From Pontibacter liquoris (GTDB taxonomy: Bacteria; Bacteroidota; Bacteroidia; Cytophagales; Hymenobacteraceae), in assembly GCF_022758235.1 (NCBI RefSeq), contig NZ_JALEBG010000001.1, forward strand, positions 558,001 through 622,000: 64,000 nucleotides of DNA, written 5' to 3'. Below are positions 1 to 64,000 of this stretch, piece after piece (position 1 is the stretch's first letter; every line of letters starts with the position of its first letter). The notes under the pieces are model-generated. The model was not told the DNA's origin. It saw only the letters and a program-made list of their open reading frames with translations, and did not search any database. The translations under genes were made by a program, and so were the position numbers.

Positions 1-47
1 CACAAGTATAAAAGAGGGGAAATAGGACAGGAATCCAATCCTGGCTG

Positions 48-545
48 TCAGACCAGTTCCTGCAGCAGGTTCGCTAAGTCGAGGGGTTTGGTATACATTT
101 CCAGCGAGCCGTCCGGCTTTTGTGGCCATTGTTCTTTGGGGCGATCCCAGTAGAGCTCCACGCCGTTTTTATCCGGATCATTGAGGTACAGGGCTTCCGA
201 AACGCCATGGTCCGAGGCACCGGTCAAGGGGTAGTTGGCCTCGAGTAAGCGCTGCAAAATGGCTGCCAGGTCTTTGCGGGTAGGGTAGAGAATGGCCGTA
301 TGAAACAAACCAACCCCGTTTCGGGGAGCTGGCGGGGCATTTTTGCTATACCACACGTTCAGCCCTATATGATGGTGGTAGCCGCCCGCCGATATAAAAG
401 CTGCCTCCTCGCCATAGTTGGTGGTCAGCTCAAAGCCCAGGATGCCGCAGTAAAAATCAAGTGAGCGCTGGAGGTCGGCCACCTTGAGGTGCACATGCCC
501 GATGCGGGTGTCTTTTGGAATAATATACGCCGGTTGGTTGCTCAT
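48..545 (-). CDS. VOC-family protein, catechol-2,3-dioxygenase-like
   Basis: A 165-aa glyoxalase/dioxygenase (VOC) fold protein, expected to be a cytoplasmic enzyme holding one divalent metal; its substrate cannot be read from sequence. Two beta-alpha-beta-beta-beta modules cover about residues 14-70 and 77-135. Candidate metal ligands are H17 (GHVHLKV), H82 (LFHTAIL) and E130 (NGVELYWDRP), so the site looks intact. The DPDKNGVELYWDRP stretch is typical of CatE-like members. The length is normal for a single paired VOC unit. It stands alone, about 180 bp from the gene on its upstream side, with no operon partner visible. Confidence 0.88.
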   Translation of the reverse strand: MSNQPAYIIPKDTRIGHVHLKVADLQRSLDFYCGILGFELTTNYGEEAAFISAGGYHHHIGLNVWYSKNAPPAPRNGVGLFHTAILYPTRKDLAAILQRLLEANYPLTGASDHGVSEALYLNDPDKNGVELYWDRPKEQWPQKPDGSLEMYTKPLDLANLLQELV

Positions 546-727
546 ACTTGTTTTTCTGCTTTGTGGGACCGTTGTACGTTTGTACGTCAGTGCGAAGTAT
601 AAGATGGCGGTAGGGCCAGGGTGATGGCCCTACCGCCCAGATGACCGCATAACAGGCTGCAGAAATCCCCTCCGTCCTGCACATTATTTGCAACCAGCCT
701 GGACGTAGTCGCACAATCTCAGCCACC

Positions 728-1324
728 TTACAAGCCGGCAATTTTTTGCTGAAGACAATGGTATTCGTAAGCAATAGCAGAGTCGCCTGTATCTTCGAGG
801 GTGCGCACTACCTTTTTAAAGGAGCCATCCGGGAAAAAGAAGTAGCGCAGGTGCAGCTCCTGGTCCTGTTTTCTTCTTTTGCCGTTTAACTGCCACTGCC
901 GCTTCAGGGGTTCCAGGTCTATCATAGCGAAGTCGGGGTCCCATTTGCCTGCAAACATGACGGTGGCATGCCCTTCCGTGTCGTACTGCACAAACTCAAA
1001 GCGGCTTTTGTTTGTGTCGTAGCGCAGCATCCCTTCTACGTGCTTTACAGAGCCATCCGGTTGTTCAATATCAAACTCCTCGCGCAAGGCCTTGTTTTGG
1101 TGCAGGCTGTAGCGTACCGTACCCGATGTTTCAAAAAAACGCTGCTGCTCCGGCTGCCAGATGAGCGTTTTTACCATGCGGGTGCCATACATCCTGTTAA
1201 AGAGGCTCATGGCGTTTTTAAGAGTAAAGCTTTTGCTTTTTTGTGCCTGCGTGGTTACAGGCATTGTTGCGGCCAGCAGCAAAGCGGCCAGCAGAAAAAT
1301 TACGGTCTTTTTCATAGCTTTCAT
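728..1324 (-). CDS. Secreted hypothetical protein, DUF1579-like
   Basis: A 198-aa exported protein of unknown function. Residues 1-28 form a signal peptide (MKAMKK, a leucine/alanine core, then TTQAQ) with a likely signal peptidase I site after AQA. The mature part is rich in short beta-strand patterns, with motifs such as SGTVRYSLHQNKALREEF and GMLRYDTNKSRFEF. These resemble the beta-barrel DUF1579 family, which carries a GYDN-type turn, but the match is from memory and weak. Translation may start at either of two in-frame ATGs four codons apart. No operon partner: the signalling operon ends 330 bp upstream of it on the same strand. Confidence 0.7.
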   Translation of the reverse strand: MKAMKKTVIFLLAALLLAATMPVTTQAQKSKSFTLKNAMSLFNRMYGTRMVKTLIWQPEQQRFFETSGTVRYSLHQNKALREEFDIEQPDGSVKHVEGMLRYDTNKSRFEFVQYDTEGHATVMFAGKWDPDFAMIDLEPLKRQWQLNGKRRKQDQELHLRYFFFPDGSFKKVVRTLEDTGDSAIAYEYHCLQQKIAGL

Positions 1325-1554
1325 TTATTTAGGTGATAGTAGTCGCGCTGGTATTGGTCCGGTGTAATGGGCCGGAGAACAGTATAAAGATAGATTGGGA
1401 AAAGGGAGGGTTGCTTTGTTTAGACAAACAGGATAAAAAATAGGCTTTATCCTGTAATTGTTTTTACCAACACGGCAAGGCCTTGCTGCCTTATCGACGA
1501 AACAGCCGAAGTAGGGGGAAAGTAAGTCTCGTAATGGCGGTTTATAAATAATAT

Positions 1555-1596
1555 TCCCCTGCAACTGATATCTTTCCCGAAATCAGTTGCAGGGGA
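1555..1596. terminator. Perfect 15-bp hairpin downstream of the DUF4249 gene
   Basis: TCCCCTGCAACTGAT (1555-1569) pairs perfectly with ATCAGTTGCAGGGGA (1582-1596) around a 12-nt loop. It sits about 60 bp beyond the stop of the signalling operon. In the minus direction it is followed by an AT-rich stretch rather than a clean U-run, so it may be a terminator, an mRNA 3'-end stabiliser or a cruciform. Confidence 0.6.
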
Positions 1597-1657
1597 GTAT
1601 AGCGCAGGATGTACACAAACAGCCTTTATAGCTGCAGGAGTAGAGAGGTGGCGATCA

Positions 1658-2506
1658 TTAAGGTTTTATAGCCAATGTAAGGGCATTGTAGCCTGCAAAA
1701 ATTCCCATGCCATTTTGAATGTTGTTGGCTACGGGCCCGGGCGGAGTGGCAAAGTTATCTCGGTACGACTGCTTTTCGAGCGTTCTGGCATAGGCATAGT
1801 ACTCCCGCGTGATATGAGCAACACGCAGGTAGGTGGTTTGCTTGGGCGAGTTGTCCAGGTGCACCCACAGGGTAACGGTTTGACCTTCAAAAAGCTTATC
1901 GCTGAAAAAATAGCGGTCTTCCAGGCTAAACTCACTCTCTACGGGATCGGCCAGCTTAAGGCCCACGGATCTGTTATACGGCTTACTTTCCGTATGGCTT
2001 GTATCGGGAGTATAGGCTTGCAGATAATAATAATTCTCCTGCCCCGGCGTGTCGGCCAGGGTAAAACTAACGCTGATAGTCGGGCCTTCCCAGGCTGTAG
2101 GTGCTACAGCCGTATTCTGGAGATCACGGATAACAGGTGCAGAGGGGATAAACGCGCTGGCCTGAGCAGGGGCAAAGCCCGGGGCTGCTACATGCAGCTC
2201 ATAGTGCTGCAGAGGGAGGGGCTTCTGATCGGTTTTGTAAATACCATTGCCCCTGTGATGTAACGTATGCAAAGGCTGCCCAGCCTGGTAGACCTGTACG
2301 GTTGCATCCGGCAGCTGCTGGTACGTTACATGATCAAAGGCGCTCTGGTTGGCGCTCACATCGACTGTAAACAGGCTGTCTGGGTTGATAACGGCGTTTA
2401 CAACCAGCTTTGGCTCGTGTGCAGGCAACGGCGTCTCTACGATTGTTTCGCAACTGGTAAGTATAGAAAACAGGCAAAGCAGTAGCTTATACTTTATTTG
2501 CTTCAT
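1658..2506 (-). CDS. DUF4249-domain lipoprotein
   Basis: A 282-aa outer-membrane-associated lipoprotein of the DUF4249 family, which in Bacteroidota is commonly encoded next to TonB-dependent receptors. The N-terminus has a hydrophobic signal and lipobox (ILTSC, Cys about 19). An Ig-like/beta-sandwich half follows with the family-typical PKLVVNAVINPDSLFTVDVS near residue 33, and a second half with YYYLQAY. It lies 11 bp after the receptor gene and is the last gene of the sigma / anti-sigma / receptor / DUF4249 unit. It probably forms the extracellular partner of that receptor; the ligand is unknown. Confidence 0.88.
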   Translation of the reverse strand: MKQIKYKLLLCLFSILTSCETIVETPLPAHEPKLVVNAVINPDSLFTVDVSANQSAFDHVTYQQLPDATVQVYQAGQPLHTLHHRGNGIYKTDQKPLPLQHYELHVAAPGFAPAQASAFIPSAPVIRDLQNTAVAPTAWEGPTISVSFTLADTPGQENYYYLQAYTPDTSHTESKPYNRSVGLKLADPVESEFSLEDRYFFSDKLFEGQTVTLWVHLDNSPKQTTYLRVAHITREYYAYARTLEKQSYRDNFATPPGPVANNIQNGMGIFAGYNALTLAIKP

Positions 2507-2517
2507 TGGTAATCAAT

Positions 2518-5151
2518 TTAAAATTTGAAACCATAGCTGCATGAAGGAAGCACCGGAAATAGCGAGACCTGGTACAAGTGGCGCCGGGAGCTTCCTTCTC
2601 CGCCCGAGCTTGGTTGGCTAAGATGCATGAAGTATGGATTTTTGCGGTTATAAGCATTATACACGGCTATATTCCAGCTGCGCTCGCCCCATTTCTTCTT
2701 TTTGGTGTGTGTCAGGCTCAGGTCCAGCCGGTGGTAGGCGGGCATGCGGTAATTGTTGCGTTCGCCCAGGTAATCGACCGTTTCTACGGAAGGGCTCCAG
2801 CCCTCGGGATTATAGACAGGTTCATGATAGGCTTTGTAACTGGAAGAAGGCAAGGTTGTTACATAGCCGGTACGATACGTCCAGCTGCCGCCTATACTAA
2901 GCTTCTCTGTGAGCTGCTGATTGACCACAAGCGAGAGGCTGTGGCGGCTGTCGTAAGTATAAGGGTACTTCTGGTTAAAATTGATACTATCCATTTGCCG
3001 CCAGGCCCAGGATAAGGTATAAGCCAGCCAGCCGGTGGTGTTTCCCTGCCGTTTGCGCAGCAGCCACTCCGAACCGTAGCTCCAGCCTTTGCCACACACG
3101 ACACGTGTTTCGTAGGGCGGCGACACAAAATTGGCGAAGTTCGTCTCAGGGCCACTGCGGAAGAACTCACCAATAAAATCGGCGCCATCCTTAAACTCAG
3201 CCACGTCCTGCATCGCTTTATAGTATAAATCTGATGTTAGCTCCCAGTGCTGCCCCAACACGGTAGCAGCGCCCAGCGTGGCCTGCCAGGAGCGTTGCGG
3301 CTTTACTTTAGCAGTGGCTGGTACCCAGATGTCGGTGGGCGTACCGGTGGAAGTATTACTTAGCAGGTGCAGGTACTGGGCCATGGTAGCATAAGAGGCA
3401 CGTATACTTAGGCCTGATGCAGCAGTATAGCCCAGCGCTAGGCGCGGCTGCAGCGAAGTATAAAATTTTCCTTTAACAGAGAAACCCGAAAAGTGCAGCC
3501 TCAGCGTTGCCTGCAGGCGCTCGCTCAGCTGTACACGGTCATCGGCATAAGTATAAAATTCGTGCGCTCGGATGGAGGCGAAAGCGTCGGTGGTGAGGGT
3601 ATCTGTATCTGTTCGGAGCGAAGTAACCTCCGGTCGGAAGGTATGATAGGTATAGTTGCCGCCAAACCCCACGCTGTGGCGGGCATGGGGTAGGTAATCA
3701 AAATCAGCTTTGGCGCCCCAATCCGTTATGCCGGAACTATAGTCTACGAAGCGGTTCAGCTGCGGGCTTTGCACTTCTGTCTGTTGCGCAAAGCGGTAGC
3801 GGCTGTAGGTGAGGGTAGTGTTGCTGAAAAGTTTCGGCCCGAAGACGTGGTTCCAGCGGAGGGCGGAAGTGATATTGCCCCAGTGCATTTTATACTTTTG
3901 CATCTCATCACCGCCAGCATTATAGAATTCCTGCTTATCCGAGAAGCTGTCATGGCCGCTGTACACGCTCAGGTACAGCCTGTCGGAGGAGGAGAAAGTA
4001 TGATTGATTTTGGCATTGAGGTCGTAGAAGTTATAACGGCTGATGTCTTCCCCGCTAATGGCTGCTGCGGCTGTCGTAAGCGCATCGAGGTAAGTGCGTC
4101 GTGCCGCCACCAGGAATGACGTTTTCTCATTTCTGACAGGCCCCTCCAGCAGCAGCCTGGAAGAAATCAACCCTACAGCCCCAGCTCCGGCAAATTGCCG
4201 GTTATTGCCCTCCTTCAGCTGCGCATCCACCACCGACGAGAGCCTGCCGCCATATGGCGCCGGAAATCCTCCTTTTATCAGCTCCACCGACTTGAGGGCA
4301 TCCGGGTTAAACACCGAAAACATACCAAGCAGGTGCGATACATTGTATACCGGCACACCGTCCTGCAGAATTAGGTTCTGGTCGGGGCTGCCGCCCCGAA
4401 CGATCAGGTCGGAAGATCCTTCACGGCCTGCCAGCACGCCGGGCATCAGCTGCATTGCTTTTACGGCATCAGCTTCGCCCAGCAGGCGCGGCAGCTGCTT
4501 TACCTCGGAGCCGCGCATGCTAAGCCGGTTGGCCTGCTCCAGGTCTGTTGCTTTTTCTGCTACTATACTCACTTCCTGCATTTCGTTAGCGAGAGGCTGA
4601 AGCGCCAGTTGGAGTGTTGTATCTGAGGTTAAATGCTGAAGCGAAAGAATAAGCGGCTCATACCCCAGATAACGCACCTGCACCTGCATCGTACCCGCAG
4701 GCACGGTTATACTATAAAAGCCATAGATGTTGGAGGTGGTACCGGCAGTGCCATTTGCGATAACAGCCCCTGGCAGGTTTTCGCCGGAAGTTGTATCGGT
4801 TACATGCCCGCTAAGCGTAACGCGGGTTTTCTTTTCTTTTTTAACAGGCCCAAGTATAACTTGGTTACCAACAATGGAATAGCCCGTGTTGGTATGTTGC
4901 AACAGTTTGTCCAGCACCTGGCGTAGCGGCTGGTTCTCTGCATTTATACTTACTTGAGTCTGCAGGGGCACCAGGTCGTTGCCATAGGAAAAGGCTATAT
5001 TATACTTTTTTGATAGAGCTGAGAGTACCTCCTGCAGCGGAACAGATGTCTTGCTAACAGACACCCGCCGGTCCAGTATGGAGGTTTGTGCCAGTACTGA
5101 AAAAGCAAGGCAGAGCCAGCCTATGCCCAGGCATAGTAATCGTTTGTTCAT
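2518..5151 (-). CDS. TonB-dependent receptor with STN and carboxypeptidase-like domains
   Basis: An 877-aa outer-membrane receptor. Order of domains: signal peptide (1-21, ending VLAQ), STN signalling domain (about 33-98, containing SVPLQEVLSALSKKYNIAFSYG), a CarboxypepD_reg-like beta-sandwich (about 112-185, HVTDTTSGENLPGAVI), the plug (about 200-320, with IVRGGSPDQNLILQDGVPVYN), then a beta-barrel ending in aromatic F as outer-membrane proteins do. The STN domain is what FecA-type transducers use to pass the ligand-bound state to a FecR anti-sigma protein, and exactly such a gene lies 26 bp upstream. Substrate is not deducible; no siderophore or polysaccharide genes are adjacent. Confidence 0.93.
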   Translation of the reverse strand: MNKRLLCLGIGWLCLAFSVLAQTSILDRRVSVSKTSVPLQEVLSALSKKYNIAFSYGNDLVPLQTQVSINAENQPLRQVLDKLLQHTNTGYSIVGNQVILGPVKKEKKTRVTLSGHVTDTTSGENLPGAVIANGTAGTTSNIYGFYSITVPAGTMQVQVRYLGYEPLILSLQHLTSDTTLQLALQPLANEMQEVSIVAEKATDLEQANRLSMRGSEVKQLPRLLGEADAVKAMQLMPGVLAGREGSSDLIVRGGSPDQNLILQDGVPVYNVSHLLGMFSVFNPDALKSVELIKGGFPAPYGGRLSSVVDAQLKEGNNRQFAGAGAVGLISSRLLLEGPVRNEKTSFLVAARRTYLDALTTAAAAISGEDISRYNFYDLNAKINHTFSSSDRLYLSVYSGHDSFSDKQEFYNAGGDEMQKYKMHWGNITSALRWNHVFGPKLFSNTTLTYSRYRFAQQTEVQSPQLNRFVDYSSGITDWGAKADFDYLPHARHSVGFGGNYTYHTFRPEVTSLRTDTDTLTTDAFASIRAHEFYTYADDRVQLSERLQATLRLHFSGFSVKGKFYTSLQPRLALGYTAASGLSIRASYATMAQYLHLLSNTSTGTPTDIWVPATAKVKPQRSWQATLGAATVLGQHWELTSDLYYKAMQDVAEFKDGADFIGEFFRSGPETNFANFVSPPYETRVVCGKGWSYGSEWLLRKRQGNTTGWLAYTLSWAWRQMDSINFNQKYPYTYDSRHSLSLVVNQQLTEKLSIGGSWTYRTGYVTTLPSSSYKAYHEPVYNPEGWSPSVETVDYLGERNNYRMPAYHRLDLSLTHTKKKKWGERSWNIAVYNAYNRKNPYFMHLSQPSSGGEGSSRRHLYQVSLFPVLPSCSYGFKF

Positions 5152-5177
5152 ATCTTGGGTTTAAGAATGAGTTTGCT

Positions 5178-6170
5178 TTACCGGCAGCCTTCCCCGGCTA
5201 GTATATAAGTATGGTCGTTTTGCTTGGTGCTCCGGACTTGCAGCGATACTTCCAGAACTTGCAGCACCTCCTGCAGGTTGTCGCCCCGGAATGTGCCGGT
5301 GAAGCGGCAATTTCCAACGGCCGGGCTCTGGAGCTCCAGTTTTACATGGTAATAGCGCTCCAATACAGCCAGCACCTCTTGTAGAGGCTCCCCGTTAAAT
5401 TGCAGCTCATGCGTTTTCCAGGCCCAGGCGTTTTTATCTGTAAGGCTATACTTGCGGATGCTGTTTTGTTGCGTGTTCAGGGTTGCGGCATAGCCGGGTG
5501 TTACAATAACCCGGGCAGCGCCGTTGATGGCTGTAAAAGCTACTCTTCCGGTGGCTACGGCAAGTTCGACTTCTGCGCCGGGGTAAGCTCGTAAGTTAAA
5601 AGAAGTGCCCAGTACCTGTGTTTTTGTCGCTTCTGTTTCGATAACGAAAGGGTGCTGCGGATTTCTTGTCACCTCGAAAAATGCCTCACCTTTTAGATAT
5701 ACTTCCCGCTGCCTGCCGTCAAAATCAGGGTCATAGGCAAGTGTACTTTCTTTGTTGAGCCATACCCGGCTGCTGTCCGGAAGTATAACCGTTATTTGTT
5801 TGTTGCCGGACGCCACAACTTGCATCCCATAAAAAGGAAAGAAGTATAGCTTTATAACCCAGGCCAGCCCGATAAGTATAGCAACGGAAGCAGCCACGCG
5901 CAGCACCTGGCGGTACAGCGGAATGACGTTTGCCTCCTTCACTTGCGAGGACTGCTGCAGCCTGGACCGTATTTTCTGCCAGGCAGCATCCGTGTCGGGA
6001 GCCGGGGCAGTAGCGGGCGTTGTCAGGTGCCAGAGCTGTTGCTGCAATTTGTACTGCGCTTCGTGCGCCGGATCCTGTGCTAACCAGTGGCGCAGCGCTT
6101 TCTCTTCGGCAGGCGTTGCCTTGCCTTCCAAGCTTTTAGCGGCTATGTCCCAGTAGTAGTTGCTCTCCAT
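5178..6170 (-). CDS. FecR-family anti-sigma factor (DUF4974 C-terminus)
   Basis: Inner-membrane anti-sigma regulator. I place the start at the ATG giving MESNYYWDIAAKSLEGKATP (330 aa), because this matches normal FecR N-termini; an upstream ATG at 6239 would add 23 unlikely residues. Residues 1-85 are the cytoplasmic sigma-binding part (ATPAEEKALRHWLAQDP), one membrane helix follows (about 105-125, VLRVAASVAILIGLAWVIKLY), then the periplasmic FecR domain (SGNKQITVILPDSSRVWLNK) and a C-terminal DUF4974 domain (LQEVLAVLERYYHVKLEL) that has an STN-like fold. It should hold the sigma factor encoded upstream until the receptor signals. Confidence 0.93.
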   Translation of the reverse strand: MESNYYWDIAAKSLEGKATPAEEKALRHWLAQDPAHEAQYKLQQQLWHLTTPATAPAPDTDAAWQKIRSRLQQSSQVKEANVIPLYRQVLRVAASVAILIGLAWVIKLYFFPFYGMQVVASGNKQITVILPDSSRVWLNKESTLAYDPDFDGRQREVYLKGEAFFEVTRNPQHPFVIETEATKTQVLGTSFNLRAYPGAEVELAVATGRVAFTAINGAARVIVTPGYAATLNTQQNSIRKYSLTDKNAWAWKTHELQFNGEPLQEVLAVLERYYHVKLELQSPAVGNCRFTGTFRGDNLQEVLQVLEVSLQVRSTKQNDHTYILAGEGCR

Positions 6171-6316
6171 GGCACGACGTGCAGGTTGAAAATAGATGAA
6201 TCTTTTAAGTAACAAGTAGTAGGCTGGCAATCCATTCAAGAAGTCTTGTGCTGCATGTCCTGCTACCTATACCACTTTTATTAATGACAGTTGAAAGTAC
6301 AGGTACCGCTACGCCA

Positions 6317-6862
6317 TCAGGAAAAAAATCTGAAAATAATTTGGCAGACCACCAGAAGCAGGCTCAGTAGCACCTTCCGAAGTATAGCAAGCGCTTTTTT
6401 GATGTGGTTATCCACCGTATTGGGGGAGATGTTCAGGAAAGCAGCAATTTCTTTGTGGCTCATTTCCTCGTAGCGGCTTAGCAGGAAGACTTTCCTGCAC
6501 ATGGGCGGCAGCGCATCTATACTTTGCTGTACTTTTTTCTGCAATTCCTGCAGCTCCAGTTCCTGCCCGGCGGGTGTAGTTTGGTCTTGTTCCTGCTGGT
6601 ATTGCTTTGCTATTTCCCATCTTCGTTTCTGGGAGCCGGCATAGTTCAGGGCTTTGTTAATAGCAGCCCGGTGCAGATAGGCCTCCGGGTTATCGATGGC
6701 CTGCCCGTCTTTCTTGTTCCAGAACTGTACGAACACCTCCTGCACCAGGTCCTCGGTCGCATCCATATCACCCAGCATGCGGTGCACGCGCTGGCACAGG
6801 CGCTTGTAGTTGCGCCGGAACAGGGTTTCGTACTCCTGTAAGTTTTGTGATGGATTAGACAT
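6317..6862 (-). CDS. ECF RNA polymerase sigma-70 factor (FecI-like)
   Basis: A 181-aa extracytoplasmic-function sigma factor. Region 2 lies at about 12-78 (YETLFRRNYKRLCQRVHRML, DATEDLVQEVFVQFW) and region 4 at about 112-165 (IDALPPMCRKVFLLSRYEEM, SHKEIAAFLNISPNTVDNHI helix-turn-helix). It heads a four-gene minus-strand unit with FecR, TonB receptor and DUF4249 lipoprotein and presumably activates transcription of that unit. A hydrophobic C-terminal tail (LLSLLLVVCQIIFRFFS) is unusual for the family and could anchor it at the membrane. The gap to the FecR start is about 145 bp. Confidence 0.93.
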   Translation of the reverse strand: MSNPSQNLQEYETLFRRNYKRLCQRVHRMLGDMDATEDLVQEVFVQFWNKKDGQAIDNPEAYLHRAAINKALNYAGSQKRRWEIAKQYQQEQDQTTPAGQELELQELQKKVQQSIDALPPMCRKVFLLSRYEEMSHKEIAAFLNISPNTVDNHIKKALAILRKVLLSLLLVVCQIIFRFFS

Positions 6863-7060
6863 GATGCAGGTAAACGCAGGCTAAAGTATGAATTCCTGCG
6901 GATTTATTTAAAATGCTTTATGTCGGATGGCTGCAGAAGCTTTTTAGGAACCAGCGCTAGTACAGCGCTGTTGGGCAGGCAGAAGCTGCCGCTAAGCGCA
7001 TGTTGCGGCCCATCGGTCTAAAACAAACCGGGGCACAGTAGCGGCATGCAGCAGAAAGTA

Positions 7061-7068
7061 TACCTTTG
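7061..7068 (+). promoter_or_regulatory. Candidate -7 element TACCTTTG before the LytS gene
   Basis: TACCTTTG matches the Bacteroidota -7 consensus TAnnTTTG. It ends only four bases before the ATG at 7073, so transcription from it would give a nearly leaderless message. No convincing -33 TTG lies at the right distance, so the site may be coincidental. Confidence 0.35.
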
Positions 7069-7072
7069 TAAA

Positions 7073-8185
7073 ATGGAGATAAAGTTGACCGCGGCCAGCA
7101 CCCTGGAGGCTGGCACCACCTGGAGCCTGCCCGAAGTACGCAACATCACGCAAAGCCGCGTGGTGCAGCATGTGTTCTTCTGGGTAGTATACGTGGTGTT
7201 TTTTGGTTTGCTCTACGGCAGCTACATCGATGACTACTACAATGCCTTTATGGTGGAGCTAGTAGAGCTGCCTTTTAAAATCGGACTGGTATACTTTAAC
7301 ATGTACTACCTGATGCCGCGCTACTTGCTGCAAAAGCGCTACCTGGAGTTCTTTTTCTACCTGCTCTTGCTCATGGCCCTGATCACGGCGCTGATGCAGT
7401 TTGTGTTGCTGCCTTTTCTCATCCACCCGATGTTTTGCCCCACCACCTGCACCGAAGACAACCTGACCTTTTACCGCTTTGTAAAGAACGGCGTCAACAT
7501 CAGTTATGTGGTGGCCATTACGGCTGTGATCGCGCTGCTCAAGAACTGGTACAGCCACCAGCAGGCGGCCCGCGATCTGACCCAGGACAAGCTCGAAGCG
7601 GAGCTGAAGGTGCTCAAAGGCCAGATCCACCCGCACTTCCTCTTCAACACGCTCAATAGTTTATACTCGCTCACGCTGAAGAAATCGGATAACGCGCCCG
7701 AAGTAGTCCTCAAACTCTCGAGCCTGATGGATTATATGCTGTATGCTGCCAATGCTGCCACCGTGCCCCTGGAAAAAGAACTTGAATACATCCGCAATTA
7801 TATTTCGCTGGAGCGCATCCGCTATGGCGAACGCGTGGACGTGTGCTTTACCGAGACCGGAAGTATAACCGGCCGGCAGGTAGCGCCCATGATGTTGCTG
7901 CCCTTCGTGGAAAATGCCTTTAAGCATGGTGTGAGCACCGAAACCGGAAATGCCTGGATCCGCATCGATGTGAAAGTGCAGGAAAATAAATTGGTGCTGC
8001 TGGTGGAGAACTGCAAATGCGGCGAGCGGGCCAGCCACTCTACCCGCGACATGGCCTCCGGCATTGGCCTTAAAAACCTGCGCCGCCGCCTGGAGCTGCT
8101 CTACGAAGGCTGCTATACCCTGGAAACTGAAGACGAGCCCGACAGCTATGCGGCGCGCCTGGAGCTGGACCTGGGGGAGGAGTAA
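7073..8185 (+). CDS. LytS/YehU-type sensor histidine kinase
   Basis: A 370-aa membrane sensor kinase (His_kinase plus HATPase_c). I use the ATG giving MEIKLTAAS; an ATG 27 bp earlier is possible. Four membrane helices occupy about residues 30-160, with no extracellular domain of size. The phosphoacceptor region is LKGQIHPHFLFNTLNSLYSL (conserved His of HPHFLFN near 188), followed by the ATP-binding N-box (LLPFVENAFKHG) and G-box (GIGLKNLRRRLELLY). The partner is the LytTR response regulator 275 bp downstream on the same strand. The signal is unknown; such Bacteroidota kinases usually sense through the membrane helices. Confidence 0.93.
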   Translation: MEIKLTAASTLEAGTTWSLPEVRNITQSRVVQHVFFWVVYVVFFGLLYGSYIDDYYNAFMVELVELPFKIGLVYFNMYYLMPRYLLQKRYLEFFFYLLLLMALITALMQFVLLPFLIHPMFCPTTCTEDNLTFYRFVKNGVNISYVVAITAVIALLKNWYSHQQAARDLTQDKLEAELKVLKGQIHPHFLFNTLNSLYSLTLKKSDNAPEVVLKLSSLMDYMLYAANAATVPLEKELEYIRNYISLERIRYGERVDVCFTETGSITGRQVAPMMLLPFVENAFKHGVSTETGNAWIRIDVKVQENKLVLLVENCKCGERASHSTRDMASGIGLKNLRRRLELLYEGCYTLETEDEPDSYAARLELDLGEE

Positions 8186-8229
8186 GGTACTAAGCACCCG
8201 TACAGGTTAATGATCCTTCTTCTGTCGCG

Positions 8230-8388
8230 CTTTCGGATTTGTAAGCCGAAAGTTTTTAAAGTTCTAATTATCAGGATTTATAATCCGCTTTTATACTTTG
8301 CGCGTTACTGTAATGCTGCTGCAAAGCAGCCAGGCATCGGATGGCAGTTCCTCGTAGTCCCTGTTTTCGGTTCACAAACCCGAAAAAC
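8230..8388. repeat. Cluster of REP-like hairpins in the kinase-regulator gap
   Basis: Several inverted repeats fall within 160 bp. CTTTCGG/CCGAAAG (8230-8236 with 8246-8252) has a 9-nt loop. GGATT-TAT-AATCC spans 8274-8286. GCTGCT-GCAA-AGCAGC lies near 8315. TTTTCGG/CCGAAAA (8364-8370 with 8380-8386) has a loop containing CACAAA. The first and last share the TTCGG/CCGAA stem. No coding sequence is credible here. The look is that of palindromic REP-type elements; function is unknown. Confidence 0.6.
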
Positions 8389-8460
8389 GGAATTGAGTAA
8401 ATGCCTCCGGCCGCAGTTTATACCTTACGAGCCCTTTATTTTTGTTTAGATACCTGAAAG

Positions 8461-9219
8461 ATGAATAAAGTACGCTGCATGATTGTGGATGACGAGCCCC
8501 TGGCGCTGGATGTGCTGGAAACCTTTATCCAACGGCTGGATAACCTGGAACTGGTGTGCCGCTGCAATAACGCTGTGGATGCCTACAACTGCCTGCAAAA
8601 TGAGCACATCGATCTGATGTTTCTCGATATCCAGATGCCTAAACTCACAGGAATTGATTTTCTAAAGTCGCTGCCACAGCCGCCCAAAGTGATCTTTACC
8701 ACCGCTTACCGTGATTATGCGCTGGACAGCTATGAACTGAACGCCGTGGATTACCTGCTCAAGCCCATTGCCTTTGAGCGCTTTCTTAAAGCGGTGGCCA
8801 GGGTTACGCCACAGGAGCAGCCTAGCAGCAGGCCCACCGAAGTTGCGGCACCGGTTGCGACAGCGCCCACCGCTTCCGCCACTCCCTACCACGAAGCGTT
8901 CATTTACCTGAAAGCTGACAAGAAAATGGTAAAGGTGATGCTCTCCGAGATCCTCTACATCGAAAGCCTGAAAGACTATATCCGCGTAAAAACAGAAAGC
9001 CGCGAAATTATCTCATACCAGAAAATAAGCTTCCTGGAAGAGAAACTGCCTGCCGATAAATTCCTGCGCATTCACCGCTCCTTTATTATTGCCCTGGATA
9101 AGATTCAGGCTTTTTCGGCTACGGCTGTAGACATTGGCAAGAGCGAGATCCCCATCGGGCGCTTTTATAAAAACGAAGTCCTCCAGATCCTCGGCCAGAA
9201 CAATCTGCTGGAAAACTGA
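8461..9219 (+). CDS. LytTR-family response regulator
   Basis: A 252-aa two-component regulator. The receiver domain (1-118) has the acidic pair D10/D11, the phosphoacceptor D56 (LMFLDIQMP), the conserved Thr/Ala (FTTAYRDYA) and Lys of DYLLKPI. An Ala/Pro/Thr-rich linker (about 120-140) leads to a LytTR DNA-binding domain (about 142-250) with FIYLKADKKMVKVMLSEILY, DYIRVKTES and FLRIHRSFIIALDKI. It should be phosphorylated by the upstream LytS-type kinase and bind direct repeats at its targets. The two genes are separated by hairpin repeats, so co-transcription may be attenuated. Confidence 0.95.
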   Translation: MNKVRCMIVDDEPLALDVLETFIQRLDNLELVCRCNNAVDAYNCLQNEHIDLMFLDIQMPKLTGIDFLKSLPQPPKVIFTTAYRDYALDSYELNAVDYLLKPIAFERFLKAVARVTPQEQPSSRPTEVAAPVATAPTASATPYHEAFIYLKADKKMVKVMLSEILYIESLKDYIRVKTESREIISYQKISFLEEKLPADKFLRIHRSFIIALDKIQAFSATAVDIGKSEIPIGRFYKNEVLQILGQNNLLEN

Positions 9220-9225
9220 AAAGTT

Positions 9226-9391
9226 AGAAAGTTAAAGAGTTAGAAACTGATCCAGGTGTAACGTATAGCGATTTGTCTGGTTAAATCGTAAGTTATCTGC
9301 AACTGAAGGTAGAAGGAGGAGCAAAACGGTGTACTCATTTATAATGCTCTGGCTCTTTAACTTTTTAACTCGCTAACTTTTTAACTCACCC
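9226..9391. repeat. Inverted word-array arms between LytTR gene and unknown gene
   Basis: The left arm just after the regulator stop is built from the words AGTTAGAA and AGTTAAAG. The right arm, immediately before the next start codon, carries the reverse complements (TTTAACTTTTTAACTC, CTAACTTTTTAACTC). The roughly 100 bp between them looks unstructured. The arms could pair to form one long imperfect hairpin. Confidence 0.55.
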
Positions 9392-10432
9392 GTGTACATC
9401 TCCCGAAAGAAGATCTTTTATCCCATATCCGAAGGCCTGCGCCGATACCTGCATCACTACGACCGTGAAACAAAGTTGCCGGTGCATTACGAGGATCTGC
9501 TGCATTACACCGATTCGTTTCCATACTACGATAAGAAAGGGCAGGACACGCTGTGGGAGTCGGTAATGTATGAGCAGCAAACGCAGCAGGAGTTGAACAC
9601 CGGCCTGACGATGATCTACGCATTGCTGAAAACTGACGGCGATATGTCGGTAATGGAGCACCTCTACGTCTCGCGCATCGATTACTGCACATTTGGCAAC
9701 TCCCACCCGTGGCGGGTGCAGATCATGAACCAACTCAACGACAACTACGACTATTTTTATGTGAAACGGGCCGATGCCTCGCGCGTGTATGGCCTGGAGT
9801 TGGAGCACATCCTCTCGCCGAGCCGCATTAACTATCTGGTAGATGGCGACACGATCATTGAAGAGCATATTGCCGGCATTCCGGGCGATGTGTTTATCAA
9901 GGAGGTGCTGGAGCGCAAGGCGACCAACAAGGTGCGCATTGCCAAGGAGTTTGTGAAATTTAACGAGCGCTGTTTCATCCGGCTGCTGGGTGATATGCGC
10001 GCGTATAACTATGTGGTAGACGTGACCCCTGATTTTGAGGACGAGCAGTACCGCGTGCGCCCCATCGATTTTGATCAGCAGTCGTATGAAGGGCGCAAGA
10101 CCATGTATTTGCCGCAATTCTTTAAAGACAATAACCCCCTTGTGGCGTTGGTAACCAAACTGCTGAAACCCGAAACCGTGAAGCAGTACCAGAACGAGGA
10201 GCGCACGCTCATGTTCCGTCGCCTACGCTCGGCCCGCTATCGCCTCAAAGACCTGATCGACTGCATGCGCCGCGACACCGTCTCAACGCCGGAAAAATTA
10301 GCGCAGCTAAAAGAAGAACTGGCCCGCCACCACCATTCCAACGAATTTCTCAGATGCAACAACATGGGCGACCTGGTGCGCCTGCACCTGAAAGTTATCC
10401 TCACAAAAACGCCTAAGGGCAAGCGACTTTAG
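9392..10432 (+). CDS. Conserved hypothetical protein
   Basis: A 346-aa cytoplasmic protein I do not recognise. The start is a GTG giving (V/M)YISRKKIFYPISEG directly after the right arm of an inverted repeat; no better upstream start exists. It has no signal peptide or membrane segment and is rich in charged and aromatic residues. Visible features include NDNYDYFYVKRADASRVYG, a histidine-containing IIEEHIAGIPGDVFI, the acidic YRVRPIDFDQQSYEG, a basic C-terminal half (RTLMFRRLRSARYRLKDLID) and an HHH run near residue 311. RPIDFDQQ loosely recalls the metal-binding Asp of kinase-like folds, but that is speculation. It follows the LytTR regulator gene on the same strand. Confidence 0.75.
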   Translation: MYISRKKIFYPISEGLRRYLHHYDRETKLPVHYEDLLHYTDSFPYYDKKGQDTLWESVMYEQQTQQELNTGLTMIYALLKTDGDMSVMEHLYVSRIDYCTFGNSHPWRVQIMNQLNDNYDYFYVKRADASRVYGLELEHILSPSRINYLVDGDTIIEEHIAGIPGDVFIKEVLERKATNKVRIAKEFVKFNERCFIRLLGDMRAYNYVVDVTPDFEDEQYRVRPIDFDQQSYEGRKTMYLPQFFKDNNPLVALVTKLLKPETVKQYQNEERTLMFRRLRSARYRLKDLIDCMRRDTVSTPEKLAQLKEELARHHHSNEFLRCNNMGDLVRLHLKVILTKTPKGKRL

Positions 10433-10507
10433 GTGCCAAATTAAGTATAAGGACAGCATATCTGTCTGGTTTCTAAGTATAACTGGCTTAGCTCAAGCCT
10501 TACAAAT

Positions 10508-10533
10508 CATCCCCCTGCCCCCTTCAAAGGGAA
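10508..10533 (+). repeat. CATCCCCC(T/G)CCCCCTTC repeat module, left arm
   Basis: This is a solo copy of the C-rich palindromic module also found inside the composite elements at 49213, 54152 and 60305. Here the 3' half is shortened to AAAGGGAAC. It faces an inverted copy 90 bp away. Confidence 0.65.
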
Positions 10534-10622
10534 CAATTTCTGCTATTGTTATTTATACTTTATACTTCGTTGTGGCTTTGCCTTGCAGGTAGAAAATGCT
10601 GTTGTTGAATGCTTTTACTGAT

Positions 10623-10652
10623 GTCCCCCTTTCGAAGGGGGAAGGGGGATGA
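10623..10652 (-). repeat. CCCCCTTC repeat module, right arm (inverted)
   Basis: GTCCCCCTTTCGAAGGGGG followed by AAGGGGGATGA is the reverse complement of the module at 10508. Internally it is itself a hairpin (CCCCCTTTCGAAGGGGG). Together the two copies form inverted arms around AT-rich DNA. Confidence 0.65.
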
Positions 10653-10735
10653 TATCCAGTAGCAGCAGTGCCCGTCACATTTCTGAAAGGTAGCTGAATT
10701 GCACAAAGTATAATTCACTCACTAACAACCACGCC

Positions 10736-11113
10736 TTACAGCCTCTCCAGGTCTTTTCGGGTACGCTCGCTATCGGGCAGGTTGCCGGTGTTTAGGGTGG
10801 CAGCCGGCTCAAACATCAGCACCTGGGCTTCCTCGCTGGCTACCGGCTTGTGTTCTACGCCGCGCGGCACAATGATGCATTCGCCCGGCTGCAGGGTTAC
10901 TACTTTGTCGCGGAAGTGCAGCTCGAACTCGCCTTTAATCACCATAAAAAATTCGTCTTCGTTTTCGTGGTGGTGCCACTCAAAAGGGCCCAGGAACCGG
11001 GCGATCTTGACCTGCTGGCCGTTCAGTTCCCCAATTACGCGCGGGTTCCAGTGGTCGCTGAACAAACTGAACTTCTCGGCAATGTTTATTTTCGTTATTT
11101 CCGACTTTTCCAT
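10736..11113 (-). CDS. Cupin-domain protein
   Basis: A 125-aa single-domain cupin (cupin_2), a small metal-binding beta-barrel. Cupin motif 1 is visible as WHHHENEDEFFMVIKGEFEL, giving candidate metal ligands H47/H49, E54 and, from motif 2 (PGECIIVPRGVEHKP), H88. The site therefore looks intact, but substrate or enzymatic activity cannot be inferred. The N-terminus (INIAEKFSLFSDHWNPRVIG) is typical of Bacteroidota stand-alone cupins. It is divergent from the small Cys-containing gene at 11212, sharing the intergenic space that carries that gene's promoter. Confidence 0.9.
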   Translation of the reverse strand: MEKSEITKINIAEKFSLFSDHWNPRVIGELNGQQVKIARFLGPFEWHHHENEDEFFMVIKGEFELHFRDKVVTLQPGECIIVPRGVEHKPVASEEAQVLMFEPAATLNTGNLPDSERTRKDLERL

Positions 11114-11140
11114 ATAAGTGATTTATATCATCTGTTTTTA

Positions 11141-11172
11141 TTTGGACTGATTCTAAATAGATACTACCTTTG
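11141..11172 (+). promoter_or_regulatory. Bacteroidota-type promoter TTTG-N20-TACCTTTG
   Basis: TTTG at 11141-11144 and TACCTTTG at 11165-11172 are separated by 20 bases, matching the -33/-7 pattern of Bacteroidota housekeeping promoters. Transcription would begin near 11178, about 34 nt before the ATG at 11212. Confidence 0.75.
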
Positions 11173-11211
11173 TAGCAGATAGTTTTCAGGAAAGTGAAGA
11201 TAAAAGAGAAG

Positions 11212-11562
11212 ATGCAGACCGCCACCGCCTTAGCCGAAATTTATACTTCCGAAGCAGGAGCCGTTTACCAGTGTGACCGGCAAAACCGCCTTTTGCTATC
11301 GTATGGCGGAGCGCTTACCGTCATGAAGCTGGATGCTTTCCTGCGCCTGAAAAGAACTGTAGACAGCATCAGCCTGCACGAGATGGCTGCCAGCACCAGC
11401 CGCAGCGCTGACCTGGAGATTGTAACCGTATGCGGCTGTGAGCGCTGTTTTATACTTGACTTGCCGCAACTACTGGCCTTTAAAGAACTGCTGGATGGTG
11501 CCAAGTTCATGCTCTCGCTTAACAGTGTGCTGCACGAGTGCCTGCAAACAGCAGTGGCTTAA
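11212..11562 (+). CDS. Small conserved hypothetical protein with CGCERC motif
   Basis: A 116-aa cytoplasmic protein that I cannot name with confidence; it resembles short Bacteroidota proteins that end in a leucine-rich LLDGAKFMLSLNSVL segment. The ATG at 11212 is preferred over a GTG at 11194. A cysteine near the start (VYQCDRQNRLLLSYGG) and the central VTVCGCERCF (CxCxxC) could bind a metal or Fe-S cluster. It has its own clear promoter, is followed by a terminator, and sits directly upstream of ferritin, so a link with iron handling is an attractive but unproven inference. A rival explanation is a purely structural thiol-containing protein. Confidence 0.7.
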   Translation: MQTATALAEIYTSEAGAVYQCDRQNRLLLSYGGALTVMKLDAFLRLKRTVDSISLHEMAASTSRSADLEIVTVCGCERCFILDLPQLLAFKELLDGAKFMLSLNSVLHECLQTAVA

Positions 11563-11587
11563 CAGTGTTATACTTCCTGTTTTTTAG

Positions 11588-11614
11588 AAAGCACGGCATG
11601 CGTCGTGCTTTTTT
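11588..11614 (+). terminator. Rho-independent terminator after the CGCERC gene
   Basis: AAAGCACG (11588-11595) pairs with CGTGCTTT (11604-11611) and runs into a T-tract. It separates the small gene from ferritin, so ferritin is probably transcribed on its own. Confidence 0.8.
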
Positions 11615-11739
11615 ATTTAGAATCAAATCATATAGCCATCTGGCAGCCGGCAGGCACAACAAAATTCTCTTAAGGCAGTATCATAAGGGAGGTACACAGG
11701 TGGTACCAAGTAGATGCATTGCATGTAACCTGAGCCCTT

Positions 11740-12276
11740 ATGAAAGACTTACTGAGACTACGGACATCCCTGACAGAGGAAATAGAACTGGCCCTGAACA
11801 GCCAGATAAAAATGGAAGCTGAATCATCGGCCATTTACCTGGCCATGTCGAGCTGGTGCGACCGCAATGGCTTTGACTTTAGCGCCGGCTATTTTAAAAA
11901 GCAGTCGGATGAGGAGCGGGAGCATATGCTGCGCCTCTTTAAATTTGTGTCGGATATGGGTGGCCGGGCGGTTTCGCCGGAAATAACCAACATACAGGTA
12001 GAATTTGAATCGTTCCGGAATGTGTTTGAGCAGGCGCTGCAGCAGGAAATTGCTGTTACGCAGTCGTTCAACCGGATTGCAGACCAATGCCAGAAAATGA
12101 AGGATTACGTTACCTTCAGCTTTTTGCAGTGGTTCCTGAAAGAGCAGATCGAAGAAGAATATGTGGCCCGTCGCGCGTTGGAGTTGTTTGAAGTGATTGG
12201 GGAAGAAGGCACCGGCCAGTATGAAATAGATAAACGCGTACCAAAAATTACGTATGAAAAAACCTATGAATACTAG
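11740..12276 (+). CDS. Ferritin (FtnA-type, non-haem)
   Basis: A 178-aa bacterial ferritin, a 24-subunit iron-storage cage that oxidises Fe(II). The four-helix bundle is complete and the ferroxidase residues align with E. coli FtnA: E26, Y33, E59, H62 (EEREHM), E103 (QQEIAVTQ) and Q136 (WFLKEQIEEE). The C-terminal tail (VPKITYEKTYEY) is longer and tyrosine-rich compared with FtnA. It lies between a terminator at 11588 and a bidirectional terminator at 12302. Neighbouring CxCxxC and 2Fe-2S proteins suggest a small iron/redox neighbourhood. Confidence 0.96.
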   Translation: MKDLLRLRTSLTEEIELALNSQIKMEAESSAIYLAMSSWCDRNGFDFSAGYFKKQSDEEREHMLRLFKFVSDMGGRAVSPEITNIQVEFESFRNVFEQALQQEIAVTQSFNRIADQCQKMKDYVTFSFLQWFLKEQIEEEYVARRALELFEVIGEEGTGQYEIDKRVPKITYEKTYEY

Positions 12277-12301
12277 CGCCTGTACAAAATAGAACTATGT
12301 T

Positions 12302-12335
12302 AAAGCCTTTGGAGAACATCCAAAGGCTTTTTTTA
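12302..12335. terminator. Bidirectional terminator between ferritin and ferredoxin genes
   Basis: AAAGCCTTTGG (12302-12312) pairs with CCAAAGGCTTT (12320-12330), followed by a T-run. With convergent genes on both sides it can serve either strand; its right end abuts the ferredoxin stop codon. Confidence 0.85.
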
Positions 12336-12623
12336 GGTGCTTTCTTTCGGGTTCCGGTGGATAATATGTTCCTGAAAGGCTTCTTTCGCTTTCTCGTCCG
12401 TCATTTGCGGCAGCCAGGCATTATCGGGCTGCATGGCTACGACAGGGGCAAAGTCGCAGCGGTCGGTGCAGTCGGTCTTGATCACTTCCACTTTGTCTTT
12501 TAAGCCCATCTCCTTGATCATACTTCTGAAAAGCTTGCTTAGGTCTTTGCCGCCTTTCTTCTTGCACTTGCTGCCGGTGCACACATAAATCACTTTATCC
12601 GGCGCGTTAAAACTTTTGCTCAT
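12333..12623 (-). CDS. Thioredoxin-like (2Fe-2S) ferredoxin
   Basis: A 96-aa protein of the thioredoxin-like [2Fe-2S] ferredoxin family. The start giving MSKSFNAPDKVIYVCTGSKC is chosen because homologues begin just before the first cysteine; longer in-frame starts reach 12764 but would overlap the neighbouring terminator. The four cluster cysteines are C15, C20 (CTGSKC), C52 and C56 (CTDRC), in the correct spacing. It is a cytoplasmic electron carrier, likely (2Fe-2S)-binding; its redox partner is unknown. It converges with ferritin. Confidence 0.9.
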   Translation of the reverse strand: MSKSFNAPDKVIYVCTGSKCKKKGGKDLSKLFRSMIKEMGLKDKVEVIKTDCTDRCDFAPVVAMQPDNAWLPQMTDEKAKEAFQEHIIHRNPKEST

Positions 12624-12714
12624 GCCATGGTTTACGCATTTGGGGCCAGGTATAGCTAACCGCTGCGCCATACTTTGGTAGTGAGCAAGTATAATCCCTT
12701 GATTTTGAAGGCAT

Positions 12715-12750
12715 AAAAATGCCCCGGCTTGCAAGGACCGGGGCATTTTT
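12715..12750. terminator. Terminator after the M28 peptidase gene
   Basis: AAAAATGCCCCGG (12715-12727) pairs with CCGGGGCATTTTT (12738-12750). It lies about 20 bp beyond the stop of the minus-strand M28 peptidase and before the ferredoxin start. Confidence 0.88.
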
Positions 12751-12772
12751 ATAAAGGAAAGCAAGCCTGTTG

Positions 12773-14329
12773 TTACAGATTTTCTTTAGGCTGCGGAAGC
12801 GGTTTGCGAGGCAGCTTTTTATCACGCATTGCCGTGTTATACACCAATGAGGCCACAATGGTCGCGGCTTGCTTCAGGTCGTCGGCCTGCAGGCGCTCGA
12901 AGGTGTCCTGGTTCGTATGGTGCGTGCGGGTGTCGTAATCTAACTCATCCTGAATAAACTGGAAGCCCGGTAAGCCGACCGCATCAAAAGCCAGGTGGTC
13001 GGTGCCGCCGGTGTTGCGGATGGTGATCGTGGCGGCATCCAGGTCATAGAAAGGCGCCAGCCAGGCCGCCATAGTCGGGCGCACAGCGTCGTTGCCCTGC
13101 AGGTAAATGCCCCGGATCTTACCTGTGCCATTGTCCAAGTTATAGTAAGCGGCTAGTTTTTCGTGCTCTTTGGTCAGCTTCATGGTAGCCGGGTCTCCGA
13201 AGTGTTGCTTTACATATCCCCTGGAACCGTGCAGGCCCTGCTCTTCGCCGCTCCACAAGGCAATGCGAATGGTGCGTCGTGGTTTTACGCCCATGGTCTG
13301 AAGGATGCGCACCGCTTCCATCATCACGGCTACGCCGGCCGCATTGTCGGTGGCGCCGGTAGCAGCATGCCACGAGTCGATGTGGCCGCCCAGCATCACC
13401 ACTTCGTCCTTCAGCTTTTTGTCTGTGCCGGGTATTTCGGCGATCACATTATAACCTTTGGTATCGTTAGTGAAAAATTTGGTTTGGGTTTCTAGTTCCA
13501 GTTCCACGGGTTTGTCGGCTTTCAGCAGGCGCACCAGGCGCAGGTAATCTTCTGTTCCCATTTCCAGTTCCGGAAGCACAGGCTGGGCATCGGCTGCATA
13601 CGACGCGCCGTTGCTGGTGCGGTGCGTGCCATTGTCGCCGCCCCTGGTGCTGAGCACCGCGGCTGCGCCCTCCGCTTTGAAGAACTCGGTTGCTTTGTTG
13701 AGCAGGGCCAGGCGGGCACGGTATTCAGCAATGCGCTCGGGCGTCCAGGTGCTGGCGCTGGTGGTTGCTTCCGGGCTTTTGGTCATTTCCTGCAGCTCGG
13801 CTTCGGTATAGCGTTTGGCGTCGGCCTCAAAATGCGGCTTCAGCTCGGTGGTATTGTCGGTGAGCACAATTTTGCCTTTCAGCTGGCCTTTATATTGCTG
13901 CAGGTCTTCTTCTTTGGTGATCTTTACCAGCACTGCTTTGGCTTTTACGGCACCGTTGGTGCCCGGTGTCCAGGCTTTGGGGGTGGCTATCAGCGGTTGG
14001 TAGTAGGGGGCTGTCATGGCGATGTAGGATTTCTCTATTTCCCAGCCTTTGCCAAAATCACCCCAGGCTTCGAGGTGGGCATTCTTCAGGCCCCAGCTGG
14101 TTAGCTGGTCTTTTGCCCATTCTTCGGCGCGCAGCAGTCCGGGAGAGCCTGTCAGGCGGGGACCGGACACATCTGTCAGGTAAAAAGCCGTTTCCATTAC
14201 TTTGGAGTTTTTGAGGCCTTCTGCCTTGATGCGGTGCACCATGTCCAGGTTTACGGGTTCCTGCTGGGCATAAGCGCCGGCCGAAAGCTGCAGGCCCAGG
14301 GCCAGTAGGAGTAAAGATCTTTTGTTCAT
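12773..14329 (-). CDS. Secreted M28-family zinc peptidase (carboxypeptidase Q-like)
   Basis: A 518-aa exported co-catalytic zinc peptidase. A signal peptide (1-21, ending GAYAQ) is followed by an inserted PA-type domain (about 120-290) and the M28 core (about 300-500). The five zinc ligands of the family are visible in order: H in GGHIDSWH, D in GATDNAAG, E in GEEQGLHGS (preceded by the catalytic-base Glu), D in YYNLDNGTG and H in NTGGTDHLAF. The PA domain plus core matches the carboxypeptidase Q / aminopeptidase subgroup that trims peptides in the periplasm. A strong terminator follows; no operon partner. Confidence 0.95.
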   Translation of the reverse strand: MNKRSLLLLALGLQLSAGAYAQQEPVNLDMVHRIKAEGLKNSKVMETAFYLTDVSGPRLTGSPGLLRAEEWAKDQLTSWGLKNAHLEAWGDFGKGWEIEKSYIAMTAPYYQPLIATPKAWTPGTNGAVKAKAVLVKITKEEDLQQYKGQLKGKIVLTDNTTELKPHFEADAKRYTEAELQEMTKSPEATTSASTWTPERIAEYRARLALLNKATEFFKAEGAAAVLSTRGGDNGTHRTSNGASYAADAQPVLPELEMGTEDYLRLVRLLKADKPVELELETQTKFFTNDTKGYNVIAEIPGTDKKLKDEVVMLGGHIDSWHAATGATDNAAGVAVMMEAVRILQTMGVKPRRTIRIALWSGEEQGLHGSRGYVKQHFGDPATMKLTKEHEKLAAYYNLDNGTGKIRGIYLQGNDAVRPTMAAWLAPFYDLDAATITIRNTGGTDHLAFDAVGLPGFQFIQDELDYDTRTHHTNQDTFERLQADDLKQAATIVASLVYNTAMRDKKLPRKPLPQPKENL

Positions 14330-14366
14330 CTCTTGTAGGTTAGTTGGTGAGGTTTAGGTTAGCAGG

Positions 14367-14394
14367 TATAAGTATAAGTATAAGTATAAGTATA
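14367..14394. repeat. TATAAG hexamer tandem repeat
   Basis: Four and two-thirds perfect copies of TATAAG lie 38 bp upstream of the M28 peptidase start. The unit is a register of the AAGTATAA word that is scattered through the whole window, here arranged head to tail. Confidence 0.9.
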
Positions 14395-14429
14395 CCGGCA
14401 GGAAAGATAGCATTTAAATCCGGCTAATG

Positions 14430-15230
14430 TCAAGTAAGGGGCAGCCTGCCTGCGCCCAAGCCTTTCCGGATCGCTTTTTCCAGGGGCATATAGGTATTGT
14501 CGGGGCGTTGCAGCTGGCATGCGCGGGCCGGATAGAGCGGCGGCTGGGCCATAAACCGCGGTGAGCTGCCATGATGCGCCTGGGCGGCATGCACCAGAAA
14601 AGGATGGCAGAGGTATACGGTGCCGGCCTTGCCTGTGGCACTCACTTCTGTGCCAACAGAGGCTGGAGGCAGGTTAGCGGCAATTTCCCGGCATGTCAGG
14701 CCTGCTTCTCCTGCCGGGGCCAGCAGGCGGGCTATCCCCAGGTGCGACCTTGGCCGCAATCGGGTGGGCGCATCACGCTCGGTGACATCCGAAAAAAGAA
14801 ACAGCAGCAGCAGTGCCCTGTCTTTGGAGAAGACATTCACCCGCCACGAAAGAAAATCATCCGGCGCATCGCCCGGAAAGCTGGCGTCTACATGCCAGCC
14901 GGTATCATTGGGAAGCTGGGAGCTGGGGAAGCGCACCGGAAAAGTACCGAGGCTGTGGCGGGGAAGCCAGTTGCCCCGGCCCACCAGCTGATCAAAGGCG
15001 GCGTGCAGCAAAGGCGTGTTGGCGGCTTGCCGGAAAGGCTCCTGCGCATAATCTCCCAGCCGGATAACAGGCTGCGTCCATGTGGCGGGGTCATCGGGCG
15101 CACAGCCAGTGTCCTGCCAAAGTATGCTGCGGCAACGGGCTGCCAGCTCTTCCGGAAAAGCATAATTCAACCGGGTATATCCCTGGTTAATGAACTGCCG
15201 GATCTGATCTTTGCTGAGTGCCGGTTTCAT
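14430..15230 (-). CDS. Phytanoyl-CoA dioxygenase (PhyH) family protein
   Basis: A 266-aa Fe(II)/2-oxoglutarate-dependent oxygenase of the PhyH family. The iron facial triad is visible: H-x-D in DTGWHVDASF (near 112-114) and the distal His in LCHPFLVHAAQ, with a following Arg (SPRFMAQPPLY) suited to bind 2-oxoglutarate. The PRSHLG-like motif (RLRPRSHLGIARLL) is a family hallmark. Length is normal. Substrate unknown; the gene is monocistronic on the minus strand and divergent from the M13 peptidase. Confidence 0.9.
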   Translation of the reverse strand: MKPALSKDQIRQFINQGYTRLNYAFPEELAARCRSILWQDTGCAPDDPATWTQPVIRLGDYAQEPFRQAANTPLLHAAFDQLVGRGNWLPRHSLGTFPVRFPSSQLPNDTGWHVDASFPGDAPDDFLSWRVNVFSKDRALLLLFLFSDVTERDAPTRLRPRSHLGIARLLAPAGEAGLTCREIAANLPPASVGTEVSATGKAGTVYLCHPFLVHAAQAHHGSSPRFMAQPPLYPARACQLQRPDNTYMPLEKAIRKGLGAGRLPLT

Positions 15231-15543
15231 TTTCCTGCTTTAAAATAGGTAGCATGCATAAGATAGGACCTTGCCGTTTGCGGGAAGCCCGGAAATATGC
15301 TCAGGCAGTCAGCCAACTGCCGTATTGCATTTGGCTGCCGGTATTTATCTTGTTTGTTTCTGGGCTATAATCTCAACGGTATAACACAGCTGCCGTATAG
15401 GTAGTTGCAGATTACGTATTTATACTCAGATACGTTTGCACTAAAATGGAATTGCCTCCAAGTATAAATAAACTTATTACTTTTGAACTACCTCACCTTG
15501 AAATTCTATAAATTGATATACTGATCTAATTAAAGCAGATTTT
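15231..15543. other. Divergent intergenic region with two candidate -7 elements
   Basis: TACGTTTG (15431-15438) and TACTTTTG (15478-15485) match TAnnTTTG on the plus strand. Each has a TTG upstream, but at a spacing of about 23, longer than usual. Either could drive the M13 peptidase. No small gene or other repeat is visible. Confidence 0.45.
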
Positions 15544-17643
15544 ATGAAACACTCACACCTGATGCCTTATTCAGCGTTACTGGCCGGGCTGATGCTGGGC
15601 GGCTGTAGTTCTTCTTCCACTACACCTGCCGATACCAGCACCACCACCGCAGCAACCAGTACAGCTGAAAAGGTTGAAATGAACATGGGGCATGGCCTGG
15701 AACTGGCCAACATGGATACGACCGTGGACCCCTGCACCGATTTCTACCAGTATGCCAACGGCGGCTGGATCAAGAACAATCCCATTCCTGCTTCTGAAAG
15801 CCGCTGGGGTTCTTTTAACGAGCTGGCCGAGCGCAACAACACTGTGCTGCGGTCGCTGTTAACAGAGGCTGCCGCCAACACCACAGCTGAAAAAGGCACA
15901 CCAGCGCAGCTAGTAGGTGATTTTTATGCCAGCGGCATGGATTCCGTTGCCATCAACCAGGCCGGGTATACGCCCATTAAGCCGGAGCTGAGCAAGATTG
16001 CCGCCATTAAAACCACCGATGATCTGGTAAAAACGATTGCTGATCTGAAGTCGAAAGGCGTCAGTGGCTTCTTTGGCATGTATGTGGCCCAGGATGACAA
16101 AAACAGCACCCAATATGCGCTGCAGGCCGGCCAGGGTGGCCTGAGCCTGCCCGACCGCGATTATTATCTGAAAGACGATGAACGCTCGCAGAAAGTGCGC
16201 ACCGCCTATAAAGAGCACCTGCAGAACATGTTCAAGCTGGTAGGAGATGATGCCGCAACTGCCCAGAAAAAGGCGCAGGCCGTGATGAACATCGAAATGA
16301 AGTTGGCCCAATCGTCCAAGCCCCGTGTAGAGCTGCGCGACCCGTACGCCAACTATAATAAGATGACGGTGCAGGCATTTGCCAAGCAGAACCCGAACCT
16401 GAAGGTGACGCAGCTGCTCACCGGCATAGGCGCCGAAACGGCCAGTGACGTGATCGTAGGTCAGCCTAAGTTTTTCAAGGACCTGAACGGCCTGCTGAAA
16501 AGTGTTCCGTTAAGCGACTGGAAAACCTATACGCAATGGCACCTGCTGCGCTCTATGGCGCCTTACCTAAGCGACAACTTTGTACAGGAGAACTTTAACT
16601 TTTACGGCAAGGTGCTGAGTGGCGCTAAAGAAATGCAGCCCCGTTGGAAACGCGTGCTCCGCACTACGGATGGTGCGATTGGCGAGGCCCTGGGCCAGCA
16701 GTATGTAAAGGAAAACTTCTCGCCGGAGGCCAAGCAGAAAGCCCTCGACATGGTACACAACATCCAGGATTCCTTCCGGGAGCACGTGAAGGATCTGGAC
16801 TGGATGAGCGAGGAAACCAAGCAGCGCGCCCTGGCCAAACTGGATGCTTTTGCCGTGAAGATCGGCTACCCGGATAAGTGGAAAGCCTACGAAGGACTTG
16901 ATATTACCCGCGACTCGTATGCCAAGAATGTGATGCTCGCCAACCAGTACGAATTTAAGGAGAACATCAACAAGATCGGTAAGCCCATCGACCGCACCGA
17001 GTGGGGAATGACACCGCCAACCGTGAACGCATACTATAACCCAAGTATGAACGAGATCGTGTTCCCGGCCGGCATCATGCAGCCGCCTTTCTTCGACCCG
17101 CAAGCGGACGATGCGGTGAACTATGGCGGCATGGGCGCTGTGATCGGCCACGAAATAACCCACGGCTTCGATGACCAGGGTGCACAGTATGACCCGGAAG
17201 GCAACCTGAAAGACTGGTGGACGAAAGAAGATAAAGAGCAGTTTACCGCCCGCGCTAACGGCGTGGCCAGCCAATATGACCAGTATACCGTGCTGGACAA
17301 TGTACACGTGAATGGCAAACTGACGCTGGGCGAGAACATGGCCGATATTGGTGGCCTGAGCATTGCTTATACTGCCCTGCAAAAAGCGCTGGAGAAAAAT
17401 AACCCGGGTAAGATCGCCGGCCTCACTCCCGAGCAACGCTTCTTCCTGGCATGGGCCCAGATCTGGCGCACCAACATCCGCGACGAAGCCCAGAACCAGC
17501 AGGTGCTCACCGACCCGCACTCACCAGGCAGGTTCCGCACCAATGGTCCGGTGTCTAACATGCCGGAGTTCTACAAAGCTTTTAACTGCCAACCAGGTGA
17601 CCCAATGGTACGCGACGAACAAAGCCGCGCCAAGATCTGGTAA
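15544..17643 (+). CDS. M13-family metallopeptidase lipoprotein (neprilysin/PepO-like)
   Basis: A 699-aa surface or periplasmic zinc endopeptidase. A lipobox (LMLGGC, Cys about 21) and a Ser/Thr-rich linker precede the M13 N-domain (DPCTDFYQYANGGWIKNNP) and catalytic domain. The zinc motif is VIGHEITHGFDDQG, the third ligand lies in LGENMADIGGLS, and the substrate-binding NAYYNPSMNEIVFPAG plus the C-terminal VSNMPEFYKAFNCQPGDPM and final KIW are all family hallmarks. It is complete and probably degrades small peptides. Followed immediately by a strong terminator. Confidence 0.96.
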   Translation: MKHSHLMPYSALLAGLMLGGCSSSSTTPADTSTTTAATSTAEKVEMNMGHGLELANMDTTVDPCTDFYQYANGGWIKNNPIPASESRWGSFNELAERNNTVLRSLLTEAAANTTAEKGTPAQLVGDFYASGMDSVAINQAGYTPIKPELSKIAAIKTTDDLVKTIADLKSKGVSGFFGMYVAQDDKNSTQYALQAGQGGLSLPDRDYYLKDDERSQKVRTAYKEHLQNMFKLVGDDAATAQKKAQAVMNIEMKLAQSSKPRVELRDPYANYNKMTVQAFAKQNPNLKVTQLLTGIGAETASDVIVGQPKFFKDLNGLLKSVPLSDWKTYTQWHLLRSMAPYLSDNFVQENFNFYGKVLSGAKEMQPRWKRVLRTTDGAIGEALGQQYVKENFSPEAKQKALDMVHNIQDSFREHVKDLDWMSEETKQRALAKLDAFAVKIGYPDKWKAYEGLDITRDSYAKNVMLANQYEFKENINKIGKPIDRTEWGMTPPTVNAYYNPSMNEIVFPAGIMQPPFFDPQADDAVNYGGMGAVIGHEITHGFDDQGAQYDPEGNLKDWWTKEDKEQFTARANGVASQYDQYTVLDNVHVNGKLTLGENMADIGGLSIAYTALQKALEKNNPGKIAGLTPEQRFFLAWAQIWRTNIRDEAQNQQVLTDPHSPGRFRTNGPVSNMPEFYKAFNCQPGDPMVRDEQSRAKIW

Positions 17644-17657
17644 CGGAACATGACCAT

Positions 17658-17693
17658 AAAAAAAGGCGCTGCAGCAATGCAGCGCCTTTTTTT
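17658..17693. terminator. Terminator after the M13 peptidase gene
   Basis: An A-tract and GGCGCTGC pair with GCAGCGCC and a T-tract around a short loop, starting 15 bp after the stop codon. Confidence 0.88.
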
Positions 17694-17899
17694 ATGCTTC
17701 AGGGGTTATACTTTCACTCTCTCTTCCGCGCTCTTAAGTATAATTACAAAACATGCAGAAGAGAAATGGGACAACAAATCAGAAAGCCGACTTCTTTTCT
17801 CCAGATGTATTTAAAGCGATAGGCATTGGGTAGCAGGACAGTTTTTGGAACGAAGGGGGCTTGCCGGTTAGCAGCGCGCCTCCATTGCAGCGTTTTGCA

Positions 17900-18679
17900 T
17901 TAGTTCTCCACCACCTTGATCTGGTGCTTTACAACATCCACAGGCCAATCGCCGCCGCCCACCTGCACGTTGGCAATTTTGTCTACCACATCCAGCCCCT
18001 CCACTACCTCTCCGAAAACCGTGTACTCGGTGTCCAGCCCCGGCTCGCCACCAAGGGTCTTGTAAATTCTGATCTGTTCGGGGGTATACTGCATGTGGTG
18101 CTGGGCCTCGATGGCCCGCAGCTCCGACACGGAACGGGGCTTGCCCTGCACAATATAGAAGTTATGCGACGAAGATTCCTTTTCCGGGTTGCGCTCGTCG
18201 CCGTAGCGCGCCATGGCCAAGGCTCCTTTTTTATGGATATGAAGGTTTTTTAAATTGATCTCCTGCGGGATCTTGTAGGCGCCCAGCTTCATTTTACGCT
18301 CATCCGAGTCGCCGCCCTGGATGGCAAAGCCTTTTACAACCCGGTAAAACTCGCCCTCATCGTAAAAACCGGCTTTGGCCAGGCGCACAAAGTTGGCCCG
18401 GTGCAGGGGCGTATCCTTGTACAAGCGCACTTTGATGTCGCCCAGGCGCGTCCTGATCAGAAAAAGGCTGTCGGGGTTGTTTTTGGCAAATTCGGTGAGC
18501 ACCGGTACGGCTGTTTCGGGCGTGAGGGATTTCAGGGTCGGTTCTTCTGCTACCGGCGGAGGTGTTTCTCGCTGCTGTTGGGCTGCCTTGTTGTCCTGGT
18601 TGCAGGAGGCTAGCGAAACGAGACAGGCAACCACTAGTATGGGATGGCAAATGGCGGCAAAGGCGCGGGTTCTTTTCAT
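17900..18679 (-). CDS. Cyclophilin-type peptidyl-prolyl isomerase lipoprotein
   Basis: A 259-aa lipoprotein with a cyclophilin domain. The start at MKRTRAF is chosen to give a normal lipoprotein signal ending SLASC (Cys about 25). A linker rich in Ala, Gln and Pro leads to the isomerase domain (about 65-255), which has GDIKVRLYKDTPLHRANFV, YRVVKGFAIQGGD (catalytic Arg region), ALAMARYGDERNPEKESSSH and the closing VFGEVVEGLDVVDKIANV. It lacks the usual W of the cyclosporin pocket, as many bacterial members do. It probably assists folding of exported proteins. Confidence 0.93.
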   Translation of the reverse strand: MKRTRAFAAICHPILVVACLVSLASCNQDNKAAQQQRETPPPVAEEPTLKSLTPETAVPVLTEFAKNNPDSLFLIRTRLGDIKVRLYKDTPLHRANFVRLAKAGFYDEGEFYRVVKGFAIQGGDSDERKMKLGAYKIPQEINLKNLHIHKKGALAMARYGDERNPEKESSSHNFYIVQGKPRSVSELRAIEAQHHMQYTPEQIRIYKTLGGEPGLDTEYTVFGEVVEGLDVVDKIANVQVGGGDWPVDVVKHQIKVVEN

Positions 18680-19083
18680 AGATTTAAGGGACGAAAAGGC
18701 CAAGATAAAGGTTTTCGGGCAAAGTATCCAGTAGCGGCAAAAGACAAGTATAGGCGCGTGAGTAATTGTATTTATCTGATAAACTGCTATTTGGCTCAGC
18801 TTTTTAAAAACCGGAACCGTATACCTTCTTCATAATCAGTAACATCGCACCTACTCCTGCCTACTACTACCTGCTTACCTGCCATCACCTGCCTGATGGT
18901 GCTTAAAAAAGCTTGAACTGCTACGATGGCACACGTGAAAAAATGACGCGGCTGCCTTCCTTTTTTAAAACGGTAAATAAAAGAATTAAAATTTTAGTTG
19001 CATATGTAAGCCAATAACAATAGCTTACAGGTAATGTCACTTTTTTAAATCAAATTATTGTTCAATTTTAACTTACACTTAGT
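18680..19083. other. Divergent intergenic region, no gene
   Basis: About 400 bp between the cyclophilin and S8 peptidase genes. The right half is AT-rich. I see no clear TAnnTTTG box with TTG at the proper spacing, no hairpin of note and no credible small reading frame. Confidence 0.5.
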
Positions 19084-20307
19084 ATGAAGCAAAACTTACA
19101 TTTCAGCAAAGTAATGCGTTCTGTATTGTTCGGAGCAGCCATGGCTACAGCCGCCTGTACCTTCACTGCATGTGACAACGAAAGCGCCGATCCGGTTGCA
19201 GAACAGCAGGTGCCCGCAACAGATAGTGAGAACGGTGCCGTGATCGACGGGCAATACATAGTTGTATTTAAAGGAGATGGTAACCTGCGCATTGATGCCA
19301 ATGCAACGTATGCGCAGCGTGTTGAACTGGCCCGGCAAACAGGCCAGAATATACTTTCGGATAATGGTGTTCAGAATGTTACCATCGAGCAGGCCTACGG
19401 CAAAGCCATACTTGGTGTAACGACAAAGTTAAGCCTTGATGAGGCAGCCAAACTGCGCAACGACCCGCGTGTAGCCTACGTGGAGCAGGATCGGGTTGTA
19501 TCGCTTGGCAAGCCTGGTGGAGGCGGCTCAGCACAGCCTACCCAGGCGCTTCCGGTGGGCATTACCCGCGTAGGGGGTGGCTCTACCGCGTCTTCAGCTA
19601 CCGCCTGGATTATTGATACAGGCGTGGACCTGGATCATCCGGACCTGAAAGTAGACGTGGCCCGCAGCAGAACGTTCTTTACCAGTGGTCGCGATGCCGG
19701 CAGTGCGGACGATGGCAACGGTCATGGCTCGCACGTGGCAGGTACCATTGCCGCCATTAATAATAGCATCGGGGTAGTGGGCGTAGCGCCGGGCACTACC
19801 GTAGTAGCTGTAAAAGTACTTGACTCGCGGGGTAGCGGCGCTTACTCTACTGTTATTGCCGGGGTGGATTATGTAGCTGCCAATGGTAAAAACGGTGATG
19901 TGGCCAACATGAGTTTGGGTGGCCCGATCTCCAAAGCGCTGGATGATGCCATCTTATCGGCTGCTGGCAAAGGTATTAAATTTGCGCTTGCTGCCGGTAA
20001 CGATTCGCAGGACGCCAACAACACCTCGCCGGCACACATTAACCATACCAACGTCTATACTGTTTCAGCGGTGGATGCGAACGATAAGTTTGCCTACTTC
20101 TCCAACTTCGGAAACCCGCCGGTTGATTTTGCAGCACCGGGCGTAAGCATTCAGTCCACCTGGAAAGATGGCGGCTATAACACCATCAGCGGTACGTCTA
20201 TGGCGTCTCCGCACGTGGCAGGCCTGCTGTTACTGGGCGCCGTGAGAGGCGATGGCTTTGCCACCAGCGACCCGGATGGCAATCCCGACCCGATCGCGCA
20301 TCATTAA
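19084..20307 (+). CDS. S8-family subtilisin-like serine peptidase
   Basis: A 407-aa exported subtilase. The N-terminal signal (about 1-30) ends in FTACDN, a plausible lipobox. An I9-type propeptide (about 50-140, YIVVFKGDGNLRIDANATYA to DPRVAYVEQDRVV) precedes the catalytic domain. The triad is present: D in AWIIDTGVDLDHPDL, H in NGHGSHVAGTIAA, S in SGTSMASPHVAG, with the oxyanion Asn in ALAAGNDSQ. The C-terminus is short and ends DPDGNPDPIAHH, so there is no secretion-type CTD domain. It is complete and likely self-processed. Confidence 0.95.
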   Translation: MKQNLHFSKVMRSVLFGAAMATAACTFTACDNESADPVAEQQVPATDSENGAVIDGQYIVVFKGDGNLRIDANATYAQRVELARQTGQNILSDNGVQNVTIEQAYGKAILGVTTKLSLDEAAKLRNDPRVAYVEQDRVVSLGKPGGGGSAQPTQALPVGITRVGGGSTASSATAWIIDTGVDLDHPDLKVDVARSRTFFTSGRDAGSADDGNGHGSHVAGTIAAINNSIGVVGVAPGTTVVAVKVLDSRGSGAYSTVIAGVDYVAANGKNGDVANMSLGGPISKALDDAILSAAGKGIKFALAAGNDSQDANNTSPAHINHTNVYTVSAVDANDKFAYFSNFGNPPVDFAAPGVSIQSTWKDGGYNTISGTSMASPHVAGLLLLGAVRGDGFATSDPDGNPDPIAHH

Positions 20308-20339
20308 TTGTAGAAAGTGCTATTGTTTAAAATAAGGTG

Positions 20340-20372
20340 AAAAGGAGGCGGCTGATTGGCCGCCTCCTTTTT
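20340..20372. terminator. Terminator after the S8 peptidase gene
   Basis: AAAAGGAGGCGGC pairs with GCCGCCTCCTTTT around a 6-nt loop, followed by T. It lies between convergent genes and can act on both. Confidence 0.88.
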
Positions 20373-20391
20373 TATACCGGTGGCACAAACC

Positions 20392-20892
20392 TTAAAGTGT
20401 TTTGCGCATCACGTAGTCGTTCATCCAATACGGGCCGATGGCAATGTCTTCCTGCTGGTGCTCGACGTAGCCGCAGCGCTCATAAAACTGCTTTGCGCGG
20501 TTATACCGGTTCACGTTCAGGTCAAGTAGTTTGGCACCAAGTTGTTTCACTTCTTCTTCCACAGCCGTAATAAGCACTTTGCCATACCCTTTGCCCTGGC
20601 ATTGGGGCATGAGGTAGATCTTGTTTAGTTTATAGATGTGAGCAGGCGCCTCTTTTACCGAGTAGGAGGCAAAGCCCAAGGCTTCTTCCTGTTCCAGCAA
20701 CAGCAGAAACGTTTGCCCTTCCTGCAGCTGTTTTGCCAGCGCTTCTTCGCTATAGATCACATCAAACATATAATCGATCTGCTCCTTGCTAAGTATAGGG
20801 CTATAGGTCGGCTCCCAAGTGGCTTCTGCCAATGCCCGTATGGTCGGGATGTCGGATAGGGTGGCTTTGCGGATGCGGTAGGTTGTGGCCAT
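20392..20892 (-). CDS. GNAT-family N-acetyltransferase
   Basis: A 166-aa acetyltransferase domain. N-terminal YRIRKATLSDIPTIRALAEATW and central YKLNKIYLMPQCQGKGYGKV are the hallmark A motif, with QGKGYGK as the acetyl-CoA pyrophosphate loop; NVNRYNRAKQFYERCGYV is motif B. The domain organisation matches stand-alone RimI-like GNATs; the acceptor (small amine, amino acid or protein) is not deducible. It is divergent from the MDR oxidoreductase and converges with the S8 peptidase terminator. Confidence 0.92.
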   Translation of the reverse strand: MATTYRIRKATLSDIPTIRALAEATWEPTYSPILSKEQIDYMFDVIYSEEALAKQLQEGQTFLLLLEQEEALGFASYSVKEAPAHIYKLNKIYLMPQCQGKGYGKVLITAVEEEVKQLGAKLLDLNVNRYNRAKQFYERCGYVEHQQEDIAIGPYWMNDYVMRKTL

Positions 20893-20974
20893 GTGCTAAG
20901 ATTACTGCTGAAACGGCAAGGTAGGCACAAGCTTGTTAAAACCCAATCCTGGCAGGAGGATACGCCGTAAATGC

Positions 20975-20982
20975 TAACTTTG
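20975..20982 (+). promoter_or_regulatory. Candidate -7 element TAACTTTG before the MDR gene
   Basis: TAACTTTG matches TAnnTTTG and ends 31 bp before the ATG at 21014. The -33 position carries CCTGG rather than TTG, so the match is partial. Confidence 0.45.
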
Positions 20983-21013
20983 CAGCATAACGGAACGCAA
21001 AAACACATCGCTT

Positions 21014-22012
21014 ATGAAAGCCATTTACCTGGAAAGTATAAATGCCCCTTTTGTGTTGATCGAAAAGGAGAAGCCGACAGCCGGCCCCGGCGAAGCAGTG
21101 GTGCAGGTAAAGGCCGCCGCCCTCAACCACCGGGACGTGTACATACAGTATGGGCGCTATTTTACCAAAGAGTACCCGGCCATACTTGGCTCCGACGGTG
21201 CCGGTATTGTAACGGAAGTAGGCGCGGGAGTAGCCCCGGACTGGGTAAGTAAAGAAGTGGTGCTGGATCCCTCCACCGACTGGGGAGATAACCCGGGGGT
21301 GCACAGCAAGGAGTATAAGGTGCTGGGTATGCCGCAGGAAGGCACCTTTGCCGAATACGTGAAAGTACCCGCCACGAACCTGCACGAGAAGCCTGCCCAC
21401 CTGAGCTTTGAACAAGCCGCTGCTCTGCCTCTGGCCGGCGTAACGGCGTGGCGCACCCTATTTACAAAATGCGCGTTGCAGCCCGGCGAAAAAGTATTGA
21501 TCACCGGCATTGGCGGTGGTGTAGCATTGGCTGCCCTGCAGTTTGCCGTTGCTTTGGGTGCGCAGGTATGGGTAACCAGCAGCTCGGAAGAGAAAATAGA
21601 GAAAGCAAAAGCATTGGGTGCCACCGGGGGCATCAACTACAAAACAGAAAACTGGGGAAAGGCCCTGAAAGCCGACGTGGGCGGCATAGATGTAAGTATA
21701 GACGGGGCTGCCGGTGAGGGCTTTGTGCAGCTGGTAAAAGTGGCTAACCCGGCCGGGCGTATTGGCATGTATGGCGGTACTACCGGTATGATCGGGCAGA
21801 TAAACCCGGCAGAGATCTTCTGGAAACAACTCAACATTTATGGCAGCACCATGGGCACCAACCAGGATTTTGCAGCGATGATGGCCTTTGTACGGGAAAA
21901 GAAAGTAACGCCCGTGGTAGACAGCACATTCCGGCTGGAGGAAACCGAACATGCGATGCGCTACATGGAAGCCGGTAAGCAATTCGGTAAAATCGTGCTC
22001 CGCGTCGGGTAG
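21014..22012 (+). CDS. Zinc-type/quinone-like MDR alcohol dehydrogenase family protein
   Basis: A 332-aa medium-chain dehydrogenase/reductase. The GroES-like domain (about 25-130) has NHRDVYIQYGRYFTKEYPAILGSDGAGIV. The NADPH-binding Rossmann domain (about 130-290) shows EKVLITGIGGGVALAALQFA and GATGGINYKTENWGKAL. Catalytic-zinc cysteines are absent, so it belongs with zinc-independent quinone oxidoreductase/enoyl reductase-like members. It probably reduces alpha,beta-unsaturated carbonyls or quinones; the substrate is not known. The stop codon abuts the left arm of an inverted word-array repeat. Confidence 0.92.
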   Translation: MKAIYLESINAPFVLIEKEKPTAGPGEAVVQVKAAALNHRDVYIQYGRYFTKEYPAILGSDGAGIVTEVGAGVAPDWVSKEVVLDPSTDWGDNPGVHSKEYKVLGMPQEGTFAEYVKVPATNLHEKPAHLSFEQAAALPLAGVTAWRTLFTKCALQPGEKVLITGIGGGVALAALQFAVALGAQVWVTSSSEEKIEKAKALGATGGINYKTENWGKALKADVGGIDVSIDGAAGEGFVQLVKVANPAGRIGMYGGTTGMIGQINPAEIFWKQLNIYGSTMGTNQDFAAMMAFVREKKVTPVVDSTFRLEETEHAMRYMEAGKQFGKIVLRVG

Positions 22013-22197
22013 TTGTTAAAAGTTGATTGCCAGTTGATTGTTAATTGGTTTGATTAACAGGTAACTGAGATGCTAATATGCCGGAATAGGCATGGGAGAT
22101 CAGACAAATAAAAAAGGAGAAGCGAGCTTTGTGGCTCGCTTCTCCTTTTTTATTTGCAGTAAACAAATTTAAAAACAATCAACAATCATCAACCGGT
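22013..22197. repeat. Inverted word-array arms flanking a terminator
   Basis: The left arm after the MDR stop contains GTTGATTG and GTTAAT words. The right arm before the S9 peptidase stop contains CAATCAACAATCATCAAC, their reverse complement. The arms lie on either side of the terminator at 22107-22154 and touch both flanking genes. Confidence 0.5.
22107..22154. terminator. Bidirectional terminator between MDR and S9 peptidase genes
   Basis: AAAAAAGGAGAAGCGAGC and GCTCGCTTCTCCTTTTTT form an uninterrupted stem of about 20 bp with a 6-nt loop. It is flanked by A- and T-tracts on each strand, as expected for convergent genes. Confidence 0.92.
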
Positions 22198-24405
22198 CTA
22201 CTGGTTTTGCGCGTCCAGCAGGTGGAGGAAGAAGGCGTATTCGAGGGCCGTTTCCTTGTAGCGCTCAAAGCGGCCGGAGGCGCCACCGTGCCCGGCTGCC
22301 ATGTTGGTGTGCAGCAGCAGCATATTGTTGTCCGTCTTCATGTCGCGGAGCTTGGCCACCCACTTAGCGGGCTCAAAGTACTGCACCTGCGAGTCGTGGA
22401 GGCCGGTGGTCACGAGCATGTTCGGGTAGGCCTTTGCTTCTACGTTGTCGTAGGGCGAGTAAGAGAGCATGTAATCATAGTAAGCCTTGTTGGTTGGGTT
22501 GCCCCACTCGTCGAACTCGCCGGTGGTCAGCGGAATGCTCGTATCCAACATGGTGGTGATCACATCTACAAAAGGCACGGCCGCAATTACGCCTTTATAC
22601 AGGTCGGGGCGCATGTTCACCACCGCGCCCATCAGCAAGCCCCCGGCACTGCCACCCATAGCAAACAACTTGTCGGGGTTGGTATACTTCTGGGCGATCA
22701 GGTACTCGGAAGCATCGATAAAGTCGGTGAAGGTATTTTTCTTTTTCAGCAGCTTGCCGTTCTCATACCATTGGCGGCCCATTTCCTGGCCACCGCGGAT
22801 GTGGGCAATGGCATACACAAAGCCACGGTCCAGCAGGCTCAGGCGCACGGAGCTGAACGAGGGATCGGTGCTGTAGCCATAGGAGCCATAGCCGTAAATA
22901 AGCGTGGGGTTGTTGCCGTTCAGCTCCAGTCCTTTGCGGTATACCAGCGAAACCGGGATTTTGGTGCCGTCTTTTGCCGTGGCATAGATGCGTTTGGCCT
23001 CATAGTTCTCCGGGCTGAAATCGCCTACTACTTCCTCGCGCTTCAGCAGTTTCTGCTGTTCGGTTTGCATGTCATAGTCGTAGGTGGAGTTGGGTGTAGT
23101 TAGCGAGCTGTACTGGTAGCGCAGCGTTTTACTGTCGAAATCGGGGTTGGTGCCGATGTAGGCAGTGTAAGCTTCCTCTTTAAAAGGAATGTAATAATCG
23201 GTCTTCGGGTCGTTCCACTTTTTAATGCGGATCTGCGTCAGGCCGTTTTTGCGTTCCTGCAGGGCCAGGTAATCCCGGAAGATCTCGATGCCTTCCAGCA
23301 ATACATCCTGGCGGGCCGGCAGCACATCTTTCCAGTTAGCTTTGCCGGGCTTGCTTACCGGCGTCTGCATCAGCTTAAAGTTAGTCGCGCCATCCTTGTT
23401 GGTCACAATATAGAACTTATCGCCAAAATGGTCGATGCTATATTCCAGCCCCCGCTCGCGCGGTTGTATCACCTTAAAGGTGCCGTTGGGTTTGCTGGCA
23501 TCCAGGTAGCGGTATTCGTTTGCTAGGGTGCTGTTGCTGCCGATGAGGATGTACTTCTCCGACTTGGTCTTAAACACAAACGTGCTGAAGGTCTCGTCGG
23601 CCTCGTGGTATACTTCCTTGTCCTGGCTGGTGGGCGTGCCCAGCGTGTGCCGGAATATTTTGAAGGAGCGCAGCGACGGGTCCTTCATGGTATAAAACAC
23701 GGTTTTGTTGTCGTTAGCCCAAACGGCGCTGCCCGTGGTGTTGGGAATAGCATCAGAGAGCAAAGCCCCGGAGTTCAGGTCTTTGAAACGGATGGTATAC
23801 TTGCGGCGGCTCACGGTATCTTCGCCGAAGGCCAGCAACTGGTTGTTAGGGCTCACGTTCATGCCTGATGCGGCATAGTAAGCCAGGCCCTCAGCGCGCT
23901 GGTTGGCGTTTAACATGACCTGTTCAGTCGCCTCCATTGTGCCTTTTTTGCGGGCATAGATCGGGTATTCCTTGCCTTCCTCGTAGCGGGTATAGTACCA
24001 GTAGCCGTTATCCTTAAATGGCACCGATTCATCTGTCTGTTTGATGCGGCCCACTATTTCCTGGAAGAGTTTCTGCTGCAGGCCCTCGGTGCTTTTTAAC
24101 ATTTGCTCGGTATAGCGGTTCTCTGCTTCGAGGTACGAGATCACCTCCGGGTTTTCGCGCTCGTTGAGCCAATAGTAGTTGTCGGTGCGGGTATGGCCCA
24201 GGGCCGTAAGCTCCTTCGGGTGCTTGGGCGCAATAGGTGGCTGCGGCTGGGCCGGTGTGGTCGCTATGGTGGCCGAATCGGTTTGCTCTGCGGTGGCAGC
24301 AGTGCCGCTGCCGCCCGTGTTGCCCGAGGTGCAGCCGGCGCTTACCAGCAGGCAGCCGGTAAACAGCATAGCCGTGTTTTTTAACGTGGTATACAGGTGT
24401 TTCAT
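22198..24405 (-). CDS. S9-family peptidase (oligopeptidase B-like) lipoprotein
   Basis: A 735-aa prolyl-oligopeptidase-fold serine peptidase. A lipoprotein-type signal (LLVSAGC, Cys about 25) precedes the N-terminal beta-propeller (about 60-450, RTDNYYWLNERENPEVISYL) and the alpha/beta-hydrolase domain (about 470-735). The triad is visible: S in MGGSAGGLLMG, D in VTTGLHDSQVQYFEPAKW and H in NMAAGHGGASGRF. The GRQWYENGKLLKKKNTFTDF stretch is typical of oligopeptidase B. Export of this normally cytoplasmic type is common in Bacteroidota. Divergent from the acyl-CoA-binding protein. Confidence 0.96.
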   Translation of the reverse strand: MKHLYTTLKNTAMLFTGCLLVSAGCTSGNTGGSGTAATAEQTDSATIATTPAQPQPPIAPKHPKELTALGHTRTDNYYWLNERENPEVISYLEAENRYTEQMLKSTEGLQQKLFQEIVGRIKQTDESVPFKDNGYWYYTRYEEGKEYPIYARKKGTMEATEQVMLNANQRAEGLAYYAASGMNVSPNNQLLAFGEDTVSRRKYTIRFKDLNSGALLSDAIPNTTGSAVWANDNKTVFYTMKDPSLRSFKIFRHTLGTPTSQDKEVYHEADETFSTFVFKTKSEKYILIGSNSTLANEYRYLDASKPNGTFKVIQPRERGLEYSIDHFGDKFYIVTNKDGATNFKLMQTPVSKPGKANWKDVLPARQDVLLEGIEIFRDYLALQERKNGLTQIRIKKWNDPKTDYYIPFKEEAYTAYIGTNPDFDSKTLRYQYSSLTTPNSTYDYDMQTEQQKLLKREEVVGDFSPENYEAKRIYATAKDGTKIPVSLVYRKGLELNGNNPTLIYGYGSYGYSTDPSFSSVRLSLLDRGFVYAIAHIRGGQEMGRQWYENGKLLKKKNTFTDFIDASEYLIAQKYTNPDKLFAMGGSAGGLLMGAVVNMRPDLYKGVIAAVPFVDVITTMLDTSIPLTTGEFDEWGNPTNKAYYDYMLSYSPYDNVEAKAYPNMLVTTGLHDSQVQYFEPAKWVAKLRDMKTDNNMLLLHTNMAAGHGGASGRFERYKETALEYAFFLHLLDAQNQ

Positions 24406-24559
24406 AATTTTATTTGTTAGGTTCTGACTGATCTGAATGCAGTTACCGAAAGTATGAAAATTTCAATAGAAACAAAATACGGGCAGACGTTAGGCAGAGT
24501 ATATAATACTGGCTATATTTATTTTACAAACACAATCAAACAAACCAACACTAACATCT

Positions 24560-24817
24560 ATGGCATCACAAGCAGAATTTGAACAGGCGGTTGCAAAATC
24601 GCAGACCTTAACCGAGCGCCCTTCCAACAACACGCTCCTGCAGCTGTACGGGCTTTTTAAGCAGGCCACCGAAGGCGACGTGCACACGGCACGCCCCGGC
24701 GGTTTTGACTTTAAGAACATTGCCAAATGGGATGCCTGGAAAGCGAACGAAGGCAAAAGCCAGGAAGAAGCCCGCAGCGCGTATGTGCAGCTTGTAAACC
24801 AGCTGGCCGGCGAGTAA
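24560..24817 (+). CDS. Acyl-CoA-binding protein (ACBP)
   Basis: An 85-aa four-helix acyl-CoA-binding protein, a carrier that buffers long-chain acyl-CoA esters in the cytoplasm. The family signature is clear: LLQLYGLFKQATEGDVHTAR then GGFDFKNIAKWDAWKANEGK and EEARSAYVQLVNQL. The conserved Tyr/Lys residues that hold the CoA phosphate (Y near 30, K near 34, K near 56, Y near 75) are present. ACBPs are universal in eukaryotes but patchy in bacteria. It is monocistronic, with a terminator close downstream. Confidence 0.96.
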   Translation: MASQAEFEQAVAKSQTLTERPSNNTLLQLYGLFKQATEGDVHTARPGGFDFKNIAKWDAWKANEGKSQEEARSAYVQLVNQLAGE

Positions 24818-24890
24818 CCCGGAAGACCGGAAACAGGATGTGTTTGCAATCGGGGGAAAGCAAACATCCTGTTCCTAACCGGCAGTAGCC

Positions 24891-24920
24891 AAAAAAAGGA
24901 GCCGCAGGGCTCCTTTTTTA
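24891..24920. terminator. Bidirectional terminator after ACBP
   Basis: AAAAAAGGAGCC pairs with GGCTCCTTTTTT around a 4-nt loop, between the convergent ACBP and DUF2007 genes; it overlaps the DUF2007 stop codon. Confidence 0.87.
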
Positions 24921-25364
24921 TTTTCTTCTCCAGCGGTGGCTGCAATTATAACATTTATACTTGTGGCTCAGGAAAGGGACCGGGAAGCCGAGGAACAGAT
25001 AGCTCAGCGAAAAGACGGCCCTGTTATACTTCTCTTCTGCAATGTTGTCGGAGCCGCAGGTAGGGCAGGTATGCGCCTCCGGGGCGTGCTCTTGCATGGG
25101 CGGGGCCAGCTCCAATTCATCGTTCAAAAGAAAAGAGGCGCTTCCGCCCAGTATGCCGGCCATAATGGCGCGCGCTTCTTCCTCGTCATTTTCCGGCACC
25201 CGCAGCTTTATTCCTCCTACGGCTACTGCATAAAAGGGCTGCGCCGCCACAATGTGCTCATCTCCCAGAAAACAAAGAATGCCTTCTGCCGCCAGGCGCC
25301 CTTTCAGGATGTGCGCCTGTGTCGGATCGTTGCAGGTAGCAATTGTTATCAGGCGCTCAGCCAT
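24918..25364 (-). CDS. DUF2007-domain protein with C-terminal zinc ribbon
   Basis: A 148-aa protein with an N-terminal DUF2007 ferredoxin-like domain (about 3-75: LITIATCNDPTQAHILKGRL, AEGILCFLGDEHI, GGIKLRVPENDEEEARAIM), often labelled putative signal-transducing protein. It ends in a zinc-ribbon-like part with CPTCGSDNIAEEKYN and YKCYNCSHRWRRK, giving two CxxC knuckles. Between the knuckles sits a hydrophobic stretch (FSLSYLFLGFPVPFLS) that could touch the membrane. Function is unknown. It lies 18 bp after the CDGSH gene on the same strand and is probably co-transcribed. Confidence 0.88.
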   Translation of the reverse strand: MAERLITIATCNDPTQAHILKGRLAAEGILCFLGDEHIVAAQPFYAVAVGGIKLRVPENDEEEARAIMAGILGGSASFLLNDELELAPPMQEHAPEAHTCPTCGSDNIAEEKYNRAVFSLSYLFLGFPVPFLSHKYKCYNCSHRWRRK

Positions 25365-25382
25365 GGAGAAAAGATAAGAACG

Positions 25383-25604
25383 TTATTTTTTAGGAGGAAG
25401 GTTGAACGCAACGGCTTCGTGCTCAAAATGCCCTTTGTGCGAGCCATCGCAGAAAGGCTTGTTCTTGGAAAGGCCGCAGCGGCATACCGAAACCACGGTA
25501 CGTCCGTCCAGGCCGTACGCGTTACCATCTTTATCTACAATTTCAAAATCGCCTTCGATGCGCAGCGAGCCGTTGTTGTTTACTGTCAGTTTTGTTGTTG
25601 CCAT
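25383..25604 (-). CDS. CDGSH iron-sulfur domain protein
   Basis: A 73-aa protein holding one CDGSH zinc-finger-type domain that binds a [2Fe-2S] cluster with three Cys and one His. The motif is complete: VCRCGLSKNKPFCDGSH (C, C, C and H ligands). The start at MATTKLTVNNNGSLRIEG is used because earlier in-frame residues (a further 13) are hydrophobic and atypical. Such proteins act in redox or Fe-S transfer. It is the first gene of a likely two-gene unit with DUF2007. A TATATTTG -7-like box lies upstream on the minus strand at 25641-25648. Confidence 0.92.
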   Translation of the reverse strand: MATTKLTVNNNGSLRIEGDFEIVDKDGNAYGLDGRTVVSVCRCGLSKNKPFCDGSHKGHFEHEAVAFNLPPKK

Positions 25605-25682
25605 GGTGTGCTGGTAAAAGTATAGGGGTAAGTATAAAAACAAATATACGCATTTTGCCTTACTATCTGTGAGCCCCTTAAA

Positions 25683-25717
25683 CCAAAAAGGCCCTGCACA
25701 GAGCAGGGCCTTTTTGG
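25683..25717. terminator. Terminator after the YD-like lipoprotein gene
   Basis: CCAAAAAGGCCCTGC pairs with GCAGGGCCTTTTTGG around a 5-nt loop, 24 bp beyond the stop of the minus-strand lipoprotein gene. Confidence 0.88.
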
Positions 25718-25740
25718 AACGTAAGTCGAATTGGATTTTA

Positions 25741-26547
25741 CTACTTGCTGTACTGGTAAGTATAGGTTTCGCTTTTACCGTTTGGTGTGGTCACGGTCTG
25801 GCTCAACGGCAAACCGTTCTTATCATACTCGTAGCTATACTTATAGTTGTATACTTTCTTGCTGCCGTGCACCAGGGTTCTGGATGCGATCAGGTTATTG
25901 GGGCTGCTCACTTTGCCGGGTTCGGTAATGGTGGCGAAAGGGTTTTTGTTGTTATCGTAGGAGTAGGTGGTGGTAGAGAAGAGCACGGTAGCGCCCTTAG
26001 CGCCTACTACATACTGCTTTTCCTGACCCAGGTCGCCGTTTGGCAGCACTTCATACTTTACAAATGATTTTGCTTTGGCACCTTTTTTCTCCTGGCCTTC
26101 AAACACGGATTTCTTTTCCAGTTTGCTGTTGGCATCGTACTCGAACGTAGCGTAGGTTGAAAACGCCACTTTGCTGCCGTCAAAGTAATTGGTAAGGGCT
26201 TTGCGCAGCAGGCCGGTGTTGTCATACTTAAATACCTGCTCTGCCAGCACGGCGTGGCTGCTGCCGGTGTGGGTAGTGGCTTTCAGCGCTTTTCCTTTGG
26301 CATCGTAGGTGTACTTCTCAAAGCTTTCCAGCTCGCCGGTTTCTTTGTTGTAGTGGTTTACCTGGCTCAACTGCTTGCCTGCAAAATTGTAAGAAGTTAC
26401 ATCGGCAGAATCCACGGTGATGCGGGAAATCTGGCCTTGTGCTGCTACCGTAGGATTAACAGATTCCTGGTCGTTTTTTTCGCAGGAGGATAACGCAACC
26501 ACGCCAAACAGGAACATGGCGGGTAAAAAAGTGTTTTTCAATTTCAT
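25741..26547 (-). CDS. Lipoprotein with YD-like beta repeats
   Basis: A 268-aa outer-membrane lipoprotein. A signal and lipobox (VVALSSCEKND, Cys about 22) are followed by acidic residues typical of surface-exported Bacteroidota lipoproteins. The rest is a series of strand-turn repeats of the form YxYDxxGKxLK (EKYTYDAKGKALKATTHTG, EQVFKYDNTGLLRKALTNY, ATFEYDANSKLEKKSVFEG, YSYEYDKNGLPLSQTVTTP), like RHS/YD repeats. No catalytic motif is visible; a structural or binding role at the surface is likely. It has its own terminator and an AT-rich upstream region. Confidence 0.8.
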   Translation of the reverse strand: MKLKNTFLPAMFLFGVVALSSCEKNDQESVNPTVAAQGQISRITVDSADVTSYNFAGKQLSQVNHYNKETGELESFEKYTYDAKGKALKATTHTGSSHAVLAEQVFKYDNTGLLRKALTNYFDGSKVAFSTYATFEYDANSKLEKKSVFEGQEKKGAKAKSFVKYEVLPNGDLGQEKQYVVGAKGATVLFSTTTYSYDNNKNPFATITEPGKVSSPNNLIASRTLVHGSKKVYNYKYSYEYDKNGLPLSQTVTTPNGKSETYTYQYSK

Positions 26548-26887
26548 TTGGCTAAAAGTTGAAATAATGAAAAAATGTCGTTTTGGCTCTTGGCCGGTTT
26601 GTTTGGATGGAAAACGGAAGGCCCGTCAAAATAATTGCATTCTGTAAAATATTTCTGTCGGGAGGTATAGGGTGGCAGGTTGGTGTTGTTGGTGTAAATA
26701 CCTGATGGATAGTGTGATGCGTTGTTTAAAAAAGGTTGTAAATATTTTAAAATATTTTTAATATGGCTTAAATATATAATTATTAATATATTCAAGAATG
26801 CGCCAGAGCCAAGACCTGCTTGCACTTTTACCGGCTTTAGGCCAGCCATGTTCTGTGCCGCCTGATTGCATGCAGCAGCACCTGGTT
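26548..26887. other. AT-rich intergenic region, no gene
   Basis: 340 bp between tandem minus-strand genes. The part at about 26725-26800 is very AT-rich with palindromic TAAATATTTTAAAATATTTTTA-like composition, far below the local GC level. No consensus promoter or small gene is clear; it may hold the lipoprotein promoter or a bent-DNA segment. Confidence 0.45.
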
Positions 26888-29329
26888 TTAGTTCAGGCTT
26901 GCGCTCCGGGCAATGTTGAGCAGCTCATCTCCGGTATCGATATTGTGGCGAAGCAGCTCGTTGAAGTTAACGGCTACGCGCAAGGCCCGCAGGCCTGGTA
27001 CCCCCGGCATTTCCTCCAGCTCCAGGTGCTCTATTTCCTGGCCCACATACCCTTCCGATTGCAGGAACTCAATGTAGCGTAGGTATTCCTGTGCTTCTTT
27101 TTGCACCGAGTATACGATGGCGATCTTGCCGGGCTGCGTCAGGCGCTCTTCGGACCCGCGCAGGGTAGCCTTGTCGAGCCGTTTTTTAACGATCTCGTAG
27201 CGGATGTTATTGGCGCCTTCCACATCAAACTTTTTCTCGTCCAGCCGGAACCGGATCGAAATAGGATCGCTGTGCACCAAAATGAGCTGGGTAATTTCGA
27301 GCGGCAGTTTCAGGTTGGGCCGTAGCTTGCGTATGCGGCGGGCAATTTCGCAGGTCAGCATCAGCTGCCACAGGCGCATGTTGCGCAAGTATAAAGGCTG
27401 GAAATCCCCGTTATTCAGCAGCGAAGCACCAATGTAGATGTTATACTCCACACCATCGGTCTTATACTTCTCAAAGTAATGCGGAAAGGTTTGCTGGGCT
27501 TTTTCCTCTTCCCGGTCCAGAAACGTTGAAATGGTTTCGTTGATGATGTAGAGGCTCTCTTCGTAAGCGCGCCGTTTGTTGTACACCACGCCGTAAGGGT
27601 TGTTGATGGCGGCTCGGTACCTGCCAATGGCCTCCGTGGCGGACGGGTTGCGCCGGATAAAATGGTCGAACAGGGGCTCGATCTCGCTGCGCAGAAACTC
27701 CAGGATAATGCCTTCATCGCCCGAAGCCAGCTCATTGACGATGCTCTGGGAAAACTTGTCGATCTTATACACGAGCTCATCCAGAATAGAGAGGGGCAGG
27801 TTGTCTTTGGCCGCAAGTATAACCTCTTTGGCCAGCACCAGCTGTTCCAGCAAATCGCCCTGGATGGCTTTGTTGCGCTCTATGGCCGAGCCCCGCACAT
27901 CGGAGACACCGTACAGCGGGTAAATATCCTTGAACACGATCGGCTCGATCTCGGGGCTGGTATTGCGCTCCATTTTCTCGAGCAGGTTGATGGCGGCCTT
28001 CGTAAAGCGCCACTCCACAATGGGGTGGATGGCCGTATACTTTTCTTTGATGATGCGTTGAATGCTGCTGCGCAGTTCTTCCAGGCTGCGATTCATGGAT
28101 AAGGCAAACAGCGGCAGCATGTCTTTTAGCTTCAGGGTAGAGAGGGCGTTAAGCTCGCCTGGAATGGGAGAGGCAAGCTCCAGCAGGCCAATAATGCTGC
28201 CCTCGTACTGCAGCGGGGCAATAATGAGGTTGCGGATTCCCTGGTCCAGCAGCTGCTGCTCAATACGGGTAGGGTTCGGAAACACCTGCAGATCATCCAC
28301 CACAATGGTATGGCCTTTTTTGATGACGGGTTCATAAACAGAATCTGTCAGGTCGGCCAGTTTCAGGTCGCTATCCTGGGTAAGCACCAGGCCATTCCAT
28401 ATTTTGCGGGCATAGGTAATATCAAACTCAGGCATGGCAGGGCACGAGGCAACGCCTAAGCGGATGCCGGGCAGGCCAAAGAGCACGCGCAGCTTCTGCT
28501 GCAGGTTCAGAAAACCCTCCTGGGTGGCAATAGTGTCTCCATCCAGCAGGTCCAGGCGCAGCGAAGAGATGGTTTCCTCGTTGGTAACGTCGGTAAATTC
28601 ATAGATGGCAAAGCCGGTAAACTCAAAATTGTCCGGCGGCAGTTTCTGCATCCACAGATCCAGGTCGTTGTAGCGGTTTATGAGGTAGTTGATCTCCTGG
28701 GCTTTGAGCTCCTTCAGCTCGCCTTTTGCCTTCACCTCCATAAATTTAAGGTCGATGCTGAGCTTGTAATGGTGTTCCAGCGCGGTAAACTTATCTTTGA
28801 TGGTAAAGATAAAGGGTTCGTCTACCCGGAAGTTAGCCTTGTAAAACTTTTCTAGGATCAGGGTATAAGCCGACAAAGTAAGCCGGAAAAGCAGCGTTTT
28901 CAGGTCCAGGTTCAGCTTTTCGGTATAATTGCCACCGCCCAGCAGCTTGAGTTCGGTCAGGCGCGGGGTGGCATAAAAACTCTCGAAATGGAACGGAAGC
29001 ACAGCCGCTTTAAGGTCATTTTCCCAGAGGGCACTCGGGAAAATATCCTCCATCAGGATGTCTACTGTATCGATGTACCTGGTAATGATGCTGCTGTCAC
29101 TGATGGGCTCGAGCAGCTCGGGTTTCTGCCGCAGCAACTCGGTCAGTTCTTTCACCCGCGCCACATTGCAGCTGGGGTCGTTTGTCACCTTCTGTTCCCA
29201 GTACGAAATAAGGGGCGACAGGCTGAGGGTGGTTTTAAATGGAAATTCATTTACACTCAAAATCACCTCATCATTGCTGGTGATGGAGACAACCGACTCA
29301 TGAAAACTACTTTGGTGGTGTTTGGGCAT
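26888..29329 (-). CDS. Large GAF-domain-containing protein
   Basis: An 813-aa cytoplasmic protein with no signal peptide or membrane helices. A GAF-like domain lies at about 325-415, where LTDSVYEPVIKKGHTIVVDD and IRNLIIAPLQYEGSIIGLLE give the typical beta-sheet core. The N-terminal 300 residues and C-terminal 400 residues are not recognised. Uncharacterised GAF proteins of this kind occur widely in Bacteroidota and may sense a small ligand. There is no kinase, cyclase or DNA-binding domain in the chain, so the output is unknown. It is monocistronic. Confidence 0.85.
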   Translation of the reverse strand: MPKHHQSSFHESVVSITSNDEVILSVNEFPFKTTLSLSPLISYWEQKVTNDPSCNVARVKELTELLRQKPELLEPISDSSIITRYIDTVDILMEDIFPSALWENDLKAAVLPFHFESFYATPRLTELKLLGGGNYTEKLNLDLKTLLFRLTLSAYTLILEKFYKANFRVDEPFIFTIKDKFTALEHHYKLSIDLKFMEVKAKGELKELKAQEINYLINRYNDLDLWMQKLPPDNFEFTGFAIYEFTDVTNEETISSLRLDLLDGDTIATQEGFLNLQQKLRVLFGLPGIRLGVASCPAMPEFDITYARKIWNGLVLTQDSDLKLADLTDSVYEPVIKKGHTIVVDDLQVFPNPTRIEQQLLDQGIRNLIIAPLQYEGSIIGLLELASPIPGELNALSTLKLKDMLPLFALSMNRSLEELRSSIQRIIKEKYTAIHPIVEWRFTKAAINLLEKMERNTSPEIEPIVFKDIYPLYGVSDVRGSAIERNKAIQGDLLEQLVLAKEVILAAKDNLPLSILDELVYKIDKFSQSIVNELASGDEGIILEFLRSEIEPLFDHFIRRNPSATEAIGRYRAAINNPYGVVYNKRRAYEESLYIINETISTFLDREEEKAQQTFPHYFEKYKTDGVEYNIYIGASLLNNGDFQPLYLRNMRLWQLMLTCEIARRIRKLRPNLKLPLEITQLILVHSDPISIRFRLDEKKFDVEGANNIRYEIVKKRLDKATLRGSEERLTQPGKIAIVYSVQKEAQEYLRYIEFLQSEGYVGQEIEHLELEEMPGVPGLRALRVAVNFNELLRHNIDTGDELLNIARSASLN

Positions 29330-29558
29330 ATGCTGCGGTTCTGACGGAAGCGGTTACAGGCGAAGCGCCGGCTTCATAGGTGTTAAAAGCTATAACGAAA
29401 TTTTATCTTAAAAGATGGTGCAATAACCGGGCCGTACGGGTTATGTTTGTGTTACCAACGGGTAGGTAACCGCCGGCAGAGAGGCTGCGGATATATGTTT
29501 GGCACAATATTTATGCTCTTGCCCTGTTATACTATACCCGCTTAAACATTTAAAGCAT

Positions 29559-30191
29559 ATGAAAAAGAAAACAACCTGGCTACTGACGCTGCTGCTGGCA
29601 GGCTTTACGTTTGGGGCACAGGCCCAGTCGCAGTCGCAGGTGGAAAAAGACCTGAACGATTTTCGTGCCTGGATGCGCCAGAAGTCGGGCATGGCCGACA
29701 GTACGATCCGGGCTGAGTGGCCGACCGTAAAAAAGGAGTACAAGGAAAAAACCTACACCCTGGACCAGAACACCAAAAAGCTCTCGGATTCTTCGCGGGC
29801 CGAGTATGCTACCATGAAGCAGCGCTACCAGGAGTGGGAGGAACGGAACGAGACCCGCAAAGCCGTGGACCTGGAAGGGCGTGAGCTGGATCGCTGGGAA
29901 CTGGAAATGACCGGCTCGGCGCAGATCAACAGAATTAAGCCGGCAGGGCTCCGCGATGCCTTTGTGCAGGCGCTGGATTATACCCGCGTAAACCGCCGCA
30001 ACTGGACCCTGCGCGACTGGGATTATGCCGAGTTTGTGATCGGCGAGCTCAATACGCGCAAAGCCGAAGTGCTTGACCGACTTAATAACGGCGATAAAAT
30101 TAAAATAGCCGCTTTGCAGGTAGAGTTTGCCACCCTGAAGAAAGGCCGCGAAGCCAAAGATGCCTACAACAACATGCGTGAGCAGCGCTAA
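29559..30191 (+). CDS. Exported hypothetical protein
   Basis: A 210-aa periplasmic protein. The ATG at 29559 is chosen because it starts a textbook signal peptide (MKKKTTWLLTLLLAGFTFGA, cleavage after AQA). The mature part is highly charged and helical: KDLNDFRAWMRQKSGMADST, WPTVKKEYKEKTYTLDQNTK, ATMKQRYQEWEERNETRKAV and INRIKPAGLRDAFVQALDYT. It may form a helical bundle or coiled coil. I do not recognise a named family. A 20-bp-stem terminator follows, shared with the small minus-strand gene at 30283. Confidence 0.8.
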   Translation: MKKKTTWLLTLLLAGFTFGAQAQSQSQVEKDLNDFRAWMRQKSGMADSTIRAEWPTVKKEYKEKTYTLDQNTKKLSDSSRAEYATMKQRYQEWEERNETRKAVDLEGRELDRWELEMTGSAQINRIKPAGLRDAFVQALDYTRVNRRNWTLRDWDYAEFVIGELNTRKAEVLDRLNNGDKIKIAALQVEFATLKKGREAKDAYNNMREQR

Positions 30192-30221
30192 GCTGGCTAC
30201 CCTATAAACATAGGAGCCATA

Positions 30222-30274
30222 CTAAAAAGCAGCAGCCCCGGCAGTTTATACTTGCCGGGGCTGCTGCTTTTTAG
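30222..30274. terminator. Long bidirectional terminator hairpin
   Basis: An uninterrupted stem of about 22 bp (CTAAAAAGCAGCAGCCCCGG and its complement, 30222-30243 with 30253-30274) encloses a loop that contains a TTATACTT word. It separates two convergent genes. Confidence 0.92.
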
Positions 30275-30282
30275 TTATGCAC

Positions 30283-30462
30283 TCAGATGGCGTTCTGGCC
30301 TTTAGTACCGTTCGATGGGTCTTTGTCTTCGTGCCTGCCCTGCGGTCCTTTCTTTTTCTGCTGATCGCTCAGGTGGCGGTTCTGGCCGCCGTCTTTGTCC
30401 TGCTTGTTTTCTGCCTTCGGGCGGCTGGCGTTGTCTTTTCCCTGGTTATGTCCCTTTGTCAT
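30283..30462 (-). CDS. Small hydrophilic low-complexity protein (59 aa)
   Basis: A 59-codon reading frame on the minus strand, ATG at 30460-30462 and TGA at 30283-30285. The product begins MTKGHNQGKDNASRPKAENK and contains DKDGGQNRHLSDQQKKKGPQ, then GTKGQNAI. It is almost free of hydrophobic residues and rich in Lys, Gln, Asn, Asp and Gly, like intrinsically disordered stress proteins. The antisense frame on the plus strand is strongly hydrophobic, an expected mirror artefact. Support comes from the terminator just past its stop. Function unknown. Confidence 0.65.
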   Translation of the reverse strand: MTKGHNQGKDNASRPKAENKQDKDGGQNRHLSDQQKKKGPQGRHEDKDPSNGTKGQNAI

Positions 30463-30582
30463 TGCTTTCGGTTGGTTGGTTATACCTGTTTGTACGACAG
30501 CAGGTAGCGGGAGTTGAAGCCGCTACTTTTAAATGTGGATAAGTGGTGGAGAATTAGCACCTGTGCTTGCCGCGAAAAGTCT

Positions 30583-30590
30583 TACTTTTG
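30583..30590 (+). promoter_or_regulatory. Candidate -7 element TACTTTTG before deoxynucleoside kinase
   Basis: TACTTTTG matches TAnnTTTG and ends 31 bp before the ATG at 30622. A TTG at 30567 lies too close (13 bp) to be a standard -33 box. Confidence 0.5.
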
Positions 30591-30621
30591 TCACCGGCTT
30601 TTACCCAAACCACCTTTACTC

Positions 30622-31236
30622 ATGCACATTGCAATCGTCGGCAATATTGGCGCCGGCAAAACTACCCTGGCTACCAAGCTGTCGCAACATTTTAAGTGGG
30701 ACCTTTACCTGGAGGCGGTAGAGAACAATCCGTACCTGAAAGACTTTTACGAAGACATGGAGCGCTGGGCTTTTCACCTGCAGGTCTTCTTCCTCAACAG
30801 CCGCTTTACGCAGGTGCAGCAGATCCAGTCCAATGGCCACGACGTGATCCAGGACCGCACCATTTACGAAGATGCCTACATCTTTGCCAAGAACCTGCAC
30901 CAGTCGGGGCTGATGAGCTCCCGGGATTATGATAATTACTTTGCCCTGTTCCAGTCGATGATCAGCATGGTGAAAGCGCCTGACCTGATGATCTACCTCA
31001 AAGCCGACCTGCCAAAACTCATCGGGCAGATTGAAAAGCGCAACCGCGATTATGAGAGCAGCATCAGTATTAACTACCTGCGCAACCTCAACGACCATTA
31101 CAACAGCTGGATGAGCACCTACGACCAGGGCAAGCAACTGGTCATCGACGTAAATAACCTCGACTTTGTCGCCAACCCGGAAGACCTCGGAAGCATCATC
31201 GAAAAGATCCAGGCAGAACTGTATGGCTTGTTTTAA
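30622..31236 (+). CDS. Deoxynucleoside kinase
   Basis: A 204-aa enzyme of the dNK/dGK family that phosphorylates deoxynucleosides in the salvage pathway. The start at MHIAIVGNIGAGKTTLATKL puts the P-loop at the N-terminus as in all homologues. The ERS/DRS-type motif appears as VIQDRTIYEDAYIFAKNL, the conserved Glu after the P-loop in LYLEAVENNPYLKDFYED, and the lid arginines in KRNRDYESSISINYLRNLND. Base specificity cannot be told. It has its own -7 box and a terminator. Confidence 0.95.
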   Translation: MHIAIVGNIGAGKTTLATKLSQHFKWDLYLEAVENNPYLKDFYEDMERWAFHLQVFFLNSRFTQVQQIQSNGHDVIQDRTIYEDAYIFAKNLHQSGLMSSRDYDNYFALFQSMISMVKAPDLMIYLKADLPKLIGQIEKRNRDYESSISINYLRNLNDHYNSWMSTYDQGKQLVIDVNNLDFVANPEDLGSIIEKIQAELYGLF

Positions 31237-31267
31237 GCCCTGAATCCGTTAAACTTTACAGCACCAC

Positions 31268-31303
31268 AAAAGGCAGCGAACCGCAACGTTCGCTGCCTTT
31301 TTG
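31268..31303. terminator. Terminator after deoxynucleoside kinase
   Basis: AAAAGGCAGCGAAC (31268-31281) pairs with GTTCGCTGCCTTTT (31288-31301) and ends in a T-run. Confidence 0.88.
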
Positions 31304-31371
31304 CTTTTAGAAGTGTGTTGGCTAATAGAGTAGCAGGAGGGGAGTTTTGCCACACACCGGCAGTTCGGCTA

Positions 31372-31944
31372 TTGGTTCTTTCTGAAGTATAAGCGTTACT
31401 GTACCGGGTCCAACCACCCCTACCCCTCAGAGCTACGCTCGCTAGCTTCGAACTCGCGTTCTCGCTAGTCTAAGGAGGAGAGCTTGTTGTTACTTAGGCT
31501 AAAGTATAAACGATGTAGTAAGAGCTTCATCTCCCTTCCACCAAGATCCTTTCAGGATGACAAAAGTGGGAAGAGGAGAAGGATACAAGGAAATAGGGAT
31601 TACAGAAAGAAGGTTTATTCTTATGCTTCTGCCAAAGTATAAACAGCTTCTATCGAACTGATCCCAGTCCTTGGGTTGAGCGCCTTGGTGTGTTGCGGTG
31701 CCCGAAGGGCAGCCCGCAGCGTCAGCGAGGAGCAGCTTCACGCCGCCGCGCGAAACGCAAGGACGAGCCCCCGCGGGCTTGGAGCGCTCCAAAGCAAAAG
31801 ATGAAACAAGGCAAGTATAAAACTGAGCATTAATCAGCCGCTAGCAAGTATAGCAGAAAACAGAACTGAGCATCAAACTCAAGCTACAAAGTATAAACTG
31901 AAGCATCACACGGCCGCTACCAAGTATAGCCAAATATCAAACCT
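31372..31944 (+). repeat. Composite intergenic element, copy 1
   Basis: The first of four copies of an element of roughly 600 bp, filling most of the space between the deoxynucleoside kinase and M49 peptidase genes. Modules in order: leader GAAGTATAAGCG; module A (CTCAGAGCTACGCTCGCTAG, about 31427); module B (AAGATCCTTTCAGGATGACA, 31543-31562); the structured core (31651-31820); and a tail of AAGTATAGC/AAGTATAAA words. The C-rich module present in the other copies is missing here. No transposase or terminal target duplication is visible. Confidence 0.88.
31651..31820 (+). ncRNA. Structured core of composite element, copy 1 (candidate RNA)
   Basis: The core begins at TATCGA and ends at a GTATAA. 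GTCCTTG (31667-31673) can pair with CAAGGAC (31758-31764), extended by GTT and GCGC pairs. Inside, GGTGTG..GC can pair with GC..CACGCC, and TGCCC-GAA-GGGCA (31699-31711) is an apical hairpin. After the outer helix come AGCCC/GGGCT and the perfect palindrome TTGGAGCGCTCCAA (31779-31792). Transcription and strand are unproven; the ncRNA label is a hypothesis. Confidence 0.45.
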
Positions 31945-32073
31945 GGAAATCTGTACATAGGCGTTGTACATCCCATACTTACATTCCCTACCAACCACCC
32001 CTGCCTATACCCTCCTTTGCCCTCACTTCAAATTTCACTACCTTCAGGTCGGAACTAAACCTGAAAAAATAGC

Positions 32074-33738
32074 ATGAAACCACGCCACATACTTTTAATG
32101 ACGGCGCTGGCAGCGGCAACTGTTAGCTGCAACAGCAAAAAAGCCACGGAAACCGATACCGCCAAAACCGCCGCTGCCCAGCCCGATGATGAGATTCAGC
32201 AGAAACTGGATATGTATACTTCTGTGCGCCTGACTACCGATATGAGCAAGCTCAGTGAAAAGGAAAAGCAAATGCTCCCGTTGCTCATCGAAGCATCCGA
32301 TATTATGAACAAGCTGTACTGGTACGAAACGTATCCCCAGGGCGATTCGCTGTTAGCGGCCCTGGACAGTGCGCCTGCTAAGAACTTTGTGAAACTGAAC
32401 TACGGCCCTTGGGACCGCCTCAACGATAACGAACCCTTTATTGCGGGCGTGGAACCCAAGCCGGCCGGCGCCAACTTCTATCCCTTAGATATGACCAAGG
32501 AAGAGTTCGAAGGGGCTAGCCTGCCGGATAAAACCAGCCAGTATACGTTTTTGCGGCGCGGCACCGATGGCAAACTGAAGACGGTGCCTTACCATGTGCA
32601 GTTTAAAGAAGAGGTGCAGCGCGCGGCCGACCTGCTGAAAAAGGCAGCCGCTCTGGCCGAAGACAGCGGTCTGAAGAAGTACCTGACCCTGCGTGCCGAC
32701 GCCTTGCTTACAGACAAGTACCAGCCCAGCGACCTGGCCTGGATGGATATGAAGAATAACAAACTAGACCTGGTAATTGGCCCGATCGAGACATATGAGG
32801 ACCAGTTGTTTGGTTACAAAGCATCGCACGAGGCCTATGTGCTGGTAAAAGACATGGACTGGAGCCAGCGACTGGCTAAGTTTGCCGCCTTTCTGCCGGA
32901 GCTGCAACGCGGCCTGCCCATAGCGGACAAGTATAAAAAAGAGGTGCCTGGCTCTGATGCCGACCTGAACGCCTACGATGTGGTATACTATGCCGGCGAA
33001 GCCAATGCAGGTGGCAAAACCATCGCCATTAACCTGCCCAACGACGAAGAAGTGCAGCTGAAGCGAGGCACCCGCCGCCTGCAGCTTAAAAATGCTATGC
33101 GTGCTAAATTCGATAAGATCATGGAGCCAATTGCCGATGAACTGATCGTGGATGAACAGCAGCAGCATATCACCTTTGATGCCTTTTTCGCCAACACCAT
33201 GTTCCACGAAGTGGCACATGGCCTGGGGATCAAGAACACCATCAACGGCAAAGGCACCGTGCGGGAGGCCCTAAAAGAACATGCCTCGGCGCTGGAAGAA
33301 GGCAAAGCAGATATTCTGGGCCTGTATATGATCACGCAACTAAAGGAAAAAGGCGAGCTGGAAGGCCAGCTGGAGGATTATTATACCACGTTTCTGGCGG
33401 GTATTTTCCGGTCCGTGCGCTTTGGTGCTGCCGATGCGCATGGCAAAGCCAATATGGTGCGCTTCAATTTCTTTAAAGACCATGGCGCTTTTGAGCGGGA
33501 TGAGAAATCGGGCAAGTACCGCGTGAACTACCCCAAGATGCGCGAAGCGATGAATAAACTCTCCGAAACCATCCTTACGCTGCAGGGCAACGGCGATTAT
33601 GCCGGCGTAGGCAAACTGGTGGAGGAGAAAGGCATCATCAGTCCGCAGCTGCAGGCAGACCTCGACCGCCTCGCTAAAAAGAATATTCCGGTAGATATTG
33701 TATTTGAGCAAGGTACTGAGGTGTTAGGGTTGAAATAA
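32074..33738 (+). CDS. M49-like (dipeptidyl-peptidase III-type) zinc peptidase
   Basis: A 554-aa exported protein with a lipoprotein-like signal ending ATVSC (Cys about 19). The zinc site is TMFHEVAHGLGIKNT, an HExxH motif, followed about 45 residues later by the Glu ligand in SALEEGKADILGLYM. This arrangement and the overall layout match DPP III-like (M49) proteins of Bacteroidota, which use HExxH in place of the HExxGH of classical DPP III. Other landmarks are YWYETYPQGDSLLAALD and VVYYAGEANAGGKTIAINLP. It likely removes dipeptides from exported peptides. It follows repeat copy 1 and ends in a terminator. Confidence 0.85.
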   Translation: MKPRHILLMTALAAATVSCNSKKATETDTAKTAAAQPDDEIQQKLDMYTSVRLTTDMSKLSEKEKQMLPLLIEASDIMNKLYWYETYPQGDSLLAALDSAPAKNFVKLNYGPWDRLNDNEPFIAGVEPKPAGANFYPLDMTKEEFEGASLPDKTSQYTFLRRGTDGKLKTVPYHVQFKEEVQRAADLLKKAAALAEDSGLKKYLTLRADALLTDKYQPSDLAWMDMKNNKLDLVIGPIETYEDQLFGYKASHEAYVLVKDMDWSQRLAKFAAFLPELQRGLPIADKYKKEVPGSDADLNAYDVVYYAGEANAGGKTIAINLPNDEEVQLKRGTRRLQLKNAMRAKFDKIMEPIADELIVDEQQQHITFDAFFANTMFHEVAHGLGIKNTINGKGTVREALKEHASALEEGKADILGLYMITQLKEKGELEGQLEDYYTTFLAGIFRSVRFGAADAHGKANMVRFNFFKDHGAFERDEKSGKYRVNYPKMREAMNKLSETILTLQGNGDYAGVGKLVEEKGIISPQLQADLDRLAKKNIPVDIVFEQGTEVLGLK

Positions 33739-34154
33739 GAAAGAACAGTTGCAAAAATAGCCTGGCCCCGAAAAGCCGGGCTATTTTTTTTGGTTTGTTC
33801 TGATCAGTTGTTAGTTATGCCTGGAAGAAAAAGAGAAATTAGTGTTGGGTGCTGACGCGTAGCCGCTGCTGTAAACTGAAGGAAGTGAATTATTGAAGGT
33901 GGTAAATAGGATTATACTTTGTCTGGCATTCCTGCTTTCAGGAAAAGAGCAAACACCTCTGTATCTTGCTTTTATTTGGAAAGCGTGCCTTTAAAGTTAG
34001 TGAGAAACGCTTTTTATTTAGTGAGATGGTTCTAGAGGCTTGTGTTACAGCGTTTAAAGTCAGAATGGTTAAAACTAAAAGGCAGCAGGGAAAGTAAGTA
34101 TAGGTTCGTGGAAAATAGTCAGTATCAATCTTTTAACAAAACGAGCACCTATCT
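33739..34154. other. Intergenic region between M49 peptidase and small gene
   Basis: About 415 bp. It begins with the terminator at 33753. The rest is AT-rich with a few TATACTT/AAGTATA words. No convincing promoter spacing, repeat module or small gene is visible. Confidence 0.5.
33753..33787. terminator. Terminator after the M49-like peptidase gene
   Basis: AAAAATAGCC-T-GGC pairs with GCC-G-GGCTATTTTT, with one mismatch in the stem, followed by a long T-run. Confidence 0.85.
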
Positions 34155-34370
34155 ATGAAAAGCTTTTATGACTTCAACAGAAGCAACCCGCAGGAGCGGC
34201 AGCAACGCAACAGTTTATACCCTGAATTAGCCAACTTTCATTTAGCCCTGCGCGAAGAGTTAAGTGAAGAAGAGTACCAGGCCTTTTACCGTGCCGAGAA
34301 AGAAGCCGCCAGGCGCCAGGAAGTCATGTCGAAACCTAAAAAGCACAAATGGATATCCACCTCGTATTAA
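34155..34370 (+). CDS. Small hypothetical protein (71 aa)
   Basis: A short, highly charged soluble protein: MKSFYDFNRSNPQERQQRNS, then LANFHLALREELSEEEYQAF and a basic C-terminus (KPKKHKWISTSY). A helical central part is predicted by the Glu/Lys/Ala pattern. No family is recognised. Support for a real gene comes from its isolated position, a good terminator 28 bp after the stop, and non-random composition. Function unknown. Confidence 0.6.
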   Translation: MKSFYDFNRSNPQERQQRNSLYPELANFHLALREELSEEEYQAFYRAEKEAARRQEVMSKPKKHKWISTSY

Positions 34371-34398
34371 AAGATGCTTCCTTAGAGTTGGAAGTATG

Positions 34399-34431
34399 AA
34401 AAGGCAAGCTGTACAAAACAGTTTGCCTTTT
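34399..34431. terminator. Terminator after the 71-aa gene
   Basis: AAAAGGCAAGCTGT pairs with ACAGTTTGCCTTTT (one G-T pair), followed by T. It supports the small upstream gene being transcribed. Confidence 0.85.
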
Positions 34432-34517
34432 TGTTTATAGCCACGCCTCAACTTCCGGGTAGCTGCTTATATAATTTCTTTTGATAACGCCTGCCCTGAG
34501 TCAAAGTATTTATCTTA

Positions 34518-35657
34518 TCAGAGCTGTTGTAGGATGAGGGCAGCCCCTTCTTCTCCTACCAGCGAACCAATGGCAACGCCCATGCCGCTCAGGCGCACGG
34601 CGCAGCTGATGTGCTCGGAAACCTGCTGCACAATGGTTGTTTTCTCACGACCCATGCCCATGATGCCACTCCAGCGGTGCTCAACCTCAAAAGGCGTGTC
34701 AGGAAGTATAACCGTCCGGAGCAGTTCCTCCAGCTTTTGCTGCACCAGGGGCGTCAGGCCGAGTTCGGGGGTCGTCTCGGCTGCAAAATCGAGGTTGCGG
34801 CCACCACCAAACAATACCCGGTTGCCAATGTTCCGGAAATAATAAAAGCCTTTGTCGTAGTGGAACGTGCCTTTGATCTGAAGCGAAGGAATCGGTTTGG
34901 TGACCAGCACCTGCGCCCGTGCCGGCACGACAGAAAGGGCAGGCAAAAGCTGTTGAGCAAACCCATTGGTGGCAACTAGTGCCGCCCGCGCTTGTATAGG
35001 TATACCTTGCCGGGTAGTGGCGCTTATACCCTGGTTTTCTTCGTGCAGCGCCAGTACCTCCAGGCCATTAAGCACCAGCACGCCAAGCTGCTGCACTTTC
35101 TGGGTGAGCGCCAGGATCATTTTACCCGTATCCAGCTGGCCTTCGGCGGTGCTTTCCAGCAGGTGGTGGACCTGTTTAAAGCCAAAGGTGTCGATCTTGT
35201 GATCGGCAGCCCTATAAACGGCAGGTTCTCCGGTTATACTTTGCAGCTGTTTGTTGAGGTAAGGCAGTTGTGCCAGGCACTCGGCATAAAGCGGTTCCTG
35301 TTGCGCCTCAAACAGCTCGTAACCTCCCCAACGGTGATAGTCCAGTACGGCATCTCCCAGGTTTTGGCGCAGCCGTTGCAGGCCCCGCCAGCGCCGCTCC
35401 ACCAAACCAAACACGGCCTCTTCGGAATGATACGCCAGGTCCTCCAACAGCTCCGACGGGCTGCCAAAGCAGGCGAAGCCGGCATTTTTGGAGCTGCCGC
35501 CCGTGGGCAGCAAGCCCCGTTCCACCACCATTACTTTGAGCTGCGGCTGATTGGTTTTAAGGTGCAGGGCAGCATTCAGGCCCACAATGCCGCTTCCAAT
35601 GATCAGTATATCCAACTTGCCGAAATAGGCGTCCCGTTCCCAAAAGCTAAGTTGCAT
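34518..35657 (-). CDS. FAD-dependent oxidoreductase (DAO family)
   Basis: A 379-aa flavoprotein of the D-amino-acid-oxidase/glycine-oxidase-like family. The dinucleotide-binding GxGxxG is LIIGSGIVGLNAALHL (about 18-33), followed by the acidic residue in MVVERG and the flavin-contacting PTGGSSKNAGFACFGSPSE. The C-terminal HRWSGIMGMGREKTTIVQQV and SGMGVAIGS close the FAD site. It should oxidise an amine or hydroxy acid; the substrate is unknown. It is the last gene of a three-gene minus unit with the alpha/beta hydrolase and an 82-aa protein, separated from the latter by 3 bp. Confidence 0.92.
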   Translation of the reverse strand: MQLSFWERDAYFGKLDILIIGSGIVGLNAALHLKTNQPQLKVMVVERGLLPTGGSSKNAGFACFGSPSELLEDLAYHSEEAVFGLVERRWRGLQRLRQNLGDAVLDYHRWGGYELFEAQQEPLYAECLAQLPYLNKQLQSITGEPAVYRAADHKIDTFGFKQVHHLLESTAEGQLDTGKMILALTQKVQQLGVLVLNGLEVLALHEENQGISATTRQGIPIQARAALVATNGFAQQLLPALSVVPARAQVLVTKPIPSLQIKGTFHYDKGFYYFRNIGNRVLFGGGRNLDFAAETTPELGLTPLVQQKLEELLRTVILPDTPFEVEHRWSGIMGMGREKTTIVQQVSEHISCAVRLSGMGVAIGSLVGEEGAALILQQL

Positions 35658-35660
35658 AGG

Positions 35661-35909
35661 TTAATTGTCCTCGCGGAAAAAAGGATGGTTATAGTTACGG
35701 GCTTCTTCCTGGGGTATCCGCTCAAAATGGGTGAGCATAATTTCGCGTTCCCCGCTGTTGAGCCCTTTTACAAAAACGCCTTCGGATGTTTCGTAAACAG
35801 CATAGTTGTGGCGGCCGAAAGGGTAGAGGTTATTGCTTTTCAGGATGGTAGCCTGCGTCAGGTCTACCTGCCCGTCCGGGGTTGTTACAAGAAAGCGGCT
35901 TTTGCTCAT
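35661..35909 (-). CDS. Small hypothetical protein (82 aa)
   Basis: A soluble 82-aa protein with no recognised domain. It has beta-rich patterns (SRFLVTTPDGQVDLTQATIL, HNYAVYETSEGVFVKGLNSG) and a C-terminal FERIPQEEARNYNHPFFRED. Its ATG overlaps the stop of the upstream alpha/beta hydrolase by 4 bp and its stop lies 3 bp before the FAD oxidoreductase, so the three are almost certainly translated from one message. A role tied to the oxidoreductase is possible but unproven. Confidence 0.75.
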   Translation of the reverse strand: MSKSRFLVTTPDGQVDLTQATILKSNNLYPFGRHNYAVYETSEGVFVKGLNSGEREIMLTHFERIPQEEARNYNHPFFREDN

Positions 35910-36730
35910 GATGCTTCTAAAATTTTACTCAATATAGCGCTAATTTCATCGGCCTGGTGCATAACCATCAAATGTTCGCCGCCAGGCACTTTAATAATAT
36001 CGGACCTGTCGTGCAGGGGCAGCACCAGGTCGGCAGTGCCGTGTATCTGAACTATATTGGGTAATACCTCCTGCTGTTGCCAGCCAAGTAACTGCCCCAG
36101 AGCCCAGCGTAGAAATACCTCATCCATGTCCAGGATTACGTCCTTGAGCAGGTTTTTTTCCGGTTTGGTATGCGCGCCAAAAAAAGGCGGTGCCAGCGGG
36201 TAAATACCCTGCATAAGCTTAAAGGGCAGGTAGCGGTGCAGGTTGGTTTTGCCGAGCACTTTGTAATGCCGGGGCAGCGCCTTACGTGTGGCCAGGCTGG
36301 AGAGCAGGATCACTTTGCGGATGGGCATGATCTTGGCCAGCTCAATGGCAACCACCCCGCCAAACGAGAGGCCGAGAAGGATAGGGTTCGGAGTGGTGAT
36401 CTGTGCCTTAAGCCGTTGCGCATACGCTGCCAGCGGTTCGTCGAGGTGCAGGGGCGGTAACCATTCCACATACTGCTGGGGCAGAAAATCAGGGAGCTTC
36501 AAAAACTGGAACATGCGCCAGTCGGCCCCAAGGCCGCTGATAAAGTAAATGGTAGGGTGGGGTGCGGAAGTTGGTGTAAACAAGGCGCCGGTATTTAAAG
36601 CGATTTCTCTTCTAACGTTTGTGCCGCTCCTCAGGAACAGCAGCAAAGCAAGAAAAAGAAATAGCGCACGCAAAGCAAATGTAGCCCGCCCTGTTTGGCG
36701 GCTGTATAAAGCGACAGGTTTGCGCAGCAA
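35906..36730 (-). CDS. Alpha/beta hydrolase
   Basis: A 274-aa hydrolase. The first roughly 57 residues contain a hydrophobic helix (FALRALFLFLALLLFLRSG) that could be a signal anchor, though this part may be mis-started; homologous core begins at HPTIYFISGLGADWRMF. The oxyanion region is ISGLGADW, the nucleophile elbow GLSFGGVVA (Ser), the acid D in HGTADLVLP and the catalytic H in GGEHLMVMH, so the triad is complete. Substrate unknown. First gene of the hydrolase / small protein / FAD-oxidoreductase unit, overlapping its neighbour by 4 bp. Confidence 0.88.
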   Translation of the reverse strand: MLRKPVALYSRQTGRATFALRALFLFLALLLFLRSGTNVRREIALNTGALFTPTSAPHPTIYFISGLGADWRMFQFLKLPDFLPQQYVEWLPPLHLDEPLAAYAQRLKAQITTPNPILLGLSFGGVVAIELAKIMPIRKVILLSSLATRKALPRHYKVLGKTNLHRYLPFKLMQGIYPLAPPFFGAHTKPEKNLLKDVILDMDEVFLRWALGQLLGWQQQEVLPNIVQIHGTADLVLPLHDRSDIIKVPGGEHLMVMHQADEISAILSKILEAS

Positions 36731-36964
36731 GTATAAAGGCTAGTTCTCAACAGACCGAAATCCTATAAGGGAACATGGTCCCGGCACCAGATCTCCTCTA
36801 TTCTTATACTTATATCTATACTTTTACTTATAGTAGGCGGGATGCGGAAGCCGGAGAGAGCTGCCAGCATGGAAGGAGTAAAACAGCAAAGGCTGGAAAG
36901 AATACGGCAGCATTCTTTCCCGCCTTTAGCCAGACAAAGTATAAAACCAATGAGCAGGATAAGA

Positions 36965-37654
36965 TCAACTCACTACCTCCATTACCCTTTCGTATTCAAT
37001 AACAGGGGCAGGTGCTTCTTGCGTATACATGCACTGCCACAAGGCGACGGCGCTTGTCGTTGTCAGGTAAAATCCCCATCCGGCTATTCCCATAAACTTA
37101 AACCCGTCTTCCAACAGAAATTCCAGTTGACCGCTGTCAGGCAGTATCGCATCAATAACGACCGACAAGCCCAGAAAGCCTAGCGAAGTCAGCAGCACTA
37201 AGTAGGAGGTGTTTAAGATGGCATTCCGAAAGTATAGCAGAAAGGCCAGAATCAGGAGCGGGTAAGTGGCCACCACATATATTTCTTTTATTCCAAAAAG
37301 TTTCGGTATAACGAGCTCATGTAACATAAAGAAGTCGTCAAAGAGTAGTATAGCCGACAATAAGCCCGCGCAAAATAAAAACAACCTGTTGCGCTTGATG
37401 TTTGCCACATTCAGCAACCAGGCACTGAACAAGCAACATGATGCCGCTGCGCACCACAGCAGTATACCAATGTTGGAGAGTAGCCCATAGTAGATTCGTC
37501 CTTTAGCTATTACAATAGCATCACGGGTTAAATCGCTTACTTTCACATAGGGCTGTAAGGCAATGGCTGCCAATATTAGCAGGGCGAGCAGGTATAAAAA
37601 AGTAACGCCATAGAGGGCCGTTCGCTGCGCGTAGAAGGGTTCTTTTAGTCTCAT
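36965..37654 (-). CDS. Multi-pass membrane protein, unknown
   Basis: A 229-aa integral membrane protein with about six hydrophobic segments (near 15-34, 55-80, 90-108, 125-143, 150-167 and 188-208). Conserved-looking polar residues sit in the membrane region: LLFDDFFMLHELVIPKLFG and LEFLLEDGFKFMGIAGWGF, a D-D-H-E and E-D-K pattern that recalls intramembrane hydrolases or ion-binding proteins, though I cannot place it in a family. It is monocistronic with an AT-rich upstream region. Confidence 0.7.
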   Translation of the reverse strand: MRLKEPFYAQRTALYGVTFLYLLALLILAAIALQPYVKVSDLTRDAIVIAKGRIYYGLLSNIGILLWCAAASCCLFSAWLLNVANIKRNRLFLFCAGLLSAILLFDDFFMLHELVIPKLFGIKEIYVVATYPLLILAFLLYFRNAILNTSYLVLLTSLGFLGLSVVIDAILPDSGQLEFLLEDGFKFMGIAGWGFYLTTTSAVALWQCMYTQEAPAPVIEYERVMEVVS

Positions 37655-38004
37655 GGAAGTAAAGGGGGATGACGGTTTTTATAGTATAATGCCTATACGT
37701 AATATGTATTTATAGTTATACATATTTTAATAAAAAATTTAACAATTATTTAATATTGAAATATTATGTGTTATAAAATGCTGTATTTCAATAAACTGCA
37801 TAAGTAGGGTGAGCGTTGTGTTATGGCTAGGGAAGCGTGCGGAGGAAACAGGAGGCAAACAGCAGACGATCTTCAACAAATGGACTGAGAAGGAGGAAAC
37901 TGTGGAAGATGAGTGGACTCTTTGGAAAGTTGTCCTGGAAATAATGTTCTAAGTATAACCCGAGCTACAGCGGGCGTTTGCCGCCTTCGTGTGAGCGTCT
38001 CTGT
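37655..38004. other. AT-rich intergenic region, no gene
   Basis: 350 bp between two minus-strand genes. About 37675-37800 is strongly AT-rich (ATTTTAATAAAAAATTTAAC). No clear promoter spacing, hairpin or small gene is seen. Confidence 0.45.
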
Positions 38005-38388
38005 TTAAACCCGTGGTTGTTTGCCGGCTTCCTGCTTATGGAGCGGCTCTTTTGCCCAGATACCCGCCCAACTGCCGCCCAAGCGGGTGTGTACTTTTCC
38101 TTTCACTAAACTCAGGCCGATCACAAGTGCACCTACCAGCATGGCATTTAGCGTAGCGGTTGTGTTATGGTAATTTAGCACCCAGGGGGCCAGCAGCAGC
38201 CAGGCGCCCAGCGGAAGACTATAGAGGCGCACCACCCGCGTGGCCTCCCACCACGAGATAGTGGCAAAAGCGGCAATCAGCGGGCCCACAATATAGGCAT
38301 TGGTTGCAGCGGCCTTATCGGAGCTAAGTATGGCCGGCGATGCCATTAGCCAGATTCCCAGTAGCGCATTGATGATCTGTGCCCACAT
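38005..38388 (-). CDS. SPW-repeat membrane protein
   Basis: A 127-aa membrane protein with two SPW-type repeats. The first is MWAQIINALLGIWLMASPAIL (1-21, slightly degenerate W...ASP), the second LYSLPLGAWLLLAPWVLNY (about 55-73), each followed by a hydrophobic helix; four helices in all. The C-terminus is basic and soluble (HKQEAGKQPRV). Function of SPW proteins is unknown. It starts 2 bp after the VKOR-family gene stop, so the two are co-transcribed and may work together. Confidence 0.85.
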   Translation of the reverse strand: MWAQIINALLGIWLMASPAILSSDKAAATNAYIVGPLIAAFATISWWEATRVVRLYSLPLGAWLLLAPWVLNYHNTTATLNAMLVGALVIGLSLVKGKVHTRLGGSWAGIWAKEPLHKQEAGKQPRV

Positions 38389-38390
38389 AC

Positions 38391-38954
38391 TTAAATTACT
38401 TTACCCTGTACACTTTTATAACCCCAGAATGCTTTCCACAGCGAAACCCGGGCATCTTTTACCCGGCGCATATACTGCAGGCTGGCCAGCATCTCATCCA
38501 TAGCCGGCCCAATCATGATCACGGAAATCGCCGCTGAGCAGAGGCAAAGGGTGCACCAGGCATGGTAAAGGACCGGCTGGATCACCACCAGCAAGATGCT
38601 GATCATGCCCAGCGGACCTACCAACAGTCCGAACAGGATCACAATCCAGGGCATAGTTTTCCAACGCTTCCTGCCGCCAACAGCCCCTGCAACAGCATCC
38701 GAAAGGTAGCCCGCGGCACCCAGCACCGCATCCGGCACGGGCAGCAACTGCGATACACCCGAGGTAAGCACTTTCTGGCTCCCGTTGCCGAAAAAGGGTT
38801 CCCAGACGGTGGGGAATACTTTTAGCTGATGCAGCGACAGGTAGGTGGCAATGCCGCACCCGACCAGCGCCAACCCGACAATGGGCAGGCGCTGGCCCCA
38901 GGAGGCAGGGTTATAGCTCCAACCGGGTGGAATGCCTTCTTTTCCTTTGTTCAT
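38391..38954 (-). CDS. Vitamin K epoxide reductase (VKOR) family protein
   Basis: A 187-aa membrane protein with the VKOR fold: four or five hydrophobic segments (near 22-44, 75-90, 103-128, 130-152). The active-site CxxC is HAWCTLCLCSA (C134, C137). The lumenal segment reads VWEPFFGNGSQKVLTSGVSQ LLPVPDA and lacks the loop cysteines that normally shuttle electrons from a partner. Family members oxidise DsbA-like proteins using quinone; this variant may work differently. First gene of a two-gene unit with the SPW protein. Confidence 0.9.
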   Translation of the reverse strand: MNKGKEGIPPGWSYNPASWGQRLPIVGLALVGCGIATYLSLHQLKVFPTVWEPFFGNGSQKVLTSGVSQLLPVPDAVLGAAGYLSDAVAGAVGGRKRWKTMPWIVILFGLLVGPLGMISILLVVIQPVLYHAWCTLCLCSAAISVIMIGPAMDEMLASLQYMRRVKDARVSLWKAFWGYKSVQGKVI

Positions 38955-39022
38955 CGTTGCAGTCTGTCAGACCATACCTACGCGAACATGGGGTAGAGGT
39001 TAAATTCTGAGCGGGCAGGAGG

Positions 39023-40495
39023 TTAGGATACTTCTTTTTTGAATTTACTTCCGAAGAAATAATAGACCGGTATGCCCAGGCCTACAATGATGAACCCGGG
39101 CCAGGTATAGGCGGGTTTTTCTACCAGCAGAATAAGGCAGATGGCCGATGCCAGCACCACGTACATGGCCGGCAGGACAGGGTACCCCAGCGCTTTGTAA
39201 GGGCGGGGCAGGTCCGGACGGCGCACGCGCAGCACAAATACCCCTACAATGGTAAGTATATAAAAGAGCATCACGGCAAATACCACATAGTCCAGCAGGT
39301 TGCCGTAGGTGCCCGAAAGGCAGAGCAGGCAGGCCCAGATGCACTGCAGCCAAAGGGCCGCAGCCGGTACTCCGTTTTTATTTAAACGGCCCATGCGGGC
39401 AAAGAATAAACCATCTTTTGCAATGGCATAGTATACGCGGGCGCCGGAAAGGATAGCGCCGTTATTACAGCCAAACGTAGAGATCATGATCAGGATAGCA
39501 ATGGCCACGGTCGCTTTGTAGCCGCCAATAACCGCAGCGGCTGCGGTGCCCACGCGGTTGTTGCTGGCAAAGGCAATTCCTTGTCCTATTACCGTTGGGG
39601 CATCAGCCGATCCGTTTAGGGGCAGCACCAGCAGGTATACTACGTTCAGGAGCAGGTATATACCCGTCACAATGGCTGTGCCGATCACCATACTTAATAC
39701 GATAGTACGTTTGGGGTTCACAATTTCATCGCCTGAGAAGCCGATATTGTTCCACGAATCGGAAGAAAAGAGCGCGCCTACCATTGCAATACCAAACGCT
39801 GCGATCAGCGCCGAACTGGTCGGGAGGGCAGCGGTCGTGCCGGCACCTTCCCAGAAATTGGTAAAGTTGGCTGTAACGGCGGTTTCATTTACGCCAAAGA
39901 GCAGGCCCGAAAGTATAAGCCCGAACAAAGCAATAAGTTTGGTGCTGCTGAAGATGTTCTGGATCAGTTTGCCTCTTTTAACCCCGTTGGCATTACTGTA
40001 GGTGAGAAAGATGATACTGCTGATGGCCAGCAACTGCAGCGAGGTAAACCGGAGCGGACCAACTTCAAACAACACGTTCTGGTCGCTGAACCAGGGAATG
40101 AGCACACCGGTGAAGCTGGCAAATGCCACGGCCACGGCCGCGATCACACCTGTCTGGATCACCAGGAACAAGGTCCAGCCATATAAAAAAGCCACCATTT
40201 TATTGTAAGCTTCCTTCAGGTACACATACTGGCCGCCCACGTTGGGGAACATCGCCGAAAGCTCGCCATAACTGATTGCCCCCACCATGGTCAGGAAACC
40301 GGATATGAGCCATACCAGCAGCATGTTGGCCGGTGTTGTAACCGTGCGCGAAATATCCGCAGTTACAATAAAGATCCCTGATCCGATCATACTTCCTGTC
40401 ACCAGCATGATTCCGTCGAAAAGGGTAATCTCGCGTTTAAACCCGCTTTTGTGTTCGGTGTGCTGCTGCAGTTTAGAGTCTTCTGTGGTTTGCAT
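39023..40495 (-). CDS. APC-superfamily amino acid permease
   Basis: A 490-aa transporter with about 12 transmembrane helices. TM1 carries the unwound substrate-binding motif MLVTGSMIGSGIF near residues 30-42, typical of LAT/APC permeases. SYGELSAMFPNVGGQYVYLK (TM3 region) and FSSDSWNNIGFSGDEIVNPK (near the TM6-7 loop) match the LAT/cationic amino acid group. It exchanges or imports amino acids; the specific substrate is not deducible. A -7-like TAGCTTTG on the minus strand lies at 40514-40521, about 20 bp upstream of the start. Confidence 0.93.
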   Translation of the reverse strand: MQTTEDSKLQQHTEHKSGFKREITLFDGIMLVTGSMIGSGIFIVTADISRTVTTPANMLLVWLISGFLTMVGAISYGELSAMFPNVGGQYVYLKEAYNKMVAFLYGWTLFLVIQTGVIAAVAVAFASFTGVLIPWFSDQNVLFEVGPLRFTSLQLLAISSIIFLTYSNANGVKRGKLIQNIFSSTKLIALFGLILSGLLFGVNETAVTANFTNFWEGAGTTAALPTSSALIAAFGIAMVGALFSSDSWNNIGFSGDEIVNPKRTIVLSMVIGTAIVTGIYLLLNVVYLLVLPLNGSADAPTVIGQGIAFASNNRVGTAAAAVIGGYKATVAIAILIMISTFGCNNGAILSGARVYYAIAKDGLFFARMGRLNKNGVPAAALWLQCIWACLLCLSGTYGNLLDYVVFAVMLFYILTIVGVFVLRVRRPDLPRPYKALGYPVLPAMYVVLASAICLILLVEKPAYTWPGFIIVGLGIPVYYFFGSKFKKEVS

Positions 40496-40800
40496 AGTTG
40501 TTTGTGCCTTTTACAAAGCTACATTTTTTTAGAAAGATAGATTCTTTTCGTGAAAGCAGGAAGCAGCAGCAGCAAGCAGTATTTTTCACAAGCCCCATTA
40601 TGGCCGCAAGCAGGGGGATAAGCCAATAAATGCTCAGAAAAATTATAGGCTATTCATCTGCTAGAATACGCCTTTCACGGGTAAATTTAGGTAGTTGGTA
40701 TAATTCAGTAGTAATACATGTAACAGTACCTTGCATCGCATAGTACTGTATAGTATATTTGTTACATCAAAAAGAAGTTAAAAACTTAAAATTTAAAGCC
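40496..40800. other. Divergent intergenic region with promoter for the small gene
   Basis: 305 bp between the permease and the 69-aa protein. It holds the strong plus-strand promoter at 40731-40761 and the minus-strand -7-like box at 40514. Nothing else of note. Confidence 0.6.
40731..40761 (+). promoter_or_regulatory. Bacteroidota-type promoter TTG-N20-TATATTTG
   Basis: TTG at 40731-40733 and TATATTTG at 40754-40761 are 20 bases apart, a near-perfect match to the -33/-7 consensus. Transcription should begin near 40767, about 34 nt before the ATG at 40801. Confidence 0.8.
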
Positions 40801-41010
40801 ATGAAAATCTTAGCCATTCTTTCCGTTTATTTATTTGGTTTCGGCCTTGTTTGCCAAGAAACAACTCGTGTAGAGCAGCCAAAAGCACACGTTGTAAAAC
40901 AGGTAGTTGCTGCTTCAGCAGCTAAAGTAGAAGCACCCGTAATGGATGTTTTGCTCGATACTGTAGAGATCTCCGTTACAGCTCCGGTTGCCATTGCCAG
41001 CGCCAAATAA
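40801..41010 (+). CDS. Small exported hypothetical protein (69 aa)
   Basis: A 69-aa product beginning MKILAILSVYLFGFGLVCQE, a short signal-like helix with a cysteine at 18 that could be lipidated or cleaved. The rest is rich in Val and Ala (VVKQVVAASAAKVEAPVMDV, then VEISVTAPVAIASAK) with no known domain. It is preceded by one of the best promoters in the window, which argues it is real and well expressed. Two hairpins follow at 41070 and 41109. Function unknown. Confidence 0.65.
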   Translation: MKILAILSVYLFGFGLVCQETTRVEQPKAHVVKQVVAASAAKVEAPVMDVLLDTVEISVTAPVAIASAK

Positions 41011-41069
41011 GGCGCAGGCAGCAGGGTTGTCTCCCTGCCAGCGTTGTTCTTTTCATGTTGCCTGACCAC

Positions 41070-41137
41070 GGGCATGCAGCGGGCATGCCCCCATTAGCTA
41101 CTCCTGTTCTGCCGCATGCCTTGCGGGCCAGAAAAGA
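41070..41137. other. Two hairpins after the 69-aa gene
   Basis: GGGCATGC pairs with GCATGCCC around a short loop (about 41070-41090), then TTCTG-CCGCA pairs with TGCGG..CAGAA (about 41109-41137). Neither has a long T-run, so they may be weak terminators or 3'-UTR structures. Confidence 0.45.
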
Positions 41138-41273
41138 AGCAAAGTATAATCCAGTCCTCTTTACATGAGCAGGCGCTATGGTTCACAGGAATGCTTTAGT
41201 CAAAGGCCATTACAGCTGCCACACCAGGCGCAGGATGCGTAATTCGCAAGCGTAAGTATAGAGGAAGAGTCTC

Positions 41274-41756
41274 TCAGGCTTTTGCCGTTTTCAGGCATTG
41301 GGCCAGCCAGGTAACCGCGTTTGCACGATTATCAAAATTCTGCATTTGTAGCAAAGGAAGGACGCGCTGCTTCAGGTCACGCGCGGAGAGCCGGCTGAAC
41401 ATGTTCTCGGAGTAGACGTGTGCCATGCAGCGGAGCCCTAAATGTACGACCTGCGGAGCCCACTCAAACTCCAGCCAATCGTTTGCATCCGACCAATCGC
41501 CTGTCACCTCACTCTTATCATTTAACAACCCACGCAGCGGGGTTTTGACCAGCAGCTTGGCATATAGCTTGGCAGCGGTCACAATATCGTCGGCGGTAAG
41601 ATGGCCGTGCCATTTCGCCTCTATGCTGTGGTAATGTTTCAGAAACTCCACAAAGGTGTCTCCTGCCACGTTCGTGAGCGAAACAGAAGCAGGCCAGGCG
41701 GCTACCAGTTCGGTAAATTCACAGTAATAAGTAGAAGGGATAGGGTGCGTTTTCAT
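41274..41756 (-). CDS. STAS/SpoIIAA-like hypothetical protein
   Basis: A 160-aa cytoplasmic protein. The start at MKTHPIPSTYYCEFTELVAA is preferred; an upstream ATG adds 19 hydrophobic residues. The layout (YAKLLVKTPLRGLLNDKSEV as the central strand, GDWSDANDWLEFEWAPQVVH and GLRCMAHVYSENMFSRLSAR, closing with NRANAVTWLAQCL) recalls the small STAS/SEC14-like proteins common in Hymenobacteraceae, from memory. Such proteins have no known enzymatic role and may bind ligands or partners. Monocistronic. Confidence 0.65.
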   Translation of the reverse strand: MKTHPIPSTYYCEFTELVAAWPASVSLTNVAGDTFVEFLKHYHSIEAKWHGHLTADDIVTAAKLYAKLLVKTPLRGLLNDKSEVTGDWSDANDWLEFEWAPQVVHLGLRCMAHVYSENMFSRLSARDLKQRVLPLLQMQNFDNRANAVTWLAQCLKTAKA

Positions 41757-41976
41757 GATAACCTGCCCGGTATGAAACAACAGCGGACGCAGCGCTATAT
41801 ATACGAATCCCACCTAATAAACTCCCGGAAAGGCAACGATATTACGTGTAGCCTGCTACAGGCAGGGTGAACCGGGTTGTTTTGTGTAATTTATTGATTC
41901 CTAGAAAGTATGCGCCTGGCGTTTTACAGGTTGCTGCTCAGGTAAGGTGGGTCTGCTGAACGGCAGTGGCAGTTAG

Positions 41977-42348
41977 CTAGTTTTCTACGCGTATCGCTTT
42001 GGCCGTTGCGCTTATACTATCTCCTTTCAGCGGGCTGCCTTCCAGCCAGGCTGCAACAGTAAGGCCTTTGCGCAGTTGTTCCCTTTGTACTGCCTCTCCT
42101 TTAGTGTCTTCCATCAGGGTACTTTTGTCTACTGTTATACTTGCCTGTTTAGCGGGCACCTCCAGGCCCTCCACCGAGGCTACATGTAGCACAAGCATTT
42201 CTGTTTTCTCCTGGCCTGCTGTTATTTCGCTGATGGTGCCGCGCACATCGGGCAGTGTATCGGGCATGCGTTTGGGTTGCTTCCCCCGGCAGCCGGCCAG
42301 TGCAAGCAAAAGCAGGAGCAGTATGCCGTATTGCTGAAAAATTTTCAT
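41977..42348 (-). CDS. Small lipoprotein, unknown
   Basis: A 123-aa lipoprotein: signal and lipobox LLALAGC (Cys about 20). The mature part contains VRGTISEITAGQEKTEMLVL and ASITVDKSTLMEDTKGEAVQ, ending ISATAKAIRVEN, a small beta-barrel-like pattern that vaguely recalls the OB-like DUF3221 group. It starts on the base after the DUF2461 gene stop, so both are co-transcribed. Function unknown. Confidence 0.72.
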   Translation of the reverse strand: MKIFQQYGILLLLLLALAGCRGKQPKRMPDTLPDVRGTISEITAGQEKTEMLVLHVASVEGLEVPAKQASITVDKSTLMEDTKGEAVQREQLRKGLTVAAWLEGSPLKGDSISATAKAIRVEN

Positions 42349-43014
42349 TTAACTAGCTATTTGAGCCCGGTTTAAAAACTGATGCAGGGGCGTTACCTGT
42401 TTATACAATGCCAGCAGCTTTTCGGCAAAGTCAGGCTGCTGTACCTCCTGGTCTGTAAAAAAGTGCAGCGCCTGGTAGCCGTCATACTTCAGCAGGTCAA
42501 TGGCCGGGTGCGTGTGGGCATAGCCTTTGGGTGCCGACTTGCGCTGTACGCCTTGCAGGCCGCCGAACTGCGCTTTAAAGCCCGGCTCTGCCAGAATAGC
42601 TTCCAGCTCGCCGGGGCTGTAGTCTATTTCTTCCCGAATGCGCTGCAATTGCGCCGGAGAAGGACGCCGGATACCGCCGCCTGCCCGCGACTTACCGCCC
42701 GGCTCCAGAATGACGACGTAATTGGCAAAGGCCGAGTGGCGCCCGCCCGGCGAGATACCCGCTGCAAAATGCCCTTTATAGGGTGGCTCTCCTTTTTTAG
42801 AAAAATCGTTTTTATTGATCCGAAAGATTGATGCCGCTGCAGTGGTGGCGTGCAGCGCAGGATCGAGGGTTTTAAGTTGCGCGAGCAGGAAGTTTACCAG
42901 GTCGGTAAAGTCGTTTTTTGCCCGGATATAGTCCTGGCGGTGCAGATCCATCCAGTCCTTGCTGTTGTTTTGCTGTAGCTCCTCTAAAAAGGTCAGGATA
43001 GCAGGTAGGTTCAT
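42349..43014 (-). CDS. DUF2461-domain protein (TIGR02453 family)
   Basis: A 221-aa cytoplasmic protein of the DUF2461 family. Family landmarks are visible: NLPAILTFLEELQQNNSKDW near the start, IFRINKNDFSKKGEPPYKGH (FRxxxDxRFSxxKxPYK region) and YVVILEPGGKSRAGGGIRRP. Function is unknown across the family. It is followed without a gap by a small lipoprotein gene and preceded (18 bp) by a possible 26-aa membrane peptide. Confidence 0.9.
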   Translation of the reverse strand: MNLPAILTFLEELQQNNSKDWMDLHRQDYIRAKNDFTDLVNFLLAQLKTLDPALHATTAAASIFRINKNDFSKKGEPPYKGHFAAGISPGGRHSAFANYVVILEPGGKSRAGGGIRRPSPAQLQRIREEIDYSPGELEAILAEPGFKAQFGGLQGVQRKSAPKGYAHTHPAIDLLKYDGYQALHFFTDQEVQQPDFAEKLLALYKQVTPLHQFLNRAQIAS

Positions 43015-43031
43015 CGGAAGGGAGCAGTTTT

Positions 43032-43112
43032 TTACTTGGGCGTCTTGGCTTTAAACCAAAAGATCCCGACTGCAACGATAATTAACAGGAGTATGATCAG
43101 CATGAAAGTCAT
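43032..43112 (-). CDS. Possible 26-aa single-pass membrane peptide
   Basis: ATG at 43110-43112, TAA at 43032-43034. The product is a single hydrophobic helix, MTFMLIILLLIIVAVGIFWF, with a basic tail KAKTPK, the usual positive-inside pattern of tiny membrane proteins. It lies 17 bp upstream of DUF2461 on the same strand. Size makes chance plausible, so confidence is limited. Confidence 0.4.
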   Translation of the reverse strand: MTFMLIILLLIIVAVGIFWFKAKTPK

Positions 43113-43219
43113 AAGCGTGTCTTTATAGGTCCTGTTCTTTCTACTCTATAAAAAGTCCGCTTGTTGCATGCCGCACCACCAGCGCTTCTTTAAGTTTACT
43201 ATAAAAACAAAGCGCCGTG

Positions 43220-43915
43220 CTAGGCCACGCGCAGGATGGTGTTGTCGAGCAGGGCCTGGCGGATCTGGGTTTCGGAGGTGTAGTAAGACAGGAAGTCGCC
43301 GCGGCGGGGCTGCACCGTGCGTGGTTCCTGGAGCTGCACCACTTTGGCCCGCTTGCCCACGGTTAGCAGCCCGATACCACGGTGCTGGCAGGTCATGATC
43401 AAGTGGGTGGCCAGTGGGTTATGACGGAAAACAAGGCTGCTGATTGAGATGCCCAGCCATTGCTCGTTTGCCGGCGTGTGCTTCAGCTCACCTACCAGAT
43501 GCGCTATTTTGCGCTTTAGATAGAGTTTCTCCAGCACCGAGTGCAGTATAAAACCACCAATGCCGGCCATAAAAGGCAGCACGTATAAGGCTGCCACAAG
43601 GCCGGTTAACTTAGCAGCAAGCACACCAAAGGCAACCAACCCTAAGGCGGTCATATAACGGAACCTGCTAAGCCCCTTTTTCTTATAGCGGGTTAACAAC
43701 AGCGCTATTTTTTCAGAGAGTTGCGTGTTAAGGGTGGCGACAAACAGGCTGTTGTCTGCCTTTTTAAGTGCCAGCAGGCCATCGGCAGTAGCATGCTGTT
43801 TGGTGGTTTCCTGCTTGCCTATCAGAATACCGGCGGTGTTATGGCGGACACAATAGTAGGCGTGCAGGTAGTCATAAGCAAAGTCTTCAATGTTGCTTTC
43901 TTGGGAGGTAGGCAT
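43220..43915 (-). CDS. Hypothetical protein with two membrane helices
   Basis: A 231-aa protein. The N-terminal 80 residues (YLHAYYCVRHNTAGILIGKQ, ATADGLLALKKADNSLFVAT) loosely resemble nuclease-like folds of the NERD/Mrr kind, with a DGLLA-x-K pattern, but the match is weak. Two membrane helices follow (about 86-106 and 108-128), then a soluble C-terminal domain with GISISSLVFRHNPLATHLIM and LSYYTSETQIRQALL. Function unknown; monocistronic. Confidence 0.7.
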   Translation of the reverse strand: MPTSQESNIEDFAYDYLHAYYCVRHNTAGILIGKQETTKQHATADGLLALKKADNSLFVATLNTQLSEKIALLLTRYKKKGLSRFRYMTALGLVAFGVLAAKLTGLVAALYVLPFMAGIGGFILHSVLEKLYLKRKIAHLVGELKHTPANEQWLGISISSLVFRHNPLATHLIMTCQHRGIGLLTVGKRAKVVQLQEPRTVQPRRGDFLSYYTSETQIRQALLDNTILRVA

Positions 43916-44338
43916 ATAGAACGCGGTTAAAAGTCGGGCGTAATTAAGTAAGGCAACAGGCTGACAGACTTGCAGGCTTCTGCTTTTGCAGCTTTTCCTA
44001 AGGTCTTTACGGAAAAGAGACGTACCGCTCCGGGATAATCTCCATGCTTTGCGCTTTCACAAACATAGCTTTTGGGCGATTTAAATGCAATGGAATTCAT
44101 CGTTTTTTCATACGTTTAGCAGGGCGCAAAGCAGGTCGGGTAAAATACAGCGGCAGATTTTATGTATAAACAAGCCGGAACCGGAACACGCCGGTGCATT
44201 GCCGGGTTCCGGTTGTTTATCTGAACAGGGCATATTTCTGTCAGGAGAAGGCAACGGGCATGTGCGGGCGCACTAAAAATTTTATAGCTTTACAAGGCAG
44301 CTGCGCTGCTGCCTCTTAGACCGCGTGAAACATATACT
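43916..44338. other. Divergent intergenic region with an orphan hairpin
   Basis: About 420 bp between a minus-strand gene and the PIG-L gene. It contains the long hairpin at 44166-44220. No consensus promoter or credible small gene is seen. Confidence 0.5.
44166..44220. repeat. Long orphan hairpin
   Basis: ATAAACAA-G-CCGGAACC (44166 onward) pairs with GGTTCCGG-TTGTTTAT (to 44220), with one bulge and a roughly 20-nt GC-rich loop. It resembles a terminator but no gene precedes it closely on either strand. Confidence 0.55.
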
Positions 44339-46873
44339 ATGAAAAAGCACTCTTTGCTATTCCGAACCCTCCGGATCCTGCCCCTGTTGCTCGTTTTATT
44401 ACAGCCGCTGCAGGCGCAAACGCCGGCCAAACACCCGGCCGGCAGCGTGCTGCAGGACCTCAAAAAGCTGCAGGTGCTGGGCTCGGTGCTGTATGTGGCC
44501 GCGCACCCCGACGATGAGAACACCCGCCTGATCGCGTACCTGAGCAACGAAAAACTATACAACACCGGCTACCTGGCCATAACGCGCGGCGATGGCGGGC
44601 AAAACCTGATCGGCCCGGAAATTCGCGAAGACCTGGGCATTATCCGCACGCAGGAGCTGCTGCAGGCCCGGCGTGTAGACGGTGGCCACCAGTTCTTTAC
44701 CCGCGCCAACGACTTTGGCTTTTCTAAAAATCCGGAAGAAACCTTTACTATCTGGGATAAAGAGCAGGTGCTGGCCGACATGGTCTGGGTGATCCGCAAA
44801 TTCCGGCCCGATGTCATGATTACCCGCTTCCCGCCAGATGAGCGCGCCGGTCACGGCCACCACACCGCCTCGGCCATACTTGCCGCCGAAGCATTTGACG
44901 CCGCCGGCGACGCAAGGCGCTTTCCCGAGCAACTGAAATATGTGGAAGTATGGCAGCCCAGGCGCCTGTTCTGGAACACGGGCGTATGGTCGTTTAAAAG
45001 CCAGGAGGAGTTTGAAAAGTTTGGCAAAGACCTGCTTAAAATAGATGTGGGCGGTTATAATCCGCTGTTGGGCAAATCCTATGGCGAGTTGGCCGCCGAA
45101 AGCCGCAGCATGCACAAAAGCCAGGGTTTCGGATCCTCGGGGAGCCGGGGCAGTGCGCTGGAATATTTTCAGCTGGTAAAAGGCGACAAAGCCACGCAAA
45201 GCCTGCTGGAGGGTGTGAACACCACCTGGAGCCGTGTGAAGGGCGGCGAAAAAGTGCAGAAACTGCTGCAGAAAGCCATCGATACCTATCAACCAGCTCA
45301 GTCGGCGGCAGTAGTGCCGACGCTATTAGCTGCAAAAAAAGAACTCGACAAATTGCCCGACAGCTACTGGAAACAAGTGAAAGCAGAAGAACTGCAGGAC
45401 GTGTTGCAGGAAGCGATGGGCTTATACCTGGAGGTTACCGCAAACGATTATGCCGCTACGCCCGGTGGGGAGGTAAAACTGCAGATCGAAGCCATTAACC
45501 GCTCTGCCCTGCCAGTTACGTTGAAGCACGTGCGCTACGCTTTTGCCTCCAAAGACACGACACTCAACTATAACCTGCCGGATAACGAGCCGCTAAAGTA
45601 TAGCACTGCTGCTACGCTGCCGGCTAGTATGCCGTATTCGCAGCCTTACTGGCTCCGCAAGCCGGGCACGCTGGGTATGTTCGCCATCGAAAACCAACAG
45701 GAGGTGGGCATGCCCGAAAATGCGCCTGCCGCGCAGGTAGCCTTCGAGCTGCAGGTAACAGGCCAGCCGCTTACTGTAACCGTGCCGGTGGTATACAAAC
45801 GCACCGATCCGGTAGCCGGCGAAGTATACCGCCCTTTTATCGTGACGCCGCCCGTTTTTGTAAACGTTACCGAGAAAGTATACATGTTTGCCAGCCAGGA
45901 GCCCAAACCGGTGCAGGTGCTGGTAAAGGCCGGCCGTGAAAACCTGGCCGGCAGCCTGCAACTGCAGGTACCACAAGGCTGGCGCACCGAGCCTGCTTCG
46001 GTGCCCTTCACCCTGAAAGAAAAAGGAGGGGAGCTGCTGGTGCGGTTTATGGTCTACCCGCCGCAGGGCCAGCAGGAAGCTCAGTTGCAGGCGGTTGCTA
46101 CCGTAGATGGCAAGAACTACAGCCAGGAGCTCAAAGAGATCAACTACAGCCACATACCGGCGCAGGTCAAATTTCCGGATGCGACGGCAAAGATCGTGAA
46201 GCTCGATCTTAAAAAGCAGGGCCAGCAGATCGGCTACATCATGGGCGCCGGCGACGAGATTCCGGCTAGCCTGCAGCAGATCGGCTATAACGTGACGCTG
46301 CTGGGTGACCAGGACATGCGCCTGAGCCGCCTGCAGCAGTATGATGCCATTATTGTGGGCGTGCGCGCCTACAACACCGTGGGTCGTTTGAAATTCTGGC
46401 AACCGGTACTATTGGAGTACGTCAAGAACGGCGGCAACATGATCGTGCAGTATAACAACAATTCCGGGCTCGTAACGCCTAACATTGCACCGTACCCGCT
46501 CAAGTTGTCCCGCGACCGGGTGACGGTGGAAGATGCGCCGGTACGTTTTCTGGCCCCTGGTCACCCGGTTCTCAACACACCTAACAAGATCACGCAGCAG
46601 GATTTCTCGGGATGGGTGCAGGAGCGCGGCACTTACTTTGCCAACGAGTGGAGCAACGATTTTGTGCCAATCCTATCGTCTAATGATCCCGGCGAAGCGC
46701 CTGCGAACGGAGGGTTACTGGTAGCGCTCTATGGCAAGGGAAACTACATCTACACGGGCTATGCGTTCTTCCGGGAGCTGCCTGCCGGCGTGCCGGGTGC
46801 CTACCGCTTGTTTGCCAACCTAATCTCGTTGGGGAAGAACAACAGCGACAGGAACAGCAAGGCAGCCAAATAA
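44339..46873 (+). CDS. Secreted PIG-L family deacetylase
   Basis: An 844-aa exported protein. Signal peptide 1-27 (ends PLQAQ). The N-terminal LmbE/PIG-L domain (about 45-260) has the zinc motif VAAHPDDENTRL (H56, D59 region) and DERAGHGHHTASAILAAEAF, so it should deacetylate an N-acetyl sugar derivative. A long C-terminal part (about 370-840) has Ig/NEW3-like beta domains and a final flavodoxin- or GATase-like region (YIMGAGDEIPASLQQIGYNV, QYDAIIVGVRAYNT). It probably acts on glycans in the periplasm. Followed 157 bp later by the membrane-peptide and symporter genes. Confidence 0.92.
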   Translation: MKKHSLLFRTLRILPLLLVLLQPLQAQTPAKHPAGSVLQDLKKLQVLGSVLYVAAHPDDENTRLIAYLSNEKLYNTGYLAITRGDGGQNLIGPEIREDLGIIRTQELLQARRVDGGHQFFTRANDFGFSKNPEETFTIWDKEQVLADMVWVIRKFRPDVMITRFPPDERAGHGHHTASAILAAEAFDAAGDARRFPEQLKYVEVWQPRRLFWNTGVWSFKSQEEFEKFGKDLLKIDVGGYNPLLGKSYGELAAESRSMHKSQGFGSSGSRGSALEYFQLVKGDKATQSLLEGVNTTWSRVKGGEKVQKLLQKAIDTYQPAQSAAVVPTLLAAKKELDKLPDSYWKQVKAEELQDVLQEAMGLYLEVTANDYAATPGGEVKLQIEAINRSALPVTLKHVRYAFASKDTTLNYNLPDNEPLKYSTAATLPASMPYSQPYWLRKPGTLGMFAIENQQEVGMPENAPAAQVAFELQVTGQPLTVTVPVVYKRTDPVAGEVYRPFIVTPPVFVNVTEKVYMFASQEPKPVQVLVKAGRENLAGSLQLQVPQGWRTEPASVPFTLKEKGGELLVRFMVYPPQGQQEAQLQAVATVDGKNYSQELKEINYSHIPAQVKFPDATAKIVKLDLKKQGQQIGYIMGAGDEIPASLQQIGYNVTLLGDQDMRLSRLQQYDAIIVGVRAYNTVGRLKFWQPVLLEYVKNGGNMIVQYNNNSGLVTPNIAPYPLKLSRDRVTVEDAPVRFLAPGHPVLNTPNKITQQDFSGWVQERGTYFANEWSNDFVPILSSNDPGEAPANGGLLVALYGKGNYIYTGYAFFRELPAGVPGAYRLFANLISLGKNNSDRNSKAAK

Positions 46874-47030
46874 AGGCATTCGTTTTAGACAATAGACCTC
46901 GCAGCGTGCGCAGCTCCTGCGAGTGTCTGAAGACCGTCAGCCGAGGTATGGCAGGGGCTGTGTAGTCCGAAAAGTAGCTGATGCAGCTTGAAAGTCCTTT
47001 GTACGAATCGCCATTAGTAACAACATCGAT

Positions 47031-47183
47031 ATGGAAGAAAAAGAACAACAGCCTGTAGATACTGAACCGGCACTCTGGAAGCCTCCTTTCTTTAAAAGCT
47101 GGGCAGGGATGTACTGGCTGGTGCTGGGCAACCTGGCTTTTATAATCATCCTGTTTTACATCATTACCAAAGTATACGAATGA
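47031..47183 (+). CDS. 50-aa membrane peptide coupled to sodium:solute symporter
   Basis: ATG at 47031, TGA at 47181-47183. The product starts MEEKEQQPVDTEPALWKPPF and ends in one strong transmembrane helix (SWAGMYWLVLGNLAFIIILF YIITKVYE in two parts). Its stop codon overlaps the symporter ATG (ATGA), so the two are translationally coupled. A small partner subunit of the symporter is a reasonable inference, by analogy with other small-protein/SSS-transporter pairs such as YhdT-PanF. Confidence 0.82.
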   Translation: MEEKEQQPVDTEPALWKPPFFKSWAGMYWLVLGNLAFIIILFYIITKVYE

Positions 47184-48883
47184 GACCACTTGACTGGATC
47201 GTGCTCCTGGGCACCCTGGGCTTTATCGTGATCTACGGGGTATGGAAAACCCGGGGCAGTACGGATATCGAAGGCTACCTGAAAGGCGACAACAGCATGA
47301 AATGGTGGACCATTGGACTGTCTGTAATGGCCACACAGGCCAGCGCCATCACCTTCCTTTCCACGCCTGGCCAGGCTTACGAAGACGGGATGCGCTTTGT
47401 GCAGTTCTACTTCGGGCTCCCCATTGCCATGGTCATCATCTCCATCACGGTTATCCCCATTTTTTACCGGCTCAATGTATACACCGCTTACGAGTTTCTG
47501 GAGAACCGCTTCGACTTGAAGACGCGCACCCTGGCGGCCCTGCTGTTTTTGGTGCAGCGCGGGCTGGCAGCCGGCATCACCATCTACGCGCCAGCCATTA
47601 TTCTTTCCACCATGCTGGGCTGGTCCCTGACGGTAACGATCCTTGTGATTGGGATGCTGGTAATCATCTACACGGTCTCCGGGGGCACCAAAGCCGTGAG
47701 CGTTACCCAAAAGCAGCAAATGGCCGTGATGATTGGCGGTATGCTGGTGGCCGGTATTATGGTGGTTCATTACCTGCCCCAGGACGTGAGCCTGGGCGAT
47801 GCCGTGGCGGTGGCCGGTAAAATGGGCAAGATGAATGTGGTGGATTTTTCCTTCGACTGGAACGACCGCTATAACTTCTGGTCCGGCATAACGGGCGGCC
47901 TTTTCCTGGCGCTGTCTTATTTTGGTACTGATCAAAGCCAGGTAGCCCGTTACCTGGGCGGCAAATCCGTAACCGAAAGCCGGCTGGGGCTGCTCTTCAA
48001 CGGACTGCTCAAGATACCCATGCAATTCATGATTTTGTTCATTGGTGTGATGGTATTTGTGTTCTACCAGTTCAACCAACCGCCGGTATTCTTTAACGAG
48101 GGCGTTAAAAGCAAGGTATATGCCACGCCCTATGCCGGTGAGCTGCGGGCCCTGGAAACCACGTATAGTGCCGCTTTTGCAGAACAAAAGCAAGGCGTGC
48201 AAGACCTGGTTGTTGCTTTAAAGACCGACAACGAAGCCGACATTGCTGCAGCCAAAACAAAAGTCACCAATCTTACGGCCGCTACCAAGGCGGTGCGGGA
48301 AGAGGCGATCGGGGTGATTAAAAAAGCTGCGCCCGAAGCGGAAACCCGCGACACGGACTACGTTTTTATCTCTTTTGTGATGAAATACTTGCCGGCCGGT
48401 CTGGTGGGGCTGTTGCTGGCCGTGATCTTCTCGGCGGCTATGTCGTCCTCGTCGTCGGAACTGAATGCACTTGCCTCCACCACCGTGGTAGACCTCTACA
48501 AACGTTCGGTGAAGCCGTTTGGCGATGCCACTCATTACCTGAATGCCTCCAAATTATTTACCGTCGCGTGGGGACTCATCGCCGTGCTTTTCGCCATTTA
48601 TGCCTCGTTGCTCGACAACCTGATCCAAGCCGTTAATATCGTGGGTTCCATCTTTTATGGCACCATACTCGGCATTTTTCTGGTAGCTTTTTACTTCAAA
48701 CACATCCGAGGCAACGCTGTTTTCTGGGCAGCCGTGCTGGCCGAGCTGGTGGTGCTTTACTGCCATTTCTACACGTCCATCGCTTTTCTGTGGTTTAACG
48801 TGATCGGCTGTGGCTGCGTGATCCTGTTCGGCTTTATCCTTCAGGCTGTGTTGGGTAAAAAGAAAGAATTGGTGGCGCAGTAG
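47180..48883 (+). CDS. Sodium:solute symporter (SSS family)
   Basis: A 567-aa transporter of the SSS/SLC5 fold with about 13 transmembrane helices. TM1-2 region MKWWTIGLSVMATQASAITF and the Na2-site region FSAAMSSSSSELNALASTTV are family hallmarks; ALSYFGTDQSQVARYLGGKS matches the conserved intracellular motif. Unusually, about 90 soluble residues (roughly 300-395, KSKVYATPYAGELRALETTY through EAETRDTDYVF), rich in Ala, Lys and Glu and likely helical, are inserted before the last helices. Substrate unknown. Overlaps the 50-aa peptide gene by 4 bp and lies downstream of the PIG-L deacetylase. Confidence 0.93.
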   Translation: MRPLDWIVLLGTLGFIVIYGVWKTRGSTDIEGYLKGDNSMKWWTIGLSVMATQASAITFLSTPGQAYEDGMRFVQFYFGLPIAMVIISITVIPIFYRLNVYTAYEFLENRFDLKTRTLAALLFLVQRGLAAGITIYAPAIILSTMLGWSLTVTILVIGMLVIIYTVSGGTKAVSVTQKQQMAVMIGGMLVAGIMVVHYLPQDVSLGDAVAVAGKMGKMNVVDFSFDWNDRYNFWSGITGGLFLALSYFGTDQSQVARYLGGKSVTESRLGLLFNGLLKIPMQFMILFIGVMVFVFYQFNQPPVFFNEGVKSKVYATPYAGELRALETTYSAAFAEQKQGVQDLVVALKTDNEADIAAAKTKVTNLTAATKAVREEAIGVIKKAAPEAETRDTDYVFISFVMKYLPAGLVGLLLAVIFSAAMSSSSSELNALASTTVVDLYKRSVKPFGDATHYLNASKLFTVAWGLIAVLFAIYASLLDNLIQAVNIVGSIFYGTILGIFLVAFYFKHIRGNAVFWAAVLAELVVLYCHFYTSIAFLWFNVIGCGCVILFGFILQAVLGKKKELVAQ

Positions 48884-48956
48884 GTGATTAGGTCAATGGA
48901 GTTGCTAGCGCAAGCAGCCAGAAAGCTTGAGAACAGAAATAGTTAATGCTACAGCT

Positions 48957-49540
48957 TCCTGAAGTATAAGCGATGTCGTACCGGGGCCAACCATCCCTGC
49001 CCCTCAGAGCTACGCTCGCTAGCTTCGAACCCGCGTTCTGGCTAGTCTAAGGAGGGGAGTCTGTTGTTAGTACTTGTGAAGTATAAGCGGTGTAATTTAG
49101 GCTTCATCAGCTTTCCACCAAGATCCTTTCAGGATGACAAAAAGAAAGAGGCTGGAGAGTAAGTTTATTCTGGAGTCAAAGTATAAACAGCATAGTTTAG
49201 GAGAAAGAAGAACATCCCCCTACCCCCTTCAAAGGGGGACTTGGTATAAGTTGCAAAGCAAAGAACAGCAGCTATCGAAAGATTCCCAGTCCTTGGGTTG
49301 AGCGCCTTGGTGTGTTGCGGTGCCGCGCATGCGGCAGCCCGCTAGGGCAGCTTCACGCCACAGCGCGAAACGCAAGGACGAGCCCCCGCGGGCTTGGAGC
49401 GCTCCAAAGCAAAAGATGAAACAAGGCAAGTATAAGACTGCGGAATACAGCTCACTACCAAGTATAGCTGGAATATTATACTTGAAAATCAGTTGCTAAC
49501 AAAGTATAGCCGAAGTATAAAACCGAACAGCAACCAGCTC
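48957..49540 (+). repeat. Composite intergenic element, copy 2
   Basis: The second copy, between convergent symporter and methyltransferase genes. It has every module: leader GAAGTATAAGCG, module A (CTCAGAGCTACGCTCGCTAG, about 49003), module B (49120-49139), C-rich module C (49213-49240), structured core (49272-49435) and the AAGTATAGC-rich tail. It is the most complete plus-oriented copy. Confidence 0.9.
49272..49435 (+). ncRNA. Structured core of composite element, copy 2 (candidate RNA)
   Basis: Outer helix GTCCTTG (49289-49295) with CAAGGAC (49373-49379). Apical hairpin TGCCGC-GCAT-GCGGCA (49321-49336) differs from copy 1 on both arms yet still pairs. A second hairpin GCCC-GCTA-GGGC (49337-49348) replaces a longer, less regular segment in copies 1 and 3. 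Palindrome TTGGAGCGCTCCAA at 49394-49407. The RNA label is a hypothesis. Confidence 0.45.
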
Positions 49541-49585
49541 AACCCCTAACCATACTTCAATAATCTGCAAATAAACCCAGACCCG

Positions 49586-50512
49586 CTACCGTGGCTTCCT
49601 TCCCGCCACAATATAAACCAAACTCCCCCCAGCCGACACATACTCCTCGTTCTGTAGCTTCTGTTTCAGGGTGATCTTGTTGTAAAGCAGCTTTTGCCAG
49701 TAGGCGTCAAACTTCTCTTTTTCGCCGCCGCCGGCCAGGTAATAGTTCAGGTTGTCCTGGTAATCGTAGCCCATGGCCTCGGTTTCCACCCATTGCAGCA
49801 TCTGTTCCACGCGCAGCATCTTCTCCTGCGTGTCGTAGGGTGGAATAATACTCAGGGCTTTATCCGATATCCATACTTTTGTGTCCAGCAGGCCGGCTTT
49901 TAAGTATAGATCGGGGATCACGTCGCCCAGCGAGTTAAAGCCTTCGCCCAGATTCTTCTTGCCTTTTTCGATGCGTAGTTTTATTTCCAGCACATCCAGC
50001 GTGCTCTCCACATCAAAATCCGTTTCACCATAGCGGTCGAACATCAGGTTAGGCACCAGGTTGTTGGGCTCCAGGGCCAGGATCCAGCCGCCGGGCTTCG
50101 TTACCCGGATCATCTCCTCAATGACGCGCTGCGGATTTTTAACATGAATCAGCAGGGTCTGGCAAAGCGTGAGGTCGGCAATGTTGTCGGGCAGCGGAAT
50201 GTCGGTGGCGTTCCCCACTTTAAACTCATAGTTGATCTTGTTATGCCCGTACAGGCTGTGCGCGCGCTGCTGGGCCTCCTCAATGTAGCCGGGCTCGTAA
50301 TCCACGCCATACACGGTAGCGCCGTCGGGCAGGTACCTGGAAAATTTAAAGCCCATCATGCCCTTGCCGCAGCCAATGTCTACCAACGTGCGGGTATAAG
50401 GCAGGTAGAGGCGGTTGGCCAGCAGCTCCAGGTAATCATCGTTCCACCAGTACTCACGGGCGGGACCTAAATGTTCTTCCGAATGTTTTTTTTCTTCGTT
50501 CTCTTTCAACAA
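49586..50512 (-). CDS. Class I SAM-dependent methyltransferase
   Basis: A 308-aa methyltransferase. The AdoMet-binding motif I is TLVDIGCGKGMMGFKFSRYL, motif II YGVDYEPGYIEEAQQRAHSL, and the post-I acidic and motif IV parts appear in VGNATDIPLPDNIADLTLCQ. IRVTKPGGWILALEPNN is typical of small-molecule or quinone methyltransferases. The last 100 residues form a helical C-terminal extension. Acceptor unknown. Its stop converges with repeat copy 2. Confidence 0.92.
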   Translation of the reverse strand: MLKENEEKKHSEEHLGPAREYWWNDDYLELLANRLYLPYTRTLVDIGCGKGMMGFKFSRYLPDGATVYGVDYEPGYIEEAQQRAHSLYGHNKINYEFKVGNATDIPLPDNIADLTLCQTLLIHVKNPQRVIEEMIRVTKPGGWILALEPNNLVPNLMFDRYGETDFDVESTLDVLEIKLRIEKGKKNLGEGFNSLGDVIPDLYLKAGLLDTKVWISDKALSIIPPYDTQEKMLRVEQMLQWVETEAMGYDYQDNLNYYLAGGGEKEKFDAYWQKLLYNKITLKQKLQNEEYVSAGGSLVYIVAGRKPR

Positions 50513-50532
50513 GGTATGCTATAGTGGTGATA

Positions 50533-50566
50533 AAAAAGCCCCTGGCAAATGTACCAGAGGCTTTTT
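50533..50566. terminator. Terminator after DUF2911 gene
   Basis: AAAAAGCC-C-CTGG pairs with CCAG-A-GGCTTTTT, with one mismatch, 24 bp after the DUF2911 stop and before the methyltransferase start. Confidence 0.85.
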
Positions 50567-50589
50567 ATACGTGAAAAGCGGTAAAAGCT

Positions 50590-51459
50590 CTATTTCATTT
50601 TCTTCCAGTCGGCAATGGCTTTCTGGTTCAGGGCCACATAATCCTGGTTGCCTTCTTTCTGGGCCAGTTCCATCGATTTCTGGGCAGTCTTGATGGCGTC
50701 TTTGTAGTTATTCAGCTTAGCCTGGATCTTTGCCTGCGTGTGCAGGTTGTAATATTTGACATCTTTCTCGTTTGCTTTTTTCATCCACGCCAGCGCCTGC
50801 TTCAGGTCCTTGTCCGAGCTGAAATAGTAGTTGGCCGCCGCCGCATACAGGCCGGGCTCCACGTTAGTGCCGTTCACTACCTGCTGCTGTATCTGGCTCA
50901 TTACTTTGCTATCTACGTCTGTTTTAACGGTAAACGGCACCACCACATCATCCCACAGGATTTCGATGTCGGTGGCAGTTGGCGTAACGTTGGCAAAGTT
51001 AATGGTAAAGGATTCTGCTTTGCGCGGGTTCTGCTGTGGCTTTACTTTAAAGCGCAGCTGGTCCTGCTCGGGCTTGTAGTCTTTGCCGCCATCGCCCCAA
51101 AGCTCGGTGTTTTTATGCAGGATAACCGTCCACTCGGCTTTGCCCGGAATAGTATACAGGGCATACTTGCCGGCCGGCACCTTGTTTCCTTCTATTGTTA
51201 CCTCGTCGGTAAACGTAATGTCGGTAGAGCCGTTTGCGCCGGTGCGCCACATTTTATCATAAGGCACCAGGTCGCCGAAGATGGTGCGGCCTTTCATAGC
51301 GGGGCGCGAATACTCCACGGTAACAGTAGACAACCCCACCGCCTGCTCTACTTTGGAAGACGGGCTGGCAGAAGGCATTTTAATGCCCTGGGCCTGTATA
51401 GTGCCTGCACCCAGCAGCAGGGCAGCAGAAAGGGCGAAGCCAAGTAGGTTTCTTTTCAT
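50590..51459 (-). CDS. DUF2911-domain exported protein
   Basis: A 289-aa periplasmic protein. Signal peptide 1-24 (ends IQAQ). The DUF2911 domain (about 30-165) shows the family markers VTVEYSRPAMKGRTIFGDLV, YDKMWRTGANGSTDITF and GKYALYTIPGKAEWTVIL. The C-terminal 100 residues form TPR-like helices (DLKQALAWMKKANEKDVKYY, NLHTQAKIQAKLNNYKDAIK). Function is unknown in the family. A terminator follows; monocistronic. Confidence 0.93.
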   Translation of the reverse strand: MKRNLLGFALSAALLLGAGTIQAQGIKMPSASPSSKVEQAVGLSTVTVEYSRPAMKGRTIFGDLVPYDKMWRTGANGSTDITFTDEVTIEGNKVPAGKYALYTIPGKAEWTVILHKNTELWGDGGKDYKPEQDQLRFKVKPQQNPRKAESFTINFANVTPTATDIEILWDDVVVPFTVKTDVDSKVMSQIQQQVVNGTNVEPGLYAAAANYYFSSDKDLKQALAWMKKANEKDVKYYNLHTQAKIQAKLNNYKDAIKTAQKSMELAQKEGNQDYVALNQKAIADWKKMK

Positions 51460-51611
51460 ACGTTTTTGTATCAGTTTTTAGAGGATATTTAACAATGTAA
51501 TAGTACGCATTTTTACTCGCATTTGCGAATGCTGTTTCCCTACTGGCAGGCCGGATGCAACCAAAAATTGCCTGTTGCGGTTGTTATGCGCCGGATAAAG
51601 TATGGCCAACA

Positions 51612-51651
51612 AAAAAGCCCTGCTCCGGCAAGTACCAGAGCAGGGCTTTTT
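51612..51651. terminator. Terminator after the ABC exporter gene
   Basis: AAAAAGCCCTGCTC-C-GG pairs with CC-A-GAGCAGGGCTTTTT, about 17 bp past the ABC transporter stop. Confidence 0.88.
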
Positions 51652-51667
51652 CGTATTCCGTAAGGCC

Positions 51668-53485
51668 TTAGCTTAGCTCGAACTGCAGCTTGAGCAGGTT
51701 GGCATAAATGCCGTTCTCGCTGTTGGAAAGCGCATCATGCGAGCCTTCCTCTACAATCTCTCCGCCATCGATAACCAGGATCTTATCCACTTTGCGGATA
51801 GTAGAGAGGCGGTGCGCGATTACGATGGACGTACGGTCTTTCATCAGCTCGTCCATGGCCTGCTGCACCAACTGCTCTGATTCGGAATCCAGGGCGCTGG
51901 TGGCCTCGTCCAGAACAAGTATGGCCGGGTTCTTCAGTATGGCGCGGGCAATGGCTATGCGCTGGCGCTGCCCACCCGATAGTTTTACGCCCCGCTCACC
52001 CACCAGCGTCTCCAATCCTTCCGGAAACGTTTTGATGAAATTCCAGGCGTTGGCTTTCTGGGCGGCTGCAATTACCTCTGCTTCCGTAGCCGTTGGTTTG
52101 CCGTAGGCAATATTCTCGCGTATGGTGCCACCGAACAGCAGCACCTCCTGCGGCACAATGCCGATATTGGCCCGCAGTGTGGTCAGGTCCAGCTGGCGGA
52201 TATCCTGGCCGTCTACGGTGATTCCGCCGCCCGATAGTTCGTAAAAACGCATCAGCAGCTGCACAATCGTCGATTTACCGGCGCCACTCGGACCCACCAG
52301 CGCAATCTTCTCGCCAGCCCGTATACTGAAACTGATATCGCGCAGCACAGCTATATCGGGACGGGTAGGATAGGAGAAGGCCACGTTGTGGTAAGCAATG
52401 TCGCCGTGCAGTCTCGGTGTTTCTGCTAAGGTGCGTTGGCCTTTGTCGGTAGGCTCTTCCTGCTCGTTGAGGATCTCCAGGATGCGTTCGGTGGCGCCTA
52501 AGGCTGCCTGCACCTTGCCATAAAGCTCACCCAGTCCGCCCACAGAGGCGCCGATAAAGACGGTATAAATGATAAAGGAGATCAGCTCGCCGATCTTGAT
52601 ATCGCCTTGCTGCACCAGTGTGGAGCCGTACCAGATCACCAGGATAATGCCGCCAAAAAGGCCCACAATAATAAAAGTGATGAACGCGCCCCGGTAATAG
52701 GCAGCAGATAGCGCCGTTTTTACCGCTTTGTCCAGCGATGTTTTATAGCGGCCTACTTCAAACAGCTCGTTGGTAAAAGCTTTCACTGTGTTGATCGCCT
52801 GCATGGTTTCTTCCACGATCACATTGGTATTGGCCAGCTCGTCCTGGGTGCGTTTAGAGAGTCCTTTTATCTTGCGGCCAAACACAAAGGCCAGCGCCAC
52901 CAGCACCGGAAAGGTAGCCAGCATAAAGAGCGACAGCTTGATGGACGTCCACATGATGATGACGATGCCCACCAGCAGCGTGGTCACCTGCCGGAAAAGC
53001 TCGGCCAGCGTAATGGAAAACGTGTCCTGCACCTGCGCTACATCGGTGGTGATGCGGCTGGTGATCTCGCCCACGCGCCGCTTCTCATAAAACGGAATGG
53101 GCAGCATCACAAACTTGCTATACAGGTCGCGGCGGATGTCAGCAATGGCGTTTTCGCTGACCTGCGCAAAGAAGTATACCCTGAAAAAAGAGAAAATGCC
53201 CTGCAGCAGGATGATCACGAACAGCCCCAGCGAGATCATATTGATGTCTTTGAGGAGCCAGTCGGAATTGCCTGTGGAGGAGTCCACCAGTTTGCCTACC
53301 AGGTAGGGGAAAACCATAAACGTGAGGCTGGAGAGCACCAGGAACCCAAGCCCGACGATAAATTTGAATTTGTAGGGTACTACGTAGTTGAAGATCTGAA
53401 GTCCGCGCCGAAAGCTTTCCTTCGTGATACGCTTTTTGCCTTCTTCGCCTGTTGTGCCGCTAGGACCGAATCCGCGTTTTGCCAT
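51668..53485 (-). CDS. ABC transporter, fused permease and ATPase (MsbA-like)
   Basis: A 605-aa half-transporter of the exporter type. Residues about 30-330 form the six-helix ABC membrane domain. The ATPase domain (about 360-600) has Walker A LVGPSGAGKSTIVQL, Q-loop near GIVPQEVLLFGGTI, signature KLSGGQRQRIAIARAI, Walker B ILVLDEATSALD and the H-loop IVIAHRLSTI. It should work as a homodimer exporting lipids or drugs. A -7-like CAAAGGTA (minus-strand TACCTTTG) lies at 53611-53618. The repeat copy 3 lies upstream. Confidence 0.96.
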   Translation of the reverse strand: MAKRGFGPSGTTGEEGKKRITKESFRRGLQIFNYVVPYKFKFIVGLGFLVLSSLTFMVFPYLVGKLVDSSTGNSDWLLKDINMISLGLFVIILLQGIFSFFRVYFFAQVSENAIADIRRDLYSKFVMLPIPFYEKRRVGEITSRITTDVAQVQDTFSITLAELFRQVTTLLVGIVIIMWTSIKLSLFMLATFPVLVALAFVFGRKIKGLSKRTQDELANTNVIVEETMQAINTVKAFTNELFEVGRYKTSLDKAVKTALSAAYYRGAFITFIIVGLFGGIILVIWYGSTLVQQGDIKIGELISFIIYTVFIGASVGGLGELYGKVQAALGATERILEILNEQEEPTDKGQRTLAETPRLHGDIAYHNVAFSYPTRPDIAVLRDISFSIRAGEKIALVGPSGAGKSTIVQLLMRFYELSGGGITVDGQDIRQLDLTTLRANIGIVPQEVLLFGGTIRENIAYGKPTATEAEVIAAAQKANAWNFIKTFPEGLETLVGERGVKLSGGQRQRIAIARAILKNPAILVLDEATSALDSESEQLVQQAMDELMKDRTSIVIAHRLSTIRKVDKILVIDGGEIVEEGSHDALSNSENGIYANLLKLQFELS

Positions 53486-53775
53486 TTATAAACTCTGTTT
53501 TTGCTATGTGAAAGCTGCCTGGTCGCCCCGGGGCAATGAGCAGTTGCAGGGTGCATCGGGCTTATAACAGCCCGGCACAGATAAAGATGCCACCACCCCG
53601 CAAAATCTTACAAAGGTAAGGATTTAGGTGGATTTGAGGGTAATGTATCGGTTATATGAAATTTGTTTAAATAAGGGTGGAAGGGGGTGTTGTTTTAGGA
53701 AATAGATGCGGTTTATACTTAAGGATTTACTTTATCAGCTGCTGATTGATGATTGTTATTTACTTTGGCAATACT

Positions 53776-54430
53776 CGTTAGCGGCCGTTCTTCAAGTATA
53801 AACTCCGGCTATACTTACTAGCAGCCTTTCTTGCTCAGTCTTATACTTGTCTTGTTTCATCTTTTACTTTGGAGCGCTCCAAGCCCGCGGGGGCTCGTCC
53901 TTGCGTTTCGCGCTGTGGCGTGAAGCTGCTCCTCGCTGACGCTGCGGGCTGCCCTTCGGGCACCGCAACACACCAAGGCGCTCAACCCAAGGACTGGGAT
54001 CAATTCGATAGCTTAGGTTTATACTTCAGCTAAAGTATAGGTATAAACCGTCTCTCCTTGCCTCTTACTCCTTTGTCATCCTGAAAGGATCTTGGTGGAA
54101 GGGAGGTTAAACCTTTCCTACGCAAGCGTTCTCTTCCTCCATCAGCCCAAAGTCCCCCTTTGAAGGGGGTAGGGGGATGTTCTTCTTCAACCAGAACTAA
54201 CCCGTTTATACTTTAGCTCGAGTATAAACTTACACTCCATGCCTCTTTCCTATTCTGTCATCCTGAAAGGATCTTGGTAGAAAGCTGATGAAGCCTAAAT
54301 TACACCGCTTATACTTCTCAAGTAGCAACAACAGACTCCCCTCCGTAGACTAGCGAGAACGCGGGTTCGAAGTTAGCGAGCGCAGCTCTGAGGGCCAGGG
54401 GTGGTTGGACCCGGGAAAGCAAAGTATACC
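53776..54430 (-). repeat. Composite intergenic element, copy 3 (inverted)
   Basis: The third copy, reversed relative to the other three and in the same direction as its flanking minus-strand genes. Read on the minus strand: module A (near 54360), module B twice (54256-54275 and 54074-54093), C-rich module C (54152-54178), structured core (53841-54012) and tail words. It is the longest copy because module B is duplicated. Confidence 0.9.
53841..54012 (-). ncRNA. Structured core of composite element, copy 3 (candidate RNA)
   Basis: On the minus strand the same helices as copy 1: GTCCTTG/CAAGGAC (53988-53994 and 53897-53903), apical hairpin TGCCC-GAA-GGGCA (53950-53962) and palindrome TTGGAGCGCTCCAA (53869-53882). 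Nearly identical to copy 1 over the whole core, although the flanks differ. The RNA label is a hypothesis. Confidence 0.45.
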
Positions 54431-54438
54431 GCAGCACG

Positions 54439-55923
54439 CTACAATACTGCCTTAACTTGCTGCTGCTGCCGTTCCATGGCGCTTGCTTTGCCTGATGAAA
54501 TGGCCAACAGCCCGGCAAACGTGAGAAAGCCGTTGAGGAGCAGCACTTCAAAGCCGAACTCATAGCCGAAAAGCCACTCTTTGGAGTTAAGGCTGATGAT
54601 ATAGGTCAGGATCGGAGCAAGCACACAAATGGCTGGCACAAACCGGTCGCGGACAGCGCGCCTGGTGTACAACCCGAACGCATAAAGGCCCAGCAGCGGC
54701 CCGTAGGTATAACCAGCCACCGTAAACATGGTGGAAATTACGCTCGCAGAGTTGAGCACTTTAAAGGCGATCACGACCAGCACCATTACCACCGAAACGC
54801 CGGCATGCGCCAGGTAGCGCAGGCGTACGCGCGCATGTTCGCTCCTGTTTTTGAAATCCAGGAAATCGACGCAGAAGGAAGTGGTCAGCGCCGTCAGGGC
54901 AGAGTCGGCGGATGCGTAGGTGATGGCAATAATGCCTAGTATGAACACAATGCCCAAGAAAGCCGAGAAGTGGTTTAAGGCCAGGTAAGGGTATACATCA
55001 TCGCCCTTGGCGGGCAGCGAAATGCCTTTGGTTTCAGCGTAAGTATACAACAGCACCCCGAGCGTGAGGAACAGCACATTCACGATCACCAGGATCACGT
55101 TAAACCAGAACATGTTTTTCTGGGCCTCGCCAATGTTTTTGCAGCTCAGGTTTTTCTGCATCATGTCCTGGTCAAGGCCCGTCATGGCAATGGTGATAAA
55201 AGCGCCTGCAAAGAACTGCTTCAGGAAAAAGTTGCCCGCTTTCACGTCCCAGACAAACACCGAGGTATAAGGGCTTTGCTGCACCGTGGCCACCAGGCTC
55301 TGTAAGCCATAGTTCAGCTCATCGGCAATGAGCCAGATCGTAGTGGCTACAGCTACCAGCATGGTCAGTGTCTGAAAGGTGTCGGTCCAGATAATGGTTT
55401 TCATACCGCCCCGGAAGGTATAAACCCAGATCAGCAGGATGGTGATGATCACAGACACGGCAAACGGAACACCCAGCGCATCAAAAACTGCCAGTTGCAG
55501 CACGCCGGTTACCAGAAAAACTCGTATGGCGGCCAGCAGCGTGCGTGAGAGCAGGAAAAAGGCCGCTCCCGTTTTATAAGACCAGAAGCCGAACCGCTGC
55601 TCCAGGTAAGTATAGATCGACACAAGATTAAGGCGATAATAGAGCGGCATCAGCACCGTGGCAATAACTAGGTAGCCCAGCAGGTAGCCCATCACCATCT
55701 GCAGGTAAGAGAACTGCGCCGTAGCCACCATGCCCGGCAGCGACACAAACGTTACGCCTGAAAGCGTGGTGCCGATCATGCCAAAGGCCACCACATACCA
55801 CGGTGATTTGCGGTTTGCCAGAAAGAAAGTGTCTGAATCAGTTTTGCTGCCGGTTACATAAGCAATGAGGATCAGGATGCAGAAATAGGCAACGATCAGG
55901 CCGATGATAAGGGAAGAGGACAT
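54439..55923 (-). CDS. Sodium:solute symporter (SSS family), second
   Basis: A 494-aa SSS-family transporter with about 13 helices. The start at MSSSLIIGLIVAYFCILILI is chosen; the reading frame stays open 65 codons further, but that part has Cys/Pro-rich composition and overlaps the neighbouring MBL gene. Hallmarks are IGTTLSGVTFVSLPGMVATA (TM2 region), LDQDMMQKNLSCKNIGEAQK and TYASADSALTALTTSFCVDF (Na2 site). The substrate is unknown. It lies 80 bp after the MBL hydrolase gene on the same strand. Confidence 0.92.
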   Translation of the reverse strand: MSSSLIIGLIVAYFCILILIAYVTGSKTDSDTFFLANRKSPWYVVAFGMIGTTLSGVTFVSLPGMVATAQFSYLQMVMGYLLGYLVIATVLMPLYYRLNLVSIYTYLEQRFGFWSYKTGAAFFLLSRTLLAAIRVFLVTGVLQLAVFDALGVPFAVSVIITILLIWVYTFRGGMKTIIWTDTFQTLTMLVAVATTIWLIADELNYGLQSLVATVQQSPYTSVFVWDVKAGNFFLKQFFAGAFITIAMTGLDQDMMQKNLSCKNIGEAQKNMFWFNVILVIVNVLFLTLGVLLYTYAETKGISLPAKGDDVYPYLALNHFSAFLGIVFILGIIAITYASADSALTALTTSFCVDFLDFKNRSEHARVRLRYLAHAGVSVVMVLVVIAFKVLNSASVISTMFTVAGYTYGPLLGLYAFGLYTRRAVRDRFVPAICVLAPILTYIISLNSKEWLFGYEFGFEVLLLNGFLTFAGLLAISSGKASAMERQQQQVKAVL

Positions 55924-56002
55924 AGCAGATGCTGTTGGTAAAACCGGCGTAGGCAGCCAGAAATACAAAGATAGCAAAAGTATGGCGCCGGTGCGACCGC
56001 CT

Positions 56003-57019
56003 TTAGTATAGCTCGTGCAGCAGCAGGGGCTGGCCAATGGCAGGCAGCTGGAGGCCCTGCAGCACGCCGGCCGCCGCAAGCTGCTCCAATATACGCACCG
56101 GCTCACCGGCAGGCTCATCCGACAGGTCGAAAGTGCCGTAATGCATCGGGATGAGCGTGCCGCCCTGCAGCAGGTTGTAGGCCCGCACCGCCTCGTGGGG
56201 GTTCACATGGCTCTTGCTCATCATAAAAGCAGGCTTGTAGGCCCCCACCGGCATAATACAGACATCCATGGGGCCGAACAGCTCCTGTATCTCGTCGAAG
56301 TGGTTGCCCATGGCGGTGTCGCCGGCAAAGTATAGGTTTAGCTCCGGCGTTTTTAGCAGAAAGCTGCCCCAGAGGACGCTGTTCATGTCGTTAAGGCCGC
56401 GGCGGTGCCAGTGCGAGGCGGGCAGGTAGTATACTTCCACACTGCCGGGCACCAGGTCAAAGCGCTGGTACCAGCCCGCTTCCTGGTAAGGCAGGTGCGG
56501 ACTGATGCCCCGCAAAATCTCGCCGGCACGCAACGGCACAAGCGCTTTAAGGTCCGGGTTGTTTTTGAATACCGTGCGCACCGATTCCTTGTCCAGGTGG
56601 TCGCGGTGCCCGTGCGAGAGGAGCAGGAAATCTACCGGCCGGAGGTCATCAGGGGAGCAGGGTAGCCCCACCCGCCGTTTGATCAGGGGCAGGTCGTAAA
56701 AAACAGGATCGATGAGAAACGTAAGGCCCTGAAGGCGGATAAAAAAGCTGGCATGGCCCAGCCACACGATCATGTCGTCGGGGGCCTGCATAAAATCACA
56801 GCCCGGCTGCACCGGCGGCACATAGGTGTCCGCCTTTTTTTCTTTAGCCTGCGGATTTTTGGATAACCGCCACTTCAGTACATTCCGGAAGTCGGGTTCA
56901 TACAGCTCGTCACCATTAGCGAAACGGCCATTTACTACTTTGTTGCCCCTGTAATCTGGTTTAATGGTTTCGAGGCGTTCGTTCTTAATATGGCGGATGT
57001 GCTTTTTTGTACGTGGCAA
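56003..57019 (-). CDS. MBL-fold metallo-hydrolase (NAPE-PLD/UlaG-like)
   Basis: A 338-aa metallo-beta-lactamase-fold hydrolase. The two-metal motif is LLLSHGHRDHLDKES; further ligands lie in LPASHWHRRGLNDMN and LYFAGDTAMGNHFDEI, then PMHYGTFDL supplies the last His. The N-terminal VVNGRFANGDELYEPDFRNV and WLGHASFFIRLQGLTFLIDP match the N-acyl-phosphatidylethanolamine phospholipase D-like subgroup, which cleaves phosphodiesters in lipids or sugars. It is upstream of the second symporter; a functional link is possible but unproven. Confidence 0.93.
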   Translation of the reverse strand: MPRTKKHIRHIKNERLETIKPDYRGNKVVNGRFANGDELYEPDFRNVLKWRLSKNPQAKEKKADTYVPPVQPGCDFMQAPDDMIVWLGHASFFIRLQGLTFLIDPVFYDLPLIKRRVGLPCSPDDLRPVDFLLLSHGHRDHLDKESVRTVFKNNPDLKALVPLRAGEILRGISPHLPYQEAGWYQRFDLVPGSVEVYYLPASHWHRRGLNDMNSVLWGSFLLKTPELNLYFAGDTAMGNHFDEIQELFGPMDVCIMPVGAYKPAFMMSKSHVNPHEAVRAYNLLQGGTLIPMHYGTFDLSDEPAGEPVRILEQLAAAGVLQGLQLPAIGQPLLLHELY

Positions 57020-57116
57020 GGTATGGGTAGTGTTGGTCTTGTTCCTATAACCGCTAAACGCATGACCGGGTTAGCCTAGTGCATAGGATCCGATAATATT
57101 TAATGCAAATGAACAT

Positions 57117-57154
57117 AAAAAAACGCTTCCCAGCCCTGCTGAGAAGCGTTTTTT
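57117..57154. terminator. Terminator after the outer-membrane protein gene
   Basis: AAAAAACGCTTC-C-CAG pairs with CTG-A-GAAGCGTTTTTT around a short loop, just past the stop of the minus-strand outer-membrane protein gene. Confidence 0.87.
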
Positions 57155-57172
57155 AAGAGTTGATCGTTCGTT

Positions 57173-57835
57173 TTAATATCCAAACCCGCCGGGGCTGTAG
57201 CTGCCAAAACCCGGGTTATAAAAAGGGCTGGCAAAAGGCGAGGCGCCATCAGAGTAGCGGATGCCGCCGGTAACCGAGAAGTTCTCCGTTACCTTGTACG
57301 TTGCTCTGAAATCGGCGCCCAGGCGGCCGGGGCTGTAGAGATCATACCTGTTCTGTGGCATGTTCGAAAAGTCGCGCCAGATGTTGCCGCTCAGGATCAG
57401 CCTATCGCTGGCCAGGTAATCCACGCCGGCATTCATGATGTAATGGCTGCCGCCGTTGTTGCGGTACACAATGGTGTTGCCTTCGGCAGAGGCAAGCTGA
57501 GAGGTATAAGGCAGTACGTTGACGTACGTCATTCCGGCACGCACCCTGAAACGGTTGCTAACCTGGTAGCGCACCGAAGGCGCTATGTAAGTGGCGCCGC
57601 CAAACCCCCTGCTAAAGCTGGCCCCGGCCGACAGGCCGTAGCTGAACGCCGGCCCCTGCCACGCTGGCTTTGGTTTTACCGCTGCCACAGTTGGTGCAGG
57701 AGCTGCCAAAGTAGCCGGAGCTTCGGTAGCGGTTGGCACGGGCGCTGCATCCAGGGCCGGCTTGCCTGCTTGCGCCATGGCATTACCGGACCAGAGCAGG
57801 CTGGCAGTAAGTATGAGCTTAAATATATTTTTCAC
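57173..57835 (-). CDS. Outer-membrane beta-barrel-like exported protein
   Basis: A 220-aa protein. Signal peptide 1-22 (ends AMAQA), then an Ala/Pro/Thr-rich linker (about 24-57) and alternating strands with glycines and aromatics: GPAFSYGLSAGASFSRGFGG, YQVSNRFRVRAGMTYVNV, MNAGVDYLASDRLILSGNIW and YKVTENFSVTGGIRYSDG. This is the pattern of a small outer-membrane barrel. The C-terminus is rich in Gly, Tyr, Pro and Phe and ends GFGY. Function unknown. Confidence 0.78.
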   Translation of the reverse strand: MKNIFKLILTASLLWSGNAMAQAGKPALDAAPVPTATEAPATLAAPAPTVAAVKPKPAWQGPAFSYGLSAGASFSRGFGGATYIAPSVRYQVSNRFRVRAGMTYVNVLPYTSQLASAEGNTIVYRNNGGSHYIMNAGVDYLASDRLILSGNIWRDFSNMPQNRYDLYSPGRLGADFRATYKVTENFSVTGGIRYSDGASPFASPFYNPGFGSYSPGGFGY

Positions 57836-57904
57836 GTGAATCAGCTGAAGTATAAATCCTTATACTAAGGTAAGGGGCTGCTTGTTCAAAAGCAAACTCC
57901 CGAA

Positions 57905-58080
57905 TTAGACGCTAGATATTAGGTGTTAGATGTTAGACACAGGACGTTAGACACAAGACAAAAGACTTTAAATTAGGTTGGTGTCGCTTCAGAGCTAATA
58001 GTATTCCTTAGTCTAACTTAAATGTCTCTTATCTATTGTCTATCGTCTTGTGTCTAAAGTCTAGCACCTAATGTCCAACA
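57905..58080. repeat. Inverted word-array arms reaching into the M61 gene end
   Basis: The left arm (57905-57975) is built from TTAGA and AGACA words (GTTAGACACAAGACAAAAGA). The right arm (about 58010-58078) is its reverse complement with changes (GTCTTGTGTCTAAAGTCTAG). The right arm contains the TAG stop codon of the M61 peptidase gene at 58068-58070, so the repeat invades the gene end. Confidence 0.65.
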
Positions 58081-59903
58081 GCGGAGCCCAGCCAGGCTTG
58101 CCGGTACTTTTCCATTTCTGGGGTAAGCTGCTTGCCGGTGCTTTCATACAGCACCACTTCCAGTTCAGGCTCCTCGTCCAGCGTCAGGGTGGCGGTGCGA
58201 GCCTGGCCCAGTCGCCGGTAAGTGAGTGGCACTTCATCGCCGGGCTTGTGCTTGTCCAGTACCTTCTTCAAGTCTTTTTCAGAGCGCAGCTTGCGCCCAT
58301 CCAGCGTCAGGATCACGTCGCTGCGGTCGAGGCCGGCTTTGTAAGCGGCAGCCGTTACCAGCGTGCCCTGCATGATCTCGGCGCCCTCTTTGCTGAATTT
58401 TAAAGCTGAAGTCCCCAGGTATGGCGTTCCTGTGTTTGCTTTTCGGAGTTCCAGGCCCGCTTTGGCCAGCAGCGGCGCGTAATCAGGCAGGTACGTTCCA
58501 TTAACCGTGTTTTTGAAGAAGCTGGTCGCAAAGGCTTTATCACCGGTTACTTCGGCCAGCGTTTGCTCAAGATCCGGTAAGGTGTAGGCTTTTTCGGGTT
58601 TACCATACTTGCGCCAGAGCGCTTGCATGTAATCGTCCAGGGTTTTGCTGTACTGCTGCCGTAGCGTCATGTCCAGGGCAAGGCCCGTTACGCTGCCGTA
58701 AATGTAGTAGGAGATGAAGGTATTCTGGCGGTTCACGGGGTCCACGGAGCGGGCTGCATCCACAAAAGGGGCCTGGCGGCTCATCTCTATCAACGCGTTA
58801 TACTGGCGGCCGGGCGAGAGCAGCACGTAGTTCAGGTCGCCGGCCAGGTTCTCGGCATATGCTTTGGTATCGAAAAGGCCGGTGCGGACCATCATCAGAT
58901 CGCCGTAATAATTGGTAAATCCTTCGGCCAACCACAGTGATTCCGACATGTTCGCCTCCTGGAAATTGAAGGGCTCCAGGGTTTTAGGGCGGATGCGCTC
59001 CACGTTCCACGAGTGAAAGTACTCGTGGGCCACGGTGTTCAGCAGCGCATCTCTGAACTTAGCCAGCGGACGGGAGCTTGGGATCATAGTCGAGTTGCGG
59101 TGTTCCATGCCATCGCTCACGGCCTGCGGCATGTAGCAGGCAATAAAGGTATAACGGTCGTAATCGTAGTCGGGCAGCTCTCCGAAAACGGCACGCTCCT
59201 CGGCCACAATTTTCTTTACCTGCGCCACATACTGCTCAAACAGCTCTTTGGAATCCAGATGGTGCATGGCCACCTGTATGGTTTTAATTTTGCCGTTTTC
59301 CTGCACCGTCCACTCCGCCAGGTCAAAGTCGCTGAGCTCGGTGGGGCTGTCCATCAGGTACTGGAAGTTGGGGGCGGAATAAGTAGTGCCCTGCTCCGGT
59401 TTAAGCTGAGTCGCTATTTTCCAGTTTTTGCCCTGCGGGATGTTAAACGTGACCTGCGCGGGAGCCGCTTCAAAGCCTTTGGCATACATCAGGGTAGCCG
59501 GCATATTCAGGTGGGCGTGAGTTTCATCGATTCCGGCGTACGTGCCGTCGGCATGATCCCCGAACAAGGTGTAGTGCAAAGTTACGGTGCCGTGGTGGCC
59601 CGTGACGTCCCACTCGTTGGTGGCAGGCCGCGACACAGGCAACTCCCGGCCCTGCGCATCCGTCACTTTTACGTTGTACACGTTTTTTGCAAACTCATGA
59701 ATGGCGTAGCGCCCCGGTGAGGTGCGCGGCATCAGCACTTTTAGGGTATCTGATTTTACGTCATCAAACTGTACCTGCACCTGTGCCTCGTGGTGCACAT
59801 AATTGGGGAAAGACAGGGAATACGTGACTTTTTGCTGAGCCAGCAGGGGGTGTACTGCCAGCCCGAATGCCAGCGCAAGCAGGCCGGGTAGTTTATTTCT
59901 CAT
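58068..59903 (-). CDS. M61-family glycyl aminopeptidase with PDZ domain
   Basis: A 611-aa exported metallopeptidase. Signal peptide 1-22 (ends LLAQ). An N-terminal M61 beta-domain (about 30-190) is followed by the catalytic thermolysin-like domain with the zinc motif NTVAHEYFHSWNVERIRPKT and the Glu ligand in ESLWLAEGFTNYYGDLM. A PDZ domain (about 490-590, GTLVTAAAYKAGLDRSDVIL) ends the chain. This is the normal M61 architecture. The final codons and stop lie inside the right arm of an inverted repeat. Confidence 0.95.
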   Translation of the reverse strand: MRNKLPGLLALAFGLAVHPLLAQQKVTYSLSFPNYVHHEAQVQVQFDDVKSDTLKVLMPRTSPGRYAIHEFAKNVYNVKVTDAQGRELPVSRPATNEWDVTGHHGTVTLHYTLFGDHADGTYAGIDETHAHLNMPATLMYAKGFEAAPAQVTFNIPQGKNWKIATQLKPEQGTTYSAPNFQYLMDSPTELSDFDLAEWTVQENGKIKTIQVAMHHLDSKELFEQYVAQVKKIVAEERAVFGELPDYDYDRYTFIACYMPQAVSDGMEHRNSTMIPSSRPLAKFRDALLNTVAHEYFHSWNVERIRPKTLEPFNFQEANMSESLWLAEGFTNYYGDLMMVRTGLFDTKAYAENLAGDLNYVLLSPGRQYNALIEMSRQAPFVDAARSVDPVNRQNTFISYYIYGSVTGLALDMTLRQQYSKTLDDYMQALWRKYGKPEKAYTLPDLEQTLAEVTGDKAFATSFFKNTVNGTYLPDYAPLLAKAGLELRKANTGTPYLGTSALKFSKEGAEIMQGTLVTAAAYKAGLDRSDVILTLDGRKLRSEKDLKKVLDKHKPGDEVPLTYRRLGQARTATLTLDEEPELEVVLYESTGKQLTPEMEKYRQAWLGSAVGH

Positions 59904-60063
59904 GTAGTCTGATTCGTGTTTATACTTCGACAGCTAAATATAAGAATTGCAATGCTGGAGTGCAAATGAGGCGTTCTGCGTTGGGAATGCTGCTTTATAC
60001 TTTGTTTTCTGGTATTTACTGTTCTGGTTTTAATGCATTTATAAGAACAGGGTAGGGGGTTTG

Positions 60064-60640
60064 GGGTTGGTTCTTTTTGAAGTATAAGCGATGCAGTACA
60101 GAGTCCAACCACCCTTGGCCCCTCCTTATTTAAGGAGGGCCTCTACCCCCAGGAGGGGAGGTTGTAATTGCCTTGGCTTAGGTATAAGCGTTGTAGTTTT
60201 AGTTTCATTAGCTTGCTCACAAGATCCTTTCAGGATGACAAAAGGGGAAGAGGGCTGTTTTACCAGAGGCAAGTATAAACAGCATAGTTAAGGTATAAGA
60301 TGACCATCCCCCTACCCCCTTCAACGGGGGACTTGGTTCAAGTTGCATAGCAAAGAACAGCCGCTATCGAATAGATCCCAGTCCTTGGGTTGAGCGCCTT
60401 GGTGTGTTGCGGTGCCTGAAAGGCAGCCCGCTAGGGCAGCTTCACGCCACAGTGAACGAGGCCCCGCGGGCTTGGAGCGCTCCAAAGTAGAAGATGAAAC
60501 AAGGCAAGTATAAAACTGCGGAAGAAAGGAAGCTAGTTAGTATAGCAGAAAGTCTTTAGCAATGCATCATACGATAGCAACCATGTATAACAGGACTTTA
60601 TACCTGAGCATCAAACAGCCCCACCAGGTATAGCCGCAAA
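60064..60640 (+). repeat. Composite intergenic element, copy 4 (partly decayed)
   Basis: The fourth copy, plus orientation, against the direction of both neighbouring minus-strand genes. It has the leader GAAGTATAAGCG, a degenerate module A (CCTCCTTATTTAAGGAGGG), module B (60221-60240), module C (60305-60331), a shortened core (60364-60513) and a tail of altered words such as TAGTATAGC and GGTATAGC. It looks like an older or relaxed copy. Confidence 0.85.
60364..60513 (+). ncRNA. Structured core of composite element, copy 4 (decayed)
   Basis: Outer 5' strand GTCCTTG (60381-60387) is present but its partner CAAGGAC has been deleted. The apical hairpin TGCCT-GAA-AGGCA (60413-60425) differs from the other copies on both arms yet still pairs. 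GCCC-GCTA-GGGC (60426-60437) and TTGGAGCGCTCCAA (60472-60485) are intact. Confidence 0.4.
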
Positions 60641-60677
60641 CGACACCTGGATAGCAGTAGCATCTATAAATTAAAAC

Positions 60678-61343
60678 TTAAACCGGCCTTTTCTCTTTCA
60701 CAAACACTTTCCCCTGCACCATGCCGCCATAAAACGCCTGGCTAAAGACTTCCCGCAGGGCTAGGGCATCAAAATGCAGTTGATAATCGGGGAGCTTGCG
60801 GGCTTTGACGCCGCTGAGTACGCTGAAGAACGTATACATACCGGTTGCCAGCAGCCGTTGCCACCACAGCGCGGGCTGCTGTACGGGCCAGAAATCAGCA
60901 AACAGCCACAGGCCACCCGGCACCAGCGCCTCGTTCAGCCGCTGCATGAGTTGCTGCAGCCGTTTCGGAGGGAACAGGTCCAGCAGAAAAGGAGTGAAGA
61001 CCACGTCAAATTGTTCTTCGGGCTGCAGGGCCTGTTCGGTGCCCAACCGGAAGGTAACGGTGCTGTGGTGCGGCTGCTGATACTGTATAAAGCGCTGCTC
61101 TGCCCGTTGCAGCATAGCCGGGGCGGCATCCAGGTATAAAATTGCCAGGTGTTTTTGCGTTTGCAGGAGCTGCGTCAGCAGCCAGCCACTGCCGCCGCCG
61201 ATAACCAGCACGCGGGCGCTGTCGGGCAGGTGGGGCAAGAGGGCAAGCTGCGCCTGCTCCAGATGGTGGCCATATACCAGGCGGGCCAGCCTGTCGTAAA
61301 AAGAGGCTACCCGATGAAAGCCGCTATCCGGTAAGTGGGGCAA
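60678..61343 (-). CDS. Class I SAM-dependent methyltransferase
   Basis: A 221-aa methyltransferase with motif I ARVLVIGGGSGWLLTQLLQT, motif II YLDAAPAMLQRAEQRFIQYQ and motif IV FDVVFTPFLLDLFPPKRLQQ, followed by the LVPGGLWLFADF strand typical of UbiE-like enzymes. A C-terminal helix-rich part (WWQRLLATGMYTFFSVLSGV) may shape the acceptor site. Acceptor unknown. It lies 36 bp downstream of the CinA-like gene on the same strand, a possible operon. Confidence 0.9.
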   Translation of the reverse strand: MPHLPDSGFHRVASFYDRLARLVYGHHLEQAQLALLPHLPDSARVLVIGGGSGWLLTQLLQTQKHLAILYLDAAPAMLQRAEQRFIQYQQPHHSTVTFRLGTEQALQPEEQFDVVFTPFLLDLFPPKRLQQLMQRLNEALVPGGLWLFADFWPVQQPALWWQRLLATGMYTFFSVLSGVKARKLPDYQLHFDALALREVFSQAFYGGMVQGKVFVKEKRPV

Positions 61344-61378
61344 AGTAGAGGGGGTAAGTTTACAGGCAAAGGTAAGCC

Positions 61379-61870
61379 TTAGCGGGAATAATGCTGGTCC
61401 AGCACACCCTGGATTTTTTGGAAGACATACTCGGTGAGCTGCTTGCGCATACTTTCGGAATTGCCTTTGAAAACCTCCCGGAATTCTTCGGCTTTACCGT
61501 CATAGAGCATCGATACAAACATGGTGCCTACCGGCTTTTCAGGTGTTTCAGAAGCGCCTTCGCCTGCCAGGCCGGTAGTGGCGATGCTGATCTTGGCGCC
61601 CAGCAGCTTTTTAAGTCCCATCACCATCTCGTTGGTTACCTGTTGCGATTCGGCCGTATACAGGTCCAGCGTTTCCTGCTTCACGCCCAGTAGCTTTTTC
61701 TTGGCCTCGGGCTGGTATACCACGGCACTGCCCAGCAGCACATCGCTGCTGCCCTTTGCTTTCACAAACTCGGAAGCCAGCATGCCGGCCGTGCAGCTTT
61801 CGGCAAAGGCCACGGTTAGTTCTTTGTCTTTCAACGACATCATCAGTTGGGTAAGCTCCGTCTGGTTCAT
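61379..61870 (-). CDS. CinA C-terminal-domain protein (PncC-like amidohydrolase)
   Basis: A 163-aa protein made of the CinA C-terminal domain alone. The signature AFAESCTAGMLASEFVKA is complete, with the conserved SAVVYQPEAKKKLLGV and ATTGLAGEGASETPEKPVGT. Stand-alone members hydrolyse nicotinamide mononucleotide to nicotinate mononucleotide (PncC) and feed NAD recycling; that activity is inferred from family, not proven here. It sits between the ThpR-like gene (64 bp upstream) and a methyltransferase on the minus strand. Confidence 0.92.
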   Translation of the reverse strand: MNQTELTQLMMSLKDKELTVAFAESCTAGMLASEFVKAKGSSDVLLGSAVVYQPEAKKKLLGVKQETLDLYTAESQQVTNEMVMGLKKLLGAKISIATTGLAGEGASETPEKPVGTMFVSMLYDGKAEEFREVFKGNSESMRKQLTEYVFQKIQGVLDQHYSR

Positions 61871-61934
61871 AGGTATTCATTTAATTGCGGGTGATGCAAT
61901 AGAGCCTCTTTTACTCCTTTTGAAGCCGCCAGGT

Positions 61935-62480
61935 TTAGCTCAGCGGATAGTTTTGGAGCACGCGGTATATTGGGTGCGGCGAGGCCAGTTCCGACTGCCA
62001 CAGCGAAAAAGAAGAAACGGGTAGCTGCAATGGCGTGGGGGAGTGCACCGGCGGCAGGCCGGCAGGTTTGGGCGCATCTTTGCGGAAACGGGCCAGCGTA
62101 ATGTGGGGGATGGTTTTCAGGGGCTGCGCTGGCTCGGGGGCCAGCGCCTGCACTAGGTGGCGGCTCAGCGCCTCAAAAACAGGGTTCGGAGCAAAGCGCG
62201 CCCACACCAGCCGCGGTGCGTGGGGCTTTGGCCCCAGTTCCAGCGCATCCAGTTGCAGCGTAAAAGACGCGTATTGGTGTGCTGCTGTTTGCAGCTGCTC
62301 CTGGATGCGGGGAAGCTCCTGCGGGGGCACATTGCCGATAAAGTATAGCGTAAGGTGCAGGTTCTGTGGGGGCATAAACCGGATAGCCGGGTGCTCAAAG
62401 GCCTGCAGGAGCTCCCCGAGTTCTGCTTTTAATTTCTCTGGTATCGGGGCGGCTACAAACAACCTAATGCTGTCATTCAT
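61935..62480 (-). CDS. thpR: RNA 2',3'-cyclic phosphodiesterase (2H family)
   Basis: A 181-aa enzyme of the 2H phosphoesterase superfamily. Both catalytic HxTx-type tetrapeptides are present: HLTLYF near 42 and HITLARFR near 145. The N-terminal IRLFVAAPIPEKLKAELGEL and the central APRLVWARF match bacterial ThpR (formerly LigT), which opens 2',3'-cyclic phosphates. First of three closely spaced minus-strand genes; divergent from PAP2. Confidence 0.93.
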   Translation of the reverse strand: MNDSIRLFVAAPIPEKLKAELGELLQAFEHPAIRFMPPQNLHLTLYFIGNVPPQELPRIQEQLQTAAHQYASFTLQLDALELGPKPHAPRLVWARFAPNPVFEALSRHLVQALAPEPAQPLKTIPHITLARFRKDAPKPAGLPPVHSPTPLQLPVSSFSLWQSELASPHPIYRVLQNYPLS

Positions 62481-62552
62481 AGTTTTATACAGTTATGCTT
62501 CGGAACACGCCGCTGTAAACGGGCAGGTATAGGTTAAACGGAAAAAGAAGAA

Positions 62553-63281
62553 ATGATTCGAAATCTCTATAAAAAAATAGCAGCAGAGTTTACGCTCTTC
62601 ACCGTAGAATTTATTTTTGTGCTGGCCATCTTCCTGGCCTGCATCTTCGGGTTTCTGTATATCGGCGCTGAAATTCTGGAAGGTGATAAGCTAGGCATCG
62701 ATGAAAAAGCGTTTGCCTTCGCCCACTGGATCAGCAGCCCGGGCATGAACCGCTTTATTGAGGTGGTCACGTTTTTTGCCTCCCAGCAATTCATTACGCC
62801 GGCTGCCCTGCTGCTTATTGCCTACTTTCTGTTTATCCGCAAGCACCGGTGGCATTCTATCCGCGTGCCGGTCGTGGCCTTGGGCAGTATCAGCCTTAAC
62901 TTGGTGCTCAAGTATTTCTTTGACAGGCCACGCCCCCTCATGCCGCTGGTGCAGGCCTCGGGCCTCAGCTTTCCGAGCGGGCATTCCATGATCGCGGCTT
63001 CCTTTTATGGGTTGCTTATCTTCCTGGTATGGGAACATGTAAAGCCGCGGGCGTTGCGGAACCTGCTGGTGCTGTTACTGGCCTTTTTTATTTTGCTCAT
63101 TGGCTTTAGCCGCATTTATTTGCGGGTGCACTTTGCTACCGATGTGCTGGCTGGCTTTGCTGCTGGCTTCCTGTGGGTTATACTTGGGCTGTGGGTGTTG
63201 CGGAAGCTGGAAAAGTTCTCCCGCAAGGAAATAACGCCGGTTTTGATGGAGGAGGAGGATAAAAAAACTGAAAATTTTTAG
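62553..63281 (+). CDS. PAP2-family phosphatase
   Basis: A 242-aa membrane phosphatase with about six helices. The three catalytic motifs are complete: KYFFDRPRP (KxxxxxxRP), SFPSGHSMIAA (PSGH) and SRIYLRVHFATDVLAG (SRxxxxxHxxxD). It probably dephosphorylates phosphatidic acid, PgpB-type phosphatidylglycerophosphate, or undecaprenyl diphosphate. Highly charged C-terminal tail (LMEEEDKKTENF). The tRNA-Leu promoter starts 10 bp after its stop. Confidence 0.94.
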   Translation: MIRNLYKKIAAEFTLFTVEFIFVLAIFLACIFGFLYIGAEILEGDKLGIDEKAFAFAHWISSPGMNRFIEVVTFFASQQFITPAALLLIAYFLFIRKHRWHSIRVPVVALGSISLNLVLKYFFDRPRPLMPLVQASGLSFPSGHSMIAASFYGLLIFLVWEHVKPRALRNLLVLLLAFFILLIGFSRIYLRVHFATDVLAGFAAGFLWVILGLWVLRKLEKFSRKEITPVLMEEEDKKTENF

Positions 63282-63290
63282 AACGGAGTA

Positions 63291-63320
63291 TTGCAGTTTC
63301 AAAATCCTCGCTTACCTTTG
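63291..63320 (+). promoter_or_regulatory. Bacteroidota-type promoter TTG-N19-TACCTTTG for tRNA-Leu
   Basis: TTG (63291-63293) and TACCTTTG (63313-63320) are separated by 19 bases, exactly the Bacteroidota housekeeping pattern. The start would be near 63326, giving a roughly 55-nt 5' leader to be trimmed from the tRNA. Confidence 0.8.
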
Positions 63321-63380
63321 CAATCCCAACCAACAACAACAACAACGGTTGCAGGTTGGGGAAGTGAATAACTATGTTTC

Positions 63381-63462
63381 GCGCACGTGGCGAAACTGGT
63401 AGACGTGCAGGTCTCAGAAGCCTGTGCCTTCGGGTGTGGGAGTTCGAATCTCCCCGTGCGCA
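63381..63462 (+). tRNA. tRNA-Leu (anticodon CAG)
   Basis: A class II tRNA. The acceptor GCGCACG (63381-63387) pairs with CGTGCGC (63455-63461), followed by discriminator A. The anticodon stem CAGGT/GCCTG holds loop CTCAGAA, so the anticodon is CAG, reading CUG. A long variable arm (TGCCTTCGGGTG) follows, then T stem GGGAG/CTCCC with loop TTCGAAT. CCA is not encoded. Confidence 0.97.
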
Positions 63463-63471
63463 CACTGTCTG

Positions 63472-63502
63472 AAAAAGGCTGATCTTCGGGTCAGCCTTTT
63501 TT
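63472..63502. terminator. Terminator after tRNA-Leu
   Basis: AAAAAGGCTGA pairs with TCAGCCTTTTT around an 8-nt loop, 10 bp past the tRNA end. Confidence 0.88.
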
Positions 63503-63669
63503 GTTTTATGTCCGCCGCTGCTGCTTTTATACTTGCTCCATCCCGTAGTATTGTCCTGATTAATCCTTCCGCTTATTGCCTCATGCTAAGGCCTTAAATA
63601 CCTGATTGGCAAAGGCGGCTTGCATATGAAGTTTTCTGCTACGTTTATACCCGTTGGAACCGGGCTAAA

Positions 63670-63698
63670 AAGAAAGTCCCTCGATTTAGGAGGGACTT
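63670..63698 (-). terminator. Terminator of the right-edge minus-strand gene
   Basis: AAGTCCCTC (63674-63682) pairs with GAGGGACTT (63690-63698). In the minus direction it is followed by a U-rich TTTCTTTTT, as expected for the gene ending at 63732. Confidence 0.78.
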
Positions 63699-63731
63699 AG
63701 CTGTTTATACTTATACCTGCGGATAGAGGTA

Positions 63732-64000
63732 TTAATAATAGATTTTCCACTTACCCACTTGCTGATAGTGCGGTAGGTAGCGTTTTATCCACTGGCTTTT
63801 TTCGGGCAGATCGCCTTTCACGAGCAGGGCTGTGTTTTGTTGCAGCAGCTGCTTTAGCCTTTGCACATCATCCGGGCGATCTAGTTGGAGTAACTTTTCG
63901 CGCCATACCTGGCTTTGCTCAAACTGCGTTTCGCGGTTCAGGTTATGATCCTGGTCATGGATGGTGATGAAATTATGGCCCAGTTCGAATGCCAGCGAGG
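63732..64000 (-). CDS. C-terminal part of an unknown protein, truncated by the window edge
   Basis: The final 88 residues of a minus-strand gene whose 5' part lies beyond the window; the stop TAA is at 63732-63734. Readable parts are SLAFELGHNFITIHDQDHNL, QSQVWREKLLQLDRPDDVQR, LKQLLQQNTALLVKGDLPEK and the end YLPHYQQVGKWKIYY. The composition is that of a soluble C-terminal domain; a periplasmic tail of a membrane glycosyltransferase is one possibility but I do not recognise the family. A terminator lies just downstream. Confidence 0.7.
   Translation of the reverse strand, partial: SLAFELGHNFITIHDQDHNLNRETQFEQSQVWREKLLQLDRPDDVQRLKQLLQQNTALLVKGDLPEKSQWIKRYLPHYQQVGKWKIYY

Follow-up and report, generated by a model that had tools for sequence, protein, structure and literature searches.

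Between the genes for a PIG-L family protein and for a sodium/solute symporter of the SSS (SLC5-type) family, the stretch of Pontibacter liquoris DNA studied here, 64,000 nucleotides long and called the window throughout, holds an open reading frame (ORF) of only 50 codons. Is this frame a gene and, if so, does its product work with the transporter, with the enzyme, independently of both, or merely by being translated? A preliminary description of the locus proposed a peptide with one membrane helix that is translationally coupled to the symporter, the three genes together suggesting a deacetylate-and-import unit with a dedicated small subunit. From comparative sequence analysis, we consider it probable, at nearly four chances in five, that the product of the ORF is a subunit with a single span, dedicated to the symporter that follows it and along which it would pack. 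A literature search with partial journal coverage gave no paper on the peptide among the matches listed.

The peptide and its neighbours

The ORF lies on the forward strand at 47031–47183 and its product is MEEKEQQPVDTEPALWKPPFFKSWAGMYWLVLGNLAFIIILFYIITKVYE. It consists of a Glu/Pro-rich head, the segment KPPFFKSW and a single hydrophobic helix at about residues 27–47, and its TGA (47181–47183) shares bases with the symporter ATG (47180–47182), forming an ATGA overlap at 47180–47183 on the forward strand. Length, spacing and a permutation test, given below, delimit a conserved core encoded at 47100–47180 (forward strand), which runs for 27 residues from Trp24 to the C-terminus and carries a W-x3-Y motif and one conserved helix face.

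The symporter (47180–48883, forward strand, 567 residues) belongs to the SSS family by its scores of 143.4 bits with PF00474 (cut-off 22.8) and 240.8 bits with TIGR00813 (cut-off 184). Its nearest solved chain by sequence is 5nv9, titled as a sialic acid symporter, and the solved relatives follow in the order SiaT, SMVT, SMCT1, NIS and the SGLTs. The model of a homologue (locus L098) has the SSS fold, superposing on 5nva with a Z of 42.5 and an rmsd of 2.2 over 464 aligned residues, and its fold is also closest to SiaT. Residues of about 310–390 in the window symporter form a variable, charged and probably helical stretch between conserved halves, and the SSS model matches the protein in two stretches around it. 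A search of plasmid records for the symporter returned nothing at E up to 1e-100.

The PIG-L family protein (44339–46873, forward strand, 844 residues) ends 157 bp before the peptide ORF. It starts with a signal-peptide-like segment, matches PF02585 with 57.2 bits (cut-off 28.2) and contains HGHH at 172 and AHPDDE at 55, the latter of which we take to be the metal motif of the family; it is likely to be an exported de-N-acetylase or amidase. We considered Mca, MshB and BshB as identities for this protein and rejected them, since its scores fall below the equivalog cut-offs (57.6 against 277.15 bits for TIGR03446, 27.6 against 224.35 for TIGR03445, 26.3 against 195.25 for TIGR04000 and 20.3 against 182.5 for TIGR04001), and for this reason we assign it no substrate. 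By sequence, it matched no solved structure at E up to 0.001.

A conserved gene under purifying selection

The preliminary description let its proposal stand or fall with the presence of the frame and of its overlap in close relatives. Both are kept: the frame is present in all 25 Pontibacter genomes, the window's own included, always directly upstream of the symporter with the PIG-L gene further upstream, and the ATGA overlap in 24 of the 25, the exception (L006) reading TAATG. In other families of the order the peptide occurs in 7 of 14 genomes, which brings the total to 32 of 39 related genomes; there, the symporter follows the peptide in 7 of 7 and the PIG-L gene precedes it in 4 of 7. Over the 34-codon core from KPP to the end, 300 sequence pairs give a pN/pS of 0.22 (pS 0.53, pN 0.12), and the other two forward frames of the same DNA give 1.17 and 1.44.

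How often such a frame would arise by chance was gauged in shuffled DNA and beside other symporters. In mononucleotide-shuffled upstream DNA the motif appeared in 14 of 1600 cases with a 260-bp window and in 2 of 1600 with a 160-bp window. The motif scan found none upstream of 35 SSS genes outside the clade, comprising the other five of the window's genome and the best-scoring one from each of 30 phylum genomes, all placed outside the clade by profile scores and not by a tree. A looser scan of these control loci gave two matches: the frame at L233 overlaps the symporter start and was taken as chance, and the ORF at L235 encodes a DUF485 protein of 104 residues (PF04341, 104.5 bits, 3e-30). The window itself holds a second SSS gene of another branch at 54439–56118 on the reverse strand, about 5.5 kb downstream, with no motif peptide upstream of it.

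The peptide matched no Pfam model above E 0.067 and no NCBIfam model. When 56 members of its family were compared with both libraries, Pfam gave one match for each of three members and NCBIfam a match for one, all at E 0.004–0.01; each match was to a different model and we take the four as chance. On this profile evidence, the peptide is a member of a phylum-wide family that has no Pfam or NCBIfam model. The lack of a matching model is also what an untranslated frame, open by chance before the symporter, would show. Such an origin is scarcely conceivable, however, for a frame whose fixed length and motif are conserved from Pontibacter to Myxococcus, whose pN/pS is 0.22 and whose motif shuffling recreates in only 14 of 1600 cases. 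Its presence throughout the genus, the ATGA overlap in 24 of 25 genomes, the pN/pS value and the shuffle and control rates make the ORF more than a chance frame, and it looks like a real gene.

Anatomy of the peptide

The features of the peptide were compared over 222 loci, which derive from 250 partly overlapping sequences (L188 and L271, for example, are one genome fetched twice) and are not a count of species. From the Trp to the C-terminus there are 27 residues in 187 of the 222 loci and 25 to 30 in the rest, and the spacing from the Trp to the Tyr or His is 4 in 220 of the 222; since the motif scan demands W-x2-3-[YH], the conservation of Trp and Tyr is partly by construction. In the head, both length and sequence are free to vary.

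The charge and face analyses were confined to peptides of exactly 27 residues (187 of the 222 loci, giving 176 and 173 distinct rows, respectively). Lys and Arg together average 2.6 in the N-terminal flank versus 0.6 in the last six residues, and the flank is the richer in 152 of 176 distinct peptides. By the positive-inside rule this excess makes a cytoplasmic location of the Glu/Pro-rich head most likely. After the Trp, the most conserved positions are +4, +7, +11, +15, +18, +22 and +25, and conservation is strongest at 100 degrees per residue (permutation p 0.002, with the positions used for selection left out). The conserved face, made up of W, Y, V/L, L, I, F, T and F/Y, points to the Trp/Tyr side although Trp and Tyr were excluded from the permutation test. 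A membrane-crossing helix with one conserved side is what packing against a protein would lead one to expect.

Tests for contact with the symporter

Mean-field direct coupling analysis (DCA) was applied with a reduced alphabet to 216 peptide–symporter pairs, left after six duplicate pairs were dropped from 222, with an effective depth of 122. The top peptide–symporter coupling had a z of 8.2, within the range of 6.2–9.5 given by eight shuffled pairings. In the set of 250 sequences, the symporters of the genus are cut at about 500 residues. AlphaFold2, run on the peptide–symporter read-through of L098, modelled the symporter well and gave the peptide part a pLDDT of 53–62. We set aside a joint alignment of peptide-only rows and symporters, in which symporter-internal columns were invariant over all rows, the rows seemingly being misplaced. 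Linkage, fixed length, the one-sided helix face and the retention of the peptide apart from the symporter give good support to the proposal of a dedicated small subunit; DCA and the read-through model gave no sign of contact.

Linkage to the symporter clade

The phylum set comprised 395 Bacteroidota genomes and was searched with a 17-row profile of the peptide and with an alignment of the symporter. The peptide profile matched 88 places in 85 genomes and the symporter clade 144 places in 143 genomes. Of the peptide matches, 76 precede a same-strand clade symporter by −1 to 91 bp, and every one of these carries W-x3-[YH] in the motif scan. Among the remaining 68 symporter places, the profile had missed a small one-span ORF directly upstream in 59, and nine have none; the motif is present in 45 of the 59 ORFs and absent from 14 (family f51, part of family f37, L182 and L203), which may be unrelated to the peptide family. 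In total, a small one-span ORF stands directly upstream at 135 of the 144 symporter places and has W-x3-[YH] in 121. Because the small membrane peptide is encoded before the importer nearly everywhere the importer is found, it is most likely an overlooked subunit of it.

The nine places without an adjacent peptide fall into two kinds. At five of them the contig carries the peptide gene at another site: about 15 kb upstream in G064, G076, G092 and G138, which belong to one genus and probably reflect one event, and at a distance of 108 kb in G312. For the other four of the 144 places (G200, G151, G174 and G182) no convincing peptide was found anywhere in the genome, and in the last three the symporter start overlaps the PIG-L stop; some clade symporters do without the peptide.

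Beyond this set, we examined named loci, taking the 80 best of at least 587 candidate stretches. A motif peptide is present in 78 of these 80, and two (L105 and L130) have none nearby. Peptide-bearing loci among them reach outside Bacteroidota, to Myxococcus (L096, L113), a Myxococcales metagenome-assembled genome (MAG, L109), a Deltaproteobacteria MAG (L120) and an Opitutales MAG (L106). In one genome a second copy of the pair occurs (G331:C1:21418-23222; L044, L355), with four stops in the symporter frame and an intact peptide.

The overlap of stop and start raises the alternative that the ORF is a cis-acting leader, whose translation only starts or regulates that of the symporter and whose product has no function. 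ATGA in 24 of 25 genus genomes, and in 53 of the 78 motif-bearing loci from the best 80 of at least 587, is what such a device would show. Three lines of evidence make it quite improbable. First of all, the amino-acid sequence is under purifying selection and has a conserved face and a fixed length. Second, the peptide is kept at 64–241 bp from the symporter in six loci (193 bp upstream in L078), at about 15 kb in four genomes and at 108 kb in one, and this retention at a distance, in five genomes and six loci, speaks against a mere translation device. Third, ATGA is not fixed farther out: among 105 refetched phylum places with the motif, 44 have it and 61 do not.

Alternatively, the peptide might act independently as a small membrane protein, for instance as a homo-oligomer or as a regulator of stress or of the envelope, and share no more than its expression with the symporter. 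The one-sided conserved helix could also serve self-association, the peptide can be encoded apart from the symporter, and neither DCA nor the read-through model gave a sign of contact. Yet this is unlikely, as only 12 of the 88 phylum matches are not beside a clade symporter, and the three of these that look like true members (G312, G138 and G076), each a separate small ORF, are all in genomes that also encode a clade symporter; furthermore, no other partner gene recurs as steadily. Natural peptide–symporter fusions were sought among the 12 and none was found, those in long frames being parts of other proteins.

The PIG-L neighbour and possible cargo

Does the peptide, then, serve the enzyme on its other side, as an anchor or chaperone for PIG-L? 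Such a role would fit a PIG-L gene that lies upstream in 25 of 25 Pontibacter genomes and, in 66 of the 80 named loci (the top 80 of at least 587), ends no more than 600 bp before the symporter. It is very improbable nonetheless, as the peptide accompanies the symporter even with no PIG-L gene alongside, in 3 of 7 loci from other families of the order and in 12 of the 14 named loci without an adjacent PIG-L (from the same best 80 of at least 587), and the four genomes in which the peptide was not found, G151, G174, G182 and G200, keep PIG-L. Across the phylum, PIG-L was found within 700 bp upstream at 34 of 68 places, all of them outside f37 and f51, and not found within that distance at the other 34, where the peptide mostly stays with the symporter. 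Because it remains there without PIG-L, the peptide belongs to the symporter and not to a fixed three-gene module. The deacetylate-and-import unit is thus plausible but not general: it agrees with the arrangement in Pontibacter and in 66 of the best 80 of at least 587 loci, and fails where PIG-L is absent.

A few neighbourhoods bear on the cargo. In two genomes of family f37 (L268:4502-6176 and L275:7497-9212), the symporter has as neighbours a small PIG-L gene and a gene for glucosamine-6-phosphate deaminase (PF01182; the nagB score exceeds its cut-off). In an Aminicenantes contig (L130:3125-6695), bshB1 and bshA, both over their NCBIfam cut-offs, run directly into the symporter gene, and no peptide is present there; these genes hint at a link to bacillithiol. 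The three loci together hint at a glucosamine-type compound and offer a lead. Co-occurrence was rejected as a way to the bacillithiol link, BshC being present in 384 of the 395 phylum genomes and hence uninformative.

Other features of the surroundings are recorded here as observations. A DUF2911 gene (PF11138, 186 bits) lies near the PIG-L and symporter genes at 50590–51459 of the window on the reverse strand, and inspection by eye showed look-alikes close to the symporter in at least nine further loci (L033, L036, L037, L080, L083, L143, L144, L273 and L274), standing next upstream of PIG-L in L273 and L274. Two intergenic stretches of the window, at about 49280–49420 and 53850–54010, share sequence, translated as GTATHQGAQPKDW on opposite strands, and are perhaps a repeat element.

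Comparison with known small partners of transporters

MAP17 (PDZK1IP1), which accompanies human SGLT2 (SLC5A2), resembles the peptide in being a single membrane helix on an SLC5/SSS transporter; its soluble parts are longer, and its gene does not lie next to that of its partner. Searched against PDB chains, the family profile drew no match at E up to 1; so short a peptide could still be distantly related to MAP17. According to the part of PMC10803289 available to us, the MAP17 helix contacts TM13 of SGLT2, transport by SGLT2 requires MAP17, and a role of MAP17 in localisation and folding has been argued.

Among bacterial proteins, the DUF485 family (Escherichia coli YjcH, before the acetate permease ActP) likewise provides a small membrane protein directly upstream of an SSS symporter. 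DUF485 proteins, on the other hand, have about 90–100 residues and two spans and go with another SSS branch, and, with E limited to 0.01, PF04341 matched none of the 56 members of the present family. Further small upstream partners of SSS symporters are TIGR03647/DUF4212, a putative sodium:solute symporter small subunit, and YhdT beside PanF, both with two spans. TIGR03647/DUF4212 gave no match to the 56 members in NCBIfam and Pfam searches at E up to 0.01, and TIGR03648, the model of the corresponding large subunit, scores the window symporter at 41.7 bits against a cut-off of 320.75. Very small one-helix subunits are known from other large bacterial transporters, as with KdpF on KdpABC. KdpF and AcrZ differ from the peptide in serving transporter classes other than SSS and have no known sequence relation to it. 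AcrZ, acting on AcrB, is similar in size and in having one helix (PMC7267776, in part). The available portion of a review of prokaryotic SSS proteins (PMC7918813) mentions no subunit, accessory or small protein, yhdT, DUF or oligomer, and that of PMC7746861 uses 'subunit' for enzymes only. Small membrane partners of SSS symporters are thus known, and the present family, with one span and about 30–60 residues, is by profile comparison matched to none of them.

A proposed mechanism and its significance

If the peptide is a symporter subunit, its head would lie in the cytoplasm and its C-terminus in the periplasm, and the overlap of stop and start would let both proteins be made together at the membrane. 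The conserved face would then pack along one of the symporter's membrane helices, and the peptide may aid folding, stability or cycling of the symporter in the manner of MAP17 with SGLT2. In loci with PIG-L upstream, the symporter could plausibly take up a product that PIG-L releases outside the cytoplasm; that this product is an amino sugar is perhaps the case, and is the weak step. A broader picture, possible but in our view rather doubtful, is that this large bacterial SLC5-type branch works as heterodimers with a single helix of 30–60 residues that no family model covers, as a bacterial counterpart of SGLT2–MAP17, and in many species takes up glucosamine-type compounds (an amino sugar or a bacillithiol fragment) from exported PIG-L.

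If the subunit assignment is true, a subunit of a widespread bacterial branch of SLC5 relatives would be missing from family libraries. Its signature for annotation, W-x3-[YH] with 27 residues to the C-terminus and usually directly upstream of the symporter, is simple, and functional and structural work on clade symporters should then co-express the small ORF. More importantly, the pair would offer a simple bacterial system for what one accessory helix does to an SLC5 transporter, an effect that, in the available part of PMC10803289, is still debated for MAP17 and SGLT2.
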